Assembly (NCBI GenBank): GCA_943350395.1
Contig: CALRAD010000007.1
Coordinates: 1-61,911 of the forward strand
Origin: Candidatus Peribacteria bacterium
GTDB taxonomy: Bacteria; Patescibacteriota; Gracilibacteria; Peribacterales; Peribacteraceae
DNA: 61,911 nt
Direction of reading: 5' to 3'
The position numbers and the translations under genes are program-made. Under the pieces are notes generated by a model, which made no database searches, was not told where the DNA came from, and saw nothing but the letters and a program-made list of their open reading frames with translations. Below, piece after piece: positions 1 through 61,911 of this stretch (the first letter of the stretch is position 1; each line of letters starts with the position of its first letter).

Positions 1-1079
1 ACAAGCAGTACGGAATTGTTTTTGAATTCGAGATCGATCGGGTGCAATTTAAAATTTAAACTTCGCTTGCGCATTTCCTGTCCGGGCATGATGAAGGTGC
101 GACCGATGTATCTGTTCTTCACAAAGCCTTCTCGATAACGAACTTTCAGTTTGTCTGCGAGTCCGGCCGCAGCCGGTCGACCTGTGTCGGGGATCGGGAT
201 GACCGAGTCGATATGAATCCCTGCTGCCTTAATTTGTCTTGCAAGCGCTTCTCCCATGCGCACGCGCGCCTTATAGACGTTTACTCCGTCAATCGTCGAG
301 TCGGGTGCAGCGAGGTATACCCATTCGAAAAGGCAGGGGTTCAGTTGACCTTTCTTCACGACTCTCGAGTGCAGGCGATTCTGGCTGTCCACGTAAATCA
401 CTTCTCCAGGAGCAATGTCTCTGACGAACTCGAAATCGAGAGCCTTGAATGCAGTATTTTCGGACGCAACCATGTACTCGTATTTCATGCCGTAGCGCCT
501 TCGACCGAGTTGCAGCGGACGGATCCCGTGCGGATCCCTGAAGGCGACAATGCCATGACCGCCGATCAGCGAAACGACAGAGTAAGCTCCTTTGCAGCGG
601 CGAAACACGGTTTTCACGGATCTGAAGATATGTTCGGGTGTGAGTTTTCTTGGACGCTGTTTTCTGAGCGCTAACGAGAAGACATTGAGAAGCACTTCGG
701 AATCAGAATTCGTATTCAAGTGTCTGAAATCCTGCTCTCTGATCTCACGAGCAAGCTGAGAAGCATTCGTCAAATTTCCATTGTGTGCAAGCGCCATGCC
801 GAAAGGGGAATTGACAAAGAACGGTTGCGCCTCAAATTCGCTGCTGCATCCGGCTGTTGGGTAGCGAACATGTCCGATACCCATCGGACCTTTTAGTCTT
901 TGTAAAGAACTTGCATGAAACACTTCGCTGACCATTCCTGTGGATTTCTTGAGATGAAATTGCTTGTCGTAGGTCACGATGCCTGCTGCATCCTGACCTC
1001 TGTGTTGCAGCACAATCAGTCCATCATACAAATCCTGGATGATGTCTCGAAAGCCGGAAACGGCAATAATTCCGCACAT
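1..1079 (-). CDS. purF: Amidophosphoribosyltransferase PurF, partial (3' end beyond window)
   Basis: First enzyme of de novo purine synthesis: moves the glutamine amide to PRPP to give phosphoribosylamine. I read 359 codons without a stop from ATG at 1079 to the left edge. Seen: Cys2 nucleophile at the N-terminus (MCGIIAVSG), LQHRGQDAAGI, HVRYPTAG and ALAHNGNLTN, which are class II (Ntn) glutamine amidotransferase signatures; then the start of the phosphoribosyltransferase domain (PIPDTGRPAAAG, KNRYIGRTFI). The C-terminal part is outside the window. It is divergent from typA, 142 bp away. A weak -10 (TCTAAT) lies 6 nt before the ATG. The other purine gene here, the PurQ-like gene at 48797, is not linked. 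Confidence 0.95.
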   Translation of the reverse strand, partial: MCGIIAVSGFRDIIQDLYDGLIVLQHRGQDAAGIVTYDKQFHLKKSTGMVSEVFHASSLQRLKGPMGIGHVRYPTAGCSSEFEAQPFFVNSPFGMALAHNGNLTNASQLAREIREQDFRHLNTNSDSEVLLNVFSLALRKQRPRKLTPEHIFRSVKTVFRRCKGAYSVVSLIGGHGIVAFRDPHGIRPLQLGRRRYGMKYEYMVASENTAFKALDFEFVRDIAPGEVIYVDSQNRLHSRVVKKGQLNPCLFEWVYLAAPDSTIDGVNVYKARVRMGEALARQIKAAGIHIDSVIPIPDTGRPAAAGLADKLKVRYREGFVKNRYIGRTFIMPGQEMRKRSLNFKLHPIDLEFKNNSVLL

Positions 1080-1205
1080 AGTTGAATTAGAGAAGCACTG
1101 CAAAGCACGCCTCCGCGGAAATCGAAGAGGCCGAACTGAGGCAGCAACCTACCATAGACGGATTGTACTGACAGTTCTTCCCTTGTTCAAGCCTAGAATT
1201 TTGGC

Positions 1206-1211
1206 TACACT
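1206..1211 (+). promoter_or_regulatory. typA promoter
   Basis: TTGTTC at 1183-1188, a 17-bp spacer, then TACACT at 1206-1211. The start codon follows 10 nt later, so the leader is at most about 4 nt. Confidence 0.55.
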
Positions 1212-1221
1212 GTCGCGTCTC

Positions 1222-3027
1222 ATGGAATTCCGAACCATTGCCATCATCGCGCACATCGACCACGGCAAAACGACGCTCGTCGACCAAATCCTCCGTCAGG
1301 GAGGCGCATTCAACGATCACGAGCAAATTACCGAACGCGTGATGGACAGCAACGATCAGGAGAAGGAACGCGGCATTACGATCTACGCGAAGAACTGCTC
1401 GATTCTTTACAAAGGCACGAAAATCAACATCGTCGACACTCCGGGCCACGCCGATTTCGGTTCCGAAGTGGAGCGTGTTCTCAAGATGTGCGACTGCGTG
1501 TGCTTGCTCGTCGACTCGTTCGACGGACCGATGCCCCAGACGCGCTTCGTGCTGAAGAAGTCTCTCGAGATCGGCATCAAACCTATTGTCATTCTCAATA
1601 AGATCGACAGACCCGGAGCAGATCCGGAGAGAGCACTCAGTCTCGTCTTCGATCTTTTCGTACAACTAGGAGCCACCGATGCGCAGCTCGATTTTCCCTA
1701 CGTGTATGCAATCGGCAGAGAGGGTGTTGCAAAGAGAAAGTTCACGGATGTTTCCAAAGATCTGACTCCGCTCTTCGAAATGATACTTGAGCACGTGAAG
1801 CCGGGGGCAAACGATGAGAAGATGCCGCTTCGATTCCAGCCGGTGAACCTTGCCTACGATTCGTACGCGGGACGACTCGCAGTCGGTCGTATTTTCGAGG
1901 GTACTGTGAGCAAAAATCAGGCAGTGTTTGTGAAGAAACCTGATGGCGTAAGCAAGCAGGGTCGTATTACGAAGATTTTAGTCTACAAAGGAATCGGTCA
2001 GGCAGAGGTCGACCAGGCAGTTGCCGGAGATGTGGTGACGCTTGCCGGTCTTCCGGACATTTATGTCGGCGACACCGTCGTTGCAGACCAAGAGACTGAA
2101 CCGCTTGCTGCAATCACAATTGATCCGCCGACCGTTGCCATGGATTTCATGGTCAATGATTCTCCTTTTGCAGGCAAAGAAGGAAAACTCGTCACGACCC
2201 GTCATATTCGCGAGCGTCTTGAGAAAGAACTCGAGACGAACGTCGGACTGAAGATCGACTTCGGTGAACGTACGGATGCCTTCAGGGTCTCTGGCAGAGG
2301 TGAAATGCACCTCGGTGTTCTCATCGAATCGATGCGCAGAGAAGGCTTCGAGCTCGCCGTCTCTCGACCCGAAGTGATCATGCATAAGGAGAACGGCATC
2401 GACATGGAACCGTATGAGATGGCGTACATCGATGTTCCTGAGTCTTATGCAGGCGGCGTCATCGACAAGCTTGGACGCAGGAAAGGACTCATGCAGAACA
2501 TGGAAACGAAGAACGGCATTGCGCGTCTGACGTACGAAATCCCGACACGCGGTCTTCTCGGTTTCCGGAACGAGTTCATCATCGACACTCGAGGCGATGG
2601 TATTCTCACGCACGCTTTTCACAAGTTTGCTCCGTACGCAGGAGATATGCCGGGTCGAAGCACCGGCTCTATCATTTCCGGTGTGACCGGACAGTCCGTC
2701 GCGTATGCGGTCTGGCAACTGCAGGAGCGAGGATCGTTCTTCATCGGCTCCGGAGTGCCTGTCTACGAAGGCATGATCGTCGGGGAGTCTCCAAACGGTC
2801 AGGATATCGAAGTAAACGTCAGTAAAGAGAAAAAGCTCAGCAATATGCGCAGTTCCGGAGCAGACGAAGCGATCCGCCTCACACCTCCAAGAATCATGAC
2901 ACTCGATATGGCTCTCGAGTACATCCAGGATGACGAACTGGTCGAAGTGACTCCGACGAGTATTCGTCTTCGCAAGAAGCTACTCGATGCGATCGACCGT
3001 AAGAGAGGAAAAAAACTTGATAAATAA
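1222..3027 (+). CDS. typA: Translational GTPase TypA/BipA
   Basis: Ribosome-associated GTPase of the elongation factor family, linked in other bacteria to ribosome assembly and stress adaptation. Length 601 aa, normal for the family. Seen: P-loop region AHIDHGKTT (about 10-18), switch region RGITI, DTPGH (72-76), NKID (126-129), followed by the EF-G-like domains ([18 protein letters not shown]) and the BipA C-terminal domain ([28 protein letters not shown]). An in-frame ATG at 1039 exists, but the family start [11 protein letters not shown] and the promoter at 1206 favour ATG 1222. Confidence 0.96.
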
Positions 3028-3045
3028 ACGGAGAGTAAGATTCCA

Positions 3046-3054
3046 TGGTATACT
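3046..3054 (+). promoter_or_regulatory. Extended -10 for the MgtE-like gene
   Basis: TGGTATACT, 8 nt before ATG 3063. It implies a leaderless transcript and selects ATG 3063 over ATG 3045. Confidence 0.6.
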
Positions 3055-3062
3055 ATGAGGAA

Positions 3063-4076
3063 ATGCACTCACATGCAGACCAACATTCACGCCGAGAAGC
3101 CATGAGGTACCCTTACGACAGCGCTGGGCACCGAATGACTGCACTTGTGCCTGTTGCAGATGAGCATCTCACTCTCGGGCAAATTCATGACATGCTTACG
3201 AGAGAAGCTGAAAAATTTAAAACGATCAATTATGTGTACATTCTCGACGCGGACAAAAAACTCATCGGTGTTCTTTCCGTGCGAGAATTATTTAGCACGA
3301 ACCTGGAGGTGAAAGCAGGTGATGTATGCAAGAGATCCTCTCTGGTGACAGTGCATCCGGAAACACATCAGGAGCGTGCAGCCTACTTGTCATTGCAGCA
3401 CAATATTAAGGCGATCCCTGTTGTAAGCCACAAAGGAGTGTTTCTCGGAGAAATAACTTCCGACTCGATCCTGACTATCCTGCACAAGGAAATGCACGAA
3501 GACTCCCTCAGGAGAGCGGGTATTAGACATCCGGATGCGTTTCATAACAGTGTACTGACACTGACACTCTTCACCTCCTTCAAACACCGTATTCCATGGC
3601 TTCTACTTGGGCTGATCGGAGGTTTGCTGATGGCAAAAGTCATTGCCTTTTTCGGAACAACACTCGAAGAAAATCTTGTTCTTGCTTCTTTTATTCCTTT
3701 GATTGTGTACATGAGCAGTGCCGTCGGAACGCAGATGGAAACGTACATCATCCGTGATCTTGCAACAGATCAAAAATTACCGATTCAGCCCTATTTACTA
3801 AGAAATTCTCTTGTTGTCGTTGCTATTGCGATTTGTCTCTCTGCGCTTCTTCTTTTGTCGTACGGAATTCTCTCTCAGAATTGGTTCATAGCACTTGTCC
3901 TTGGAGTTTCTCTCTTTGCTTCAATCTGTTCCTCCATCATTACCGGCCTGATGATTCCCTACGCCTTCAGTAAACTTTCACTCGATCCTGCGGATGCGAG
4001 CGGACCGATTGCCACAACTCTCCAAGATACCATCAGCATTGTGATCTACTTTGGGATCGCGACGATGATGTTGTAG
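3063..4076 (+). CDS. MgtE-like Mg2+ transporter without the N domain
   Basis: Likely magnesium channel/transporter of the inner membrane. 337 aa. Residues about 25-145 form two CBS repeats (YVYILDADKKLIGVLSVREL; IPVVSHKGVFLGEIT). Residues about 175-337 hold five hydrophobic helices, including the segment IPLIVYMSSAVGTQMETYII that corresponds to the MgtE signature around GxxGTQ. Canonical MgtE is about 450 aa and starts with a superhelical N domain that senses Mg2+ together with CBS; that domain is absent here, so gating may differ. The signature region is divergent (MSSAVGTQ rather than MGGNxGTQ). ATG 3063 is chosen from the -10 position. The gene is convergent with folD across a palindromic repeat. 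Confidence 0.8.
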   Translation: MHSHADQHSRREAMRYPYDSAGHRMTALVPVADEHLTLGQIHDMLTREAEKFKTINYVYILDADKKLIGVLSVRELFSTNLEVKAGDVCKRSSLVTVHPETHQERAAYLSLQHNIKAIPVVSHKGVFLGEITSDSILTILHKEMHEDSLRRAGIRHPDAFHNSVLTLTLFTSFKHRIPWLLLGLIGGLLMAKVIAFFGTTLEENLVLASFIPLIVYMSSAVGTQMETYIIRDLATDQKLPIQPYLLRNSLVVVAIAICLSALLLLSYGILSQNWFIALVLGVSLFASICSSIITGLMIPYAFSKLSLDPADASGPIATTLQDTISIVIYFGIATMML

Positions 4077-4078
4077 CC

Positions 4079-4223
4079 CTCCGCCTCACCCCCGACCCCT
4101 CTCCCAGCGCTGATGCGCTTGGGGAGAGGGGAGCACTGCTATTCAAAAATTTGCGCTAGAGAGTAATTTGGGCTCCCCTTCTCCCCAACGTAGTGGGAGA
4201 AGGGGTTAGGGGATGAGGCGGAG
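4079..4223. repeat. GC-rich palindromic repeat, copy 1
   Basis: About 145 bp between the convergent MgtE-like gene and folD. It carries two hairpins, one with arms CCCCTCTCCC/GGGGAGAGGGG and one with arms CCCCTTCTCCC/GGGAGAAGGGG. The reverse complement closely matches the element at 8813-8955. It may act as a bidirectional terminator here. Confidence 0.8.
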
Positions 4224-4232
4224 TGAGGGCTG

Positions 4233-5084
4233 TTATTCAGCACTCAGCTGCCTTTTTTTCGCGGTGATGCAATTTCGAATTAAGCTTGCAACCGTCATCG
4301 GCCCTACTCCGCCCGGAACTGGGGTAATTGCCGATACGACTTCTGAAACAGCCTCAAAATCCACGTCACCAGACAGTTTTCCATCCACCCTCGATACACC
4401 AATGTCGATGACGACCGCTCCCTGCTTCACCATGTTTTTCGTGATCATCTTGGGTGAACCTACGGCACAGCAAAGAATATCTGCTTGCCTCGTGATCTCA
4501 GCCAAATTCTTGGTCTTGCTATTACAGACAGTCACAGTTGCGCCCCTGTTCAATAGCATGATCGCAAGCGGCTTTCCGACAATGTTGCTCCGTCCGACCA
4601 CGACTGCATGCTTTCCTTCGATTGAAATCTTGTAAAACTTCAGAATCTCGATCACTCCCGAGGGTGTTGCCGGTGGCAGATGTTCAAATTCCACGGAAAG
4701 AAACATTTTTCCGAGGTTATATGCACCAAATCCGTCGATGTCCTTCTTCGGATCAATCGCACGAATGACCTCCGGTACATGCGGCTGCAGAGCCTTTGGA
4801 AGCGGGAGCTGCACAATGAAACCTGTTACGTCTGCATTCTCATTCAGTTCTCCGATAGTCTGCATCAGTTCTTCCAGTGTTACTTTTTCCGATAAATGTC
4901 TGTGCTCATTCCGAAGCCCTACTGCCTCGCAGCTTTTGAGCTTCTGCCTGATATAACTCTCGCTCGCCGGATCATCTCCTACCTGCACGACCACCAGCTT
5001 CGGATCGAGCTTCTTGATGTCTGCTTTCAGGCTCTCGAGCAGCGAATCTGCTACTGGTCGACCTAAGAGGAGAAGGGGGGACAT
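4233..5084 (-). CDS. folD: Bifunctional methylenetetrahydrofolate dehydrogenase/cyclohydrolase FolD
   Basis: Interconverts 5,10-methylene-, 5,10-methenyl- and 10-formyl-tetrahydrofolate, supplying one-carbon units for purines and initiator tRNA. 283 aa from ATG 5084. Seen: VVVQVGDDPASESYIRQKLK with the catalytic Lys region, QLPLPKAL, the NAD(P) motif VVVGRSNIVGKP, and the C-terminal PGGVGPMTVA. A GTG two codons upstream is possible, but TACAAT ends 6 nt before ATG 5084, which fits a leaderless start there. Confidence 0.96.
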   Translation of the reverse strand: MSPLLLLGRPVADSLLESLKADIKKLDPKLVVVQVGDDPASESYIRQKLKSCEAVGLRNEHRHLSEKVTLEELMQTIGELNENADVTGFIVQLPLPKALQPHVPEVIRAIDPKKDIDGFGAYNLGKMFLSVEFEHLPPATPSGVIEILKFYKISIEGKHAVVVGRSNIVGKPLAIMLLNRGATVTVCNSKTKNLAEITRQADILCCAVGSPKMITKNMVKQGAVVIDIGVSRVDGKLSGDVDFEAVSEVVSAITPVPGGVGPMTVASLIRNCITAKKRQLSAE

Positions 5085-5090
5085 GTGCAC

Positions 5091-5096
5091 ATTGTA
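5091..5096 (-). promoter_or_regulatory. folD -10 box
   Basis: TACAAT on the minus strand with a 6-nt gap to ATG 5084; the predicted transcription start coincides with the start codon. Confidence 0.6.
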
Positions 5097-5124
5097 GGCT
5101 CTTCTTGAGGATTCGAGAACACGC

Positions 5125-6111
5125 TCAAGGAGCGACTACGCAGTCGCGTGTCACGATGCATTTCCCGGTCCATTTGCCTCTTTTTTGATTCGGAGGACAG
5201 CCGGTGGTGCTGACAGTATTAGAACTTGCTGATGCTGAGCCTGTGGCTCCAAAGGTGGGAGCACCGCTGCCGTTGGCGCAGCCGGAACCGCAAGCAGGAG
5301 CAAGAGAGGGCGCGGATGAGGCGCAGAGAGCCTGTGCTGAACTGGAGGCATCGCTCTTAAGAGCGTCGTTAAAAGAAGAAACAGTCCAAGAAGCAGGTTT
5401 TGCTGAACAGGCAGTTTGAGCTACTCCAGCCGCCGATGACGACGTGTCCGTACATTCACCCGGAGTGGGACATGCAGGCTCCGCTCCTGGAGCAGTACCG
5501 GCTTCGGTACACGTAATATCTCTTAACCAAACTCTCCCTGCGCCACACTCCGACTTTGTTTTAGGTTCATAACAATATTTGGCCGATCCTGTATCGACAC
5601 AGCAAGCCCCTTTTGGCATGGGACAATTACAGGCGGGATTGGCATGGAGAGTAGTGCACGAGTCGCCCCAACAGTTGTTCGGAGTGCCCCCATCACATTC
5701 AGCCTTTGTAACTGTTGACACTGAAGTTCCATTATCTGAGGTACAAGTATTATAAGTAGGTTTGTAGCAGCAATTCTTCTTGGGGGGTACAGAAGAAGAG
5801 GGTGGTGGAGGAGGAGCGGGTGGAGGAGCCGGAGGAGGTGACGAAGAAAGAGCTGTAGACGAAGGAATAATGGAAGACAATGAAGATGATGTCGTTGAAA
5901 TTGATGATGACAATATCGAAGAAAAAGAGGAAGTCGTTGAAGCAATTGACGAAGGAAGAGTCATAGATGAGCCGGAACTTCCAATCATAGCTTTAAGGTA
6001 GCTGCCAGAAAACGGATTGAGACCAAACTGCTGTCCGATGACCAAAACCAAAACGGTTACAAGCGTAATCCCTGTAACAAGCGAGAGTTCTTTCTTGAGA
6101 GCCTTTTTCAT
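5125..6111 (-). CDS. Membrane-anchored Ser/Pro/Cys-rich exported protein, paralog A
   Basis: 328 aa, function unknown. Residues about 8-27 form one hydrophobic helix (LSLVTGITLVTVLVLVIG) that should anchor it with the rest outside. Then come a Ser-rich stretch (about 45-90), a proline run and a Cys-rich part (CCYKPTYNTC, GACCVDTGSAKYCYEP). The N-terminal 30 residues are almost identical to the next two genes, so the three are tandem paralogs that diverged outside the anchor. The leader has CCCTCCAATTACTTCT directly before ATG and no GGAGG-type site. Confidence 0.8.
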   Translation of the reverse strand: MKKALKKELSLVTGITLVTVLVLVIGQQFGLNPFSGSYLKAMIGSSGSSMTLPSSIASTTSSFSSILSSSISTTSSSLSSIIPSSTALSSSPPPAPPPAPPPPPSSSVPPKKNCCYKPTYNTCTSDNGTSVSTVTKAECDGGTPNNCWGDSCTTLHANPACNCPMPKGACCVDTGSAKYCYEPKTKSECGAGRVWLRDITCTEAGTAPGAEPACPTPGECTDTSSSAAGVAQTACSAKPASWTVSSFNDALKSDASSSAQALCASSAPSLAPACGSGCANGSGAPTFGATGSASASSNTVSTTGCPPNQKRGKWTGKCIVTRDCVVAP

Positions 6112-6170
6112 AGAAGTAATTGGAGGGAATTACTTAAATCATGCTCTGGTATCGAGCTAAAATCAAATAA

Positions 6171-6770
6171 TCACGTGCAGCTCGTTGTCACTTTGCATGT
6201 TTGAGTGGCATAAAATGCTTTCTGGCCTGGACCTGCAAAAAGCGTGGTAAAGGTGCACGAACATGAACTAGGTGTAGAATCCAGAACTGTTGAAAGAGTA
6301 TAAGCCCTTGTATTCGAACCACCGCAATTGCATGCGTAATAGCGAACACTTTGAGTAGGGGATGCTGGACTTGTCAGATATCCGGAATATTGCTCGATTG
6401 CAGTAGCAGTGACACTTTTCGTGCACGATCCTGTGCATACGTAAGGCATATTTGCCATCGCATTGCATCGGTCAGCCAGTCGCTGTAGAACCGGAACCGT
6501 CGGACTCGGTGATGAACTGAATGCAGAAGGTGTCAATTGCCCTGACCACTCGAACATCGGCATTTTGATGCTGCTGGTCATTGGAACACAACCTGCTCCG
6601 GTGGATCCCGGAGAAAAAGCTGACATCGAACCAGGGTTGACGAACCCCTTGAGCTTTTCCTGTTCTGCAAGCGGATCAAACCCAAATTGCTGTCCGATAA
6701 CGAAAACCAAAACTGTCACAAGAGTGATTCCTGTGACAAGCGAGAGTTCTTTCTTGAGAGCTTTTTGCAT
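6171..6770 (-). CDS. Membrane-anchored Cys-containing exported protein, paralog B
   Basis: 199 aa, unknown function. It shares the N-terminal anchor MQKALKKELSLVTGITLVTV with paralog A (residues 1-28). The exposed part has paired cysteines (VCTGSCTKSV, YYACNCGG, CSCTF) and no long Ser linker. It lies 59 bp upstream of paralog A on the same strand, with its own C-rich leader (CCCCCAGCAG) before the ATG. Confidence 0.75.
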   Translation of the reverse strand: MQKALKKELSLVTGITLVTVLVFVIGQQFGFDPLAEQEKLKGFVNPGSMSAFSPGSTGAGCVPMTSSIKMPMFEWSGQLTPSAFSSSPSPTVPVLQRLADRCNAMANMPYVCTGSCTKSVTATAIEQYSGYLTSPASPTQSVRYYACNCGGSNTRAYTLSTVLDSTPSSCSCTFTTLFAGPGQKAFYATQTCKVTTSCT

Positions 6771-6873
6771 AAATAGTCTGCTGGGGGAATCGTGTAAGAG
6801 TTTCCTCTATTAATATAAGGAAATCAAATCATTAAAAACAAACACCTAATGGGTGGTTCCTGATTTAGAGTAT

Positions 6874-7548
6874 CTACATGCACGTGTTTGTCCCAAGATT
6901 GCACCCAGTGCATCCTGGATAATTCGAGGTACAGTAAAGATTCGTCGTGCATGTGATAGAACCAGGGCATGCAGAAGGCCTACACGTGGCGGGCAGAGTA
7001 GCATCACCGCAGTTCTTTCCTGAATGCCATGTTCTTGTCCCGGAACAGCTCGATTGTGGTCCTGGTCCATTGCACATATTGCCGCCACAACAGGCTCCCA
7101 TAGTCGGAGGAGGTGGAGGAGGTGGAACTGCGACGGTGCAAGTAGCAGGCAGTGTTGCGTCTCCGCAGCTTTTTCCTTGGTGCCATGTTCTGGGTGCCGC
7201 ACAACCTGCTTGCGTGAATACACTCCAACATGAATTTGTGCCGCAACAAGCTCCGAGAGGAGCCGGAGTCGGAAAACAACCGCATCTTGCAGAGGGAGAT
7301 GTGAATGGCCAGAATCCTGGGTCGATGTAGGTCATACAACTGTTTCCTGTACCACTGTTTCCTGTACCACAAGATGCATGTCGATCAGGACAATTATTAT
7401 TTGACGATGAACATGAAGCCAATGCCGCTCCTTTCAGATGCTGCCCCGTGAAAACATCTACACCCATGCTTTTTCCAAAAACAATTGCGATGACGACAAT
7501 CGCAATGCCGCTGACAATAAGTATTTCTTTCTTCAGAGCTTTTTTCAT
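6874..7548 (-). CDS. Membrane-anchored Cys-rich repeat protein, paralog C
   Basis: 224 aa. N-terminal anchor (about 8-26) of the same type as paralogs A and B. The exposed region has two copies of a module of about 45 aa running GACCGxNxC ... TWHxGKxCGDATLPATC (around residues 95-190), separated by a proline run; the two copies are also visible as a DNA repeat at about 6990-7260. The C-terminus adds CTTNLYCTSNYPGCTGC. The leader ACCTCCAATTGCTTCT matches that of paralog A. Probably a disulfide-rich surface protein; ligand unknown. Confidence 0.78.
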   Translation of the reverse strand: MKKALKKEILIVSGIAIVVIAIVFGKSMGVDVFTGQHLKGAALASCSSSNNNCPDRHASCGTGNSGTGNSCMTYIDPGFWPFTSPSARCGCFPTPAPLGACCGTNSCWSVFTQAGCAAPRTWHQGKSCGDATLPATCTVAVPPPPPPPTMGACCGGNMCNGPGPQSSCSGTRTWHSGKNCGDATLPATCRPSACPGSITCTTNLYCTSNYPGCTGCNLGTNTCM

Positions 7549-7658
7549 AGAAGCAATTGGAGGTAATACCGAAAAGTGTCCTCTTCCTCTCTCTTAAAAT
7601 CAAATTTATTTTATCCCATCGCCGCTTCGTACACTTCCTTTGAAACCCCTTACAGACA

Positions 7659-7904
7659 TCAAAGGTTTTTGTAGGTACCCTCGTCTCTTTTTGTGACACG
7701 CACTATTTCGACTGTTCGATCTGCATGGACAATGAAAATGATTCTGTAACCTCCCAGGCGTATGCGAAAAGCATGCTGTTTGCCGATGAGCTTCTTGATT
7801 CCTGGTATCAGTGTGTAATCCCTCTTCAGCTGAGCCAAAAGCAAAAGCATTGCCAGCTTCTGTTTTGGATTCATTGCACGAAGAAGTTTTTCGATTCTAT
7901 CCAT
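7659..7904 (-). CDS. RelE/StbE-family toxin
   Basis: Probable mRNA interferase of the RelE/ParE fold, 81 aa. Seen: central KLIGKQHAFRIRLGGYRIIF and the C-terminal VEIVRVTKRDEGTYK, the usual RelE beta-sheet with basic and aromatic residues. The ATG at 7904 overlaps the last 8 nt of the upstream antitoxin gene, as in a coupled toxin-antitoxin operon. Confidence 0.85.
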   Translation of the reverse strand: MDRIEKLLRAMNPKQKLAMLLLLAQLKRDYTLIPGIKKLIGKQHAFRIRLGGYRIIFIVHADRTVEIVRVTKRDEGTYKNL

Positions 7905-8142
7905 GTTGAATACGCTTCAGAACCGCAATCATCTCGTCCGGGCTCACACCCTTTCCGTCGTTATCGCGATCCGCGTCGAAGAGAATCTGTTCTTTTTTTA
8001 CTGTGTTCACTTTCATCGGCTTAATGAGAATAGAGCTATCAGTCATTTCCATCAGAAACAGATCTGTGCCAGCTTGTGTGCGCCAACGCTTTGGGAGCGT
8101 TATCTGACCTCGGACGGTACTGCGAGTCACTTTAGTGGTCAT
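7897..8142 (-). CDS. AbrB/MazE-type antitoxin
   Basis: 81 aa. The N-terminal half is a SpoVT/AbrB swapped-hairpin DNA-binding domain (TRSTVRGQITLPKRWRTQAG; SSILIKPM). The C-terminal tail is charged (FDADRDNDGKGVSPDEMI) and likely binds the toxin. Start taken at ATG 8142 rather than 8211 because the domain begins there. It overlaps the RelE-type toxin gene by 8 nt and presumably represses the pair. TATACT lies about 27 nt upstream of the start. Confidence 0.82.
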   Translation of the reverse strand: MTTKVTRSTVRGQITLPKRWRTQAGTDLFLMEMTDSSILIKPMKVNTVKKEQILFDADRDNDGKGVSPDEMIAVLKRIQHG

Positions 8143-8207
8143 AGGAAAAAAGAAGAAAATACGTAAATAAGTATAACGTACTTTTGAAAGATAAGCAATG
8201 CCATTCA

Positions 8208-8792
8208 TCACTCCATCGCCGCTTCGTAGACTTCCTTCGAAACCAGCTCCTTGGATTTTTCCGTATCGATGTGACGAATACTCCTATCATCGTGAATCGC
8301 ACGGTCATAGAGGTCGTGTACCTTCCGCATAAATTTTGCATTCTCAAAGACATCCAGCTGTCTGCGTTTCTTGAGGCGTTCCATGCAGACCGGAAACGAC
8401 GGAAGGGCAATCATCATCACGTCGGGTTCCAGAAACGGAGTGTTCACGCGAAGAAGCCAGTCCGGATCTAGCCCCAGTGCTTCGCCGTACACGAGGGTCG
8501 AGATCACGTAGCGATCGGAGATCACGATCTTTCCGGCCTTCAGTGCCGGCTTCACGACGGTCTCGATATGCGCTGCTCGATCTGCACAGAAAAGAAGCTG
8601 CAATGCTGACGCAGACGGGATCGTTTTGAGCTTGAGTTGCTCGCGGATAAATTTCCCAATCGAACCGTCTGTTGGTTCTGCTGTCAGAAGAACATCATGA
8701 CCTTCACTCACCAGTCTCTCCGCAAGCAATTTGCTTTGCGTCGTTGTTCCGGAACCGTCTGGGCCTTCGATGACGATGAATTTTCCTTTCAT
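8208..8792 (-). CDS. tmk: dTMP kinase with an altered P-loop
   Basis: Phosphorylates dTMP to dTDP. 194 aa. Seen: IEGPDGSGTTTQSKLLAERL at the N-terminus (P-loop 10-17), DRAAH, the DRY motif in SDRYVISTLVYGEALGLD, and a basic lid (RLKKRRQLD). The P-loop Lys expected at residue 16 is Thr, so the phosphate contact normally made by that Lys is missing or replaced. The -10 box ends 7 nt before ATG. The toxin-antitoxin pair follows downstream on the same strand. Confidence 0.92.
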   Translation of the reverse strand: MKGKFIVIEGPDGSGTTTQSKLLAERLVSEGHDVLLTAEPTDGSIGKFIREQLKLKTIPSASALQLLFCADRAAHIETVVKPALKAGKIVISDRYVISTLVYGEALGLDPDWLLRVNTPFLEPDVMMIALPSFPVCMERLKKRRQLDVFENAKFMRKVHDLYDRAIHDDRSIRHIDTEKSKELVSKEVYEAAME

Positions 8793-8799
8793 GGCGAAG

Positions 8800-8805
8800 A
8801 GTATA
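8800..8805 (-). promoter_or_regulatory. tmk -10 box
   Basis: TATACT (minus strand) 7 nt before ATG 8792, directly beside the palindromic repeat that begins at 8813. Confidence 0.6.
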
Positions 8806-8812
8806 TACCAGT

Positions 8813-8955
8813 CTCCACCTCATCCCCTAACCCCTTCTCCCACTACGTTGGGGAGAAGGGGGAGCCCCGCTATCCTTCAGTGCAATTTTACTGAACAGCA
8901 GCGCACCCCTCTCCCTAAGCGCATCAGCGCTGGGAGAGGGGACGGGGGTGAGGCG
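8813..8955. repeat. GC-rich palindromic repeat, copy 2
   Basis: About 143 bp. Same family as 4079-4223 but in the opposite orientation. Two hairpins, CCCCTTCTCCC...GGGAGAAGGGG and CCCCTCTCCC...GGGAGAGGGG, separated by a less conserved AT-richer middle. Confidence 0.8.
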
Positions 8956-8960
8956 AAAGC

Positions 8961-9152
8961 TCAGATCCTCCCCATCAAATCATTCAGCGTATGCGTCAGT
9001 CCTTTCACCACACCCTTGAGAGGCATATTCTTGAGCGAATAGACCATCTGCGTTTTATCCGGTTCTGTTTGGAAGCCGAGGACGATAAAGCCAGGGAGGC
9101 CGGTTGAGGCGAGAAATTGCTCGCACTTCTTTTGGATTTCGGATGTGTCCAT
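8961..9152 (-). CDS. Small protein of unknown function
   Basis: 63 aa, ATG 9152 to stop at 8961. The sequence has a plausible soluble fold (EIQKKCEQFLASTGLPGFIV, TLNDLMGRI) and one Cys, but I recognise no family. It sits between groEL and tmk on the same strand, flanked by repeats on both sides. Coding status is moderately supported by the non-repetitive composition. Confidence 0.45.
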   Translation of the reverse strand: MDTSEIQKKCEQFLASTGLPGFIVLGFQTEPDKTQMVYSLKNMPLKGVVKGLTHTLNDLMGRI

Positions 9153-9181
9153 GGTTGAAGTTAGGAAAAAGTATTGAGAGC

Positions 9182-9271
9182 AGAATTATGAATTAAGAAT
9201 TATGAATTAGGAAGCTGCCGCGTCTGTTATTTGGATAAAATCCATAATTCGCAATTCATACTTCATAATTC
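9182..9271. repeat. AT-rich inverted repeat
   Basis: Repeats of GAATTATGAATTA on one arm and an inverted partner (AATTCATACTTCATAATTC) on the other, about 35 bp apart, between groEL and the 63-aa gene. Confidence 0.65.
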
Positions 9272-9300
9272 AAAAAAGAGGGGCTTCATGTGCCCCTCTC
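9272..9300 (-). terminator. groEL rho-independent terminator
   Basis: On the minus strand AGAGGGGC, a 7-nt loop, GCCCCTCT, then a T run. It starts 16 nt after the groEL stop. Confidence 0.85.
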
Positions 9301-9315
9301 TTCGATTAGCTTTTC

Positions 9316-10959
9316 CTAAAAATCACCTCCCATCCCGCCCATGCCTCCTGGCATCTGCGGCATTGCGGCAGACTCTTTCTTGGGAGCATCGACAATCGCA
9401 ACTTCGATCGTGAGGAACATCGCGGCGACAGACGCTGCGTTCTGCAGCGCTGAGCGCGTGACTTTCTTCGGATCGATAATGCCGGACGCGATCAGGTCTT
9501 CGACCTTGTTAGTCGTAACGTTGTAACCAAATTTTGCATCTTTGCCCTGCTTGACGTGCTCGACGATGACCGAGCCCTCGAGACCTGCATTGCTCGCAAT
9601 ATTCTTGAGAGGGTAGGGGAGTGCCATGCGAACGATATCGATACCGATCTGCTCATCCTCGTTCATACCCTTCACTTTCTCAAGTGACTTGAGTGCGTGG
9701 ATGAGAGCGGCTCCGCCTCCTGCAACAATTCCTTCTTCTGCAGCTGCACGAGTGGCTGAGTACGCATCTTCAACCCTGTGCTGAAGCTCTTTCTGTTCAA
9801 CTTCCGTTGCAGCACCGACTTTGATGATTGCAACGCCTCCAGAGAGCTTTGCCATGCGCTCCTGCAATTTCTCTCGGTCGAAGTCACTCTTCGTATTTTC
9901 GATATTCGCTTTGATCTCGTCGACGCGAGCCTCGATATCTTTCTTTGAGCCGGCACCGTCCACAATGAGGGTGTTGTCTTTTGTGATCACAATCTTTCCT
10001 GCCTGGCCCAAGTCTTCGAGCTTTGTGTTCTCGAGTTTCAGGCCTACTTCCTCGCTGATCACTCTGCCTCCCGTTAGGATCGCGATGTCTTTAAGAATTT
10101 CCTTACGTCGATCGCCGAATGCAGGAGCTTTGACGGCAATGGCGGAGAATGTGCCGCGGATTTTGTTCACGACGAGTGTTGCGAGCGCTTCTCCTTCCAC
10201 CCCTTCCGCAATGATCACGATTTCCTTTCTTCCTTTTTGCGCCACTGCCTCAAGGATTGGAAGTATTTCCTGAATCGACGAAATTTTCTTGTCGGTGATC
10301 AGAACAAAAGCATTCTTGTAGATCGCCTCCATTCTGGATGCGTCCGTGACAAAATATGGCGAAATGTAGCCGGAGTCGAACTGCATTCCTTCGACGTACT
10401 CCTTTTCAAGACCCATTGTCTGACCCGCTTCGATGGTAATGACACCGTTCACACCGGCATCCTCCATGACTTCCGAAATCATTTTTCCAACCTCAGGATC
10501 CTGCGCAGAAATTGTCGCAACGGCTGCGTACTCTTCTTTCGTCGAAATCGTTTTCTTCTGTTTGTCGAGATCGGCGACAACCGCATCGACCGCTTTCATG
10601 ATGCCGTTCTTCATCGAAATAGCGTTGGCACCGGCTGTCAGGAATTTGAGTCCCTCGGAAATCAAGCCCTCTGCGAGCACTGTTGCCGTCGTCGTTCCGT
10701 CACCGGCTGCATCATTGGTTTTCGTTGCTGCTTCTTTCACAAGCTGAGCTCCCATGTTTTCCCACGGATCTTCCAACTCGATTTCTTTGGCAACGGTGAC
10801 GCCGTCTTTGGTGACGGTCGGCGCACCGTAACTTTTGGAGATCAGCGCATTGCGACCGTTCGGTCCCATCGTAACACGGACCGCGTCTGCAAGCTTCTTG
10901 ATGCCGTGGACAATCTTGTGTCGAGCGTCGTCACCGAAGGCGAGAATTTTGGAAGACAT
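9316..10959 (-). CDS. groEL: Chaperonin GroEL
   Basis: 60-kDa ATP-dependent chaperonin, 547 aa, the normal size. Seen: N-terminal [19 protein letters not shown], the nucleotide-binding [24 protein letters not shown], and the Gly/Met tail [12 protein letters not shown]. It is downstream of groES on the same strand, with an 83-bp gap that contains a small hairpin (11018-11034). No GGAGG-type site precedes the ATG; the leader is pyrimidine-rich (CCTTTTATTCCTCTCAATT). Confidence 0.98.
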
Positions 10960-11017
10960 AATTGAGAGGAATAAAAGGAAATAAAGGAAGAAAAAGAATC
11001 AAAAGAGAAAGATCAAT

Positions 11018-11034
11018 GCAGGTCTCCGACCTGC
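11018..11034 (-). terminator. Hairpin between groES and groEL
   Basis: GCAGGTC, 3-nt loop, GACCTGC, followed on the minus strand by a T-rich but not uniform tract. It may be a partial terminator or an mRNA processing/stability hairpin separating groES from groEL. Confidence 0.5.
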
Positions 11035-11042
11035 GATACTCA

Positions 11043-11399
11043 TTACGATTTTACAATGCCAAGAACAGAATCCAGGTGCAGTACTTTGAGTTCAACGTCT
11101 TTACCTGACTTCGATTTTACTTTGAGATCATCACCTGCATAACGACCGAAAAGTACGATGTCTCCGAGTTTCAAATACTGGTGAGGATCGGGGCAGAGCA
11201 CACCTTTGTCGTTCATGATACCGCCCTTTCCAAGAGCAATAACGACTCCTTCCTGTGGTTTCTCTTTGCTGCTGGTCTCAGGAATGACAATTCCGGACGA
11301 ACTTACTTGTTCCTTCTCGAGCGGATGAATGATCACGCGGTCGCCAAGTGGCTCGATCGTCGTTGCGAGGTCTTCTACCTTGCGTGTGTCTTTGGACAT
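11043..11399 (-). CDS. groES: Co-chaperonin GroES
   Basis: Heptameric lid of GroEL. 118 aa from ATG 11399, slightly longer than the usual 95-100 owing to an N-terminal extension (MSKDTRKVEDLATTIEP). Seen: PLGDRVIIHPLEKEQVSSSGIVIP, the mobile-loop region, and KLGDIVLFGRYAGDDLKV. An in-frame start at 11450 would precede the predicted transcription start by little; ATG 11399 is preferred. Expression is likely heat-regulated through the CIRCE-like operator at 11457-11483. Confidence 0.96.
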   Translation of the reverse strand: MSKDTRKVEDLATTIEPLGDRVIIHPLEKEQVSSSGIVIPETSSKEKPQEGVVIALGKGGIMNDKGVLCPDPHQYLKLGDIVLFGRYAGDDLKVKSKSGKDVELKVLHLDSVLGIVKS

Positions 11400-11456
11400 A
11401 GGAAGGAATGGGGAAGAGATGACAAAGGATTCGAGTGTGAACCAGTGCACAGCGAA

Positions 11457-11497
11457 TTATCAGTCGGGAGTGTAGAGTGATAATTTTTGATCGTCAA
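11457..11497 (-). promoter_or_regulatory. groES promoter with CIRCE-like HrcA operator
   Basis: Minus strand: TTGACG (11492-11497), 17-bp spacer, TACACT (11469-11474). Overlapping it is TTATCAGTC-N9-GAGTGATAA (11457-11483, plus-strand reading), which matches the CIRCE consensus TTAGCACTC-N9-GAGTGCTAA at 15 of 18 positions with the correct 9-nt spacing. It overlaps the -10, so a bound HrcA would block initiation. No hrcA lies in the window. Confidence 0.8.
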
Positions 11498-11505
11498 GAG
11501 CGCTT

Positions 11506-12111
11506 CTACTGTTTTACTATTTCCTTTCTATTCATTTGTTCTTGCTGTTCAATCATTTGCTTTCTACAAAGAGATAGTAAAGTCAGAAGTGCCGGCCTTC
11601 GAAGATCCATCGCCCCAAGCGCATTCAGTTTCTGTTCCGCAAGTTCTGATGCACGAAGTGAAAGATGAGGATGATTTTCCAAAGTCGTAAGAGATCGATC
11701 CACGCATTCGTAAAGTTCCTCAGTCACGCAACCCTTCGATGCAGAGCGAAGCTTTTCAATCGAAATCGGCTCGCCCCCAATAGGCAAACGAAGTAGCACC
11801 TTTGGTATAGCAAGAAGATTTGCACAGGATGAACAATGATCAAGAGAAATATCTAGATCTCTGTCTATCTCCTGCAGCAATCGTTCATCTTCAGGAGTTA
11901 GTGCAGGTTTCTCTGCATGCGGAGACGCAACTGGATGTTCTGCTTCTGCCGTCACTTTCATCAATTGACTATCCTGCCTCTCTAGTTCGGAATGGACTGA
12001 AGCCATGGTAAAAGCAGCAGCTGCAAGGGCCTGCACAAGCAGATTATTCGGATGCACGAGTGATCCGCTTCTAGAGTGCGACGGAGTGTCATGAGTATTG
12101 ATTGATTTCAT
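11506..12111 (-). CDS. Hypothetical protein
   Basis: 201 aa, no family recognised. Residues about 20-40 contain a short Ala-rich hydrophobic stretch (LLVQALAAAAFTMASV), too weak to call a membrane segment. The middle has CSSC and several Leu-rich helices; the end is a Gln/Glu-rich helix (KQMIEQQEQMNRKE). An extended -10 (TGGTACGAT) ends 7 nt before ATG 12111. It is divergent from the 12229 gene and 106 bp upstream of the groES start. Confidence 0.65.
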   Translation of the reverse strand: MKSINTHDTPSHSRSGSLVHPNNLLVQALAAAAFTMASVHSELERQDSQLMKVTAEAEHPVASPHAEKPALTPEDERLLQEIDRDLDISLDHCSSCANLLAIPKVLLRLPIGGEPISIEKLRSASKGCVTEELYECVDRSLTTLENHPHLSLRASELAEQKLNALGAMDLRRPALLTLLSLCRKQMIEQQEQMNRKEIVKQ

Positions 12112-12118
12112 TCATTCA

Positions 12119-12127
12119 ATCGTACCA
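12119..12127 (-). promoter_or_regulatory. Extended -10 of the 201-aa gene
   Basis: TGGTACGAT on the minus strand, 7 nt before ATG 12111. Confidence 0.55.
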
Positions 12128-12216
12128 AGAATCGAAAGCAGTGCAATATTTCCTCATATGGTAGCCAAGATTTTCCCTATGGCCTGCGAAATAGTAGCGA
12201 TGAACAGTATTTTGAT

Positions 12217-12222
12217 TACGAT
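12217..12222 (+). promoter_or_regulatory. -10 of the 300-aa gene
   Basis: TACGAT with a 6-nt gap to ATG 12229. The divergent neighbour uses the same hexamer. Confidence 0.45.
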
Positions 12223-12228
12223 ACAGGC

Positions 12229-13131
12229 ATGCAGGAGCACTATGAGCAGTCGGAGGCAGATGTAATGACCACCACGGACAAGGGATCGATTGATAGTGCG
12301 AAGTTTCCCGCATTTCTGAGAAAACAAAGCAAATTTTCATTTGGCATGGCAAGCGATGGGGGCGATCAAGGTGACCCAAGGCAAATGTATACAAATTTCG
12401 GGATTATGGGTCGCACACCGACGGAGAGAAAAATTCTCTTCGGCACAACTACCGCAGTTTCGCTGATTGCATGTATGTTTGCCAATGATCAAATGAAGAA
12501 ATCCGATGAGCGTGCAGCAGTGCAGAGAGCTGCTGACTACTCTGCTCTTCAGAAAAGAATTGCAGAGGATGCGAAGAAAAGGGAAGTCGAAGAACGCTCC
12601 AAACAAACTGCTACTGCTAAACCTGTTCTCAGTGAAGGAGTTTCCAATGAGGAGGATGAAGGCATCATGCCGCTCGTGATGCCGGAATCGGTATGGGCAA
12701 CGAGAGCGCCCGGCGAAATCAAAAAAGGAGAGATTATCTATTCACCTGTCAAAGGCGCAGATGGAAAGGAAAAGTTCGCTTCACTGCAGTTTGTCGACAA
12801 GGATTCGCAAACATTGCTAATCATGAACGGAAAAAAGTGGGCACAAACATCGAGAGGATTTCCGGTTTTCGTGACAAAAATCTTGTTGGGAGCAGACGGC
12901 AAAATCACTATCGAAGGTCGAATTCTTCGTGGACTGTCGGGTGTCTCTACATGGGATGCGCAAAGAGTATCTAAGTTGAACGATGATTTGGAGTATGACG
13001 GAAAGTCTGAATTTACTGTCGCCACTTTTTTGGGCGATGAAAAGGGGCTGATACAAATGTACACAGAACCAGAAGTCGCTTCATCTGATGATGAAGTGGA
13101 GACTGAGTCTTCACATGAAAAAAGCAAATAA
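12229..13131 (+). CDS. Hypothetical single-pass membrane protein
   Basis: 300 aa, no family recognised. Residues 1-70 are polar. A hydrophobic helix follows (about 68-84, ILFGTTTAVSLIACMFA), then a charged helical stretch (DERAAVQRAADYSALQKRI, likely coiled coil) and a C-terminal region of mixed beta character with conserved-looking segments (KKGEIIYSPVKGADGKEKFA, SRGFPVFVTKILLGADGKI). The tail is acidic. Start ATG 12229 agrees with the -10 at 12217; GTG/ATG alternatives downstream would lose only the polar head. Confidence 0.7.
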   Translation: MQEHYEQSEADVMTTTDKGSIDSAKFPAFLRKQSKFSFGMASDGGDQGDPRQMYTNFGIMGRTPTERKILFGTTTAVSLIACMFANDQMKKSDERAAVQRAADYSALQKRIAEDAKKREVEERSKQTATAKPVLSEGVSNEEDEGIMPLVMPESVWATRAPGEIKKGEIIYSPVKGADGKEKFASLQFVDKDSQTLLIMNGKKWAQTSRGFPVFVTKILLGADGKITIEGRILRGLSGVSTWDAQRVSKLNDDLEYDGKSEFTVATFLGDEKGLIQMYTEPEVASSDDEVETESSHEKSK

Positions 13132-13147
13132 ATGAACTCACTCGTTG

Positions 13148-13234
13148 TGGTGCCGATGGCGAGACTCGAACTCGCACAAGATTGCTCTCACACGCTCCTG
13201 AAGCGTGCGCGTCTACCAATTCCGCCACATCGGC
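13148..13234 (-). tRNA. tRNA-Leu (CAG anticodon)
   Basis: 87 nt including an encoded CCA. Acceptor GCCGATG/CATCGGC, D-arm with GGTAGAC, anticodon loop TTCAGGA, long variable arm typical of class II tRNAs, T-arm GCGAG-TTCGAGT-CTCGC. Reads Leu CUG. Confidence 0.95.
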
Positions 13235-13303
13235 ACGATGATGCAATGAACGACAAAACGTCCGTTGCACTGTAGTGAAAAAGCCGAAGTGAGGAAAGCT
13301 ACT

Positions 13304-13483
13304 CTATCCCAGTTTGCTGATCTCACTCGAGACCTTGCTTTTCTGAGTGTGCATCTGCGAGATATCTCTGCTGAGCTGAGCCTGCTCCTTTCGGAGAATT
13401 TCTCGCTGCTGCCTGAGGAGTGCTTCGGTCGCTTTTTTCTCAGTTTCGAGGATGCGCATCTGCTGTTTAAGATCTGCGGCCAT
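13304..13483 (-). CDS. Small coiled-coil protein
   Basis: 59 aa from ATG 13483. Nearly the whole chain is a heptad-like helix (LKQQMRILETEKKATEALL; ILRKEQAQLSRDISQM), rich in Gln, Glu, Lys and Arg. No family recognised. It lies just upstream of tRNA-Leu on the same strand and opposite the start of the longer plus-strand frame, whose real start is further right (13571). Confidence 0.5.
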   Translation of the reverse strand: MAADLKQQMRILETEKKATEALLRQQREILRKEQAQLSRDISQMHTQKSKVSSEISKLG

Positions 13484-13570
13484 AACAATGTGGGGAAGAA
13501 GATAATGGATTCGTGTATTGCTGAGACGAATCACCAGGCCTTCTCTTACTGCGTAAGAATTGCCTTTCTG

Positions 13571-14230
13571 ATGCGTCTAAAGAATATGCTCAACTATCCT
13601 CCTTTGCTTCTTGCATTCTCCGTGTTTTTTGCCGGATGCTCGGCTTCGGCCATGCAGGATCCCATTCCACAGAGTGGCACTCGACCGACCGTACTCACAT
13701 TCGGTTTGCGAGTCACTCCGGATCCCGAAGATAACCCCATCAGTCCCCCTGAACGCTTCAGCGGATACCATGTCGCGACCGACTTTGAAGTGACGAAAGA
13801 GGAGCTTGATCAAGATATTTCTGTATTTGCAATTTGCTCTGGAAAAGTTCTTTCCAGTGGATTCGCAGAAGGATACGGAGGGCTCATCATACAACGTTGC
13901 GTCATCAGGGGAGAGACCGTGACAGTACTGTACGGTCATCTGAGCCTTGCAAGTCTTCCGAAGACCGGAACAAAAATTATAGCGGGGAAGCAGCTTGGCA
14001 TTCTGGGCGCAGCGAGGAGTCACGATACCGATGGCAATCGAAAGCACCTTCATCTCGGCATTCATCGCGGAACTGCAATCGATATGCGCGGTTATGTTCA
14101 GACTGAAGAGGAGGTGAATGAGTATATCGATCCGCTCACGGTCATACCGGGTGGAGCTGCAATTCAAAATTTGGGACCGGATATGATCCCATACTGGGAG
14201 ACCGGAACCGGCATTGTCGTGCATCCCTGA
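13571..14230 (+). CDS. M23-like (LytM/peptidase M23) lipoprotein
   Basis: 219 aa from ATG 13571 (or 214 aa from 13586). It has a lipoprotein signal (PPLLLAFSVFFAGC), so it should be lipid-modified by Lgt (gene at 24533). The body resembles M23 metallopeptidase domains: GYHVATDFE (H-x3-D zinc ligands), YGGLIIQRC, VLYGHLSLASLPKTGT and HLHLGIH with the final HxH. Likely a cell-wall hydrolase or an inactive regulator of one. The frame is open upstream to 13265, but that stretch is not protein-like and overlaps the coiled-coil gene. Confidence 0.8.
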   Translation: MRLKNMLNYPPLLLAFSVFFAGCSASAMQDPIPQSGTRPTVLTFGLRVTPDPEDNPISPPERFSGYHVATDFEVTKEELDQDISVFAICSGKVLSSGFAEGYGGLIIQRCVIRGETVTVLYGHLSLASLPKTGTKIIAGKQLGILGAARSHDTDGNRKHLHLGIHRGTAIDMRGYVQTEEEVNEYIDPLTVIPGGAAIQNLGPDMIPYWETGTGIVVHP

Positions 14231-14596
14231 TTACTTCTCTGCAGGCACAAATTTCATTGAAAGAGAATTCACGCAGTGACGTGTGTTCTTCGGAGTCAGT
14301 TGCTCACCTTCGAATACGTGACCGAGATGGCCCGAACAATTTGTGCACTGTATCTCAATGCGTCTACCGTCTGCGTCGGGAATGCGTTTCACGGCTCCCG
14401 CAATTTCCTCATCGAAGCTTGGCCATCCGCAACCCGAGTTGAATTTGCTGTCAGAGGTATAGAGCTTGCTGTTGCAGCGCCTGCAGACGTACGTTCCATT
14501 TCTGGATTCCGAATCATACTCACCGGAAAACGGCGCTTCGGTTCCTTTGTAGGCAATGACTTGTTCTTCCTCGGGTGTGAGTGGGTTCCAGTCCAT
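14231..14596 (-). CDS. msrB: Peptide methionine (R)-sulfoxide reductase MsrB
   Basis: Reduces methionine-R-sulfoxide in proteins. 121 aa. Seen: two CxxC zinc pairs (YVCRRCNSK and QCTNCSGH), GCGWPSF, GHVFEG, and the catalytic Cys in [18 protein letters not shown] ends 6 nt before ATG 14596, so it is probably leaderless. Convergent with the M23-like lipoprotein gene, with adjoining stop codons. Confidence 0.95.
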
Positions 14597-14602
14597 GAAA
14601 TG

Positions 14603-14608
14603 AGTATA
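14603..14608 (-). promoter_or_regulatory. msrB -10 box
   Basis: TATACT on the minus strand, 6 nt before ATG 14596, at the edge of the 14612-14718 palindromic repeat. Confidence 0.6.
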
Positions 14609-14611
14609 CCC

Positions 14612-14718
14612 TAAACGACCCCCATCCTCGATCCTTCCCCCGATGGGGAAGGAAGCAATGCTTTACAGAATGGCATGGTTTCCCCTCCCCGTCGGGGGAG
14701 GGGTTAGGGGTGGGGGTG
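14612..14718. repeat. GC-rich palindromic repeat, copy 3
   Basis: Between divergent msrB and the ligase-like gene. Hairpins CCTTCCCCCGATGGGGAAGG and CCCCTCCCCGTCGGGGGAGG, with outer arms that also pair (ccctaaacgaccccc / ggttaggggtgggggt). Promoter -10 boxes abut both ends. Confidence 0.75.
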
Positions 14719-14724
14719 TATCAT
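14719..14724 (+). promoter_or_regulatory. -10 of the O-antigen-ligase-like gene
   Basis: TATCAT, 6 nt before ATG 14731, abutting the repeat. Confidence 0.5.
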
Positions 14725-14730
14725 CTTTAC

Positions 14731-16665
14731 ATGCGAATCACGCTCCATCGTTCCGCTCTCAACTGGATTCTCTTCTTTTTGCTCACGTTTGCCGTTCTTT
14801 GGAGAGGTGGGAAAGCACTCGATGCGACATGGATGCTCGCGGGTATCGCTTGCTTTATCACGCTCGCCGACGTCTTCTTCGTACCGAAGTCCGAGCGTGT
14901 TTCGCCTCCTCTCGCGCTCTGGTCACTCGCATGCGCTCTCGTCGTGTGGACCGTCATCAGCTTCTATCTTTCCAGTACAAAAAATTACGGCTTGGATGAA
15001 GTGATGCAGACAGCATCTCTCTTTTTGCTGTTTCATTTTGCACTCGGTATTCCAGCGACAGACATTCCAAAATTTACCTCACGATTTGCACGCATTCTCT
15101 CGATTGCTGCGCTTGTCGCCTGTGCTGTAGGCATTATCGTCTACTCGCTTCAACCGGTCAGCCGTTTTGTCGGAACATTCTTCGATGTCCGCTTCAGCAC
15201 GGATTACTGGCCGAATGCCTGGGCGGAGTTTTTGCTCTTTGCATGGCCTCTGATGGTCTGGTCTCTCTGGGGAAGAAAAACAAAAGTCGAAGTGCCTATT
15301 GGCAAAATACTTGTCATGGCCTTGTTGAATGCATGCTTGCTTCTCAGTTATTCCCGGGGAGCAATCATCGTGTTTGTTGCGCAGATTCTTTTTCTTGCCG
15401 TTGCAGCTTTCGTAGCGAAAGCGCCTTCATTCAGCGTGCGTCTACTCCTTCAGAAACTTGCAGCCGTATTGATGGTCACATTTGTTTTTTTCATTCTGAT
15501 CAATCATCTTCGATCGCAATTCAATCCCGTTCAATCCGTTCTAGAGAAAGCAACCTTCACTGCCAGTGAGGGGAAGTCTTCCGTTTCCGAGCGAGCGCAA
15601 TTTTTCGAGCAATCTTTTTACTTTGCTGCTCAGAAGCCACTTTTTGGTTACGGCCCCTACAGCTTTCGATTTCTTCAGCCGCATGCTCAGCAAAGTGTAC
15701 TCGCAACGTCCGATCACCCTCACAACGTTTTCCTGAAGCTTGCAATGGAGAGGGGAGTTATTGCTTCGATTCTTTTTCTCCTGATCGTTACGTGGTGTTT
15801 TCTCTCTGCACTAAGAAGAGAGACCCGGAGGAATGCGAAAGCAGGCAGTCTGTTGATGCTTCTGCTTCTCGTGTCCGTGTTGGGGGTGATTCTTCACAAT
15901 CTGATTGACTACAATTTGCAGTTTGTTGGCATCAGCGCTCCGCTCTGGATCGCACTTGGGCTACTGCCGACACGTACCGAGCGCAAAATCGGAACATCTT
16001 TGCAAACAATCATTACTGTTCTGCTCGCCATTGCACTGCTTCTTGTCACACTTTCTGAGGGACGATATCTGACCGTCAGTTCTCTCGCTCGCAAAGCAGA
16101 GCGTGCTGGTGACTATTCCACGGCTCTGTCTCTGTATTCACGCACGACAGCATCGATGTTTCCGAGAGACGGCTGGCTCAGCCGAGCTAAAATACTGATG
16201 ACCGATGGGGATCTCGACAGTGCTCAAGTTGCAATCGATCGCGCAATGGTATTGAACAATCTGGACTATCGCATCTGGAAATTGCAGGGAGATTTATTCA
16301 TCGCTCGGAAGGACCCAAGCAATGCATTGATCGCATTCGGCAAAGCGTATGATTTCGGTCGCTACAACGATCTCGGAATCACGCGTGCGCTCGTGGAGCT
16401 TCTCCGGACTCAGCCGAAAACGCTCGATGCGAGACGAAATGAATTCGAGCTGCTTCTCAATGATTTCGGACTTGCCATCGAAGAGAACACGCACTTCATC
16501 GATCTTTCGCAGAATGTGGAGGAGCTTGCGAAACTATGCAGTCTACTTGCTGCAATCTACCCCGAAGACGCTGCGGCCTATCGCAGTTTGTCTGACCGCA
16601 GCATGGAACATGCATTGCTCGAACGTTCGAGGCTGAGCGCAAGACCCAGAGGTCTTCTCTGGTAA
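14731..16665 (+). CDS. O-antigen ligase-like membrane protein with TPR-like C-terminus
   Basis: 644 aa. Residues 1 to about 440 hold roughly 11-12 hydrophobic helices. The large loop between the later helices contains SERAQFFEQS, PLFGYGPYSFRF and DHPHNVFLKLAMERG, typical of the WaaL/Wzy O-antigen ligase superfamily, which transfers or polymerises lipid-linked glycans on the outer face. Residues about 450-640 form TPR-like helical pairs (ALSLYSRTTASMFPRDGWLSRA). In similar fusions the family can act as a protein O-oligosaccharyltransferase; which activity applies here is not decided by sequence. Confidence 0.82.
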   Translation: MRITLHRSALNWILFFLLTFAVLWRGGKALDATWMLAGIACFITLADVFFVPKSERVSPPLALWSLACALVVWTVISFYLSSTKNYGLDEVMQTASLFLLFHFALGIPATDIPKFTSRFARILSIAALVACAVGIIVYSLQPVSRFVGTFFDVRFSTDYWPNAWAEFLLFAWPLMVWSLWGRKTKVEVPIGKILVMALLNACLLLSYSRGAIIVFVAQILFLAVAAFVAKAPSFSVRLLLQKLAAVLMVTFVFFILINHLRSQFNPVQSVLEKATFTASEGKSSVSERAQFFEQSFYFAAQKPLFGYGPYSFRFLQPHAQQSVLATSDHPHNVFLKLAMERGVIASILFLLIVTWCFLSALRRETRRNAKAGSLLMLLLLVSVLGVILHNLIDYNLQFVGISAPLWIALGLLPTRTERKIGTSLQTIITVLLAIALLLVTLSEGRYLTVSSLARKAERAGDYSTALSLYSRTTASMFPRDGWLSRAKILMTDGDLDSAQVAIDRAMVLNNLDYRIWKLQGDLFIARKDPSNALIAFGKAYDFGRYNDLGITRALVELLRTQPKTLDARRNEFELLLNDFGLAIEENTHFIDLSQNVEELAKLCSLLAAIYPEDAAAYRSLSDRSMEHALLERSRLSARPRGLLW

Positions 16666-16672
16666 ACATTTG

Positions 16673-16681
16673 TGGTACAAT
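16673..16681 (+). promoter_or_regulatory. Extended -10 of the 162-aa lipoprotein gene
   Basis: TGGTACAAT, 23 nt before ATG 16705. The resulting leader of about 16 nt contains CCAAACTCCCT and no Shine-Dalgarno. Confidence 0.55.
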
Positions 16682-16704
16682 TCGGACATTCCACCAAACT
16701 CCCT

Positions 16705-17193
16705 ATGAAAAAACTTTCTCTCTTCGTTGTCGTCGTCGCAGTTCTCTTCTCCGCCTGCGGAAAAAAAGACGCAGTCGATCCTGCAGCAATGGATAAGGCG
16801 AAGAAATACAATCAGGTCATTCAGAAGGGCAACGATCCTGCTGATCCGATTCATGGAGCACAGACAACCTTCTCGTACGGTGCAATTTCCGGAGTCGCTC
16901 CCGCCAAGGCAAACGGTATTGGGTACTTGCGCACGTTCGCTGACGGATCTTCCATCGTTACGGTGAACGTCAACATTTTGAAAGCTCCGGAGAAGACCAG
17001 CTACACCGTGATGCTCAAAAACACAGCGACGAACGTTATGATGGAAGTCGGAATCCTCGAGAGCATCCTCGGTGACACTCGTCACTCGGTTGAGCTCTCA
17101 ACAAAGAGTGATGTTCGTGGCTACAACACCGTCAATGTCTACCTCGGCAAAGTACTTGTTGCAGAGGGCACGCTGAAGGAGGTGAGGAAGTAG
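16705..17193 (+). CDS. Putative lipoprotein of unknown function
   Basis: 162 aa from ATG 16705. Signal and lipobox VVVVAVLFSACGKKD. The mature part ends in a beta-rich domain (GIGYLRTFADGSSIVTVNVN; SYTVMLKNTATNVMMEVG; YNTVNVYLGKVLVAEGTL) reminiscent of small beta-sandwich proteins such as CHRD/superoxide-dismutase-like folds, though the match is too weak to name. Probably anchored on the outer face of the membrane. Confidence 0.8.
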   Translation: MKKLSLFVVVVAVLFSACGKKDAVDPAAMDKAKKYNQVIQKGNDPADPIHGAQTTFSYGAISGVAPAKANGIGYLRTFADGSSIVTVNVNILKAPEKTSYTVMLKNTATNVMMEVGILESILGDTRHSVELSTKSDVRGYNTVNVYLGKVLVAEGTLKEVRK

Positions 17194-17450
17194 GAGGAAG
17201 GGAACTCAGCAGTCCACCTCTCTTTCTGATGGCTTGCCAACCGTAGCACGGTGGACAACCTATTTCAGAGCGAGCACGAGTTTCCATGGTCTTTTCGACC
17301 GAGTCGAAGCTGATTCTCCATTATTGTGTTGTATGAGTCGACGATTGATGTCGTTAGTGGAACCAAAATAAAAGGAGCCATCCTTTTGACTCTTTATCAT
17401 GTAGAGGAAGCCTTCTATTTGAATCATTGCTGATTGTTAGTGAATCAATG
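17194..17450. other. Intergenic region without recognised gene
   Basis: 257 bp. Contains a long-range pairing GTCCACC...GGTGGAC near 17211-17256 and the tRNA-Pro terminator at 17370-17387. No open frame with protein-like composition and no RNA family I recognise. Confidence 0.5.
17370..17387 (-). terminator. Terminator downstream of tRNA-Pro
   Basis: Minus strand AAAAGGA, TGGC loop, TCCTTTT, then ATTTT. Confidence 0.6.
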
Positions 17451-17526
17451 TGGTCGGAACGAGAGGACTCGAACCTCCGGCCTCGTGGTCCCGAACCACG
17501 CGCTCTACCAACTGAGCTACGTCCCG
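17451..17526 (-). tRNA. tRNA-Pro (CGG anticodon)
   Basis: 76 nt with encoded CCA. Acceptor CGGGACG/CGTTCCG, D-arm AGCTCAGTTGGTAGAGC, anticodon stem CGTGG-TTCGGGA-CCACG, T-loop TTCGAGT. Reads Pro CCG. Confidence 0.95.
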
Positions 17527-17633
17527 ATCGCACGCGAGCATACAACAGTGTGCTTGCTTTATTGAACACATTATTTGTTCAACTTTCTGGACAAAAGAAA
17601 AGCTGCCTTTACAATTGCGCTCCCCCAAAAATT

Positions 17634-17759
17634 ATGAACTCTACCTTTCGTATCTCCAAAGGCATCTCTGTAAGGCTTTTAGTCGCTCATATGGCACTCA
17701 TCGCCCTTGTCACAGTTGCCATGGTTGCTAGTCTCCCGATCAATAATCTGAGAGGCTAA
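17634..17759 (+). CDS. Small membrane peptide (41 aa)
   Basis: ATG 17634 to TAA at 17757-17759. A short basic head is followed by one hydrophobic helix (LLVAHMALIALVTVAMVA). The leader CTCCCCCAAAAATT resembles those of other genes here, and TACAAT lies about 18 nt upstream of that. It is convergent with the 17764 gene, with 4 nt between stop codons. Coding status is plausible only. Confidence 0.4.
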   Translation: MNSTFRISKGISVRLLVAHMALIALVTVAMVASLPINNLRG

Positions 17760-17763
17760 GCTC

Positions 17764-18099
17764 TCAGACTGACTTCTTCGAGCTCTGAGTATTTTGGTAT
17801 TTCTTCGCCCTGTCCTGTATTGCCTTCAGCTTCTTCAGAATGTCTTCGTATTGTTTCTTTCTCTTCTCTCCATCGCGAATCTGCTCTTTGGTAAGAACGC
17901 GCTTGAATGCAGAAGAAGCATTTTGCTTCTGTGCAGTCTGCAAACTCGAGGAAGACTGCGCACTCCCTCTGCGTTCCGGAAAACGGAAAACTGGTCTCGA
18001 GGAAGACAGTGAACGAGAACGGGAGAATGATGAGGCGGAAGAAGAAAGTGCAACGACGACAAGCAGGCTGCTCACAATGATCGTGACTTTGTTTTTCAT
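17764..18099 (-). CDS. Small secreted Ser-rich/helical protein
   Basis: 111 aa. N-terminal hydrophobic helix (about 3-22, VTIIVSSLLVVVALSSSA), a Ser/Arg-rich segment, then a charged helix (TKEQIRDGEKRKKQYEDILK). Exported or membrane-anchored, function unknown. The extended -10 TGCTAGAAT ends 6 nt before ATG 18099. A mirror-image TGCTAGAAT drives the divergent lemA. Confidence 0.65.
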   Translation of the reverse strand: MKNKVTIIVSSLLVVVALSSSASSFSRSRSLSSSRPVFRFPERRGSAQSSSSLQTAQKQNASSAFKRVLTKEQIRDGEKRKKQYEDILKKLKAIQDRAKKYQNTQSSKKSV

Positions 18100-18105
18100 G
18101 AATGA

Positions 18106-18114
18106 ATTCTAGCA
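18106..18114 (-). promoter_or_regulatory. Extended -10 of the 111-aa gene
   Basis: TGCTAGAAT on the minus strand, 6 nt before ATG 18099. Confidence 0.6.
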
Positions 18115-18128
18115 TGTGACTGATTTTC

Positions 18129-18137
18129 TGCTAGAAT
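18129..18137 (+). promoter_or_regulatory. Extended -10 of lemA
   Basis: TGCTAGAAT, identical to the divergent neighbour's box; ATG 18166 follows after 28 nt with a pyrimidine-rich leader. Confidence 0.55.
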
Positions 18138-18165
18138 TCAGAAGATCTCTTTTCCACTCACGTCT

Positions 18166-18741
18166 ATGCGAAAAATTCCCATGTCATGGTTCCTGATTGG
18201 TGGCGCAGCCATCCTTATTCTCTGGCTTGTCTCGAGCTACAACGGACTCGTATCATCGAAAGGGCTCGTCGAGCAGGAATGGGCGCAGGTGGAAACGCAG
18301 TATCAAAGGCGTATCGATCTCATTCCGAATCTTGTTTCAACGGTGAAAGGAGCCGCAAGTTTTGAACAGGAAACATTCAAAGCAGTCACCGAGGCCAGAA
18401 GTGCTTGGGCACAGAGTAAGTCGATTGCAGACAGAACAGGGCAAATACAGGCTGCAGGCCAGCTCGATTCGGCACTCTCGCGCTTACTGGTCACAGTCGA
18501 AGCGTATCCTCAGTTACAGGCTACGCAAGCATTCCGCGATCTGATGACGCAGCTCGAGGGAACCGAAAATAGAGTTGCGACTGCCCGCAAGGACTATAAC
18601 GAAGCAGTCGTTGCCTACAATGTACGTACGCGACGCTTCCCGGGACTTCTCGCGGCGAAACTTTTTGGTTTTGAGCCCGAGACTACATTCGACGCTGCAC
18701 CGGGTGCTGAAAACGCACCTGCAGTCGACTTTACAAAGTAG
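18166..18741 (+). CDS. lemA: LemA family protein
   Basis: 191 aa. One N-terminal membrane helix (about 7-24, WFLIGGAAILILWLVSSY), then the LemA helical bundle: SKGLVEQEWAQVETQYQRR, DLIPNLVSTVKGAASFEQE, AYPQLQATQAFRDLMTQLE, ENRVATARKDYNEAVVAYN, FPGLLAAKLFGFE. LemA proteins usually neighbour TPM-domain proteins and are thought to act at the membrane; the biochemical role is unsettled. The TPM-domain gene follows 11 bp downstream. Confidence 0.93.
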   Translation: MRKIPMSWFLIGGAAILILWLVSSYNGLVSSKGLVEQEWAQVETQYQRRIDLIPNLVSTVKGAASFEQETFKAVTEARSAWAQSKSIADRTGQIQAAGQLDSALSRLLVTVEAYPQLQATQAFRDLMTQLEGTENRVATARKDYNEAVVAYNVRTRRFPGLLAAKLFGFEPETTFDAAPGAENAPAVDFTK

Positions 18742-18752
18742 CCCTGCCTCCG

Positions 18753-19640
18753 ATGACTCATAGTTTTACGCGCACAGGCAAGAGCGCTCTGGTTATTTTA
18801 CTGTTTGTTGGCATATTTTTTGTGCAATCATTTCGCGCGGTTGCTGCCTTTGTGTTGCCCGCAAATGACGGCTATGTGACAGACACGGCTGGTATCTTAA
18901 CTCCTGCACAAAAATCAGCGATCGACGACGAGCTTCTGAGCTACAAAAATCAAACCTCAAATGAAATTGCCATCGTGATTCTCCCGAATCTCGACGGTGG
19001 AACAATCGAAGACATTGGACTCCAGATAGGCAGGAAGTGGGGAATAGGATCGGAGGGAAAGGACAACGGTATTCTGATGCTGATCGACTACGAGGGACGC
19101 GAAGTGAGATTCGACGTCGGATATGGACTTGAAGGTGCCGTACCGGACATAGTCGCAAAGGGCATCATCGATAAAGACATCGTTCCAAATTTTCGGAACG
19201 GCGAGTACGCAGCAGGCATTGCTGCCGCCATCGAGTCACTCAAAGGACACATCGCAGGAGAATTCACGGCGGATCGCTACGAGGCAACTCAGGACACTCC
19301 GGTGCCCGGAATTGTATTTCTTTTCGCATTGCTCTTTCTTCAGTGGGTTGTTTCTGTCCTCGGGCGAACGAAATCATGGTGGCTCGGTGGAGTGTTCGGA
19401 GGAGTCGGTGGCATGGTTGGAGCACTGCTTCTCGGCTGGTGGTTGCTGATTCCGATTCTGATTCCACTGGGACTGATTCTCGATTTTATTGTTTCTAAAA
19501 ATTTTCATTCACGCGGAAAGACTCGCTGGTGGGCTGGGGGTGGTTGGGGTCCAGGAGGAGGCTTTGGCGGCGGGAGCGGTGGATTCGGGGGATTTGGAGG
19601 TGGAGGGTTCGGCGGAGGGGGAGCCTCGGGGCGTTGGTGA
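18753..19640 (+). CDS. TPM-domain membrane protein (YgcG-like)
   Basis: 295 aa. Signal/anchor helix (about 12-30), then a TPM_phosphatase domain (PANDGYVTDTAGILTPAQKS; GNEIAIV-type segment TSNEIAIVILPNLDGG; KWGIGSEGKDNGILMLIDY; RFDVGYGLEGAVPD). Two hydrophobic segments at about 190-250 and a Gly-rich tail ending GGGGASGRW complete the usual architecture. The LemA/TPM pairing is common in bacteria. The leader carries TGCCTCCG before ATG. Confidence 0.9.
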   Translation: MTHSFTRTGKSALVILLFVGIFFVQSFRAVAAFVLPANDGYVTDTAGILTPAQKSAIDDELLSYKNQTSNEIAIVILPNLDGGTIEDIGLQIGRKWGIGSEGKDNGILMLIDYEGREVRFDVGYGLEGAVPDIVAKGIIDKDIVPNFRNGEYAAGIAAAIESLKGHIAGEFTADRYEATQDTPVPGIVFLFALLFLQWVVSVLGRTKSWWLGGVFGGVGGMVGALLLGWWLLIPILIPLGLILDFIVSKNFHSRGKTRWWAGGGWGPGGGFGGGSGGFGGFGGGGFGGGGASGRW

Positions 19641-19646
19641 TACAAT
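19638..19646 (+). promoter_or_regulatory. Extended -10 inside the end of the TPM gene
   Basis: TGATACAAT, 6 nt before ATG 19653. It overlaps the TGA stop of the TPM gene, so the next gene has its own promoter. Confidence 0.6.
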
Positions 19647-19652
19647 AAAGGT

Positions 19653-20600
19653 ATGAATGTTTTCTCCCCAATCCTTGTCGCCTTTATGTTGCTTGATTTT
19701 ATGCAACAGCCCCTTCCGCAAGCAGCACTGCTGGAACCCGGAAGCCACCATGCAGTCAGCGGCACCGGGCAATTGACGATCGCAGTGGAAGGAGAGCAAC
19801 AATTCGGTTCAGTTGCTCGAGGAGCAACCCGCGTTCCTTTTTTGACACTGAACATGTCCGCCTCTTGTGACGCAGACATCACAGTGCAGTCTTTGGAATT
19901 GAAGCATACCGGTCTCGGAAGTACTGACGACATTGCTTCGGTGTATGCGGTTGACGGCTACACACGAGTGACGAGAACCGCCCAATTTGACCGAAGAAAC
20001 AAAACAGCAACACTTCGATTTCGCTCGTATGTGATTCCGAAATGCAGCGCAAGTTCTCTTGCGATTTTTGCAGACATGAGTCCTGATGCGACTGTCGCAT
20101 CCGAGCATGCGATGAGTCTTTCGGGTCTTTCTGGCATTCTGTCGACGGCGAAGGAAACCGTGTTGTCGTCGAGCGTGGACAACGGCACAGTTGTTGCACT
20201 ACCGGTGACTGCAGGGAAACTTACCGCACGTCTGCTGCCGATTTCCGGTCCCATTCGATACGGCAGGATCGAAACAGTAGCGAGACTGCAGCTCACAGCG
20301 GATGTCAGGAGCGCACAAATTTTGAAGCGAATCACCTTCACCAATGACGGACGTGCTCGCGACATGGATTTGCAATGGTTTTCGCTGCAGAAGCTTTCCG
20401 GCGTTTCCCTTACGAGGCTTGCTCCCAGAATGCGTGGGTACACGATTACACTCGATTTCAGCCCGACGTTCATCATTCATGCAGGACAGACGATCGTATT
20501 GAATCTGAAAGCAGAAGTTCGTGGTTCGCAGAGTAAGACCGTTAGCTTCATTATAGAAGAACCGTCCGACATCCTCGCTTCTCCGTATCGAGAGAGATGA
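19653..20600 (+). CDS. Exported protein with tandem beta domains
   Basis: 315 aa, no named family. The N-terminus is hydrophobic (VFSPILVAFMLLDFM), likely a signal or anchor. Two similar beta-sandwich-like domains follow: one from about 40 (FGSVARGATRVPFLTLNMSA; LELKHTGLGSTDDIASVYAV) and one from about 195 (ILKRITFTNDGRARDMDLQW; HAGQTIVLNLKAEVRGSQ). Domains of this look occur in CPR surface proteins. The stop overlaps the next start by 4 nt (ATGA). Confidence 0.72.
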   Translation: MNVFSPILVAFMLLDFMQQPLPQAALLEPGSHHAVSGTGQLTIAVEGEQQFGSVARGATRVPFLTLNMSASCDADITVQSLELKHTGLGSTDDIASVYAVDGYTRVTRTAQFDRRNKTATLRFRSYVIPKCSASSLAIFADMSPDATVASEHAMSLSGLSGILSTAKETVLSSSVDNGTVVALPVTAGKLTARLLPISGPIRYGRIETVARLQLTADVRSAQILKRITFTNDGRARDMDLQWFSLQKLSGVSLTRLAPRMRGYTITLDFSPTFIIHAGQTIVLNLKAEVRGSQSKTVSFIIEEPSDILASPYRER

Positions 20601-21241
20601 AAATCATTCTGCCGTTTTTCTGCATTTTTTTACTGACTGCCTGCAGTCTGATTTCGCCTGTGGAAGTTTCAAAAGAAGAAGTCTTAAAACGCGCAATCAT
20701 ACGAAGTACCACGAGCGATGGTTTTTTAATGAATGGCACAGGAGCCGTTACTTTCAAGCAAGGTGCAGCTCATCGCACCGCCCGTTTTTCTTTTACTGGA
20801 TCCGTTTTGCCTCTCAGACATGCATACTCACTGACAATCGCTGTTCCGAAAAAAAGAATTGTTGTTGCTTCTCCGGGACTGGCGACTCCAGCAGTGCCAG
20901 ATCCTGTACTCATCGATGCATACTTTACCGCGATTCATGTTGATCATTCGACCCTCGTGAGACTTTCGAGAACTTCATTCGCATATGTACTGTCTGTTCG
21001 ACTGTTATCCGAGGCCGCCGCCGATGACCTCTCAATTTCTGGCAAACTGCGCATTGATGCAAAAACATTTGCACTTCTCCATGCAGACTGGAAGTTAATT
21101 AATGTTCTTCCGGAATCAGATTCGTCAGAATTATTGTTCTCAGCATCACTGAGTGAAGCCTTTGTCGGAAGTATTGCACAGACATCAACGGGAACTGTCG
21201 TTCTGTCAGAAGCTATCTTCGACATGATTTTGGCGGAGTAG
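20597..21241 (+). CDS. Putative lipoprotein
   Basis: 214 aa. Signal and lipobox ILPFFCIFLLTAC. The mature domain is beta-rich (FLMNGTGAVTFKQGAAHRTA; LSISGKLRIDAKTFALLHAD), somewhat like outer-surface lipoproteins, but I cannot assign a family. Translation is coupled to the preceding gene through the ATGA overlap, so the two products probably act together at the membrane. Confidence 0.75.
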   Translation: MKIILPFFCIFLLTACSLISPVEVSKEEVLKRAIIRSTTSDGFLMNGTGAVTFKQGAAHRTARFSFTGSVLPLRHAYSLTIAVPKKRIVVASPGLATPAVPDPVLIDAYFTAIHVDHSTLVRLSRTSFAYVLSVRLLSEAAADDLSISGKLRIDAKTFALLHADWKLINVLPESDSSELLFSASLSEAFVGSIAQTSTGTVVLSEAIFDMILAE

Positions 21242-21284
21242 CCACTTCCGCCCGCATCGCATTCCGTGGATACTGCAAGAAGCA

Positions 21285-23354
21285 ATGATTCAGGATCAGA
21301 AATCTCAGGCGCCGCTCGACGGCATTGCTCTGCCCCAATCATCGCAGGATTCGAATGTGAAAACGGATACGATGGCAACCAAGACGGATTTTTCTCCAGA
21401 TCCAGGGAAGAGAATCCATGTTCTTGCCGGCATTGCTTGGATCAGCCTGATTGTCATCGCTCTTGTCTATATTGGATTTGCGTTGTACCTGTATTCTCAT
21501 TTTCCAACACAGGATGGAAGTGATGCGGATCTGAAGAAGATCGGCGCTGTCACGCTGCTTATTGGAATGGTCATCAGTTCGTTATTCGGACTCATTGGTT
21601 GCATGAGAATTGCTTTGGTAAAAAAGAAAAACGCACGCATCAAGATCGCAGCACTGCTTCGATTGCTGGCAGGAATAACTCCTGTCATTGCCGTGAGCGT
21701 ACTGACGCTCTTCGCAATGAAAAAGGAGCCGACATTCTCATTGCAGGTCTTGCCTTCCGCATCTGGCGAACAGCTGGTCGCTCCGGTCTCTGTGACGTTC
21801 GGCATGCAAGATACTCTCGCCATTTTTCAGAAACTTGGGTTCGTTCCGCTCAAGTATCAATGGGATTTCACAGGAGACGGAATTTTCGATCAGGAGACAT
21901 TCGATCCTCAGGCAACATTCATCGCATCCAGATCAGGTATCTATCAAGTCACTGCAAACGTGACGATGACGAATGGAATTTCCAAGCAAGTTTCTCTTCG
22001 ACTTCTTGTTCCGAGAGAAAGCTTTTCTCTCGAGCCCGTCGATCCGATCGTCGATGAGCCCGCTTCCTTCTCCGTTGAGCATCTTCTCGACAGAGTGAGC
22101 CAGGGAGCTCCGACCTTGCTGAAGGCGAAGTGGGATTTTGACGGAGACGGCGTGATCGATACCGAAACGTCCAATACTTCATCTTCGTACACGTATCGAC
22201 GACTCGGACCAGTGAGTGTGAACGTCACGATCATTTTTTCAAATCAGACACAGACCTCCTATCAGCGGAGAATCGAAGTCGTGAAGCCACCCGAGCAGCC
22301 CTTTCCGATTACGCTCGACACGGAGCCTGCGACTCTTTTGGGCACGCCTCCATTTGGGGCTGTATTCACGTTGAAAACGAAGGAACCGATTGCAAATGCA
22401 TCGTGGGATTTCGGAGATGGCAAAACAGGCGAGGGACTTCGCATCGCTCACGTCTACTCAATCGTCGGATCATTCACGGTGAACGCAACGATTCGCTCGC
22501 AAAGCGGAGCGACCGCGAGGCTTTCCAAAGTCATTCGAATAACGAACCCTTTATCGCTACCCGATTTAAGCTTTCAAGGCAGCCCTGACGTGATAGGCAA
22601 CGCCATTCAGGGGGAAGTGCCTTTGGTTGTGGACATCACCCCGATTACATCACAGCCACTCATTTCCTTTGCGTGGGATGCGCAAAATGCCTCAGAGGTA
22701 CTTGCAACAGACAAGAGCTTTCATGCGGTGTACCGTGACACAGGACGATATTTTCTGGATTTGATCGCCGTTGATCCCGACCAGAATGTTTTCAGGAAGC
22801 GGATCATCATCAATGCAAAGTCACCCGAGTCGGTCGTTCGTTTTACGATGGATCCTGCAACCCCGACTGCTCCTGCGACTGTGACGTTCGATGCATCTGA
22901 TACTTTCGTCGCCGCAGGCGAAGAAATTACCGGATTCGTTTGGGAATACGGAGACGGAAAAACGGAGAATGAAAGTAAATTTTCCGGTTCGCGGATCACA
23001 CATCTCTATGACGAGCCCGGCACCTATGTCATTGGAGTGACGATTCAGACGACATCAGGCAAAACGTACTCGAGCAAGCAGACACTCTTGGTGAAGGCTC
23101 CCATCATCGATGCATGCTTCATGCCGAGCAGAACGAGCGGGAAGGCACCACTCGGCGTCTTCTTCGACTCTTCATGCTCAGCCGGAGAATTTGAATCCAT
23201 GCTTTGGGATTTCGGTGACGGAGCGCAGAGCGACCAGAAAAGTCCCACACATGTGTTCATCGCAGAAGGAAAGTATCAAGTGATGTTGAGTGCGACAACG
23301 AAGGACGGACGCAAGAGCCAAAAAACTTCTACCATTACCGTCACCACTGAATGA
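21285..23354 (+). CDS. PKD-repeat membrane protein
   Basis: 689 aa. A polar N-terminus is followed by three hydrophobic helices (about 40-60, 80-105, 120-145), then six PKD-type beta domains with the signature W-D-F-x-G-D-G (YQWDFTGDGIFDQETF, AKWDFDGDGVIDTETS, ASWDFGDGKTGEG, a degenerate FAWDAQNASEV, FVWEYGDGKTENE, MLWDFGDGAQSDQ) running to the C-terminus. Such repeats are extracellular spacers or binding modules. The stop overlaps the start of a 32-residue membrane peptide. Confidence 0.88.
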   Translation: MIQDQKSQAPLDGIALPQSSQDSNVKTDTMATKTDFSPDPGKRIHVLAGIAWISLIVIALVYIGFALYLYSHFPTQDGSDADLKKIGAVTLLIGMVISSLFGLIGCMRIALVKKKNARIKIAALLRLLAGITPVIAVSVLTLFAMKKEPTFSLQVLPSASGEQLVAPVSVTFGMQDTLAIFQKLGFVPLKYQWDFTGDGIFDQETFDPQATFIASRSGIYQVTANVTMTNGISKQVSLRLLVPRESFSLEPVDPIVDEPASFSVEHLLDRVSQGAPTLLKAKWDFDGDGVIDTETSNTSSSYTYRRLGPVSVNVTIIFSNQTQTSYQRRIEVVKPPEQPFPITLDTEPATLLGTPPFGAVFTLKTKEPIANASWDFGDGKTGEGLRIAHVYSIVGSFTVNATIRSQSGATARLSKVIRITNPLSLPDLSFQGSPDVIGNAIQGEVPLVVDITPITSQPLISFAWDAQNASEVLATDKSFHAVYRDTGRYFLDLIAVDPDQNVFRKRIIINAKSPESVVRFTMDPATPTAPATVTFDASDTFVAAGEEITGFVWEYGDGKTENESKFSGSRITHLYDEPGTYVIGVTIQTTSGKTYSSKQTLLVKAPIIDACFMPSRTSGKAPLGVFFDSSCSAGEFESMLWDFGDGAQSDQKSPTHVFIAEGKYQVMLSATTKDGRKSQKTSTITVTTE

Positions 23355-23449
23355 AATCATCCACTGTAGTACGAGGCGTAGCGATCGCAGGTGTCCTTGC
23401 GATCATTCTCGGTGCGCTGTTCCCGGCGCTCAGTGCTTTCAACTATTAG
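23351..23449 (+). CDS. 32-residue membrane microprotein
   Basis: ATG 23351 overlaps the PKD gene stop (ATGA), ending at TAG 23447-23449. The peptide is a basic head (MKSSTVVRGVA) plus one clean hydrophobic helix (IAGVLAIILGALFPALSAF). The coupling to the upstream stop and the membrane-like composition argue that it is real. It overlaps the tsaD 3' end (convergent) by 11 nt. Function unknown; a partner of the PKD protein is one possibility. Confidence 0.6.
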   Translation: MKSSTVVRGVAIAGVLAIILGALFPALSAFNY

Positions 23450-24500
23450 TCATACTGAGAGAAAACGTCGCACTGGTTTTAAATGAAGCATTCAGCGCTT
23501 CGGGATTGTTCGATAGATAAAAGTACCCTGCAGCCGCAATCATGGCGCCATTGTCAGTGCAGTAGACAAGTTTACTCGGCCATCGAGCAGTGATTCCGTG
23601 ACGCTGAGCAAGTTCTGCAGCCATCATGCGCAATTTGGAATTTGCCGAGACACCGCCAACGATGTGTATTTCTGTGCACTCCGGAAAATTTTGCACAGCA
23701 TTCTCAAGTGATGAAACGAGATGCCTGCAAATTGCGAGCTGATAGCTTGCTGCAATGGATTGCCGAACCGAAAGGTTTCCGATTCGATCTCCCAGATCCC
23801 GAAGCATATACTTGAGAGAGGTCTTGAGACCCGAAAAGCTGAAATCCATACCGTGCTGCTCTTGAAGAGGCAACGGGAATTGATACGCCTTCTCGTCACC
23901 GAGCTCTGCAAGAGCTGCAAGCGCAGGCCCACCGGGATACGGAAGTCCGAGCATGACTGCTCCCTTGTCGAATGCTTCTCCTGCTGCATCATCTCGAGTA
24001 GACCCTAGAAGCGTTCCCGTCGTATGAGATGTTCTCATCCATAGGTCGCTGTGACCGCCTGACACTGAAAGTGTCAGAATCGGAAAGGTCGCCCCTGCCC
24101 CTGACCCATCCTTCAAAGGGGAAGGGGAATTGTCCACAAGCCACGTAGAACTGAGGTGACCGAGCGTGTGGTGAACCGGAATCAACAGCTTGTTCCAGAG
24201 AACGCTGAGTGCCCTCGCTGTCGTCGTGCCAACAAGCAGCGAGCCAAGAAGTCCGGGACCCACTGTGACTGCAATGGCGTCAATTGCTGCAACATCGCAT
24301 TGTGCATCCGACAATGCTTTTTCAATGACAGGCAACATCACCTCCAATTGTTTTCTTGCTGCATCCTCGGGGATGACACCACCACGGTATTCGAAATCCC
24401 GCTTTGAACTCGCAATCACGCAGCTTAAAACGTTTCGACCGTTTTCGACAACGGCTGCAGATGTTTCGTCGCACGATGTTTCGATACCGAGAATCAGCAT
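23439..24500 (-). CDS. tsaD: tRNA N6-threonylcarbamoyladenosine transferase TsaD
   Basis: Catalytic subunit for t6A37 formation on ANN-decoding tRNAs. 353 aa. Seen: GIETSCDETSAAVV (N-terminus), metal-binding HHTLGH, LSVSGGHSDLW, GEAFDKGA, and the late VGGVSANSKLR and YCTDNGAMIA. Start at ATG 24500 (a TTG 12 nt upstream is less likely). About 10 extra residues (SPSPLKDGSGAGATFP) lie between the HxxxH motif and SGGH, coded by a GC-rich palindrome like the intergenic repeats. Divergent from lgt with overlapping promoters. Confidence 0.95.
   Translation of the reverse strand: MLILGIETSCDETSAAVVENGRNVLSCVIASSKRDFEYRGGVIPEDAARKQLEVMLPVIEKALSDAQCDVAAIDAIAVTVGPGLLGSLLVGTTTARALSVLWNKLLIPVHHTLGHLSSTWLVDNSPSPLKDGSGAGATFPILTLSVSGGHSDLWMRTSHTTGTLLGSTRDDAAGEAFDKGAVMLGLPYPGGPALAALAELGDEKAYQFPLPLQEQHGMDFSFSGLKTSLKYMLRDLGDRIGNLSVRQSIAASYQLAICRHLVSSLENAVQNFPECTEIHIVGGVSANSKLRMMAAELAQRHGITARWPSKLVYCTDNGAMIAAAGYFYLSNNPEALNASFKTSATFSLSMTNS
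24091..24130. repeat. GC-rich palindrome inside tsaD
   Basis: CCCCTTCCCC...GGGGCAGGGG (minus-strand reading) with an inner AAGGATGGG. It resembles the hairpin at 14686-14716 and is read in frame as extra TsaD residues. Confidence 0.6.
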
Positions 24501-24512
24501 ACAAGCAGACAA

Positions 24513-24525
24513 GTTATACTATACT
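24513..24525. promoter_or_regulatory. Overlapping divergent lgt/tsaD promoters
   Basis: TATACTATACT on the plus strand gives lgt a -10 ending 7 nt before ATG 24533. The same bases read TATAGTATAAC on the minus strand and can serve tsaD, 12-17 nt before ATG 24500. Confidence 0.6.
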
Positions 24526-24532
24526 TGCCAGC

Positions 24533-25327
24533 ATGATCCAATTTCTTCCATCCCGCTCGGTTGCTCTCGCCCTTGGGCAATTTGAGATTCATTGGTACGG
24601 AATCATGTATATGATCGGATTTCTGATCGGACTATGGCTACTGCCAAAGCTCCTGCAATATCGAAAACTGACACTGAGTGAGCGTCAGAAGGAGTCCTTG
24701 TTTCTCTGCGTATTCCTCGGTGTTCTTTTTGGTGGCAGAATTGGGTATGTATTTTTTTACGGGGGCACGTTTTATCTCGAACACCCTGCGGAAATTTTTG
24801 CAGTCTGGCATGGTGGCATGTCTTCTCATGGAGGTTTCCTCGGAGTGTTTTTTGCTTTGTTGTATTTTGCTAAAAAAAATCACATCAAGTTTTTTGCTTT
24901 GCTCGACGTACTTGTTGTACCAATTGCGATTGGCCTTGCTCTCGGACGCCTCGGGAATTTGATCAATGCTGAATTATACGGAACAGTGACAAATCTACCC
25001 TGGGCAGTAAGCTTTCCGAATGTTGAAGGATTGCGACATCCTACACAGGTCTACGCAATGCTCAAGGATGTCTTCATTGCCGCGGTCTGTTTTTTGCACC
25101 TACGATCGTCTAAGGGCTCGACAAAGAGGGTGGGCGAGACGACAAGCGTATTCCTTGTTCTCTATTCGCTTCTGCGGTTTATTGTTGAGTTCTTCAGAGA
25201 CCAACAACAGGAACCGATAGCAATGCTTGGGATACTTCTTAGTAGAGGCCAACTCCTGACAATCCCTCTCTTCATCCTTGGAGTATTATTCTACGTTCGC
25301 CGTCACAGAGCGGGCGTTTGGGGATAA
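24533..25327 (+). CDS. lgt: Prolipoprotein diacylglyceryl transferase Lgt
   Basis: Attaches diacylglycerol to the lipobox Cys of preprolipoproteins in the cytoplasmic membrane. 264 aa, about seven helices. Seen: HGGMSSHGGFLG and the Lgt signature GRLGNLINAELYG; FFRDQQ near the C-terminus. The window encodes several lipobox proteins that would be substrates (13571, 16705, 20597, 53153). The real start is ATG 24533, not the open frame extending back over tsaD. Confidence 0.95.
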   Translation: MIQFLPSRSVALALGQFEIHWYGIMYMIGFLIGLWLLPKLLQYRKLTLSERQKESLFLCVFLGVLFGGRIGYVFFYGGTFYLEHPAEIFAVWHGGMSSHGGFLGVFFALLYFAKKNHIKFFALLDVLVVPIAIGLALGRLGNLINAELYGTVTNLPWAVSFPNVEGLRHPTQVYAMLKDVFIAAVCFLHLRSSKGSTKRVGETTSVFLVLYSLLRFIVEFFRDQQQEPIAMLGILLSRGQLLTIPLFILGVLFYVRRHRAGVWG

Positions 25328-26688
25328 AGAGTTCGCAGCTCCGCAGTTACTATTGCTCGCTCGTTCCACGGTATTTGACCGACATCGGTCATCATGGTCG
25401 TATCTGATCCCTTACCGCAAAGAAGGACGATGTCGTCTTTCTTTGCAAGCTGCAAGAGGTAGCGGATGGCTTTCAAGCGGTCTGAAATACGAATACAGCA
25501 CTTGGCAGGGAGAGAATCAGGCACCGAAGCGGAATCTCTGAAAATGGGAACATCCAATGACACCCCTGACAGTACCTCATCGATGATCGATTCCGGATTC
25601 TCCGTGTACGGATCTTCGTTCGTAATGACTGAAACTTCTGCAAGAAGGCTGCAGACGTTCCCGATCACGGGTCTTTTCTCCTTCATGCGATCTCCGCAGC
25701 TTCCTGCAAGAACAAGCAGTCGCTTTCCTGGGGGAAGCATCGACCGAAGAGTCCTTAACGTTGCTTCGTACGATTTCGGAGTAACCGTAAAGTCGATGAA
25801 TACCGAAAAATTCTGACCTGCTTTGATCTGCTCCATTCTCCCGGGAACGCCTTTGAATGAAGCGAGTGCAGCCACCATTGCGTACAAATTCGGGTGTGAC
25901 GGAAGTGCCAGAATGCAGCCGACGGCACACAGAGCATTTTCAAGATTAAACTTCCCTGGAATGCCAAGGTGAACAGGGAATCGTTCTTCGGATCCGCCTT
26001 TGTCCTTCCACAGAATCACGGCATTGAGACCGTCTGCATCATTGGTTAATTCTTCCGTCCAAAGATTCAGCGGTGCTCCTGTTCTCGAATCAACCTGAGT
26101 TTCCTCCGCATCGTAGAGAATTGTTCGGGCAGAGGAAATATTGCAGAGAACAGAGAACGATCGGTCTGAATAATGCAGAACTTTAGATCCTGTGAGTGGC
26201 AGCATCCGGAAAAGCATCGACTTTGCTTCGATATAGTTCTCCATCGATCCGTGATAATCCAGATGTTCTTCCGACACGTTCGTAATGCCAGCAATCAACG
26301 GATACGTATGATTCACTCTTCCCTGAAGCAATCCGTGGGAAGAACACTCGATCACTGCGTGCGTGCAGCCGGATTTCCATGCATCTCTGAGAAACCTTTG
26401 AATCGTAAAAGGCGACGGTGATGTCTTTTGCGTTGCATTCCAGCGAATATCGTCACCAATTCTGAAGAATGCAGTAGAAATTGCCGCGGTCTTGAGCCCA
26501 CAGGCATTCAGCATGTGCGCGATCATGCCAACCGTTGTAGTTTTGCCGTCAGTACCCGTCATGCTGATGACCGTGAGCTTCGTTGCAGGAAAGCCGTACC
26601 GAATCGCAGCACAGAGAGCCTTCAATCTGTGGAAGCCCAGTCGGATTGCCGATGTCTCAGGAATCAGTGTTTTCAGAATCCTTTTCAT
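25303..26688 (-). CDS. Mur ligase family protein (MurE-like), short N-terminus
   Basis: ATP-dependent ligase of peptidoglycan precursor synthesis. 461 aa. Seen: P-loop TGTDGKTTT (about 44-52), ECSSHGL, EEHLDYHGSMENYIEAKSMLF, and the C-terminal domain (GVPGRMEQI; LVLAGSCGDRMKEKRP; LLCGKGSDTTM). The layout fits MurE, which adds the third amino acid. Two departures: the usual N-terminal UDP-binding domain of about 90 aa is missing, and the substrate-selecting DNPR-type motif is replaced by TNEDPYTENP. The amino acid added cannot be predicted. The 3' end overlaps lgt by 25 nt (convergent). Confidence 0.85.
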   Translation of the reverse strand: MKRILKTLIPETSAIRLGFHRLKALCAAIRYGFPATKLTVISMTGTDGKTTTVGMIAHMLNACGLKTAAISTAFFRIGDDIRWNATQKTSPSPFTIQRFLRDAWKSGCTHAVIECSSHGLLQGRVNHTYPLIAGITNVSEEHLDYHGSMENYIEAKSMLFRMLPLTGSKVLHYSDRSFSVLCNISSARTILYDAEETQVDSRTGAPLNLWTEELTNDADGLNAVILWKDKGGSEERFPVHLGIPGKFNLENALCAVGCILALPSHPNLYAMVAALASFKGVPGRMEQIKAGQNFSVFIDFTVTPKSYEATLRTLRSMLPPGKRLLVLAGSCGDRMKEKRPVIGNVCSLLAEVSVITNEDPYTENPESIIDEVLSGVSLDVPIFRDSASVPDSLPAKCCIRISDRLKAIRYLLQLAKKDDIVLLCGKGSDTTMMTDVGQIPWNERAIVTAELRTLYPQTPAL

Positions 26689-27103
26689 ACCGCTTCAGCA
26701 TAGCACGTGTCATCCGTATATCCTCTGCGATGGCTTCCTTGAGGGCTCTAACGCTCAAAAAATCAAGCACGTCCCGTATCCTTGAAACAAGAACGAGATC
26801 GACGGAAATTGGCGCTTGATCGATCGATGCGTCGAGAACATGCACCTCAAGCGTGAGTGTATCGCGAAAAGCAGGGCGTGGCCCAAAGTGCATCGCCCCT
26901 TGATACCTTTTCCCTGCGATGACGATGAAGCAAGCGTAGATTCCATACAAAAGTCCTTTCGGTGCGCACGACGGATTTACATTGATTGTCGGTATGCCGA
27001 TGCTCCTGCCGCGTGATCTGCCTTTGATTGTTGCAGCACCTTCGATCCTTATCGATTTAGGAGGCAAGTGTTGAAATGCCGCTCGTGTCGAATTGTGCAC
27101 CAT
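26657..27103 (-). CDS. Riboflavin kinase (RibF kinase domain only)
   Basis: Converts riboflavin to FMN. 148 aa from ATG 27103, or up to 185 aa if an earlier start is used. Seen: IKGRSRGRSIGIPTINVNP (GRxxGxPTxN signature), GLLYGIYACFIVIAG, GAMHFGPRPAF, LEVHVLDAS. Bacterial RibF usually carries an FAD synthetase domain in front; it is absent. TGATAGAAT lies 14 nt before ATG 27103. Overlaps the upstream gene by about 47 nt and the Mur ligase gene by 32 nt, which suggests coupling. Confidence 0.82.
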   Translation of the reverse strand: MVHNSTRAAFQHLPPKSIRIEGAATIKGRSRGRSIGIPTINVNPSCAPKGLLYGIYACFIVIAGKRYQGAMHFGPRPAFRDTLTLEVHVLDASIDQAPISVDLVLVSRIRDVLDFLSVRALKEAIAEDIRMTRAMLKRYEKDSENTDS

Positions 27104-27494
27104 TGCGTGTCGATTGCATTCTATCAAAGTTTTGATGTTCATTTCTTGGAACTCCACCAAGCTTGATACGCAGTGACTCAAGAGAGGTCCTTGTTTTGTT
27201 TTGTACTGCCGCAAGATTGTTCATTCCGGCTGGGAGAGGCAGCGGAATCAGCATTGCCGATTGAAGACCAAGCTTCACCGTTGCACCAAGCAGTTTCGAA
27301 ATCTTTCCGAGTGACCAGTTTGCGATCGCCGCTGCATTTCTCGGCACGAGAAACAATCCCTCCTTCACAGTTTCTGCGACGAGAACTCCCGGCTTGTCGA
27401 AAGCTTTTTCCTTTCCAACGGCACCGGTAATCCTTTGTACAGGATCACCGATGTTTATTTTGGCAGCTTCTCTGACGAATCTTTCGAAACCCAT
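27057..27494 (-). CDS. Hypothetical protein
   Basis: 145 aa, no family recognised. Ala/Gly/Leu-rich and probably helical (NAAAIANWSLGKISKLLGAT; LQSAMLIPLPLPAGMNNLAA), perhaps membrane-associated. The TGTTATAAT box ends 6 nt before ATG 27494. Followed on the same strand by the riboflavin kinase. Confidence 0.6.
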   Translation of the reverse strand: MGFERFVREAAKINIGDPVQRITGAVGKEKAFDKPGVLVAETVKEGLFLVPRNAAAIANWSLGKISKLLGATVKLGLQSAMLIPLPLPAGMNNLAAVQNKTRTSLESLRIKLGGVPRNEHQNFDRMQSTRNGAQFDTSGISTLAS

Positions 27495-27500
27495 ATAAAC

Positions 27501-27509
27501 ATTATAACA
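27501..27509 (-). promoter_or_regulatory. Extended -10 of the 145-aa gene
   Basis: TGTTATAAT, minus strand, 6 nt before ATG 27494. Confidence 0.65.
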
Positions 27510-27534
27510 TAAAATACTCGTTTAGTCTATATTT

Positions 27535-27572
27535 GGCCTGCCACCCGAAGCTCCATAGGAGCGCAGGGTGGC
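27535..27572. repeat. Palindromic element overlapping tRNA-Ser(TGA) 3' end
   Basis: GCCACCC-GAAGCTCC...GGAGCGCA-GGGTGGC, 38 bp. The tRNA CCA forms part of one arm. Nearly identical to 30244-30281; related to 59219-59248. Confidence 0.75.
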
Positions 27573-27658
27573 GGAGAGGGTGGGATTCGAACCCACGAAC
27601 CCCTTGCGGGATTAACAGTTTTCAAGACTGTCGCCATCGACCACTCGGCCACCTCTCC
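27569..27658 (-). tRNA. tRNA-Ser (TGA anticodon)
   Basis: 90 nt with CCA. Acceptor GGAGAGG/CCTCTCC, anticodon stem ACAGT-CTTGAAA-ACTGT, long variable arm (TTAATCCCGCAAGGGGTTC), T-arm GTGGG-TTCGAAT-CCCAC. Reads Ser UCA. Confidence 0.95.
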
Positions 27659-27665
27659 ATAAGTT

Positions 27666-27674
27666 AGTTTAACA
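27666..27674 (-). promoter_or_regulatory. tRNA-Ser(TGA) extended -10
   Basis: TGTTAAACT, minus strand, 7 nt before the mature 5' end of the tRNA. Confidence 0.55.
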
Positions 27675-27685
27675 CATCAGGAGCA

Positions 27686-27694
27686 TGGTATATT
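27686..27694 (+). promoter_or_regulatory. Extended -10 of the P-type ATPase gene
   Basis: TGGTATATT, 8 nt before ATG 27703; it selects this start over the in-frame ATG at 27685, which lies within the box. Confidence 0.6.
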
Positions 27695-27702
27695 CATCTC
27701 CT

Positions 27703-30192
27703 ATGAACACATCATCCAGATTGTCGATTCTTCGAGAACTTTCGACCAGTGAAACAGGACTGTCAAATGAGGAAGTGGGGAGAATACGCTCCGTTGAGGG
27801 CTTCAACGAAATTCCAGAGCAGCGTTCCTCGCTCTTGGCACTTTTTTTCTCGCAGTTTCAAGACACCATGGTCTACATTCTTCTCGCAGCCGTTGCAGTG
27901 TCGGCGATCGTGCCATTTCTCGAGCACGGAAAATTCGAGCAGGAAGAGCTCATCAATGCTTCCGTGATCCTTGCCATCGTTTTCATCAATGCAGTCTTGG
28001 GCTTTGCTCAGGAATGGAGAGCTGAGAACGCAATTGCGCTCCTGAAGAAACTGAGTGCTCCGAACGTGAAAGTACGAAGGGAAGGTGTGCTGAAAATTGT
28101 GCCGGCTCGCGAACTTGTTTCCGGAGATATCTTTCTTGTTGAAGCAGGGGACAGAGTGAGTGCGGATGCTCGATTGATTGCAACCTCTTCTCTCGAGGTC
28201 GATGAAGCAAGTCTGACGGGTGAATCTGTTCCTGTTGCCAAGCTTGCTGAAGTAAATCTGAAGGAGTCCCATGCGTCTCCTGCCATGTTGTATGCGGCGA
28301 CACTTGTGACGCGTGGATTCGGAGAAGCTGTCGTCACCGCCACTGCTCTTAAAAGCGAGATTGGCAAGATTTCATCAATGGTTCGCTCCATCAAGCCTCC
28401 TCCCACACCTCTCGCTATTGAACTTAAGAAGACGGGTCAGCGCATCGGCGTGATTGTACTCGCCTTCTGCGCAGGAATCTTTGCTTTAGGCGCTGTGAAA
28501 GGCATGCCGCTGATTGATATTTTTTTCACTGCGGTCAGTCTAGCCGTCGCTGCCGTTCCGGAAGGACTGCCTGCGGCTTTAACGATTTGTCTTGCGATCG
28601 GCACACAACGAATGATGAAGAAGAACGCGCTTATTCGACGATTAGATGCCGTCGAAACTCTCGGGAGTATCACCATCATTTGCGCAGATAAAACCGGAAC
28701 AATGACGCAGAATCGCATGGCTGTGGAAGGTCTGTGGTTGCCGAGTGGGCAGCAGCAAAATTTGGCGATAGAAATTGCAGCATCATGCAATAGAGCGGAA
28801 CTTCCGGACATTGGGGATCCGACTGAAGTGGCTCTCTTGGTGAAGGCCGAACAGGAGGGCATCGAAAGACTTCCAATCGCCGATGAAGAAGTGCCTTTTA
28901 CTTCCGAAGCAAAATACATGGTGACCTTGCATGAAAAAGACGGAAAAACCGTTCGATACCTTAAGGGTGCACCCGAAGTGATTGCTCGCTTTCTACCGGC
29001 GAATGATCGTGCTCTTATTCTCGCTGAGGCTGAGAAGTTTTCGAAAGCCGGCCTTCGCGTACTGGCGGTTGCATCGGGCACAGACGGAAGCATCTCGTGC
29101 GCAGGGCTCGTCGCACTGATGGATCCTCCTCGCCCGGGTGTTGCGTCTGCGATTGTGGAGGCAAAGCAGGCTGGCATTCGCACGATGATGATCACAGGAG
29201 ATCATCCTTCGACTGCCCTTGCGATTGCACGAAATGTCGGACTGGAGACCGACGGGGTCATCGATGGAGAGCAACTCGAACAAATGGATAGGGAAGATCT
29301 GCAACACGCAATGAAGCGCACTGCCGTTTTTGCACGCGTCCAGCCGAAGCATAAAGTTAAAATTCTCGAAGCGCTGCAGGCACTCGGTCACGTTGTCGCC
29401 ATGAGCGGAGACGGAGTGAACGATGCTCCCGCTCTGAAGCGTGCGCACGTCGGTATCGCCATGGGTCTTAAGGGCACCGACATTGCGCGCGAGTCGGGGG
29501 CAATGGTCTTAACAGATGACAACTATGCGACGATTGTTTCGGCGATCGCCGAAGGCAGGCGTATCTACGACAACGTGCGCAAGTTTGTACTCTTCCTCAT
29601 GCGGTGCAATGTTGGTGAAGTCATGACGATTGCAGGCGCAATGCTGCTTGGCTTTCCACTGCCGCTTCTCCCCTTGCAAATCCTTTGGATCAATCTTGTC
29701 ACTGACAGCTTTCCGGCACTGGCACTCGCGATGGAACCTGCGGAGGAAGGCATCATGCAACGGAAGCCGAGGAAGTCCGCTGATACCATTTTCTCAGGCG
29801 AATGGACACTGATGCTTTCGGCAGGAGCCCTGAATATGATTGTCTCTCTGTTTGTATTCCGCTTCACCCTCTCGCAGTTCCCCGAGAATCTAACACTTGC
29901 ACGCACCGCCACACTTACAACAACAATTCTTTTTCAGATGCTTTTGGCTCTCTCCACTCGCACTCGTAGCAATGTCTTTGCATCATCTCCCTTCAAGAAC
30001 AGCTGGCTCATGGTTGCGATTGCTGCCTCACTGCTGGCACACGTGCTGCTTCTCACAACGCCTCTCTCGATGTTCTTCTTCGTTACGAAGCTACCTTTTG
30101 TGCTGCTTGGGAAAATTGCCGGCGCCGCCGTCGTTGGCTTCTTGGCATTTGAATGCGTGAAGTGGATAAAAGGAAAGAGCATAGAAGCATAA
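27703..30192 (+). CDS. P-type cation-transporting ATPase (P2, Ca2+-like)
   Basis: 829 aa from ATG 27703. Seen in order: N-terminal cation ATPase domain, actuator motif SLTGES, M4 PEGLP, phosphorylation site DKTGTMT (Asp about 329), MITGDHPSTALAIARNVGL, hinge SGDGVNDAPAL, and M6 LWINLVTDSFPALAL. PEGLP with NLVTD in M6 is the pattern of SERCA/PMCA-type Ca2+ pumps and their bacterial relatives, so Ca2+ export is the best guess; Mn2+ or Na+ cannot be excluded. Confidence 0.92.
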   Translation: MNTSSRLSILRELSTSETGLSNEEVGRIRSVEGFNEIPEQRSSLLALFFSQFQDTMVYILLAAVAVSAIVPFLEHGKFEQEELINASVILAIVFINAVLGFAQEWRAENAIALLKKLSAPNVKVRREGVLKIVPARELVSGDIFLVEAGDRVSADARLIATSSLEVDEASLTGESVPVAKLAEVNLKESHASPAMLYAATLVTRGFGEAVVTATALKSEIGKISSMVRSIKPPPTPLAIELKKTGQRIGVIVLAFCAGIFALGAVKGMPLIDIFFTAVSLAVAAVPEGLPAALTICLAIGTQRMMKKNALIRRLDAVETLGSITIICADKTGTMTQNRMAVEGLWLPSGQQQNLAIEIAASCNRAELPDIGDPTEVALLVKAEQEGIERLPIADEEVPFTSEAKYMVTLHEKDGKTVRYLKGAPEVIARFLPANDRALILAEAEKFSKAGLRVLAVASGTDGSISCAGLVALMDPPRPGVASAIVEAKQAGIRTMMITGDHPSTALAIARNVGLETDGVIDGEQLEQMDREDLQHAMKRTAVFARVQPKHKVKILEALQALGHVVAMSGDGVNDAPALKRAHVGIAMGLKGTDIARESGAMVLTDDNYATIVSAIAEGRRIYDNVRKFVLFLMRCNVGEVMTIAGAMLLGFPLPLLPLQILWINLVTDSFPALALAMEPAEEGIMQRKPRKSADTIFSGEWTLMLSAGALNMIVSLFVFRFTLSQFPENLTLARTATLTTTILFQMLLALSTRTRSNVFASSPFKNSWLMVAIAASLLAHVLLLTTPLSMFFFVTKLPFVLLGKIAGAAVVGFLAFECVKWIKGKSIEA

Positions 30193-30243
30193 TAAAATAG
30201 CTCCGCCTCAAAAGGAGCATATGACATAGTTGATTGAGTAGGT

Positions 30244-30281
30244 GGCCTGCCACCCGAAGCTCCTAGGGAGCGCAGGGTGGC
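30244..30281. repeat. Palindromic element overlapping tRNA-Ser(GCT) 3' end
   Basis: Second copy of the 27535-27572 element, differing only in the loop (CTAGGG for CATAGG), again overlapping the tRNA CCA. Confidence 0.75.
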
Positions 30282-30365
30282 GGAGAGGGAGGGATTCGAA
30301 CCCTCGAGACCTTGCGGTCTGCCACGTTAGCAGTGTGGTGCCTTCAGCCACTCGGCCACCTCTCC
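30278..30365 (-). tRNA. tRNA-Ser (GCT anticodon)
   Basis: 88 nt with CCA. Same acceptor as tRNA-Ser(TGA), anticodon loop CTGCTAA, variable arm CAGACCGCAAGGTCTC, T-arm GAGGG-TTCGAAT-CCCTC. Reads Ser AGC/AGU. The last anticodon-stem pair appears as A-C. Confidence 0.93.
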
Positions 30366-30371
30366 AAAAGA

Positions 30372-30380
30372 AGTATATCA
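30372..30380 (-). promoter_or_regulatory. tRNA-Ser(GCT) extended -10
   Basis: TGATATACT, minus strand, 6 nt before the mature tRNA 5' end; it overlaps the TGA stop of the upstream gene. Confidence 0.6.
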
Positions 30381-31001
30381 GAGAGTGTTCATTTTCTCCT
30401 GCAACATTTGAAATGAAATTGAATCGTCTCCCAAGCCTGCAACGGTTTGTACATCAAGCGTGTTACCGTTGCGCTCAAATGTCTCAATAATTATGTCGAG
30501 AACTTCGTCTGCGACAAGAATGCATCCCATGCTTCTGTAGCGATCATTTGCCTGAAGCATTGCCTGAATGTAAGCATGCGAATGAATACCGTAGGGAGTA
30601 CGCTCTAGTCCAGACTCTTCCTCCATCGAGAGTCGGAGGAAGCGCCCTGACTTCCCAAATGTAATGCGATCACCTTTTATTTCGCGAGAGAGAGCTTTCC
30701 AGGAAGCTAAGGGGGTCGTTGCATTGTAAGTTCTCCCTATGTAGCGAACCACTCTTCGTTGGCCTGTTGCTAGGGTAAACGAAGTGAAGCCGCCTTTTTT
30801 GTGCAGCAAGTAACCGACATTCGAATCTCTATCGACTAAAAATGAGTCACCTGTCTCAGGAGCCCATTCAGTGATCTCTATAGCTCTCTCTTTGGTAGGG
30901 AAAACATCCCAGATTGCTGCAGAGGCAGGGGTAGCCTGCAACAGTGCAGAGAGGAGCACAGTGAGCGTCAGCCGAACCTTGGAGGGGATTGCTAATGCCA
31001 A
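30378..31001 (-). CDS. Exported L,D-transpeptidase-like protein
   Basis: 207 aa from TTG 31001. Signal peptide (about 8-29, VRLTLTVLLSALLQATPASA). The C-terminal half carries a YkuD-like active site: TPYGIHSHAYI (His) and YRSMGCILVADEV (Cys), with about 20 residues between, as in L,D-transpeptidases that crosslink or anchor to peptidoglycan. The Arg that usually follows GC[IV] is Leu. The TTG start is supported by TATAGT ending 6 nt before it; no ATG exists before the signal peptide. tRNA-Ser(GCT) follows 12 nt downstream. Confidence 0.72.
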   Translation of the reverse strand: MALAIPSKVRLTLTVLLSALLQATPASAAIWDVFPTKERAIEITEWAPETGDSFLVDRDSNVGYLLHKKGGFTSFTLATGQRRVVRYIGRTYNATTPLASWKALSREIKGDRITFGKSGRFLRLSMEEESGLERTPYGIHSHAYIQAMLQANDRYRSMGCILVADEVLDIIIETFERNGNTLDVQTVAGLGDDSISFQMLQEKMNTL

Positions 31002-31007
31002 AAGTGC

Positions 31008-31013
31008 ACTATA
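31008..31013 (-). promoter_or_regulatory. -10 of the L,D-transpeptidase-like gene
   Basis: TATAGT, minus strand, 6 nt before TTG 31001; it decides the non-ATG start. A TTGACA lies 19 bp further upstream. Confidence 0.6.
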
Positions 31014-31110
31014 TTACTATAATATGATATTGTGTCAATAGCCGATTTTTGAGCTCACTCCTGTGCTATTCTTAGAATCGACTTGTCTGCATTTCTACCC
31101 TGCACCAGCC

Positions 31111-32232
31111 ATGAGAGTCGGTATTGTCACCTATGACTATGATCCGCCCATTGGAGGGCTTGGAGTCGTTTGCAAGCAAGTTACTAACACTCTGAAAAAA
31201 CTGTATCCCGGCGACACCTACATCGTGCTCTCACCGAGCACACGGAGTGATGACCGCGTGAGTAAGGTCGCAATGTTTCGATGGAGGAAACCCGGAGGCT
31301 GCCCGATTTTTTCTCTCATACTTTTTTTCAAACTGAATTTCCTGATTCGGAAACATACACTTGATCTTCTGCATGCGCACTCGGGATCCGGAGGTGTATT
31401 TCTCCTCCGAAAGCCTTTGTGCCCCGTTGTCGTCACTGCACACCACACGTACTTGCAGGAAGCTGAAATTGTCTTTGCTCACTCGTATCCGAAGCGTCTG
31501 TGGAAAACATTCATGGCACTACTTGAAAAAAGAACCTACGCGATTGCCGACAGCATCACATGTGTATCGAAAGATACTGCCGATTTTCTTGAGCATCGGT
31601 ACTGCGTGCCTCGATCAAAAATTACAGTCATTGAAAATGCGGTTCATGATTTTCGTGTTCACGATCACCATAAGAGAGAATCTCAGAGTTTGCTGTTTAT
31701 TGGGAGATTGGAAGAGCGAAAGGGGATTTGGACACTCTTGAAGGCAATGGAAATTCTACATCTCTCCCACCCGAATCTTCGACTGAGACTGATTGGCAGA
31801 AATCTGCTCGGCAACTCTCTTTGGAATTTCATAGAGAAGAAAAATTTGCAAAAGTGCATAACCGTTCTCGGGCACGTGCACGATCCTCTGATGAAGCGCG
31901 AGCTTGCATTAGCAACGATTCTGGTTGTGCCTTCGCTCCTCGAAGGCTTTGGTCTTGTTGCAGCGGATGCAATGGCGTGCGGCACGTGTGTGGTCGTCAG
32001 TGATGCTCCGGGACTTCGAAGCATTGTCAGGAATCGCGACACAGGACTTGTATTCAGAACGGGGGATTCTATCGATTGTGCAAGAGTTATTGCTGAGGCG
32101 ATCGATCTTCCGGAACTGCGGCATCATGTCGCAGAAAGTGCCAAAAATGATGCGATTCATCGATATTCACTTGATGAGAGATCTAGGGATTATCACGATC
32201 TTTTTGAGAAAGTACGGGTAGGTAAACAGTGA
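31111..32232 (+). CDS. Glycosyltransferase family 4 (GT-B)
   Basis: 373 aa from ATG 31111. N-terminal domain VGIVTYDYDPPIGGLGVVCK and LLHAHSGSGGVFLLRK; C-terminal donor-binding domain with LLFIGRLEERKGIWTLLKAM and SLLEGFGLVAADAMACG. The last is the usual E-x7-E motif, but its second acidic residue is Asp. Probably transfers a nucleotide sugar in surface glycan synthesis; donor unknown. It stands alone between the L,D-transpeptidase-like gene (divergent) and rsmH. Confidence 0.9.
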   Translation: MRVGIVTYDYDPPIGGLGVVCKQVTNTLKKLYPGDTYIVLSPSTRSDDRVSKVAMFRWRKPGGCPIFSLILFFKLNFLIRKHTLDLLHAHSGSGGVFLLRKPLCPVVVTAHHTYLQEAEIVFAHSYPKRLWKTFMALLEKRTYAIADSITCVSKDTADFLEHRYCVPRSKITVIENAVHDFRVHDHHKRESQSLLFIGRLEERKGIWTLLKAMEILHLSHPNLRLRLIGRNLLGNSLWNFIEKKNLQKCITVLGHVHDPLMKRELALATILVVPSLLEGFGLVAADAMACGTCVVVSDAPGLRSIVRNRDTGLVFRTGDSIDCARVIAEAIDLPELRHHVAESAKNDAIHRYSLDERSRDYHDLFEKVRVGKQ

Positions 32233-32277
32233 ACAAGTTTTGTATACAAATTTCAAATTTTCCTCTAGGCTTCTGCC

Positions 32278-33213
32278 ATGCATGTGCACACCCCCGTACT
32301 GCTCAGTGAAACGCTTGAAATCCTGTCACCAAAATCAGGGGATCGCATACTAGATATTACACTCGGGCTCGGTGGGCACAGTGAGTTGCTGCTACAGACG
32401 GCAGGGGAGACGGGGTCACTGATTGCCCTCGATGCGGATACCGAGAACATCGCTCTTGCAGAAAAGAAACTTGAGAAATTCGGTACGCGAGTGAAGATCA
32501 TTCATGCAAACTTCAGCGAACTCCCGGGTTGCCTTCCAGAAGATCGACGACAGTTCGATGTCATTCTCGCCGACCTCGGTCTCAGCTCTCCACATATCGA
32601 CGACCCAACTCGTGGTTTCACATTCAGAGCCGATGCGCCGCTCGACATGCGTTTCGACAGAACGTCCGGAATGACTGCGGCACTGCTGATTGCGTCTCTG
32701 GATGAAATCACACTGCTCAGCATCTTTCAGGGCCTCGGTGAATTGCCTAATGCGCGTCGTTTTACGGATGCAATTGTTGCTCGCAGGAAAGACGATCCCA
32801 TCAGAACAAGTGGTGATCTCGTAGAAACGGCAAATTTCATCTATGGGTACAAAGCACCAAGATATCTGCCTCAGATTTTTCAAGCACTTCGCATCGCTGT
32901 CAATCACGAACAGGAGGCACTCTCGAGATTTCTTACTGTATTGCCAACACTCTTGGCTCCAGGGGGACGCTCTGCTGTCATTAGTTATCATTCACTTGAG
33001 GACGGTCCGGTGAAAACTGCTTTTCGTGAACTCTGCGCGGATCAGAAACATCCGTTTACTGGATCGATCACGACGAAATCGGGGTTTGAGATGCTTTCGA
33101 AGAAAGGAGTGATCCCGACCGCGCGGGAGATTCGTGAGAACCCTCGCTCGAGATCTGCGAGGCTGCGTGCAATACGGAAACGCGAGGAGTATACTTTCCT
33201 CCGCACCGCATGA
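32278..33213 (+). CDS. rsmH: 16S rRNA (cytosine1402-N4)-methyltransferase RsmH
   Basis: 311 aa. Seen: HTPVLLSETLEIL, DITLGLGGHSELLL (SAM motif), ALDADTENI, ADLGLSSPHIDDPTRGFTFR, LDMRFD, and late VISYHSLED. Methylates N4 of C1402 in the ribosomal P site. It begins the classic rsmH-ftsL order of the division and cell wall cluster, although no pbp or mur gene follows. Its stop overlaps the next start (ATGA). Confidence 0.96.
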   Translation: MHVHTPVLLSETLEILSPKSGDRILDITLGLGGHSELLLQTAGETGSLIALDADTENIALAEKKLEKFGTRVKIIHANFSELPGCLPEDRRQFDVILADLGLSSPHIDDPTRGFTFRADAPLDMRFDRTSGMTAALLIASLDEITLLSIFQGLGELPNARRFTDAIVARRKDDPIRTSGDLVETANFIYGYKAPRYLPQIFQALRIAVNHEQEALSRFLTVLPTLLAPGGRSAVISYHSLEDGPVKTAFRELCADQKHPFTGSITTKSGFEMLSKKGVIPTAREIRENPRSRSARLRAIRKREEYTFLRTA

Positions 33214-33584
33214 TGAATACCGTCTCATTCCCGTCGCTTCCTCAGGCACTCTCCGCACAAAGACGTCATTCTCTCGGTAGAATGATGCATAGCAGTACGG
33301 CGCTTCTTCTCTCTGCGATTGGAGCACTCATTATCATGCTTGCACTGTTGATTCTTTTTCATCATAACTTGAATGCAACGAAGGGTTACAAGCTGCGTAC
33401 ACTCGAGCGTGCACGTTCTCAGCTTCTACTTGAGCAGGAGGTCTTGAGCATGCAAATCGCCAAGTCTCACTCGCTCGATGCTCTGCAGAACGATCCGCAA
33501 ATTTTTACAATGCAAAAGCCGGTGAAGCCAAAGTACGTGCAGGCTGATGTTTCGATTGCGGAAGCGGCAACGGGAGCGAACTAG
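33210..33584 (+). CDS. FtsL-like division protein
   Basis: 124 aa. Short cytoplasmic head, one membrane helix (about 30-50, ALLLSAIGALIIMLALLILF), then an external helix with coiled-coil character (YKLRTLERARSQLLLEQEVL). Size, topology and position behind rsmH fit FtsL, part of the FtsQLB divisome complex. FtsL sequences are too variable to be certain from sequence alone. Convergent with pyk, overlapping by 4 nt. Confidence 0.7.
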   Translation: MMNTVSFPSLPQALSAQRRHSLGRMMHSSTALLLSAIGALIIMLALLILFHHNLNATKGYKLRTLERARSQLLLEQEVLSMQIAKSHSLDALQNDPQIFTMQKPVKPKYVQADVSIAEAATGAN

Positions 33585-35002
33585 GAAACAGTTCTGATTT
33601 GGATCGTCATCACCGGCGTATTTTTTGTGCGAATATCCGACACTATCACCACTCGTTGACCTTTCTTCAGGATACTTTGCTTGAGGAAAACAGACAAAGC
33701 GCGATTGAGTGTGACTTCCGGTTCATCGGAAAAATCGATGCAATGCGGGATGATTCCCCATACGAGCATCAGCTTTCGCATCATGCTGTCTTGTTCCACA
33801 AATGCGTGGATGGGAACGAGCGGTCTACACTGACTGATCGCACGCGCAGTATTGCCATGCTTGCTGATGGCAATGATGGCATCGGCATGCAACTTCGTCG
33901 CCAGTACGCTCGCAGCCAAAGCCTGTTCGGTTCTTGGCATATCAGATTCCAGACTCTTCTTGGAAGATAGAAACTGCTTCTCGGTGTACTGGAGTTCGAG
34001 CTTCTCGCTGACTTTGAGAATCCGATCCATCGCAGCCACAGCTTTATAGGGATACAAACCGGTCGTGGTTTCCCCTGAAAGCATTGTCGAGTCAGTCTGC
34101 AACTTCGCTGCGAACGCAATGTCGGTGACCTCCGCACGCGTGGGCATCGGACTGAAGATCATGCTTTCAAGCATGTGTGTAGCAACGATCACTGGCTTAC
34201 TCTTTGCGCGACACTTAGCGACGATCATTTCCTGAATACGGGGCACCTCTTCAAAAGGAACTTCTGCGCCGAGGTCTCCTCTCGCAACCATGATTCCGTC
34301 GGCTGCATCGATGATGTCGTCAATATTGTCCACTGCTTGCGGCGTCTCTATTTTGGCAATGATTTCTCCTTCACTCTTATGTTTCTGTAGAAAATCCTTG
34401 AGCATCTTAATATCCTTGCCTGTACGAACGAACGACGTCGCAAAAAAATCAACGCCGCGCTCAATGCCGAAGCGAATATCACTCCAGTCTTTCGGCGTGA
34501 ATGACGGAAGACTGATGTGTGCTCCAGGCAAATTGACATGCCTCCTCGAGCCAATGCTGCCGTCCTCCAACGCTTTTGCGATGACTGAACCGTTCTTCTC
34601 TATCTTCACAACAGAAAACTCGATCGCACCGTTGTCGATGAGAATACAACGCGCATGTCGAACATCTTCGGAAAATTTCGGATAATCAACGGTAATTGTT
34701 TTCAGCTTTTCATTTCCGACAGACTTGTGAATAAAAATAACTTTTTCTCCTGCCTGAACCGTAATTGGCTGTTGTACATCTCCGGTTCTCACTTCGGGAC
34801 CCTTCGTATCGAGCATGATGCCAAGCGAAAAACCTTTCGCATTCACAAACTTGATGTTCTCAATCGTTTGTCCGTGCACTTCATAATCACCATGAGAGAA
34901 ATTCAGACGACAAACGTTCACTCCCGCCTTTGCAAGTTTCTCAATATTTTCTTTGCTGCAGGTAGCGGGACCGAGAGTTGCGACAATTTTTGTGAAGCGC
35001 AT
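33581..35002 (-). CDS. pyk: Pyruvate kinase
   Basis: Last step of glycolysis: PEP + ADP to pyruvate + ATP. 473 aa. Seen: TKIVATLGPATCSKENI, VCRLNFSHG, DTKGPEVRTG, the active-site IAKIETPQAVDNID and GIMVARGDLGAEVPFE, and PVIVATHMLESM. The C-terminal regulatory domain is complete (TEQALAASVLATK; HGNTARAIS). Standard length and motifs. Confidence 0.97.
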   Translation of the reverse strand: MRFTKIVATLGPATCSKENIEKLAKAGVNVCRLNFSHGDYEVHGQTIENIKFVNAKGFSLGIMLDTKGPEVRTGDVQQPITVQAGEKVIFIHKSVGNEKLKTITVDYPKFSEDVRHARCILIDNGAIEFSVVKIEKNGSVIAKALEDGSIGSRRHVNLPGAHISLPSFTPKDWSDIRFGIERGVDFFATSFVRTGKDIKMLKDFLQKHKSEGEIIAKIETPQAVDNIDDIIDAADGIMVARGDLGAEVPFEEVPRIQEMIVAKCRAKSKPVIVATHMLESMIFSPMPTRAEVTDIAFAAKLQTDSTMLSGETTTGLYPYKAVAAMDRILKVSEKLELQYTEKQFLSSKKSLESDMPRTEQALAASVLATKLHADAIIAISKHGNTARAISQCRPLVPIHAFVEQDSMMRKLMLVWGIIPHCIDFSDEPEVTLNRALSVFLKQSILKKGQRVVIVSDIRTKNTPVMTIQIRTVS

Positions 35003-35020
35003 GCAAAGACTCTACACGAG

Positions 35021-36535
35021 CTATTTTACCGGGACAACTGCCCAACTGAGCTTGTTACATCGTACACAGGTCAATTCCCAGAGCTGAAAAATCGCTCGTC
35101 TGTTGAATGCCTTGTCCGTGATCGGCTCGTAATAGCTGAGCGGTCGATAGAATTGAAACGCTCCGAAAATCAGCAATCCGAGAATTGTCATCGTCACGAT
35201 GCGACGATCGTCAGTCATGACAAACTTTCCAATGCGCTGAATATTTGCGAGAACAAGCGCAAACAAAACAAAACTGAAGAGAAGCGGCAAGAAGTAGTGA
35301 TAGAGGTACATGACTCGGGTGATGCGGCTGATCGCAAACATGTACGAGAAGTAGAAGCCCAGAAATGTCGTAAGCAAAAAAGGCTGCTGTAATTTTTCCT
35401 TGATGCTGAAGACAACCGAACCTACCAGGAGAATGACGGAGCAGACGACGCCAAGAAAACCAAGACCCCACGCGACCGGATTGCTCTGCAGATAAAGGTA
35501 GCGATATTCGTTTTCATTTGCCTGCTCCCAACGGAAATTGATGGAGCGAGCTCCAAAAGGCCAGAAGTAAGAAGGGCTCCCGTTCTCATCCTTCTTGCAG
35601 AGATCGAGCCTTGGCACTCCAACATTGTAGTGCTTCACAAACTTCAGGTGATCCCGAAGCATGACCGGGAAGGACGAAAGAGAATCCTGTGTTTGGTTCG
35701 AGAGAATGCTCTTGTACTGCTCGGATGCTTGATAGTATCCGGAATCAGCGAGCTCCGTGACGATTCTTGTGCCGCTGGAAAAATGAATCTGCCACACGGA
35801 GGCGTATGCGATGCAGAACGAAGTGAAGCTCAGAATGCCAAACAGCAAAATTCTTTTCCAATCGGGATACAAACGAACAACAACGAGAGGAAAAAGAAGT
35901 ATGAAAATAAGCGCCACAACTTTTGTCGTCACCGCAAACGCAAAAAACATGCCAAGTGCAATCGAAAACAAGCAGTGAGCATGAATCGTAAGCAATCGAT
36001 CCTTACGCTGGAGATGCAAAAAGAGAAGTACGCACAACATGCCAAAAAACGTCAGGGTGCTGTCGACCATCGCGCCTCGACTGTGCACGATTTGTGCATT
36101 GTCGAAGACATAGAGGAAGGAAAGCAGTGCTGAGAGGGGACTGCTCTTCGTAATGAAAAGAAAGATGAAAAACAGCACGCTTGCCGTCAGCCACGCAAAT
36201 AGTGATGGGAATAGTCTGTATCCGGCGAAATTGAATCCCTGAGGAATATTGTTCGCGTAATCGGTCGTGATGAATTGATCGTTCTTTTCATTTCCGTGCA
36301 CGATCTTCTCACCAAACGCGATGAAGAGCTTGCCGAGCGGCGGATGCTGCTCCATGAAGTACACACCGTTTAAATACTTCTGCGCGGACGCAATATGATA
36401 CGGCTCGTCCCAGAAAGGACTTGGGGGAAAGTCGAACCTGTACATATAGGTAAAGAACGACGTCACGAGTACGAAGCTTGCGTACAACCACACGTGCAAT
36501 TTCTTCTGTCCTTTGTCTGATAGCTTTTGAGTCAT
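35021..36535 (-). CDS. PMT-like dolichyl/polyprenyl-phosphate mannosyltransferase (GT39-type)
   Basis: 504 aa from ATG 36535, about 10-11 membrane helices. The first outer loop has FDFPPSPFWDEPYHIASAQK followed by MEQHPPLGKLFIAFG, the acidic DE and HPPLGK motifs of protein O-mannosyltransferases, which transfer mannose from a polyprenyl phosphate to Ser/Thr of exported proteins. It is divergent from the Cys/Ser-rich surface protein gene at 36597, a plausible substrate. TACACT ends 7 nt before ATG 36535. Confidence 0.85.
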   Translation of the reverse strand: MTQKLSDKGQKKLHVWLYASFVLVTSFFTYMYRFDFPPSPFWDEPYHIASAQKYLNGVYFMEQHPPLGKLFIAFGEKIVHGNEKNDQFITTDYANNIPQGFNFAGYRLFPSLFAWLTASVLFFIFLFITKSSPLSALLSFLYVFDNAQIVHSRGAMVDSTLTFFGMLCVLLFLHLQRKDRLLTIHAHCLFSIALGMFFAFAVTTKVVALIFILLFPLVVVRLYPDWKRILLFGILSFTSFCIAYASVWQIHFSSGTRIVTELADSGYYQASEQYKSILSNQTQDSLSSFPVMLRDHLKFVKHYNVGVPRLDLCKKDENGSPSYFWPFGARSINFRWEQANENEYRYLYLQSNPVAWGLGFLGVVCSVILLVGSVVFSIKEKLQQPFLLTTFLGFYFSYMFAISRITRVMYLYHYFLPLLFSFVLFALVLANIQRIGKFVMTDDRRIVTMTILGLLIFGAFQFYRPLSYYEPITDKAFNRRAIFQLWELTCVRCNKLSWAVVPVK

Positions 36536-36542
36536 TGGGCTT

Positions 36543-36548
36543 AGTGTA
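36543..36548 (-). promoter_or_regulatory. -10 of the PMT-like gene
   Basis: TACACT, minus strand, 7 nt before ATG 36535, with TTGGAA 16 bp upstream. Confidence 0.6.
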
Positions 36549-36581
36549 AAACAAAAGATTGGAATTCCAAAGCAGAGGCGA

Positions 36582-36587
36582 TAGTAT
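36582..36587 (+). promoter_or_regulatory. -10 of the 702-aa Cys-rich gene
   Basis: GGCGATAGTATT surrounds TAGTAT; the same 12 bases precede ATG 38743. Nine nt later lies CTG 36597. Confidence 0.5.
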
Positions 36588-36596
36588 TCTGTCGTT

Positions 36597-38705
36597 CTGT
36601 CTCCCTCCAAAGCACGTATCGTCGGCTTCAGCTTCGTCGCAGTTCTTGCAGTTGGTATTGTTGTGACGGGGATGCTAAATAAAGACTTCAGGTTGTCTTT
36701 CCGTGCTCAACGAGCCTGCATATCTTCTTGCCCGAGCGATTTGTCTGCCGGAATGTGTCGATGTAACTCTGACGGAAGAATCTTCACGTGCTGCGTTGGA
36801 TGCTATACGACACCTGTCAGCTGCACCGGTATGACTTGCACTCCTGGGGCACCAGACTTGTCAATGGCTAGTGCTACGGCTCTCTGTGCTGTTGAGACCT
36901 TCGGTGCTTGTTGTTATGGCTCCACTGGTCCTATCGGGGGCTGTGCTCAAGGAATATCCAGCAGAACTTGCTCGGGGAATCACCATCCTGGTCTCACGTG
37001 TGTAGCAGCTGCAGTTGCTGGCGATTTATCGTGCGGAGGCACTTGCCCCTTGAATACGATATTGCGTCCTGATGTTTCCTGTGTTGCTCCTTCCATCACC
37101 ACTCCGCCTGATCCCGCTCCGGGAATGGTCTGTTGTAATACTCGTTGCGGTGATGGATTTCTAGATTTGTTTGAACAGTGCGACAACGGGAATCCTCCTT
37201 TGCCGAGTGCCATGAACAGCGATACTGCAGCCAATAGTTGCAGAACGGATTGCTCAAATTTTCGCTGTGGTGACGGCGTTACCGATGCGGGTGAGCAGTG
37301 TGACGGGAGCTCTACGTGCAATGCAACGTGTGTTTCTTCTCTTTTTACGTGTGGCAATAACATAGTCGATTCTGGGGAATCATGTGATGACGGCAATACT
37401 AACAATCATGATGCATGCCTCAATACTTGCGTCCCTGCACAATGTGGTGATTTCATTGTTCAAACTGGAGTCGAGCAGTGTGATGACGGTAACCTTAGCA
37501 ATACCGATGCCTGTGTTCAGAATTGCAGGGATGCAAAATGCGGAGATAATTTTTTGCAAACCGGAGTAGAGGAATGTGACGATAACAATACAGCCAATAA
37601 TGATGGATGCTCGAGCACCTGCAAAGGTGAACGTTGTGGTGATGGTATTACTCATCCAAATGGAGCCGACGGAGCGTCCGGGACTCCAGATGATGAGCAG
37701 TGCGATGATGCGAATATGGTTGCAACGGATGCTTGCTATAGCTGCAAGAATGCGAAATGCGGCGACGCTCAGATCCAGGCTGGAGTAGAGGATTGTGACG
37801 ATGGGAATATTCTTCCGAATGATGGCTGTTCGAGTACCTGCAAAAGTGAAACAAGCTGCGGTGATGGTACTACTCAGCCAGCTGGAACCGATGGTGTGCC
37901 TGGTAATTCAGATGATGAACAATGTGATGATGGGAATACTGTTAATAATGATGCCTGCTCCAGCAACTGCAAAATTGAAAAATGTGGGGACAAGACAGTG
38001 CAACCTGCCGGTGCAGATACTAACATTGGGACTGCTGATGATGAGCAGTGCGATGATGCGAACCCTGATAATACTGATGTGTGCACGAATGCTTGTAAGT
38101 GGAATATCTGCGGCGATGGTTTCCCACGGCCTGTTCCTCCACCTGCTAAGGCAGCAAGTCCCGCTCAGGAGTGTGATGATGGTGATTTGATTAATAATGA
38201 TGAATGTTCCAATGCTTGCAAGAATCCAATATGCGGAGACGGTGTCTGCAATGGCGCCGAAAACTCCGTATCGTGCTTTAGTGATTGTGCTTTGGCGCTG
38301 TGTCCCGCAGGCTCTGCAGTCTGGCCAACACTTTTATGTCTACCTCCTCCTATTCACGTTTGTTTGACTCCATACACTTTTCCATTCTGTTGCTGCTCAA
38401 ATAGTGTTGTTTTTTTCTCGACTGTTAGCACAGCGCTTGATACAACTCGTGACGGTGTTTTAAGTACGCCTGAAATGTCCAGAGGGATCATAAAAACCAT
38501 CAGAAACATATCGACCCAGAATGCTGAGAGTGATTTCAATAGTGATGAGACTGTGGATAGAGAAGATCTTCGGCTGCTTGTAAAAGTAATACGAGAATTT
38601 CTTGCAGCCGTCTGCGGCAACAGTAAAGTGGAAGCTGGAGAGCAGTGTGATGACGGCAACTCAGTATCCGGCGATGGGTGCGGGGAAAGCTGCAAGGCAG
38701 AGTAG
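36597..38705 (+). CDS. Cys-rich DUF4215-repeat surface protein with dockerin-like domain
   Basis: About 702 aa if started at CTG 36597; the first GTG/ATG (36663/36672) would cut away the membrane helix (IVGFSFVAVLAVGIVVTGML, about 8-27) that is encoded in frame before them. The body has Cys-rich segments and then roughly nine DUF4215/Myxococcus-type repeats (CGDGFLDLFEQCDNGN, ECDDNNTANNDGCSSTC and so on; 37140-38280). A dockerin-like pair of EF-hand loops (DTTRDGVLS; DFNSDETVDREDL) follows at about 612-672, then a last DUF4215 repeat. Probably cell-surface, disulfide-rich and Ca2+-binding. Confidence 0.78.
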   Translation: MSPSKARIVGFSFVAVLAVGIVVTGMLNKDFRLSFRAQRACISSCPSDLSAGMCRCNSDGRIFTCCVGCYTTPVSCTGMTCTPGAPDLSMASATALCAVETFGACCYGSTGPIGGCAQGISSRTCSGNHHPGLTCVAAAVAGDLSCGGTCPLNTILRPDVSCVAPSITTPPDPAPGMVCCNTRCGDGFLDLFEQCDNGNPPLPSAMNSDTAANSCRTDCSNFRCGDGVTDAGEQCDGSSTCNATCVSSLFTCGNNIVDSGESCDDGNTNNHDACLNTCVPAQCGDFIVQTGVEQCDDGNLSNTDACVQNCRDAKCGDNFLQTGVEECDDNNTANNDGCSSTCKGERCGDGITHPNGADGASGTPDDEQCDDANMVATDACYSCKNAKCGDAQIQAGVEDCDDGNILPNDGCSSTCKSETSCGDGTTQPAGTDGVPGNSDDEQCDDGNTVNNDACSSNCKIEKCGDKTVQPAGADTNIGTADDEQCDDANPDNTDVCTNACKWNICGDGFPRPVPPPAKAASPAQECDDGDLINNDECSNACKNPICGDGVCNGAENSVSCFSDCALALCPAGSAVWPTLLCLPPPIHVCLTPYTFPFCCCSNSVVFFSTVSTALDTTRDGVLSTPEMSRGIIKTIRNISTQNAESDFNSDETVDREDLRLLVKVIREFLAAVCGNSKVEAGEQCDDGNSVSGDGCGESCKAE

Positions 38706-38725
38706 AAATATCCTGCAAAAGGCGA

Positions 38726-38731
38726 TAGTAT
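38726..38731 (+). promoter_or_regulatory. -10 of the 119-aa gene
   Basis: TAGTAT within GGCGATAGTATT, shared with the 36597 gene; ATG 38743 follows after 11 nt. Confidence 0.5.
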
Positions 38732-38742
38732 TGCAGTCATTC

Positions 38743-39102
38743 ATGAAGAAACGCTCTTCGTTAGGGTCTGCAGGCTTTGTTCTCAATTTGTTTTTCGTTG
38801 TCGTCATTCTGATCATTATTTTCACGGGTATTTGGGTCAGAGAACATGATTCCTCTGCGCTTCGAGGTACCGTGTCCGGCATGACATCATCCGAACCTTC
38901 AGCTTCCATCACGGAGCTCCTGAAAAACTTTTTCGGAATCGGGCTTTCCCCAAGCACCCCTGTTCTCGTCAATCCCGATCCGACCAATGACTGTGGAAAT
39001 ACAATAAACCCGTTCCCCGGACAGTGCATTGCCGGTCAGGAACGGTGCTGCAAAGGCAAATGGATTTGCCCCAATGTTCTTGGTCAGTACATATGCGAAT
39101 GA
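38743..39102 (+). CDS. Small membrane-anchored Cys-rich protein
   Basis: 119 aa from ATG 38743 (the upstream open frame is the 3' end of the previous gene in another frame). One membrane helix (about 10-29, FVLNLFFVVVILIIIFTGIW), a Ser-rich stalk, then a Cys module (QCIAGQERCCKGKWICPN) of the same CC-x-W-x-C type that recurs in the giant protein downstream. Likely exported and disulfide-bonded. Confidence 0.75.
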   Translation: MKKRSSLGSAGFVLNLFFVVVILIIIFTGIWVREHDSSALRGTVSGMTSSEPSASITELLKNFFGIGLSPSTPVLVNPDPTNDCGNTINPFPGQCIAGQERCCKGKWICPNVLGQYICE

Positions 39103-39227
39103 GAACGAAAATTGATCGATTCTAAGAAGAAAACATGCACATCCTAGACTGAAAAAAAGTAAAGGACTGAGAGACATCGCTTGCTTGTAGACGCTGCTTG
39201 AGTAAGCCATAATTCAGAGTGCCCCTC

Positions 39228-42200
39228 ATGCGCTTCAGCTTGTCCCTCTCAAGGCTCGGTATTGGCATTGCCTTGGGACTTGTGATGGGCATCGTCATTT
39301 TGCAAACAAATATTTTCAAAGATTTGTCTCTTCGCGGAGCAATAAATATTTGCGGAGACGGCCTTTGTAACGGCTCTGAGACATGCATGAGTTGTGGCAT
39401 TGACTGCGGAGGATGTGGAATATTTTCATCGATGAGCGCACCGGTTCCGCCTACTTGTCCGGCAGGAATTCCTCCTTGCGCAGGACTCTGCACAGGAGAC
39501 GGCGGTGCTTGTCCTGGTATTGCTGTTTCCTGCTGCATGGGAAGCTGGGTGAGTACGATTGCTCCGGGTTGCTGCAGTAACAATTGCCAGGCAGGACAGT
39601 GTGTCACCATGGCTGGCTCTGTAGGATCGACGGTCAGCGTCGGGTCTGCAACTTCGATGCCAATGAGCACTCCTGGTTCAATCGGAAGCACAGGTTCAAC
39701 TGGTTCAACGGGGAGTACTGGATCTACAGGTAGTGCAGGCTCAACCGGTTCAAGTGGGAGTACTGGAAGTAGCGGAAGTACTGGCTCAAGTGGTAGTACG
39801 GGTTCGAGTGGCAGCGCATGCAATGACTGCTTGGGCGCCTGCGGTCCGACACCGAATGCGACAACTCTCTGTGGAGCAGGCAATGTCCCGGGATATTTGC
39901 CACTGTGCTCCGGTTTTGGCATTGGTCCCTGTGCCTGGGGTTGTGTTCCCGACGGCAGTGGTCCGCTTCCGCGTGATCCCATGCTCGATGCAACCAGCAC
40001 CTGTGCGTCATCGGCAGGCAGTACGGGATCCACAAGTTCAGCCGGCTCGACTGCATCGACCGGAGTCTGCGGCGTCACCGTTCCGGGTCAGTGTGGGGGA
40101 ACATGCCCAAGCGGATCGACATGTACCGGAACCGGCGTCCCGGGAGCCGAGACTTGCAACTGTACTCTGATAAATAACGGTTGCAGCGTTACCTCACCGG
40201 GAGTCTGCGGCGGAACATGTTCTCCAGGAGAGCAATGCGTTGGAACAGGTACTCCCGGAGCCGAAGCGTGTGCATGTGGACCGATGAACTCATCAAGCAG
40301 CAGCGGAATTTGCCCTCTTCCGATGCCTCTCTGTTTCATCGGGACTGCAGAGTGTTGCTCGAGCGGAGCATGGGCTTGCCCAAATGGTCTCACTGGGGCA
40401 AGCCAGTGTTTTCCCATTTCATCTTCAAAGAGCTCATCATCTTCTTCGTCATCCTCGAGCAGTTCGAAGTCCAGTTCCAGCTCGAGCTCTTCCTCAAAAA
40501 GCTCATCATCCTCCTCATCATCGTCCTCCTCATCCTCTTCCAGCAGCAATATTTCCTGTCCCCCAGGAACACAGTGCATCGGTTTTGACATCTGCCCTCC
40601 AATCTATACGCATGATGCTTGCGGGCTCGAGCAAGTTTGCTGTGGTGTTCCCACCGGCTCGTCATCTTCATCCAGTTCAAGATCGAGCTCTTCATCGTCG
40701 CTTGCTTGTCTCGGATCCAGACCATCATGTCCATCCGGAGGATCACCGTACTGTTGTCCGAACGGAAGTTGGTTTTGTTTACCCGGAACGATCGCTTCTT
40801 CATCGTCTTCTTCCTCCTCCTCAAGCTCGTCGTCTTCGAGCAGCTCATCTCTCAGTTCTTCATCGTCCAGTCTCAATAGTGCATTGGGGTCAATCCAGAG
40901 CAAGTGCTACAGGGAAGGAACTGCGGATTGTCGAGGTAATTTTGCAGGAGAGGGTTCGACCTGTAGTCCCTATGATGCAAACTTCAAACCAAAGGTACTT
41001 GGCAGCTTAAGTTTCACGGTCCCCCCCGGCGATCAGCTTTGCTCGGTCGGTGTCATCGGAACGTCTTCGGTCAGTCTAGTCATCTACATGGATGGTGCTG
41101 TAGGGACATTCTTCTCTGATATGAACTGCAGCACAGTACCGGAATCGAGAACTATTCCCCCTATCCCCGACACCCCTCCTGTCATCGGTCCCGGTTCCCA
41201 CACGATTAAAGTAACGCAGGATTTCGATCGTGGCGGTGACGGTGTCTGGGAACTAAATCTCTCATTCACACTCTCGTGTAAACCGAGAAGCAGCAGCTCA
41301 TCTCTTTCGAAGAGTAGCTCCCTTTCTTCCACCGCAATTTCTTCCAGCCAATCGCACGTATGCACGGGATCGCCACCATCCTGCGCTCCGGGGGAGAGTG
41401 CGCTCTGCTGCCCTAGTAGTGGTTGGAGCTGTTGGAATCCGAATCTGACGTGTCCGATTTCTTGCCCGACAAATTCATCGTCAAATTCAAGCGGCAGCAA
41501 CAGCAGTACCAGTTCAAATGGATCCGGAGGTTCTTCGAGCAGCTATCCCGCTTGTCCATCAGGAACACAGTGTATTTCTTCGAACCTCTGTCCACCTGAC
41601 TACACGCACGATGCGTGTGCTGCCGATAAGGTTTGCTGCGGCGTTCCAGCCAGCTCTTCGTCTTCATCTTCCTCCTCGGTAGCCTGTCTCGGAAATCCTC
41701 CGCAGTGCACTGGCAATGATTATGCGTACTGCTGCGGTGACAGAACCTGGATGTGTTGGGATCCAGATACCAATGGAACACTTGCAGATGCAGGACCAAC
41801 TGGTCCCGTGCTCGGCGGAAGCCTGCTTGGATTTGCAAGCTCTGACGGCAACCCCTCGATCATCGCTAGCATTTGGGATTTCCTGAGTTCGATCATTCAG
41901 CGCATGGTGGATGCGATCATCAATGTCGTGACAGGAGCAGACAGCGGAATTAGTTACACGAGCCTTCGAGGTGCCATCGGTGCAGGATCAGCTCCGGCGC
42001 AGGTGTGCTACGGCAAAGTTGTCTGCACCATGGATCAGAACTATGGCTGCGGCTACACGGAACAGCTGCCCGCAGGGAACTCCCTGTATACCTATGGGTC
42101 CTTCATTGTAGGAAGTACCATGTTCTCGTGCTACACGAGACTGACTGCTGACAGAGTCGTGTATCCATTCGGCATGTATTCCTGCGGGTTCGACCCGAAA

Positions 42201-45200
42201 ACCGCTCCGCAGAAAATTGCAGCTGCATGCGATTGGTCTCTCGTGCCGCTCGCACAGTTCTGCCCGAATAACTCCTGCAAGGAATCAGTATTCTCCCTAT
42301 TGGATCCTCTCTATCCGGAAGGGTACGATCACGGAGACACGTATCCGGGTTTCCTCACTCTCCCTCAGGGATATACTTATTTGGGGGTACGGAGGTCCCC
42401 GTCTGATTCCCGGAGTATTTATCTGCTTGAAGGCGGAAAAAGAACCGACGGTCATCAGGACACACTGGGTGCAATGGCAGAATGCAAACCGCAAGTCATC
42501 ACATGTCCTTCATCGAGTTCATCACTGCAAAGCAGCTCCAACTCGTCATCACGAATTTCCTCTTCTTCATTGAACAGTTCAAGATCGAACTCTTCTTCCA
42601 GTAGCTCAAGCTCATTGTCATCTTCGTCGAGTTCCTCATCGAACAACTCCGGTTCATCCTCTCGAAGTTCTTCCTCTTCTTCGAGCAGTTCAAGTTCCTC
42701 TTCGCGAAGTTCGTCTTCTTCCTCCTCGAGCAGCAGTTCGAGCTCAAGTTCACAAAATCTTATTTGCAGTAACGCAACCAGACCGCAATGTTCCTTCTCA
42801 CTGATCTGCTGTCCAAACGGCAGCTGGAGATGCCAAAATCTCACACTGCAATGTCCTGCTCCTTGCCTAGCGGGGAGCTCTTCATCATCGTCGAGTGTCA
42901 GTTCTTCGAGTGCTTCATCTGCCTGCGGGGGAAGCCAACCTTCTTGCTCAGGAAATGCCTATCCGTATTGTTGCATGAACGGTTCCTGGACATGTTGGGA
43001 TCCCGATCTCAACGGTACTCGCGGGTCTCTTCCGGCCAGCAGTGCATCGAGTGCTTCCACGTTCTCGAGTCCGACATGTGATACCTCAAGAATCCTCGGC
43101 ACACTCAACACGCAGTGTGCTGAAACAGCGGGGAAAATTGGCTGCTCCGCCCACGGAAATCCTGTCCAAATTGCTCAGACTTCCCTTTGTACACAACCGA
43201 TAGAATTGAATACGACCCCTCTCCTCGGCACATTTGAAGTGAAACCGGGTCAATCCTGCGTAATAGATATCGGAGGTGTTGGGTACGGACAAATCAATAT
43301 TCGAGTTGACGATCCTCTTGGAGGCACCCCGTTCAGCGGGAAATATTCGGCAATTTCTCAGTGCGAACCCAATCCTGATTTTAGTAATGATCCTCCGGAA
43401 GACTCTCCTGATGAATTCTATTTTACTGCTCCCGGTCCATTCCTGCTCAACGGCTATTGGGGTCATGTGAACAGTCGCTACTTCCAACATCTCGGCAATT
43501 TTTCAATTCCTGGAACATATTCTGTCAGAGCGGATTTCGGCATCTTCCAAACAAGTGTGAACTCCAACCCGTTCTTTAAGTGGCAATTCTCCGATATTAA
43601 ATTTCGTCTGAATTGCAGCGGATGTCCTACCTCTTCCGCTTCATCTTCGGGTACGAGTGCGTGCGGAACGCAACCTTCGTGCGGAACACAGACTGCCGTG
43701 TGTTGTCCAAGTGGCAATTGGATGTGTTGGGATTCTGCAACCCAGTGCCCTGCGACCTGTCCTGCTAGATCATCAAGTTCCAGCTCATCTTCTTCTGCCG
43801 CTTGCCGCGGAACGGAACCTCAGTGTATTTCGCCGAAGTACTCGTTTTGTTGTGCAAACGGCAGCTGGATGTGCTGGGACCCGGCAGTGCATGGGACCCC
43901 AGTCGATTCCGGAAACGGTCCCGTGCTCGGTGGAAGCCTGCTTGGATTTGCAAGCTCTGACGGCAACCCCTCGATCCTCGCTAGCATTTGGGATTTCCTG
44001 AGTTCGATCATTCAGCGCATGGTGGATGCGATCATCAGTGCAGTGACGGGGGACTTTGGATTTTCCTCCACATCAACTCTGAAGGGTGAGGTGACATCGG
44101 GTTCCTGCACCCTGACGCTCGGCGCAGCGACTGCAACTCCCAAGACAGGCGATAGCCAGACCAATGAAAACGGAAACACGGTCACGAGACCTGCCGGAGG
44201 ATCATTTACCTGTCCCTCCGGATCCGTGCTCGCAAGCATCGCCTACCTCGGCATTGAAGCGGGCAACGACAGCACTGACGGTCTCACGATTGCCTGCAGT
44301 GTGCTGAATCCCGATGGCACACTTGGTCCAAAGGGTTCGTACTTTGCAAATGCCGATATCGACAGCAACCCGAGACGTCCCACAGATCTTGTGCAGCCAA
44401 CGTGTACTGCGCCGAATGCGGTGGCATCGATTTACTGGAACGACATTATCAATGCAGGGAGAACAGATGCCGCCGACGGCATTGGCATCGGATGCAATGC
44501 GATATCCAACACAGGCATCGGAGGAAGTGAAACAGAGACACGCGTGCCCAATGACATCACGCATCACGGAACACCTCTCGAGAAGCTGAGCTGTCCCCCA
44601 AATACAGTGGCTGTCGGTGTTACCTACGATTCGTTCGGTTCGACACTTCCGGCCGATCCCGATGCGATGGATGCTGTTGTGCAGCTGAATTGCGCACCAT
44701 TCATTCGAACCTGCACCGCGAGCAGTTCAAGTTCTTCTGTCTCTCCGTCATCCAGTAGCAGCGCAAGGTCGAGTTCGAGCTCATCATCGTCGAGTAGTTC
44801 AAGTTCCTCTTCACGCAGTTCGTCTTCTTCATCATCAAGTAGTTCAAGTTCCTCCTCACGCAGTTCGTCGTCGAGCTCGAGCAGTAGTTCGAGCTCTGTT
44901 TCCGTAGTCTGCAATCTTGCAACCAGACCTGCCTGCGCGGATAAAGCAATTTGCTGCCCAGACTTCAGCTGGATGTGTTGGGACTCCAGAGTTTCCTGTC
45001 CTGCCGGTTGCAGAAGCAGTTCTTCTTCATCCAGCAGTTCGAGCTCCTCGTCGTCCTCTTCGTCAAGCAGTTCCAGATCTTCATCCAGCAGTTCGAACTC
45101 TTCGTCATCCTCATCAAGCTCAAGCTCGCAGTCATCCTCTTCTTCAAGCAGTTCCAGGTCGTCATCCTCATCAAGCTCAAGCTCGCAATCATCCTCTTCT

Positions 45201-46679
45201 TCCAGTAGCTCGAATTCTTCCTCTTCCTCAAGTAGTTCCGTTTCGAGCTCAAGTTCACCGTCTTCATCCTCCTCCATCAGCAGCAGCACACGCTCGTGCC
45301 CAAGCGGATCGACCTGCGTCGACTTCTTCGCGTGTTCCCCGACAAACAGCATTGATGTGTGTTCTCCCACGAATGTCTGCTGCACAAACTCTTCGAGCAG
45401 CAGTTCGGTATCGAGTTCAAGCTCGTCCTCATCCAGTAGCTCAAGCTCTCAATCTTCAAGCAGTAGTAGCACGCGCTCCTGCCCGAGCGGATCAACATGC
45501 GTCGACTTCTTCGCGTGTTCGCCGACAAACAGCATCGACGTGTGCTCTGCAACAAACGTGTGTTGCAGAAATTCCTCCAGCAGCAGTTCTTCTCGATCGT
45601 CCTCCTCATCTTCTTCCTCATCCTCCAGCAGTTCTGTCTCAAGCTCCAGCTCACCATCCTCATCCTCCTCGAGTAGCTCTAGCTCGTTATCATCAAGTCC
45701 AAGTTCGAGTCTTTCCTCGAGTATCAGCAGTTCCCGTTCGTCTTCGTCCTCCAGCTCTTCTTCGAGCATCTCGAGTTCTTTCTCATCATCATCGTCCTTC
45801 AGCAGTTCATTCTCGAGCAGTTCTCGCTCCAGTTCGAGTAGCTCATTCTCGTCGTCACTGAGTTCCAGCGCCTTCTTCATTGCCTTTTCTTCATCACGAT
45901 CAAGTTCCACCTCGAGCACATCAAGCCAATCATCGTATTCATCTCAGCCGATTCTTCTCGTTGCATTCTGTGGCGACGGGATGACGCAAGCCGGTGAGAT
46001 TTGCGACATCGGACAACTGAACGGTCAGACCGGTCAAAATTGCACGACGACGTGCCAGAGATTGATTGTACCGACATGTGGAAACGGAAGAATCGACGCA
46101 GGTGAGGAATGTGACGATGCGAATACCAGAAACAGCGACGGGTGCAATGCTCAGTGCAGGCTGGAAAGGGGAATCTGCGGTGATGGAGTCATCAACACTG
46201 CCCTCGGCGAGCAATGCGATCTCGGCAGTGGAAACGGCAGAACAGGTGCGGATTGCGACGTATTCTGCAGATGGGTGAGACTGCAACAATGCGGCGACAG
46301 AATTGTCGACCAAGCGACCGAGCAATGCGACAATGGAGGACAAAATGGAAACTATCCGACGACTCGCTGTCTCAGCAACTGCGTGCTGCCCTATTGCGGC
46401 GATCGCATTGTTGAAGTGAATGAAGAGTGTGATGACGGCAACGTGCTGAGTAATGACGGGTGCGATTACACGTGCAGATTTGAGCGTCGTGCAGCCAATC
46501 CAGTGACTGCAGCAGTCATTCCAAGCATTCCACGAACGACAGGCAATCCCGACATGTACAACTTCAAACGGGTGCCGACTCCTGCCATCGCGGAAACCGG
46601 GCCCGGTCTTGCCATCTTCCTAATTACAGGCATTGCTGCAGGAATAGGTCTCGTCAGGAGAAGATTCTTCCGTCTCTAA
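39228..46679 (+). CDS. Giant Ser/Cys-rich surface protein with C-terminal sorting-type signal
   Basis: 2483 aa from ATG 39228. N-terminal helix (about 8-28), then CGDGLCNGSETC, a Gly-Ser-Thr repeat (about 153-198), and around nine small modules of pattern PxC...CC-x(4)-W-x-C (CCPNGSWFC, CCMNGSWTCW, CCPSGNWMCW), two CPSGTQC..CPPxYTHDAC modules and two CPSGSTCVDFFAC modules, all joined by long poly-Ser linkers. A near-exact internal duplication encodes GPVLGGSLLGFASSDGNPSI twice (about 858-902 and 1563-1607). Ser-rich tail about 1924-2237, then four to five DUF4215 repeats, and a terminal AETGPG (2455-2460), hydrophobic helix and RRRFFRL. Probably a cell-surface fibre or adhesin. Confidence 0.88.
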   Translation: MRFSLSLSRLGIGIALGLVMGIVILQTNIFKDLSLRGAINICGDGLCNGSETCMSCGIDCGGCGIFSSMSAPVPPTCPAGIPPCAGLCTGDGGACPGIAVSCCMGSWVSTIAPGCCSNNCQAGQCVTMAGSVGSTVSVGSATSMPMSTPGSIGSTGSTGSTGSTGSTGSAGSTGSSGSTGSSGSTGSSGSTGSSGSACNDCLGACGPTPNATTLCGAGNVPGYLPLCSGFGIGPCAWGCVPDGSGPLPRDPMLDATSTCASSAGSTGSTSSAGSTASTGVCGVTVPGQCGGTCPSGSTCTGTGVPGAETCNCTLINNGCSVTSPGVCGGTCSPGEQCVGTGTPGAEACACGPMNSSSSSGICPLPMPLCFIGTAECCSSGAWACPNGLTGASQCFPISSSKSSSSSSSSSSSSKSSSSSSSSSKSSSSSSSSSSSSSSSSNISCPPGTQCIGFDICPPIYTHDACGLEQVCCGVPTGSSSSSSSRSSSSSSLACLGSRPSCPSGGSPYCCPNGSWFCLPGTIASSSSSSSSSSSSSSSSSSLSSSSSSLNSALGSIQSKCYREGTADCRGNFAGEGSTCSPYDANFKPKVLGSLSFTVPPGDQLCSVGVIGTSSVSLVIYMDGAVGTFFSDMNCSTVPESRTIPPIPDTPPVIGPGSHTIKVTQDFDRGGDGVWELNLSFTLSCKPRSSSSSLSKSSSLSSTAISSSQSHVCTGSPPSCAPGESALCCPSSGWSCWNPNLTCPISCPTNSSSNSSGSNSSTSSNGSGGSSSSYPACPSGTQCISSNLCPPDYTHDACAADKVCCGVPASSSSSSSSSVACLGNPPQCTGNDYAYCCGDRTWMCWDPDTNGTLADAGPTGPVLGGSLLGFASSDGNPSIIASIWDFLSSIIQRMVDAIINVVTGADSGISYTSLRGAIGAGSAPAQVCYGKVVCTMDQNYGCGYTEQLPAGNSLYTYGSFIVGSTMFSCYTRLTADRVVYPFGMYSCGFDPKTAPQKIAAACDWSLVPLAQFCPNNSCKESVFSLLDPLYPEGYDHGDTYPGFLTLPQGYTYLGVRRSPSDSRSIYLLEGGKRTDGHQDTLGAMAECKPQVITCPSSSSSLQSSSNSSSRISSSSLNSSRSNSSSSSSSSLSSSSSSSSNNSGSSSRSSSSSSSSSSSSSRSSSSSSSSSSSSSSSQNLICSNATRPQCSFSLICCPNGSWRCQNLTLQCPAPCLAGSSSSSSSVSSSSASSACGGSQPSCSGNAYPYCCMNGSWTCWDPDLNGTRGSLPASSASSASTFSSPTCDTSRILGTLNTQCAETAGKIGCSAHGNPVQIAQTSLCTQPIELNTTPLLGTFEVKPGQSCVIDIGGVGYGQINIRVDDPLGGTPFSGKYSAISQCEPNPDFSNDPPEDSPDEFYFTAPGPFLLNGYWGHVNSRYFQHLGNFSIPGTYSVRADFGIFQTSVNSNPFFKWQFSDIKFRLNCSGCPTSSASSSGTSACGTQPSCGTQTAVCCPSGNWMCWDSATQCPATCPARSSSSSSSSSAACRGTEPQCISPKYSFCCANGSWMCWDPAVHGTPVDSGNGPVLGGSLLGFASSDGNPSILASIWDFLSSIIQRMVDAIISAVTGDFGFSSTSTLKGEVTSGSCTLTLGAATATPKTGDSQTNENGNTVTRPAGGSFTCPSGSVLASIAYLGIEAGNDSTDGLTIACSVLNPDGTLGPKGSYFANADIDSNPRRPTDLVQPTCTAPNAVASIYWNDIINAGRTDAADGIGIGCNAISNTGIGGSETETRVPNDITHHGTPLEKLSCPPNTVAVGVTYDSFGSTLPADPDAMDAVVQLNCAPFIRTCTASSSSSSVSPSSSSSARSSSSSSSSSSSSSSSRSSSSSSSSSSSSSSRSSSSSSSSSSSSVSVVCNLATRPACADKAICCPDFSWMCWDSRVSCPAGCRSSSSSSSSSSSSSSSSSSSSRSSSSSSNSSSSSSSSSSQSSSSSSSSRSSSSSSSSSQSSSSSSSSNSSSSSSSSVSSSSSPSSSSSISSSTRSCPSGSTCVDFFACSPTNSIDVCSPTNVCCTNSSSSSSVSSSSSSSSSSSSSQSSSSSSTRSCPSGSTCVDFFACSPTNSIDVCSATNVCCRNSSSSSSSRSSSSSSSSSSSSSVSSSSSPSSSSSSSSSSLSSSPSSSLSSSISSSRSSSSSSSSSSISSSFSSSSSFSSSFSSSSRSSSSSSFSSSLSSSAFFIAFSSSRSSSTSSTSSQSSYSSQPILLVAFCGDGMTQAGEICDIGQLNGQTGQNCTTTCQRLIVPTCGNGRIDAGEECDDANTRNSDGCNAQCRLERGICGDGVINTALGEQCDLGSGNGRTGADCDVFCRWVRLQQCGDRIVDQATEQCDNGGQNGNYPTTRCLSNCVLPYCGDRIVEVNEECDDGNVLSNDGCDYTCRFERRAANPVTAAVIPSIPRTTGNPDMYNFKRVPTPAIAETGPGLAIFLITGIAAGIGLVRRRFFRL
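41802..41934 (+). repeat. Intragenic duplication, copy 1
   Basis: About 133 bp nearly identical to 43917-44049, encoding GPVLGGSLLGF...WDFLSSIIQRMVDAII. Confidence 0.8.
43917..44049 (+). repeat. Intragenic duplication, copy 2
   Basis: Second copy of the 41802-41934 segment; differences are limited to a few bases. Confidence 0.8.
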
Positions 46680-46689
46680 CAAATAATGG

Positions 46690-46775
46690 CTGCGCCACGT
46701 AGACGCTGCATGAAGCCACGTAAAGCGGTCTAACCGCCACGTGGCACGTAAATACGCCGAGATGCGTCTTTACGT
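46690..46775. repeat. CCACGTA palindromes next to tRNA-Arg
   Basis: Two nested hairpins: CACGTAAAGACGC...GCGTATTTACGTG (13 bp, one mismatch) directly after the tRNA 3' end on the minus strand, and CCACGTAAAGCGGT...ACCGCCACGTGG beside it. Confidence 0.7.
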
Positions 46776-46851
46776 GGTGCTCCCGGCAGGACTTGAACCT
46801 GCGACCAACAGGTTAGAAACCTGCTGCTCTATCCAACTGAGCTACGGGAGC
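46775..46851 (-). tRNA. tRNA-Arg (TCT anticodon)
   Basis: 77 nt with CCA. Acceptor GCTCCCG/CGGGAGC, anticodon stem GCAGG-TTTCTAA-CCTGT, T-arm GCAGG-TTCAAGT-CCTGC. Reads Arg AGA. Confidence 0.95.
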
Positions 46852-46859
46852 ATGGTTCG

Positions 46860-46865
46860 AGTATG
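46860..46865 (-). promoter_or_regulatory. tRNA-Arg -10 box
   Basis: CATACT, minus strand, 8 nt before the mature 5' end. Confidence 0.45.
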
Positions 46866-46941
46866 AATTATTGTGCAGAAATTATGAAGAGAGAATACGT
46901 CGTCAATAGAAAGATGTCTCATGGCATATCACGTCGGTTCG

Positions 46942-46950
46942 TGCTATAAT
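46942..46950 (+). promoter_or_regulatory. Extended -10 of the DUF4870-like gene
   Basis: TGCTATAAT, a perfect extended -10, 6 nt before ATG 46957. Confidence 0.75.
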
Positions 46951-46956
46951 AAGGTG

Positions 46957-47421
46957 ATGGAAACAATGCAAATACCGGCTCATGAAACGCCGGAACAGGC
47001 GGATATCCGTACAAACAAAGATGTCGCAGCATTTAGCTATGTATGGATCATGTCCGTCGTCATCTACATTGCGAGAAAAGATTCACCGTTCATTCGCTAT
47101 CACAGCAAACAGGGCATTGTTCTTTTTCTGCTCAGCATTCCGGTCAGCCTCATTCCGCATATCGGAAGCTATCTGATCTTTCTGTTGGCAGCAGCCATGC
47201 TTCTTGGATTTCTCAATGCTGCAAACGGACAGACACGAGACGTTCCGCTTGTAGGTCCTTTGTCCAGAGGAGAGATGTCGTTGTCTGATGTCCTGCACCT
47301 TCTCATGGACTGGTTGAAGAAAGTTATTGTATCCAGGAAGAAACCCGATGCCAAATCCGTAGCGGTAGTACAAGCACCGCCACCAGCGGTGGACACGAAG
47401 CCGGGAAATCCGATACTCTAG
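46957..47421 (+). CDS. DUF4870/Tic20-like membrane protein
   Basis: 154 aa from ATG 46957. Seen: VAAFSYVWIMSVVIYIARKD, then SPFIRYHSKQGIVLFLLSIP and two more hydrophobic helices; the RYHSKQG segment with flanking helices is typical of DUF4870-like proteins. Pro-rich tail. Function unknown. An upstream in-frame ATG at 46921 is excluded by the TGCTATAAT box between them. It is followed 11 bp later by pyrH. Confidence 0.8.
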   Translation: METMQIPAHETPEQADIRTNKDVAAFSYVWIMSVVIYIARKDSPFIRYHSKQGIVLFLLSIPVSLIPHIGSYLIFLLAAAMLLGFLNAANGQTRDVPLVGPLSRGEMSLSDVLHLLMDWLKKVIVSRKKPDAKSVAVVQAPPPAVDTKPGNPIL

Positions 47422-47431
47422 CCATGATCCT

Positions 47432-48136
47432 ATGACAACGTACAAGCGCGTACTGCTGAAAATCTCCGGCGAAGCGCTCGCCGAAGGTTTTGGTTTTGAT
47501 TATGCAAAATTGCATTCGATTGCCTCTCAGATTTTTAGTGTCTGGGAAAAGGGTATTCAGATCATCATTGTCATTGGTGCTGGCAATATCTGGCGCTATC
47601 GCGATACGACGGAGAGCGGCATCGAACGAACAGCAAGCGATGCAATGGGCATGCTCGCAACGATCATGAATGCCGTCGCGCTGCAGTCTGCGATTGAGAA
47701 ACTCGGAGCTGTCACACGTGTGTGTTCCGCGATCAATGTTCCACAGCTTGCGGAGCCGTATCTTAGGCGGAGAGCGGAGAGACATCTTGAGAAGAAGCGT
47801 ATTGTGATCTGTGCAGGTGGCACGGGTAATCCTTATTTTACGACAGATTCAGCTGCTGCCCTGAGGGCACTCGAGCTCGAGTGTGATGTCATCTTAAAGG
47901 CTTCGAATGTCGACGGAATTTATGACAAGGATCCGAACAAATTCAAGAATGCGAAGAAGTACGAAACAGTGACGTTTCAACAGGTGATTGAGAAGAATTT
48001 GAAAGTGATGGATCAGTCCGCGTTCAGCCTTTGCCGCGAGCAAAATCTTCCGATTGTCGTTTTCAATTTTGCAAAGAAGGGCGCATTGCTCGATGCCGCA
48101 CTAGGAAAGAAGATCGGAACGCTTGTTCGTGATTGA
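47432..48136 (+). CDS. pyrH: UMP kinase PyrH
   Basis: Phosphorylates UMP to UDP; hexameric amino-acid-kinase fold. 234 aa. Seen: RVLLKISGEALA, VIGAGNIWR, SDAMGMLATIMNAVAL, GGTGNPYFTTDSAAALRALE, LKASNVDGIYDKDP and the C-terminal MDQSAFSL. The pyrH-frr order is widely conserved. No Shine-Dalgarno precedes ATG (GCCATGATCCT). Confidence 0.96.
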   Translation: MTTYKRVLLKISGEALAEGFGFDYAKLHSIASQIFSVWEKGIQIIIVIGAGNIWRYRDTTESGIERTASDAMGMLATIMNAVALQSAIEKLGAVTRVCSAINVPQLAEPYLRRRAERHLEKKRIVICAGGTGNPYFTTDSAAALRALELECDVILKASNVDGIYDKDPNKFKNAKKYETVTFQQVIEKNLKVMDQSAFSLCREQNLPIVVFNFAKKGALLDAALGKKIGTLVRD

Positions 48137-48145
48137 TCGTAGCTG

Positions 48146-48154
48146 TGGTACAGT
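48146..48154 (+). promoter_or_regulatory. Extended -10 of frr
   Basis: TGGTACAGT, 8 nt before ATG 48163. Confidence 0.55.
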
Positions 48155-48162
48155 GTGATCCT

Positions 48163-48702
48163 ATGCATCCCGCACTTCAGCTTTTCGGAGAGCACAGTAA
48201 AAAGACACTCGAGCATCTCCATTCCGAATTTGCAAAATTGCAAACTGGACGCGCCAATGCAGCAACCATCGAGCACATCTCAGTGGAAGCATATGGTCAG
48301 AGAATGGAACTGAAGGGTGTCGCGAGCATTTCCGTGCAGGATGCACGCAGCATCATCATTCAGCCGTGGGACAAATCCGTTCTTAGCGACATCGAGAAAG
48401 CGATTCAGATTGCGAATATCGGCGTTAATCCGGTGAACGACGGCATCGTGATTCGCCTGAATTATCCCCCGATGACAGAAGAGCGGAGAAAACAGGTCAC
48501 AAAGATCGTGAAAGAACTTGCAGAACATGCGAAAATTCGAATTCGACAGGACAGGCAGGTAGCCAATGATGAGGCAAAGACAATCGCAGAGGAAGATGAA
48601 AAAGAGCGAGTCCAAAAAGAGCTCCAGCATCTTGTCGACCAGATCAATGTCCAGATCGATGAAGCAGCCAAGCAGAAGGAAAAAGAGGTAATGACAGTAT
48701 GA
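48163..48702 (+). CDS. frr: Ribosome recycling factor
   Basis: Splits post-termination ribosomes together with EF-G. 179 aa from ATG 48163. Seen: EHSKKTLEHLHSEFAKLQTG, RANAATIEHISVEAYGQ, IQPWDKSVLSDIEKAIQIAN, and LNYPPMTEERRKQVTKIVKE. The open frame extends 30 nt upstream, but the extended -10 falls inside that stretch, so ATG 48163 is the likely start. Confidence 0.97.
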   Translation: MHPALQLFGEHSKKTLEHLHSEFAKLQTGRANAATIEHISVEAYGQRMELKGVASISVQDARSIIIQPWDKSVLSDIEKAIQIANIGVNPVNDGIVIRLNYPPMTEERRKQVTKIVKELAEHAKIRIRQDRQVANDEAKTIAEEDEKERVQKELQHLVDQINVQIDEAAKQKEKEVMTV

Positions 48703-48784
48703 AAAATCCAAAATAGAAAAACCAAAATCCAAGACCATGCGAATTATCTTGGAATTTGGCTTCTGAAATTTGGATTTTTGCCTG
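48703..48784. repeat. AT-rich palindromic repeat (CCAAA type), copy 1
   Basis: Inverted arms AAAATCCAAAATAG...CAAAATCCAAG and CTTGGAATTTGG...AATTTGGATTTTT. Related to 54450-54526. It abuts the -10 of the PurQ-like gene. Confidence 0.65.
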
Positions 48785-48790
48785 TAGAAT
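48785..48790 (+). promoter_or_regulatory. -10 of the PurQ-like gene
   Basis: TAGAAT, 6 nt before ATG 48797. Confidence 0.55.
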
Positions 48791-48796
48791 TCAAGC

Positions 48797-50044
48797 ATGA
48801 GGAAACCTCTGTTCGCCATCCCCAGCTTCCCCGGGAGCAACGGTGAAATCGACAACATGCGCACCCTCAAGCGATGCGGATTCGATTGCTTCGTCTTTCG
48901 ATGGAACGATTCAATCGAGAAACTAAAGGATACGGATGGTTATTTCTTCGGTGCAGGTTTCAGCTATGAAGACAGAGGTCGATCCGGCATGGTCTCGGCA
49001 AGAGATCCGCTGTTCCGATTCATGCGAGAAGAAGCAGCGAAAGGAAAAGTAATCATCGGCAATTGCAACGGAGCCCAAGTGCTTGTGGAAAGCGGTTTGA
49101 TTCCTCTCGGCGACGGACTTCGAATGTGTTTGGCACACAATGCAGTAAGCAGCGCAGACAAGACCGTTATTTCACCGGGTTTCCTGAACGAATGGGTTTG
49201 GATCACTCGTACGTGCAAGGCAGGTCGCTGTGCAACGTCCAACTGGTCTGGAACGTTGCATATTCCCATCGCGCACGGAGAAGGAAGGTTTGTAACCAGA
49301 GACAAGGATCTGATTGCAGAGTTGAAGCAAAACGATCAGATCGCATTCAGCTATTCGGATGCGCAAGGGCAGGTCGATCCGAACGCACCGACGACTCCAA
49401 ACGGCTCGATGCTTGGGATCGCTGGAATTTGCAATGCACAAGGGAACGTCGTAGCACTCATGCCTCACCCGGAACGCACGACGCTCGGCGATCCGTATTT
49501 CCTGTCCGTCTTGCGCTGGATTGAGACGAAAGGGAGAGTGCAGAGCGATGCGAATGCAAGCACTCCTTTATCTGTGCATACAATCAATACAAGAGCTCCT
49601 CATGCGGTTGAAATCTTTATTGATACGGTTATCACCAATAATGAGGAACGCACTGTTGAGCAGGCTGCTCGAAGACTGGAGCCGTCACTTGCGCTGAAGC
49701 AGTATCGCTACGTTGGCCTTATGGAAGATCGAGTGACCGAACTTCTTTCTACACTCTCTTTCTTCAATCCGAACAAAGAAATTGCGTACGTGCGCAGGAG
49801 GGGATCGATCTATCGGTGGAACACCGAGAAGAGGGAGCTTGCAGCTACGGAAAACCGGGTCCTTTCGGGAATCACATTTCTTCGACGCGATGAACCCGAC
49901 ACCGCGGCGATACGACTAGGGAAAGGAGCTGAGACGGGCATCTGTTATGACTGCCGCTGCGTCAGTGCTGAGAAGCTCATGAGGAGAGACATTACGGAAG
50001 TTTTCTGCAATCCACATGCGAGTTCACTTGAGATCATGAGCTGA
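48797..50044 (+). CDS. PurQ-like FGAM synthase glutaminase with an extra C-terminal domain
   Basis: 415 aa. Residues 1 to about 250 match PurQ, the class I amidotransferase that feeds ammonia to PurL in purine synthesis: FPGSNGEID, GAGFSYEDRGRSG, IGNCNGAQ with nucleophile Cys90, PIAHGEGRF, and MPHPERT. PurQ is normally about 225-230 aa. The remaining 150 residues (TINTRAPHAVEIFIDTVITN; RRGSIYRWNTEKREL; CYDCRC) match nothing I recognise; a diverged PurS-like or substrate-binding part is possible but unproven. The SPOUT methyltransferase starts 2 nt after its stop. Confidence 0.82.
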   Translation: MRKPLFAIPSFPGSNGEIDNMRTLKRCGFDCFVFRWNDSIEKLKDTDGYFFGAGFSYEDRGRSGMVSARDPLFRFMREEAAKGKVIIGNCNGAQVLVESGLIPLGDGLRMCLAHNAVSSADKTVISPGFLNEWVWITRTCKAGRCATSNWSGTLHIPIAHGEGRFVTRDKDLIAELKQNDQIAFSYSDAQGQVDPNAPTTPNGSMLGIAGICNAQGNVVALMPHPERTTLGDPYFLSVLRWIETKGRVQSDANASTPLSVHTINTRAPHAVEIFIDTVITNNEERTVEQAARRLEPSLALKQYRYVGLMEDRVTELLSTLSFFNPNKEIAYVRRRGSIYRWNTEKRELAATENRVLSGITFLRRDEPDTAAIRLGKGAETGICYDCRCVSAEKLMRRDITEVFCNPHASSLEIMS

Positions 50045-50046
50045 AC

Positions 50047-50499
50047 ATGCAACAGAAGATCGTCCTCATTGCCAACAACATTCGCTCGCTCTGGAACATC
50101 GGATCGTTTTTTCGCACTGCCGACGCCTTCAGCGTGGAACACATTCACCTGACGGGATATACGGCTGCTCCGCCGCGCGAAGAGATAAGCAAAACTGCAC
50201 TTGGTGCGGAGAAAAGCATTCCGTGGTCAAAGTCAGAAGACCCGATGATCGTCATTGATCGAAGGAGACTCGAAGGATATGAAATTGTTGCGCTTGAAAT
50301 TACAGGAAACTCGATGCCACTGTCTGACTATATCCCAAAAAAACCTGTCTGCCTGATTGTCGGACATGAAGTTCTTGGAGTCTCTGAAGCAATGCTGAAG
50401 TCCTCGGATGTGGTTGTTCATATTCCGATGCTCGGGAAAAAGGAATCGTTGAATGTTTCCGTAGCCCTCGGGATAGCTCTCTATCACTTGCAGCACTGA
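50047..50499 (+). CDS. SPOUT (TrmH/SpoU) RNA 2'-O-methyltransferase
   Basis: 150 aa. Seen: motif 1 IANNIRSLWNIGSFFRTADA, motif 2 VCLIVGHEVLGVSEAML, motif 3 IPMLGKKESLNVSVALGIALY, together forming the knotted SAM site. It acts on rRNA or tRNA ribose; the substrate cannot be told from sequence. Short for the family: no N-terminal RNA-binding extension. It is likely cotranscribed with the PurQ-like gene (2-nt gap). Confidence 0.92.
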   Translation: MQQKIVLIANNIRSLWNIGSFFRTADAFSVEHIHLTGYTAAPPREEISKTALGAEKSIPWSKSEDPMIVIDRRRLEGYEIVALEITGNSMPLSDYIPKKPVCLIVGHEVLGVSEAMLKSSDVVVHIPMLGKKESLNVSVALGIALYHLQH

Positions 50500-50563
50500 T
50501 GTATTTGCATATTGCCCGCCTCGCGTTCGGGGTATAAACTGAACATACTTTCCGCTTTTTTCT

Positions 50564-51202
50564 ATGGCTGATCCGCAACAAGGCACGAACCCTCCAAGGC
50601 CCGGCGATCCTGTCCCAAATGAAGGCTTGGATCCGACGCAGGTATTCGGTTCTCCTCCGCCACCTCCCGCTTCGCAGGCTTCTGGACAAGCACAAGGCCA
50701 GCAAGGTGCGGCGAATCCTCCTGTCCAGGACACCAGTCCGCCACCGCCTCCTGTTGGTACGCAGGCAACAAAGGAGATGGGGTATGACGATGAGGATATC
50801 AAGATTCTTGCTGAAGTCGGAGATTTTCGTTTTGGGTCGGTGATGACGTCACTCAATAATGATAAAGTCGTCGTACCAGCCCATTCAGAGACTAATTTCG
50901 ACGAACAAAAATTTCTGACACTTCTTCGAGGATCTATTTCACTGACGAGGGACGAAAAATGGCGCATCATTCAGGCTATCCCAAAACTCAGCCAGTTCCA
51001 GATCGACGAATTGCAAAAGATTCTCGAGGAAGAGAAATTCAAGTTCAGCCAGCTTTCTCCCAAGCACCTGAAACATCTTCAGCAACTTGAGAAGAAGCAT
51101 GCTGAAGATTGGAAAGATCTGCAGGGTCTCTATGTACAGACTGCAGCAAAGAAAGAGGAGCAGTCACAAGCAGATGATATCCGGAAGCAGCTCGGTCTCT
51201 AG
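50564..51202 (+). CDS. Hypothetical protein, Pro-rich N-terminus and helical C-terminus
   Basis: 212 aa, no family recognised. Residues 1-70 are Pro/Gln/Gly-rich and probably disordered. Residues 75-212 are helical and charged (LSQFQIDELQKILEEEKFKF; HLKHLQQLEKKHAEDWKDLQ). No membrane segment or signal peptide, so likely cytoplasmic. The leader is T/C-rich (TTTCCGCTTTTTTCT). It is convergent with the 51199 gene, overlapping by 4 nt. Confidence 0.7.
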   Translation: MADPQQGTNPPRPGDPVPNEGLDPTQVFGSPPPPPASQASGQAQGQQGAANPPVQDTSPPPPPVGTQATKEMGYDDEDIKILAEVGDFRFGSVMTSLNNDKVVVPAHSETNFDEQKFLTLLRGSISLTRDEKWRIIQAIPKLSQFQIDELQKILEEEKFKFSQLSPKHLKHLQQLEKKHAEDWKDLQGLYVQTAAKKEEQSQADDIRKQLGL

Positions 51203-52041
51203 AATAGACTCAGCCGTACACCAACGAACGCACCGATGCCAAAAAAACCGAGAATGATGCGGCTCATCCAGTGGCCGTGAATAGCTCTATGGATACTTCC
51301 AAGAAACAGGAAGAGAAAAATTGCAACAATGAAGCTGAAGATGAGCGGTGAGAGAAAGAACGCTTCTACAAAAGGAAGATTCCAAGCGAGCGCTCGCTTG
51401 TTTGTGTAGTACCCAAGAGCGACGAAAAGACCGTACCATGCAAGGAGCCAACCTGCATACACACGCAATGTGGACACGAGGGGATGGTACATCGAGGTTT
51501 CTGCAGTCAAGGGAGCTGCTGTAACCGTTGCAACAGGCTTCGACACTTCCGGAATTGAGAACCGGATGGATTTGGCAATCTTTTCGGTAGTAGCAGGCTT
51601 TGCAGTTGCGGCTTGAATGGGAGTTGGGGTGCGAGCGTTCTGCACATTGATCGCGTCCATTTCCTTTCTCTGCCAATTCTCGAGATCGTTGTCACGGTAC
51701 TGCGGCGTGACTCCGAGAGGGGACAGCATGGTGACGAAAAGCTTCTGATCGTGCTTCAGTCTCTCGAAGGCCTGGTACTTTGTCTCTGCTTGCAATGTTC
51801 CTCGTCGAATATTTTTGGCAGTGTCCGTTCCTTCGAATGCAAAAGTCGTTTTCAGCACAGGTTGCTCCGAGGTCGACTGACTCGATGCAGCGCCAACAGA
51901 TCTGGAGGCTTCGTGAATTTCAACGACATCGAGTTGCATGGTCTCAAGTGCAAGCTTTGCACTACTGAGATCTTCAGCATCAATCTGACCGCGAATCTCT
52001 TTATTGTCATCATTGATGGCTCGATACGTGAAAGAAGACAT
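51199..52041 (-). CDS. Membrane protein with GspF/PilC-N-like head
   Basis: 280 aa. Residues 1-45 (SSFTYRAINDDNKEIRGQID; AEDLSSAKLALETMQLDVVE) resemble the start of type II secretion/type IV pilus platform proteins GspF/PilC. The rest does not: a polar middle, then three hydrophobic helices (about 195-280, LLAWYGLFVALGYY; LSPLIFSFIVAIFLFLFL; ILGFFGIGAFVGV). Perhaps a borrowed head domain on a different membrane anchor. No other pilus genes are in the window. Confidence 0.65.
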   Translation of the reverse strand: MSSFTYRAINDDNKEIRGQIDAEDLSSAKLALETMQLDVVEIHEASRSVGAASSQSTSEQPVLKTTFAFEGTDTAKNIRRGTLQAETKYQAFERLKHDQKLFVTMLSPLGVTPQYRDNDLENWQRKEMDAINVQNARTPTPIQAATAKPATTEKIAKSIRFSIPEVSKPVATVTAAPLTAETSMYHPLVSTLRVYAGWLLAWYGLFVALGYYTNKRALAWNLPFVEAFFLSPLIFSFIVAIFLFLFLGSIHRAIHGHWMSRIILGFFGIGAFVGVRLSLF

Positions 52042-52055
52042 AGTTTCTGGGGTGT

Positions 52056-53153
52056 TTACTCACCGGTAGAGTACGGTGTGATAGATTGCAGCATAAAAGA
52101 AATTGCTTCCTTAAGACGCGCATCGCCAATGAGCTCGAAATGCATGCCACCGGTCCAGTCCTTAAAACCGACAACGTCTCTACCCTGCATCTTCACCTGA
52201 CCGTCCACTGCATCCATCGATTCGGAACTGCCGGACACAAGATTGAGAACGATCGGTCCGGAGCGCAGCGCGTCAATCGAAGTCATGCCAAACTCGACAT
52301 GCCAGGCATTGCTTGTCGTCGCTCCAAAGGATTTAAAATACCAATTTTTGTGCGCCGGAATGCAGAAGCCCGTGTGACTCGAACAGTACTTTTGAGTCCA
52401 AAGAGCAGGCTCTCCATATTTCTGTTTTGCCATCAGCACAATTTGTGACTCAAGCGAATTTATGGACGACTCTGAGCTCTGTTCGCTGCTTCCAAGGGAG
52501 GAAGCAGTCGAAGACGATGCAGGTGCAGCAACAGATGCTACTGACTTGGAAGAAACAGAAAGAGCTTTCGAAGACGAAGAGGATTCAAGCTGTCGTACAC
52601 AGACACCAGAACAGTCGGCTCCTCCTGCCATAGGATCACAGCTGTCCGTGGAATCATCGACGCATAGAAAGCCTTGCGAGCAGGGAAGCCCGGCAATGCC
52701 GCCGCACATCGCACGTTCCGATGGAACAGATGAAGAGAGTGACGAAAAAGACGCGCTGGCAGCGGATTCCAAAACGGTGACTTCCTCAACCCGCATGATT
52801 TCACCGTTACCTTCAACTGTCGGCTGTACTGAACCGCGCACTTCGACGCGCTTCTCGAGATAGACGTTGAGACTGAGGTTTGCATCGGTTGACTCGAGCA
52901 AGATGAATTGTCCGTCATCAAGAACAAGCTTGTGAGTTCCTTGCTGGTAGATCGAAACACCCAATTCTCCGACGGTACCGATGTAACTGACATTACGGGT
53001 TGGAGTGATAACAGTTGATCCCGTGGTTGCGAGATCGGACTCGGAACCGACCGAGGAAGAACTCTGTTCCGTTGAGGGTGAGGAGGAGTCGAAAGAACAA
53101 GAGGTTAAAACGGCTGCTGCGAGAAGAACAGTGACGGGAAAAAAGCGCTTCAT
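52056..53153 (-). CDS. Ser-rich Cys-containing lipoprotein
   Basis: 365 aa from ATG 53153. Signal and lipobox VTVLLAAAVLTSCSF. A Ser-rich stalk, a beta-rich segment (GTHKLVLDDGQFILLESTDA, LEKRVEVRGSVQPTVEGNGE, a DUF5666-like look), a Cys cluster (CGGIAGLPCSQGFLCVDDST), a second Ser linker, and a C-terminal globular domain (KYCSSHTGFCIPAHKNWYFK; DWTGGMHFELIG). Function unknown; surface lipoprotein. The leader is C-rich (CTCCCCCAACTC). Confidence 0.75.
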   Translation of the reverse strand: MKRFFPVTVLLAAAVLTSCSFDSSSPSTEQSSSSVGSESDLATTGSTVITPTRNVSYIGTVGELGVSIYQQGTHKLVLDDGQFILLESTDANLSLNVYLEKRVEVRGSVQPTVEGNGEIMRVEEVTVLESAASASFSSLSSSVPSERAMCGGIAGLPCSQGFLCVDDSTDSCDPMAGGADCSGVCVRQLESSSSSKALSVSSKSVASVAAPASSSTASSLGSSEQSSESSINSLESQIVLMAKQKYGEPALWTQKYCSSHTGFCIPAHKNWYFKSFGATTSNAWHVEFGMTSIDALRSGPIVLNLVSGSSESMDAVDGQVKMQGRDVVGFKDWTGGMHFELIGDARLKEAISFMLQSITPYSTGE

Positions 53154-53236
53154 GAGTTGGGGGAGAAAACATCCGCAGCATACAGGATGTGCTCGAATGC
53201 GCCAAACATAGTCTGTGCATCGGAGCCTGTTTTGTG

Positions 53237-53242
53237 TACAGT
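53237..53242 (+). promoter_or_regulatory. -10 of the M29 aminopeptidase gene
   Basis: TACAGT, 7 nt before ATG 53250; excludes the longer in-frame start at 53157. Confidence 0.6.
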
Positions 53243-53249
53243 GCGCCCA

Positions 53250-54449
53250 ATGTTTCAGCCCGACCAATCGATCCTCGGCAACTATGCCGATTTGCTCGTG
53301 AAATTTGCTCTGGGAGGAGGAGAGGGAGCAAAGCCCGGTCAAACTGTGCAGCTGGCAATCCCTGATGCAGCTAAACCACTTCTGCCTGAGCTGATGCGTG
53401 CGGTGTTACAGTGCGGTGCGTACCCGAAAATTTTATTCATTCCCACGGAAGTCGACAGGACTTTTTTTGACTACGCCTCAGAAGATCAGCTTCTGCACTT
53501 TCCCGAAGCCTACAAGCGCGCCGAAGCGAATCTCCTCGATCATTCCGTATCGATTATTGCAGATCCTAATCCGAGAAATCTGCAGGGCATCGATCCTGCA
53601 AAAATTTTCAAATCAATGGATTCGAAACGAAAGTATCGAGACTGGCTGAATAGAAAAGAGCAGGAAGGCAAATACTCATGGACGCTTGCACTCTACGGTA
53701 CCGAGGCAATGGCGAAGGAAGCGGGTATGAGTCTTGAGGAGTACTGGGATCAAATTATTCAAGCGTGCTATCTGGATGCAAAAGACCCGGTAGCCGAGTG
53801 GAAGAAGATTCAGACCGAGCAGGATCGCGTGAAGAAAGAACTTGATGTACTCTGTATAGAATCTGTGCACGTTGCCGGGAAGAACATCGACCTCACGGTG
53901 AAGCTCGGTGCAAATCGAAAGTGGCTCGGTGGCAGCTGCAGAAACATCCCAAGCTTCGAACTGTTTATTTCGCCGGATTGGCGAGGGACGAACGGCAAGA
54001 TTTACTTCAACCAACCACTCTATCGCTATGGAAACATTCTGCGAGACGTCACGCTTGAATTCAAAAACGGACTCGTGACAAGCGCGAAGGCCCGCGAAGG
54101 ACAAGCAGTGTTAGACAGCATGATCGTCCGAACGAACGCGAACAAAATCGGCGAGTATTCTCTGACCGACAAACGCTTTTCGCGCATCACGCGTTTCATG
54201 GCCAACACGCTCTTCGATGAAAACGTCGGCGGTGAATTCGGCAATACGCATCTTGCACTCGGTCGTGCATACAAAGACAGTTTTACGGGAGACCAAAGCC
54301 TTCCGACTGACGCGGAATGGGAAGCAATGGGCTTCAACGAATCGCCCGAGCACACGGATATCATTTCAACGGAAGATCGCATCGTCACGGCAAGTCTTCC
54401 GAATGGTAGCAAGAAAGTGATCTTCAAAGACGGAATGTTCACGGTCTAG
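53250..54449 (+). CDS. M29-family aminopeptidase (thermophilic/AmpS-type)
   Basis: 399 aa from ATG 53250. Matches M29 metallo-aminopeptidases throughout: YADLLVKFALGGGEGAKPGQ, PRNLQGIDPAKI, the metal-binding stretch LGGSCRNIPSFELFISPDWR, GTNGKIYFNQPL, and the C-terminal GGEFGNTHLALGRAYKDSFTG. Cytoplasmic removal of N-terminal residues from peptides. It stands alone; convergent with the DsbA-like gene across an AT-rich palindrome. Confidence 0.9.
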   Translation: MFQPDQSILGNYADLLVKFALGGGEGAKPGQTVQLAIPDAAKPLLPELMRAVLQCGAYPKILFIPTEVDRTFFDYASEDQLLHFPEAYKRAEANLLDHSVSIIADPNPRNLQGIDPAKIFKSMDSKRKYRDWLNRKEQEGKYSWTLALYGTEAMAKEAGMSLEEYWDQIIQACYLDAKDPVAEWKKIQTEQDRVKKELDVLCIESVHVAGKNIDLTVKLGANRKWLGGSCRNIPSFELFISPDWRGTNGKIYFNQPLYRYGNILRDVTLEFKNGLVTSAKAREGQAVLDSMIVRTNANKIGEYSLTDKRFSRITRFMANTLFDENVGGEFGNTHLALGRAYKDSFTGDQSLPTDAEWEAMGFNESPEHTDIISTEDRIVTASLPNGSKKVIFKDGMFTV

Positions 54450-54526
54450 TATCCGAAATTCCAAAACTCAAATACCAAAAACCAAATCCCACTTTGGAAT
54501 TTGGCTTTTAGAGCTTTGGAATTCTA
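54450..54526. repeat. AT-rich palindromic repeat (CCAAA type), copy 2
   Basis: Inverted arms AATTCCAAAACTC...CCAAATCCC and TTTGGAATTTGG...CTTTGGAATT between convergent genes; related to 48703-48784. Confidence 0.65.
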
Positions 54527-55297
54527 TTAGTTCACGTTGTCATTCGTCATGACTTTGTCCGAGTAGGCCCAGAATGCATCGTTGCCCCCGATTTCACCTG
54601 CGCACTCGGCTGCAGTCGCGAGAGGAACGGCATTCGGATGGAAACCGAGAGGGAAGTGTCTGTAGACCCATACGATCTTTCCGTCGTATTCTTTCATCAT
54701 CTGCTTCAATGTCGGATGCACACGCTGACAGAACGGACACTGATAATCGGAGTACTCGATAAGTGCAAGCCGTGCGCTCTTCGATCCCTGATAGCGGTCA
54801 GTGTCAAAATCGACCGGAGGAACGTCCGTTGCTTGCGGCGTGTTCGGATCGGTGCTCTTTGCCGAAGGGTTCTTCAGCATTTCGTCAATGTTCTTCTTAA
54901 ATGCCTCGAACGGCTGCGCACCAGAGAGAACGCGTGCGTTGCCGGTCTTCATGTCGATCAGAATGTTGCCCGGAGTTCCGTTCACACCTGCTTTCTGGGC
55001 TGCCGCCATTTGCTCATCGAACATCGCCTTGAACTTGTCTGCGGCAATACACTCCTTGAATTTGCCTTCGTCGAGTCCGACTTCTTTCGCAATGGCAAGA
55101 ATCGTCTCATTGATGTTCGTCTGGGGAGCCTGAGGAGCTTCCGGAGCATTCGGCACCGCACCTCCAGAGGGAATTGCACCGATGCCGAACGGACTCACGC
55201 CGCTCGCACCGACGAGAACCACGCCTACGATGACACCGCCGAGGAACATGGAAATGCCGAACCATACATTTTGCTGTTGGATTTCTTTCATTGTCAT
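54527..55297 (-). CDS. Membrane-anchored DsbA-like protein with swapped halves (circular permutation)
   Basis: 256 aa. Membrane helix (about 12-32), Pro-rich spacer, then in order: a segment that in ordinary DsbA-family proteins is C-terminal (residues 61-142: LAIAKEVGLDEGKFKECI, GVNGTPG with the cis-Pro at 109, GAQPFEAFKKNIDEML), a 20-residue linker, and the segment that is normally N-terminal (165-256: LALIEYSDYQCPFC with CPFC at 187-190, VYRHFPLGFHP, AAECAGEIGG, DAFWAYSDKVM). All thioredoxin-fold parts are present once, so the protein may be active. Likely oxidises or isomerises disulfides of exported Cys-rich proteins. Start ATG 55297 or 55291. Confidence 0.88.
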   Translation of the reverse strand: MTMKEIQQQNVWFGISMFLGGVIVGVVLVGASGVSPFGIGAIPSGGAVPNAPEAPQAPQTNINETILAIAKEVGLDEGKFKECIAADKFKAMFDEQMAAAQKAGVNGTPGNILIDMKTGNARVLSGAQPFEAFKKNIDEMLKNPSAKSTDPNTPQATDVPPVDFDTDRYQGSKSARLALIEYSDYQCPFCQRVHPTLKQMMKEYDGKIVWVYRHFPLGFHPNAVPLATAAECAGEIGGNDAFWAYSDKVMTNDNVN

Positions 55298-55417
55298 ACG
55301 TGGATGGGAAGAAAATAAGCTGAATGATGATACGTAAGGATATTGAAAAAGAAAATGGCCGTAAGCATGTTTCGATGCGGTTTCAGCGAAGGAATGAATG
55401 ACTTTGCAATCGTAATA

Positions 55418-55426
55418 TGATATAAT
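55418..55426 (+). promoter_or_regulatory. Extended -10 of the NDH-2 gene
   Basis: TGATATAAT, 20 nt before ATG 55447; the leader is AT-rich. Confidence 0.6.
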
Positions 55427-55446
55427 AAACGGATTATTAGAAAATA

Positions 55447-56637
55447 ATGCCTGAATCGATTCTCATCGTCGGCGGAGGCTTCGGAGGAGTGCAAGCAGCA
55501 CTGTCACTCGCTCGAAAAAAAATACCTGATACGCAGATACGATTCATCGATCCAAAAACGTACTTCGAGTATCACGCGGCACTGTATCGATTTGCAACCG
55601 GATCATCACCGATGGAAGCATGCATTCCGTACAAGGATATTTTTGAGAACAATGGCGTCGAAATCTTGCAGGATACGGCATGCACAATTGATCTGTCTAA
55701 AAAAATTGTCACGGGTGCATCGGGGTCTCACTATCGTTTCGATACTCTCATTCTGGCACTCGGCAGCGTCGGTGCAACATTCGGCATCGAAGGAGTTTCG
55801 AAGTACTCGTATGGCATGACATCCGCAACCGAAGCGCTGCGTCTCAAGATGCACATCTTGGAATCCTTCCAAACGGCAACGATAGCCGACGTTGAAAACC
55901 GAAAAACTCTCATGCATATCGTTGTCGTGGGCGGAGGTCCGACAGGCGTTGAACTGGCAGGGGAATTGGCTTTCTATGCACGAACACTTGCTCTTGAACA
56001 CGGACTTGATCCTACTCTCGTCTGCATTGATCTAGTCGAATCAGCAGACAAAATTCTTGGAAATTTGCCGGAACGAGCATCGAGGATTGCAGAAGAAAGA
56101 CTCAGAACTCTCGGTGTGAGCGTTCTTTTGAACCAGCCTCTCACAAGAGAAGAAATAGGAAAGATCCAACTGAAGGATAAAGAAATTTTGACTGCTACGG
56201 TCGTATGGACTGCTGGTGTGTGTGCACATCCTCTCATACAAAAAACTGTCGGCATCACTGTTGACAGAAAAGGTCGGGCAACTATAGATGCATGCCTGCA
56301 GGCAAACGGATACGAAAATATATTCGTCATCGGCGACGGTGCGGCTACACCCTATAGCGGGATGGCGCAAACAGCACTCTACGACGGAGACTTTGTCGCA
56401 AACGTCATCGAATGCAAAACAAAGAATCATGCCTTGCCGATCTACCTCCCGTCAGTTCCGCTCACAGCAATTCCTATCGGCGGAGAGTGGGCACTGTACG
56501 TGAAACAGGGTCGAATCGTCACGGGATACAGGGGATGGATGCTGCGCAGATTCGCCGATCTTCAGCTCTTCATGAAACTACTGCCCTTCTCGAAAGCACT
56601 GAGAGCATTCCGATGCGGGTACAAATTGGAAGGGTAG
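55447..56637 (+). CDS. Type II NADH dehydrogenase (FAD-dependent)
   Basis: 396 aa. Two Rossmann folds: FAD site ILIVGGGFGGVQAALSLA at the N-terminus and NAD(P)H site VVVGGGPTGVELAGELA at about 160; FVIGDGAATPYSGMAQTA near the C-terminus, GYRGWMLRRFADL at the membrane-binding end. Non-proton-pumping NADH:quinone oxidoreductase is the usual activity. CPR bacteria often lack a full respiratory chain, so the acceptor here is uncertain. It is followed 2 nt later by the TMTC-like gene. Confidence 0.88.
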   Translation: MPESILIVGGGFGGVQAALSLARKKIPDTQIRFIDPKTYFEYHAALYRFATGSSPMEACIPYKDIFENNGVEILQDTACTIDLSKKIVTGASGSHYRFDTLILALGSVGATFGIEGVSKYSYGMTSATEALRLKMHILESFQTATIADVENRKTLMHIVVVGGGPTGVELAGELAFYARTLALEHGLDPTLVCIDLVESADKILGNLPERASRIAEERLRTLGVSVLLNQPLTREEIGKIQLKDKEILTATVVWTAGVCAHPLIQKTVGITVDRKGRATIDACLQANGYENIFVIGDGAATPYSGMAQTALYDGDFVANVIECKTKNHALPIYLPSVPLTAIPIGGEWALYVKQGRIVTGYRGWMLRRFADLQLFMKLLPFSKALRAFRCGYKLEG

Positions 56638-56639
56638 CA

Positions 56640-58553
56640 ATGTACGATAGGGTGGTGCTGCCTGTTCTCCCGCCAAAATCACGAGTCGCGCTGATTGTAC
56701 TGTTGGTTCTTGCAGTTGTTTTCACTGCGTACGGATCTTCTCTGTCGAGTGAGTTCGTGACGCTCGATGACAATGGACTGATCACCGACAATCCGATCGT
56801 CGCTTCGATGAATGCGAAAACGATCAAAGCTGCATTCACGTCGTACGATCCGGAGCTCTATATTCCTCTTACGTTTGTGTCATACCAAATCAATCACGCA
56901 CTATCGGGTCTGAATCCGGCAGCTTTTCACCTGACTGATTTGCTGTTGCACACGGCGAATGTATTGCTTGTTATTTGGCTTCTCTTCGTGCTCATCGGCA
57001 ACGGTTGGCTTGCTCTGGGTCTCGGACTTATTTTTGCGATTCACCCGCTCGGGAGCGAAGCGGTACTCTGGGCATCGGCTCGGAAAGACGTTCTGTCGAC
57101 AATATTCTTCTACTCATCGTTTCTGTGCTATCTGTACGGGAAAAGCCGAGAGAGCCGGAAACTCTATTGGATCTCCGTACTTCTCTTCGTCTTCGGTTTG
57201 CTTTCAAAAATAATGGTGGTGACGTTGCCCATCGTTCTTCTGCTTCTCGATGATGCTCGAGGCAGACACATCAATAAAAAACTCATGATCGAGAAATTCC
57301 CATACCTCTTTTTTGCAGTCATCTTTGGCATCGTCGGCATCTTCGGAAAGACGGAGAATCTTGTGTCTTCCACGTTCGTGCAGAAAATACTGATGGCGGC
57401 GAAGAGCACCTCGTTCTACTTGCAAAAGTTTCTCTGGCCGACTGAACTTTCTGTAACGTACCCGTACACGGATCCGATCACGATTCTGTCGCTGGATTTT
57501 GCGATTCCGCTCGCATTCGTCATGTTGTTTCTGGGAGCAGCAGTCTTCCTCAGGAACAGAAACCGCACAGCGTTCTTCGGCATGCTTTTCTTCCTTATCA
57601 CGCTGCTGCCAACATTCCTCAATTTTGCGAAAGGAGGGGACATATACTTCGCATCGGATCGGTACGCATACATTCCGATGGTCGGGCTTCTCGTACTGAT
57701 CGGTTCCTATGCGAATCGGTGGTTTCACGATGCGAACACCATTCGATCCGTGTCCTCGCGTCGAGCAGTGCTCACCTCCGGAATTGTCTGCATCCTGCTT
57801 GTGTTCTGCATTCTGGCGCAGAAACAGTCTTCCGTGTGGCGAAACAGTACTGCGCTGTACGAAAACGTTCTCGCGTACTATCCGGAGTCGAGAGCGGCAC
57901 ACAACAATCTCGGTATGGAGCAGCTCGCTTCAGGAGAAATCGATGCTGCTATTGCGTCATTTCGACGCGCGCTTGCGATCAATCCTGATCCGAAGACAAG
58001 AGTGAATCTCGCTGCAGCATTCGTGCGAAAGAAAAAATTTTCCGAAGCAGAAACAATCTATAAGGCAGTCATGGTTTCAAATCCAGAAATTGCAGACAGC
58101 GCATACGGACTGGGGCAAATTGCGCAGAAGCAGGGAAAACTTGCGGAAGCCGCCGGCTGGTACAGAAGAGCAATCGATACCAATCCGCAGTACCAGAATG
58201 CGTATAATAATCTTGGTGGAGTCTATCTGCAGCTTAAGGACTGGAACAATGCCGTAGTTATTTTACGCAAGGCAATCGAACTGAATTCCGATTTCGTAGA
58301 ATCTTCCTACAATCTCGCAATTGCTCTCAAGATGCTTGGACAGTATGGCGAAAGTGAAATATTGCTTCGAAAAGTTATCGCAGCGAATCCGGATGATGCA
58401 GATTCTCTCTCGATTCTTGCTGTTCTTCTGTACGAGAGGAAAGCGATAGATGAAGCTGCTCAAACGCTCAAGAAGGCTTTACAGATCGATCAGAGCAATC
58501 CAACGGCCCTCGAACTTCTGTACCGAATGAAGGCGGACGGCATCGTCCGCTAG
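56640..58553 (+). CDS. TMTC-like multi-pass mannosyltransferase with TPR tail, paralog 1
   Basis: 637 aa from ATG 56640. About 11 membrane helices with SSEFVTLDDNGLITDNP (acidic pair in the first loop), DPELYIPLTFVSYQINHALS, WASARKDVLSTIFFYSS and ASDRYAYIPMVGLL, then TPR repeats from about residue 390 (AHNNLGMEQLASGEIDAAIA; NAYNNLGGVYLQLKDWNNAV). The layout of a GT-C glycosyltransferase with TPRs matches TMTC-type protein O-mannosyltransferases. A purine-rich site (GGAAGGG) precedes this start, unlike most genes here. Confidence 0.82.
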   Translation: MYDRVVLPVLPPKSRVALIVLLVLAVVFTAYGSSLSSEFVTLDDNGLITDNPIVASMNAKTIKAAFTSYDPELYIPLTFVSYQINHALSGLNPAAFHLTDLLLHTANVLLVIWLLFVLIGNGWLALGLGLIFAIHPLGSEAVLWASARKDVLSTIFFYSSFLCYLYGKSRESRKLYWISVLLFVFGLLSKIMVVTLPIVLLLLDDARGRHINKKLMIEKFPYLFFAVIFGIVGIFGKTENLVSSTFVQKILMAAKSTSFYLQKFLWPTELSVTYPYTDPITILSLDFAIPLAFVMLFLGAAVFLRNRNRTAFFGMLFFLITLLPTFLNFAKGGDIYFASDRYAYIPMVGLLVLIGSYANRWFHDANTIRSVSSRRAVLTSGIVCILLVFCILAQKQSSVWRNSTALYENVLAYYPESRAAHNNLGMEQLASGEIDAAIASFRRALAINPDPKTRVNLAAAFVRKKKFSEAETIYKAVMVSNPEIADSAYGLGQIAQKQGKLAEAAGWYRRAIDTNPQYQNAYNNLGGVYLQLKDWNNAVVILRKAIELNSDFVESSYNLAIALKMLGQYGESEILLRKVIAANPDDADSLSILAVLLYERKAIDEAAQTLKKALQIDQSNPTALELLYRMKADGIVR

Positions 58554-58556
58554 AAT
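58551..58556 (+). promoter_or_regulatory. -10 of the SanA-type gene
   Basis: TAGAAT, 6 nt before GTG 58563; its TAG is also the stop codon of the preceding gene. Confidence 0.55.
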
Positions 58557-58562
58557 GAACTC

Positions 58563-59216
58563 GTGAGATTCCTGAAAAGAATATTGCTGGCGATCGTCAT
58601 AACGATTCTTCTGTTCATCGCGATCGACCGTGTGATTGTTCGTTCGACGCAGTCACGCATTCATTCCGACATCTCCTCGCTTCCGGGCGCCGAAGTCATC
58701 CTTGTTCCGGGTGCCAGAGTGTATGCAGGCGAAGTCTCCGGGATACTCGCACAGAGACTCGATGCGGCAATTGTTGTGTTGGAGGCGCGGAAAGCGAAAA
58801 GAATACTGGTATCGGGCGATTACAGCAGTCGCTACTACGACGAAGCGACTGCAATGAAAAAGTATCTTTTGCGCAGCGGTGTTGGCACCGGTGAGATTAT
58901 GCTCGATCACGCCGGTTTTTCGACCTACGACAGCCTGTATCGGGCGAAGAATATTTTCAATCTGCGGACTGTCATCATCGTCAGCCAGGATTTTCACTTG
59001 CCAAGAGCATTGTTCATCGCTCGCGGCATTGGACTGGATGCAATCGGCTTTGCCGCATCCGGCGCTCCTCTCAGTCCAGAACAATTATTCCGAAGCGAGT
59101 GGCGAGAGCCGCTGGCAAGAATGAAGGCAGTGCTCGATGTACTTCGCCATGCACCGCCTGCGTTTACGGGCTCGGGACTGCCATTCGATGCACGCGGCAC
59201 GCTTCTCCGATGGTGA
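58563..59216 (+). CDS. SanA/YdcF-type DUF218 protein
   Basis: 217 aa from GTG 58563, the only start before the membrane helix (about 4-23, LLAIVITILLFIAID). DUF218 domain: EVILVPGARVYAGEVSGILA, KRILVSGDYSSRYYDEATAM, DHAGFSTYDSLYRAKNI, VIIVSQDFHLPRALFIA. SanA-type proteins affect envelope integrity in enterobacteria; enzymatic role unclear. Its position between two mannosyltransferase paralogs suggests surface glycan work. Confidence 0.88.
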   Translation: MRFLKRILLAIVITILLFIAIDRVIVRSTQSRIHSDISSLPGAEVILVPGARVYAGEVSGILAQRLDAAIVVLEARKAKRILVSGDYSSRYYDEATAMKKYLLRSGVGTGEIMLDHAGFSTYDSLYRAKNIFNLRTVIIVSQDFHLPRALFIARGIGLDAIGFAASGAPLSPEQLFRSEWREPLARMKAVLDVLRHAPPAFTGSGLPFDARGTLLRW

Positions 59217-59218
59217 AA

Positions 59219-59248
59219 CCCCGCGAAGCTCCAGAGAGCGTAGTGGGG
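59219..59248. repeat. Palindrome related to the tRNA-Ser elements
   Basis: CCCCGCGAAGCTCC...GAGCGTAGTGGGG; shares CGAAGCTCC-N-GAGCGNAG with 27535 and 30244. The next gene's -10 abuts it. Confidence 0.6.
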
Positions 59249-59254
59249 TAAGAT
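59249..59254 (+). promoter_or_regulatory. -10 of TMTC-like paralog 2
   Basis: TAAGAT, 6 nt before ATG 59261. Confidence 0.5.
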
Positions 59255-59260
59255 AAAACC

Positions 59261-60829
59261 ATGCAAAAATTCTGGCTGATCCCCGTCGGCTTCGCGCTCG
59301 TGATGTCGATCGTCTACGGTCAGACGATCCGAAACGATTTTATCAATCTCGATGATAAACCGTTGATTGTTGAAAATAAGACTGTCAGAGGCTTGAGTGC
59401 AGAGAATGTTAGGAAGGCATTCACGAGCTTCGATCCGGAGCTCTATATCCCTCTCACACTTCTCAGTTATCAGGCTGAGTATGAAATCGCAGGCTTGAGT
59501 CCTGCTCTCATTCACTTCGATAACCTCGTACTGCATACCGCAAACGCGCTTCTGGTAACTGTGATTATTTTCCTACTTCTGCAAAATCTGTGGATCGCTG
59601 TCTTCTGCGGACTTCTCTTTGCTGTGCATCCACAAAATGCAGAAGCTGTTCTCTGGGCCTCGGCTCGCAAAGATTTGTTGTCGGCATTCTTCTGTTTTGC
59701 TTCGATTGCGACATATCTGCTTGCGACGAGGCAGGGGAATGCCGACAACCGATGGAAAACGTTGTCGATCACACTTTTCGCACTCGGACTGCTCTCCAAG
59801 GTCAGCATCGTGCTGCTCCCCATTGCACTGCTTCTTCTCGATTGGCAACGACCGAGACGGCTGACAAAGAAAAACATCGTCGACAAAATTCCGTACGCCG
59901 TTCTCTCGCTTCTGTTCACCGTCATCGCCATTGTCGGCAAATTCGGAGTCATCGCTCACACGACGACCATGCAAAAACTGCTGATGGCTCCGAAGACGAT
60001 CATGTTTACGCTTGCGCACTTTGTTTTTCCGCATCGCTTATCGCTGTTGTATCCGTTCGGACGAGAGATCAGCATCACTGACCCCGGCATTTTTATGCCG
60101 ATGGCATTGCTGATGTTGCTTTGTGGACCCATCGTCATCAATCGTCGCGGCACGAAGATGATCACGACGGGCATCGGCATCTTCCTCGTCATGCTCGTCC
60201 CATCGTTGCCGAATATCGAGCGCGGCATCGATCTCTACGTCGCGTCGGATAGGTATGCATACGTTCCGTCGATAGGTCTTCTTCTCCTCGCGGCTTCTCT
60301 ACTGCGCTTGCTCCGAGAAAAGATCACGTCGAAGCAGAAGACAGCGCTGACACTCGGAGCGCTCGTGCTCATCACAACACTCGGATTTCTCACGCATCGT
60401 CGAAGTCTGACATGGAAAAACAGTCAAACGGTCTACGCGTCCGTTCTGGAGTTGTATCCCGATTCGTATGTCGCCCACAGCAATCTGGGCCTCGATGCTT
60501 TGGATCGAAACGAGTTCGAAACTGCAGCACGCGAGTTCCGGCTTGCAGGAGAGATTCATCCAACGGACGATATGAAGATCAACGAAAGCATCGCGCTCAA
60601 TAATCTTGGAACACTGCTCATGAGCAAAGATAAGTGCAAAGAAGCAATCAGTATGTTCGTGAGAGCCGCAACACTCAATCCGACTGCCAGTGATATCAAG
60701 TTCAATCTCGGAGTCTGCTACGAGCAAACGGGAGAGAGGGGAATGGCACTGGAGGCATTCGAGGAAGCAGTGAGGCTGAATCCGGAAGATTCAGAGGCAA
60801 GTAAAAAGCTGCGTCTACTTAAAAATTAG
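59261..60829 (+). CDS. TMTC-like multi-pass mannosyltransferase with TPR tail, paralog 2
   Basis: 522 aa. Paralog of the 56640 gene with the same landmarks: NDFINLDDKPLIVENKT, DPELYIPLTLLSYQAEYEIA, WASARKDLLSAFFCFAS, ASDRYAYVPSIGLLLLA. Its TPR tail is shorter (about three repeats, 405-520: VAHSNLGLDALDRNEFETAA; NLGVCYEQTGERGMALEAFE). Probably arose by duplication around the SanA-type gene; the two may differ in acceptor choice through their TPRs. Confidence 0.82.
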   Translation: MQKFWLIPVGFALVMSIVYGQTIRNDFINLDDKPLIVENKTVRGLSAENVRKAFTSFDPELYIPLTLLSYQAEYEIAGLSPALIHFDNLVLHTANALLVTVIIFLLLQNLWIAVFCGLLFAVHPQNAEAVLWASARKDLLSAFFCFASIATYLLATRQGNADNRWKTLSITLFALGLLSKVSIVLLPIALLLLDWQRPRRLTKKNIVDKIPYAVLSLLFTVIAIVGKFGVIAHTTTMQKLLMAPKTIMFTLAHFVFPHRLSLLYPFGREISITDPGIFMPMALLMLLCGPIVINRRGTKMITTGIGIFLVMLVPSLPNIERGIDLYVASDRYAYVPSIGLLLLAASLLRLLREKITSKQKTALTLGALVLITTLGFLTHRRSLTWKNSQTVYASVLELYPDSYVAHSNLGLDALDRNEFETAAREFRLAGEIHPTDDMKINESIALNNLGTLLMSKDKCKEAISMFVRAATLNPTASDIKFNLGVCYEQTGERGMALEAFEEAVRLNPEDSEASKKLRLLKN

Positions 60830-60839
60830 TAATTGTGTG

Positions 60840-60914
60840 TGGTGGCCCAGGGCAGAATCGAACTGCCTACGCCTGCCTCTTCAGGGCAGCGCTCTACCAA
60901 TGAGCTACCGGGCC
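60840..60914 (-). tRNA. tRNA-Phe (GAA anticodon)
   Basis: 75 nt with CCA. Acceptor GGCCCGG/CTGGGCC, anticodon stem CTGCC-CTGAAGA-GGCAG, T-loop TTCGATT. Reads Phe UUC/UUU. Confidence 0.92.
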
Positions 60915-60922
60915 ACGGACAA

Positions 60923-60931
60923 ATAGTAGCA
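60923..60931 (-). promoter_or_regulatory. tRNA-Phe extended -10
   Basis: TGCTACTAT, minus strand, 8 nt before the mature tRNA 5' end. Confidence 0.5.
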
Positions 60932-60959
60932 ACGATCGCAAGCAGTGGGAAGGGCAGGG

Positions 60960-61175
60960 CTACGCTGCAGCATCTTCCTCATCCTCCTCCTCCTCCTCGA
61001 GCTCGCTCACTACTTCGGCTAGCCCCCGTGCCTCAGCTTTCTCAATGATTTCATCAAGCAAGCGAAACTTTGTCGCCTGGTTTTGGCGTAAAACAATTGA
61101 AGCAATCGATTCATCGGCATTCGGCTCCTTTCGGACAAGATACAACCCATTCTCAAGCTTGGTCGTAAAAAGTTT
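60960..61175 (-). pseudogene. Small gene cut at its 5' end by the insertion sequence
   Basis: 71 codons remain, from the IS boundary to the stop at 60960: KLFTTKLENGLYLVRKEPN, then a helical middle (KFRLLDEIIEKAEARGLAEV) and an acidic Glu/Asp run. The frame is open right up to 61175 and has no ATG, which fits a gene whose start was displaced by the IS. A TTG at 61145 could still start a 61-aa product. Family unknown. Confidence 0.6.
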
Positions 61176-61911
61176 GGCTCAAGACTAGTTAAGAGGGGTT
61201 TTTCGAATAAGATTTAGAAGTACATTATACACGTTTTCTTGACGATGATTGAATCGCCATTCACATTCTTTCAGATGGAGATAAAAGGTCTGCTTATGAA
61301 TGCCCTTGAGACGATGAAGTCGGACTTTGGCGAAGCTCCAAAATGCTTCGATACCGTTGATATGAGACTTACCCCGAACGAATTCACTCTTGCCATGGTG
61401 CACCCTGAAATGTTTCTCGTAGCCGACATCTACGAGTCCGTCGTAGCCTCTCCAACCATCACTGTGAATGATGCTGCCAATATCCACCTTGCCTCGGATA
61501 ATGGCTTGCAGACTTCGTTTCTTTACATCAGGAATAATCTCCGTGTAGACTCTGCCATTCCTTTTAAGCACTCCGAAGACGATTGTTTTTCCGGCCGCTC
61601 CGCGGCCGCGCTTGCCGCGCACGCGGCGAGGTCCGAAGTACGATTCATCGACTTCAACTTCTCCTCCGAGTGGTGATTGGCGCTCGCAATCTTCCGCCAT
61701 GCGTCGACGGATCAATTGAGCGAGGCGATTCACGGTGTTGCGATTCAGGCCGGTGAGTTCGGCGATTTTTGTCGCCTCAATATCAACGGCAAAATGACTT
61801 AAAAAGTTACGAAAAACATGCTCTGTAATTCGTGCTCTAAAGACGTATCGATTTTTTGGCTTCATAGTGCGGAAAGAAGGATATCATCCTTCTCTTAGCT
61901 AGTCATGAGCC
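61176..61911. mobile_element. IS1595-family insertion sequence, 736 bp
   Basis: Terminal inverted repeats of 23 bp with 4 mismatches: GGCTCAAGACTAGTTAAGAG at 61176 and, on the minus strand from 61911, GGCTCATGACTAGCTAAGAG. One transposase gene fills the interior. The right end coincides with the window edge, so the target duplication cannot be checked. Confidence 0.85.
61185..61865 (-). CDS. IS1595-family (ISXO2-like) transposase
   Basis: 226 aa. A short helix-turn-helix-like N-terminus (KIAELTGLNRNTVNRLAQLI) is followed by the ISXO2-like DDE domain: EVDESYFGPRR (first Asp), IHSDGWRGYDGL (second Asp), and SHINGIEAFWSFAKVRLHR (Asn/Glu motif). Many members have an N-terminal zinc ribbon, absent here. 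The stop codon lies inside the left inverted repeat. Appears intact. Confidence 0.9.
   Translation of the reverse strand: MKPKNRYVFRARITEHVFRNFLSHFAVDIEATKIAELTGLNRNTVNRLAQLIRRRMAEDCERQSPLGGEVEVDESYFGPRRVRGKRGRGAAGKTIVFGVLKRNGRVYTEIIPDVKKRSLQAIIRGKVDIGSIIHSDGWRGYDGLVDVGYEKHFRVHHGKSEFVRGKSHINGIEAFWSFAKVRLHRLKGIHKQTFYLHLKECEWRFNHRQENVYNVLLNLIRKTPLN

Follow-up and report, generated by a model that had tools for sequence, protein, structure and literature searches.

The window, by which we mean the whole 61,911-nucleotide stretch of DNA analysed here, carries on its reverse strand an open reading frame for a membrane-anchored DsbA-like protein, with an ATG at 55297 and a stop codon at 54527–54529. 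The gene lies upstream of a cluster that encodes a lipoprotein, a membrane protein and a proline-rich protein. Its parts and neighbors are as follows.

54527–55297, − strand: permuted DsbA gene (open reading frame and translation; 256 aa, coordinates with stop)
55202–55267, − strand: N-terminal transmembrane helix (signal anchor), residues 11–32, with the conserved motif WFG.SM.L
54872–55117, − strand: former C-terminal DsbA half, now first, residues 61–142 (profile match, alignment, model)
55049–55051, − strand: Cys83, proposed second-disulfide partner of Cys232 (co-occurrence)
54971–54979, − strand: GTP of the cis-Pro loop, residues 107–109 (homologue alignment)
54806–54871, − strand: new linker from old C-terminus to old N-terminus, residues 143–164, 22 residues (alignment; pLDDT 94–98)
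54530–54805, − strand: former N-terminal DsbA half, now last, residues 165–256 (profile match, alignment, model)
54728–54739, − strand: active-site CPFC, residues 187–190 (translation, alignment)
54602–54604, − strand: Cys232, proposed second-disulfide partner of Cys83 (co-occurrence)
53157–54449, + strand: M29 peptidase, between the DsbA and lipoprotein genes (synteny)
52056–53342, − strand: Cys-containing lipoprotein with lipobox LTSC, a neighbor common to permuted and ordinary DsbA loci
51199–52041, − strand: conserved membrane protein of the same cluster (synteny)
50564–51202, + strand: conserved proline-rich protein of the same cluster (synteny)

Taken at their longest, the M29 peptidase and lipoprotein frames overlap by their 5′ ends (53157–53342), and the starts are probably internal; for the lipoprotein the true start is probably the internal methionine of MKRFF. 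Divergent from the DsbA gene is a member of the pyridine nucleotide-disulphide oxidoreductase family (55447–56637, NDH-2-like), found at this position only in the genus of the window (L062, L063). Further out, two paralogous proteins with multiple TM segments and with TPR repeats at the C-terminus (56412–58553 and 59261–60829) flank a DUF218 protein (58563–59216).

Order of the DsbA halves

In the DsbA family (PF01323) the half that carries CXXC canonically precedes the half that carries the cis-Pro loop. Here the order is reversed, and the protein is therefore a permuted variant of the family, not an ordinary member. The C-terminal half of the Pfam DSBA profile (positions 118–190) corresponds to residues 61–137 and the N-terminal half of the Thioredoxin_4 profile (positions 3–86) to residues 165–249, an order swapped with respect to the DSBA match. 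Searches of PDB chains with phmmer also returned swapped stretches – in 3gyk, for example, residues 171–244 align to chain positions 18–90 and residues 62–115 to positions 98–152; a syntenic ordinary homologue aligns to 4n30 in a single continuous stretch. The first-pass annotation had placed the two halves at residues 61–142 and 165–256 in swapped order, which these matches confirm. It had also claimed that every element occurs once, as is the case for CPFC, HFPL, GLD, GTP and GAQPF.

The first half holds the GLD helix, F..C, the GTP cis-Pro loop and SGAQPF; the second holds the CPFC helix, HFPL and ECAG..GGNDAFW. The linker that joins them includes VPPVD, the segment ahead of the first strand in ordinary homologues. 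With its elements present once, its old termini joined and its new termini at one loop, the protein has the architecture of a circular permutant. Preceding all of this is a Pro/Ala-rich spacer, which separates residue 61 from the transmembrane helix. That helix (residues 11–32) has been kept, so the permutation is confined to the exported domain, a correction to the first-pass annotation.

The GTP assigned by alignment to the cis-Pro loop recurs in all 40 permuted and all 102 ordinary homologues, and CPFC or CPYC in every permuted one. The CPFC half is at most 60% identical to ordinary homologues. A match to the Rcas_1661 family (NF041057) scored 69.7 bits, under the curated cut-off of 190 bits, and the protein is not a member.

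Predicted fold

AlphaFold2, given an alignment of 39 permuted proteins, predicts a compact fold with pLDDT ∼97 over residues 61–250, linker included. In the model CPFC starts a helix (188–203), and a helical subdomain (helices 62–72, 77–86, 90–102 and 223–251) is inserted in the thioredoxin fold. The first-pass annotation had looked to structure prediction for a domain in which CPFC and the cis-Pro loop meet: the predicted fold is intact, and both the CPFC helix and the loop lie within one high-confidence domain.

A search of 350,542 PDB chains (Foldseek and VIA-align) gave as best match 1UN2, the engineered permutant CPDSBA_Q100T99 (Z 13.4, 167 residues aligned, model residues 61–256, 11% identity over the aligned residues). 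Ordinary DsbA entries aligned mostly to only ∼150–256 of the model, with Z at most 7.8. Among viral structures there was no match to the model at E ≤ 0.001. The predicted fold is the same as that of the unpermuted relative. A table in PMC2395249 gives the permutation site of 1UN2 as residue 100 of 1A2J; this, together with the structural match, places the natural cut, as modelled, in the corresponding loop.

Permutation in place and distribution of permuted genes

The position taken by the permuted gene is occupied by an ordinary DsbA gene in at least 14 relatives and by a permuted one in 12. Because most of the family has an ordinary DsbA at this site, upstream of the same cluster, the permuted gene is an in-place descendant of the ordinary gene at that locus. 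Syntenic position, identity and trees all show that the permuted and unpermuted forms descend from one ancestor. The circular permutation that the first-pass annotation had proposed is supported by synteny with ordinary genes, by motif order and by the predicted fold. The M29 peptidase is present at the locus in a clade of 11 permuted genomes and absent from both the twelfth (G086) and the ordinary loci; the permuted gene of G086 keeps the ancestral spacing to the lipoprotein.

The permuted order is carried in one uninterrupted open reading frame by 12 of 74 genomes of the family, from six genera, and the other 11 proteins are 41–91% identical to that of the window. Eleven of the 12 can be traced to independent public assemblies that bear the label Peribacteria or Peregrinibacteria. 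Orthologs were also to be sought in other CPR genomes: over the whole phylum the permuted order is found in 40 genomes from 19 family-level groups (the window's own family and 18 others). A narrow-pattern scan of public assemblies returned no permuted copy outside Peribacteria; the profile search did find such copies. Pairwise dN/dS among permuted genes is 0.03–0.15, with dS near saturation, and the gene is under purifying selection.

The window's own genome holds no second permuted copy and one distant ordinary DsbA-like lipoprotein. In G564 (L175/L087) a permuted DsbA gene has as its immediate neighbor, in the same orientation, an ordinary DsbA gene of divergent sequence. Among phage and plasmid records none matched the query in order over 80% of its length, and no permuted DsbA was among the matches listed for 299 sampled Pseudomonadota genomes. 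One apparent spanning match in Pseudomonadota (G989) is interrupted by stop codons and seems to be two neighboring ordinary genes read through as one.

Route to the permuted gene

Within the limits of their resolution, trees built from the two halves are in agreement, so that a chimera of two unlike DsbA genes is rejected. In the combined tree, as in that of the G half, the 11 permuted proteins stay together; by neither half is the window protein placed with an ordinary gene.

Duplication models of circular permutation need a tandem in-frame chain as intermediate. Such chains, with two or three DsbA domains (CGCG, CGCGCG), occur in four genomes of one related family: L201 1142–3496(+), L203 1302–2900(+), L204 970–2838(+) and L205 796–2415(−). 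Their frames need UGA to be read as Gly (family code f10). A fifth genome of the same family (G134) is permuted (L202). The tandem chains are parallels in another lineage, not ancestors of the permuted gene. VPPVD is kept in the linker, as expected if it is the start of a second copy. Within 1 kb of the permuted genes there are no remnants of lost halves, the one DsbA sequence in that range being the separate ordinary gene of G564. Most likely the exported domain was duplicated in tandem and in frame, and the outer halves were then lost. This is the route put forward in the first-pass annotation; the tandem chains of the related family speak for it, and the lack of remnants beside the permuted genes is a point on the other side.

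Number of permutation events

A tree built on the halves in common order unites 11 of the family's permuted proteins in one clade (98/91) and places the twelfth, that of G086, with the ordinary protein of G023 (98/93). The three flanking genes also group G086 with G023 (100/100), and they reject a single permuted clade (AU test, p = 7e-5). A phylum-wide tree of 151 rows needs 10 changes of order, at least four of them forced by well-supported branches. In L189, L198 and L199, moreover, the cut lies one helix later; for the L198 model 1UN2 is again the best match (Z 11.8), with the C-terminus continuing one helix further.

A single permutation followed by horizontal transfer or later reversions would be compatible with the DsbA sequences taken by themselves: AU tests of one permuted clade gave p = 0.107 in the family and p = 0.067 over the whole set, neither rejected at 0.05, and nearly all permuted copies share the cut loop. 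We regard this account as improbable given the placement of G086 by both its DsbA and its flanking genes, the rejection of one clade by those genes, the number of changes in the global tree and the three copies with a shifted cut. Several origins are strongly suggested, both by the rejection of a single origin in the flanking-gene trees and by the group with the later cut: at least two events within the family and probably at least one elsewhere, hence probably at least three in all. The first-pass annotation had expected one event, an expectation from which both the flanking-gene test and the shifted cut sites lead away. Recurrence within Patescibacteria – the same-locus gene permuted independently at least twice in the family, and at least once more elsewhere with a shifted cut – is thus the likely reading. 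It was possibly favored by a second disulfide across the cut, or by the transfer of the membrane tether to the helical subdomain, away from the catalytic one.

Second cysteine pair and probable redox function

Cys83 and Cys232 occur as a pair: of 142 homologues, permuted and ordinary, 138 have both and the other four have neither, while all nine tandem units have both. This co-occurrence suggests a Cys83–Cys232 disulfide which, with a cysteine to either side of the cut, would hold the new termini close to each other. A 951-aa frame in another genome (L210, 1056–3908(+), G066:C23) has a DsbA-like domain without the second pair.

In the DsbA family disulfide exchange is catalysed by CXXC and the Thr-cisPro loop; CPFC and that loop would do the same here, and the permuted protein probably has thiol-disulfide oxidoreductase activity. 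The explanation that best accounts for the data as a whole, and that we hold to be very probable, is a membrane-anchored, outward-facing DsbA-type oxidoreductase whose exported domain was circularly permuted in place. The transmembrane helix would anchor the domain outside the membrane. The cut would fall within the inserted helical subdomain, in the loop that follows its first helix, with the old ends joined by a short ordered linker, and the chain would fold as ordinary DsbA does, with CPFC next to the Thr-cisPro loop. Most likely it oxidises cysteine pairs of exported proteins, perhaps those of the adjacent lipoprotein (52056–53342), which has several cysteines after its lipobox and is a reasonable candidate substrate. 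The Cys83/Cys232 pair may staple the new termini, and so make the loop tolerant of cutting. The history we envisage runs from an ordinary DsbA gene at the locus through tandem duplication and loss of the outer halves to the permuted gene, probably more than once in the phylum.

The direction in which such an enzyme works is a matter on which its genome offers some evidence. A Pfam profile search for DsbB and VKOR found no match in the window's own genome, which is 97.7% complete and encodes two DsbA-family proteins; the same genome has one DsbD_TM protein, a 633-aa frame with its DsbD_TM region on C2 (L211). A reductive role is accordingly possible, the protein acting not as an oxidase but as a reductase or isomerase supplied by the DsbD-like protein, although we think this unlikely: the domain is anchored and of the CPFC DsbA type, and a VKOR above the cut-off is present in only 8 of the 74 family genomes searched, nearly all of which have DsbA homologues. 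With VKOR rare across the whole family, the lack of a known partner is a general feature of it, not one linked to the permutation. Permutants can undergo domain swap, and the two halves might be imagined to form a domain-swapped or obligate dimer in place of a single permuted domain; this we rate as very unlikely, for the single chain is predicted with pLDDT ∼97 and an ordered linker, and the model matches 1UN2 end to end. An assembly artefact or a pseudogene, scrambled from two adjacent DsbA genes, has a negligible probability. The first-pass annotation had named assembly error as a possible undoing of its proposal, but many independent assemblies agree on the permuted order, which recurs in 12 genomes and six genera of the family and 40 genomes of the phylum, and the low dN/dS speaks against decay. 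Assembly error is excluded for practical purposes. We conclude that the window protein is a true circular permutant of DsbA, natural and to all appearances functional. Such permutation is more widespread than the first-pass annotation supposed, and it probably arose more often.

Comparison with known systems

A proposed case of circular permutation through duplication and deletion relates VKOR to DsbB (PMC4555120). These are membrane four-helix bundles, the proposal is of a single ancient event, and they are partner proteins rather than proteins of the DsbA fold. Nearer to the window protein is the TRXL1 domain of UGGT (Thioredoxin_12, PF18400), the only natural DsbA-like domain with a rearranged order of elements that we found described, although of different topology. 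In TRXL1 the helical subdomain has moved ahead of an intact thioredoxin motif (PMC7687155, PMC8024514). The window protein departs from this pattern of four helices followed by an intact motif: in the model its thioredoxin motif is split, with beta-beta-alpha before beta-alpha-beta. The match between the two is weak in sequence (E 5e-4) and reaches a Z of about 7 in structure.

Ordinary anchored DsbA proteins of Peribacteria and other Patescibacteria (PF01323; Thioredoxin_4, PF13462) share the motifs, the TM anchor and the locus beside the same lipoprotein cluster; their halves are in canonical order, whereas those of the window protein are swapped. Each half scores as DsbA, and for this reason permuted enzymes hide in annotation. 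Relatives with the ordinary form at the same locus provide before-and-after pairs and, together with the tandem chains, allow a direct test of the duplication/deletion route, which is usually inferred over vast distances.

The full-text literature searched, with few subscription papers in it, yielded only engineered permutants of DsbA and no natural one. Random permutation of E. coli DsbA was the work of Hennecke, Sebbel and Glockshuber (1999), as cited in PMC12667903 and PMC3281007. With 1UN2, derived from E. coli DsbA, the window protein shares the overall fold, the permuted order and a cut in the corresponding loop; 1UN2 was made in the laboratory, whereas the window protein is natural, membrane-anchored and furnished with its own linker and a second cysteine pair. 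DsbA is a classic protein of laboratory circular permutation, and nature has done likewise at a matching loop, apparently repeatedly. If that recurrence is true, it amounts to a natural replicate experiment on protein topology.
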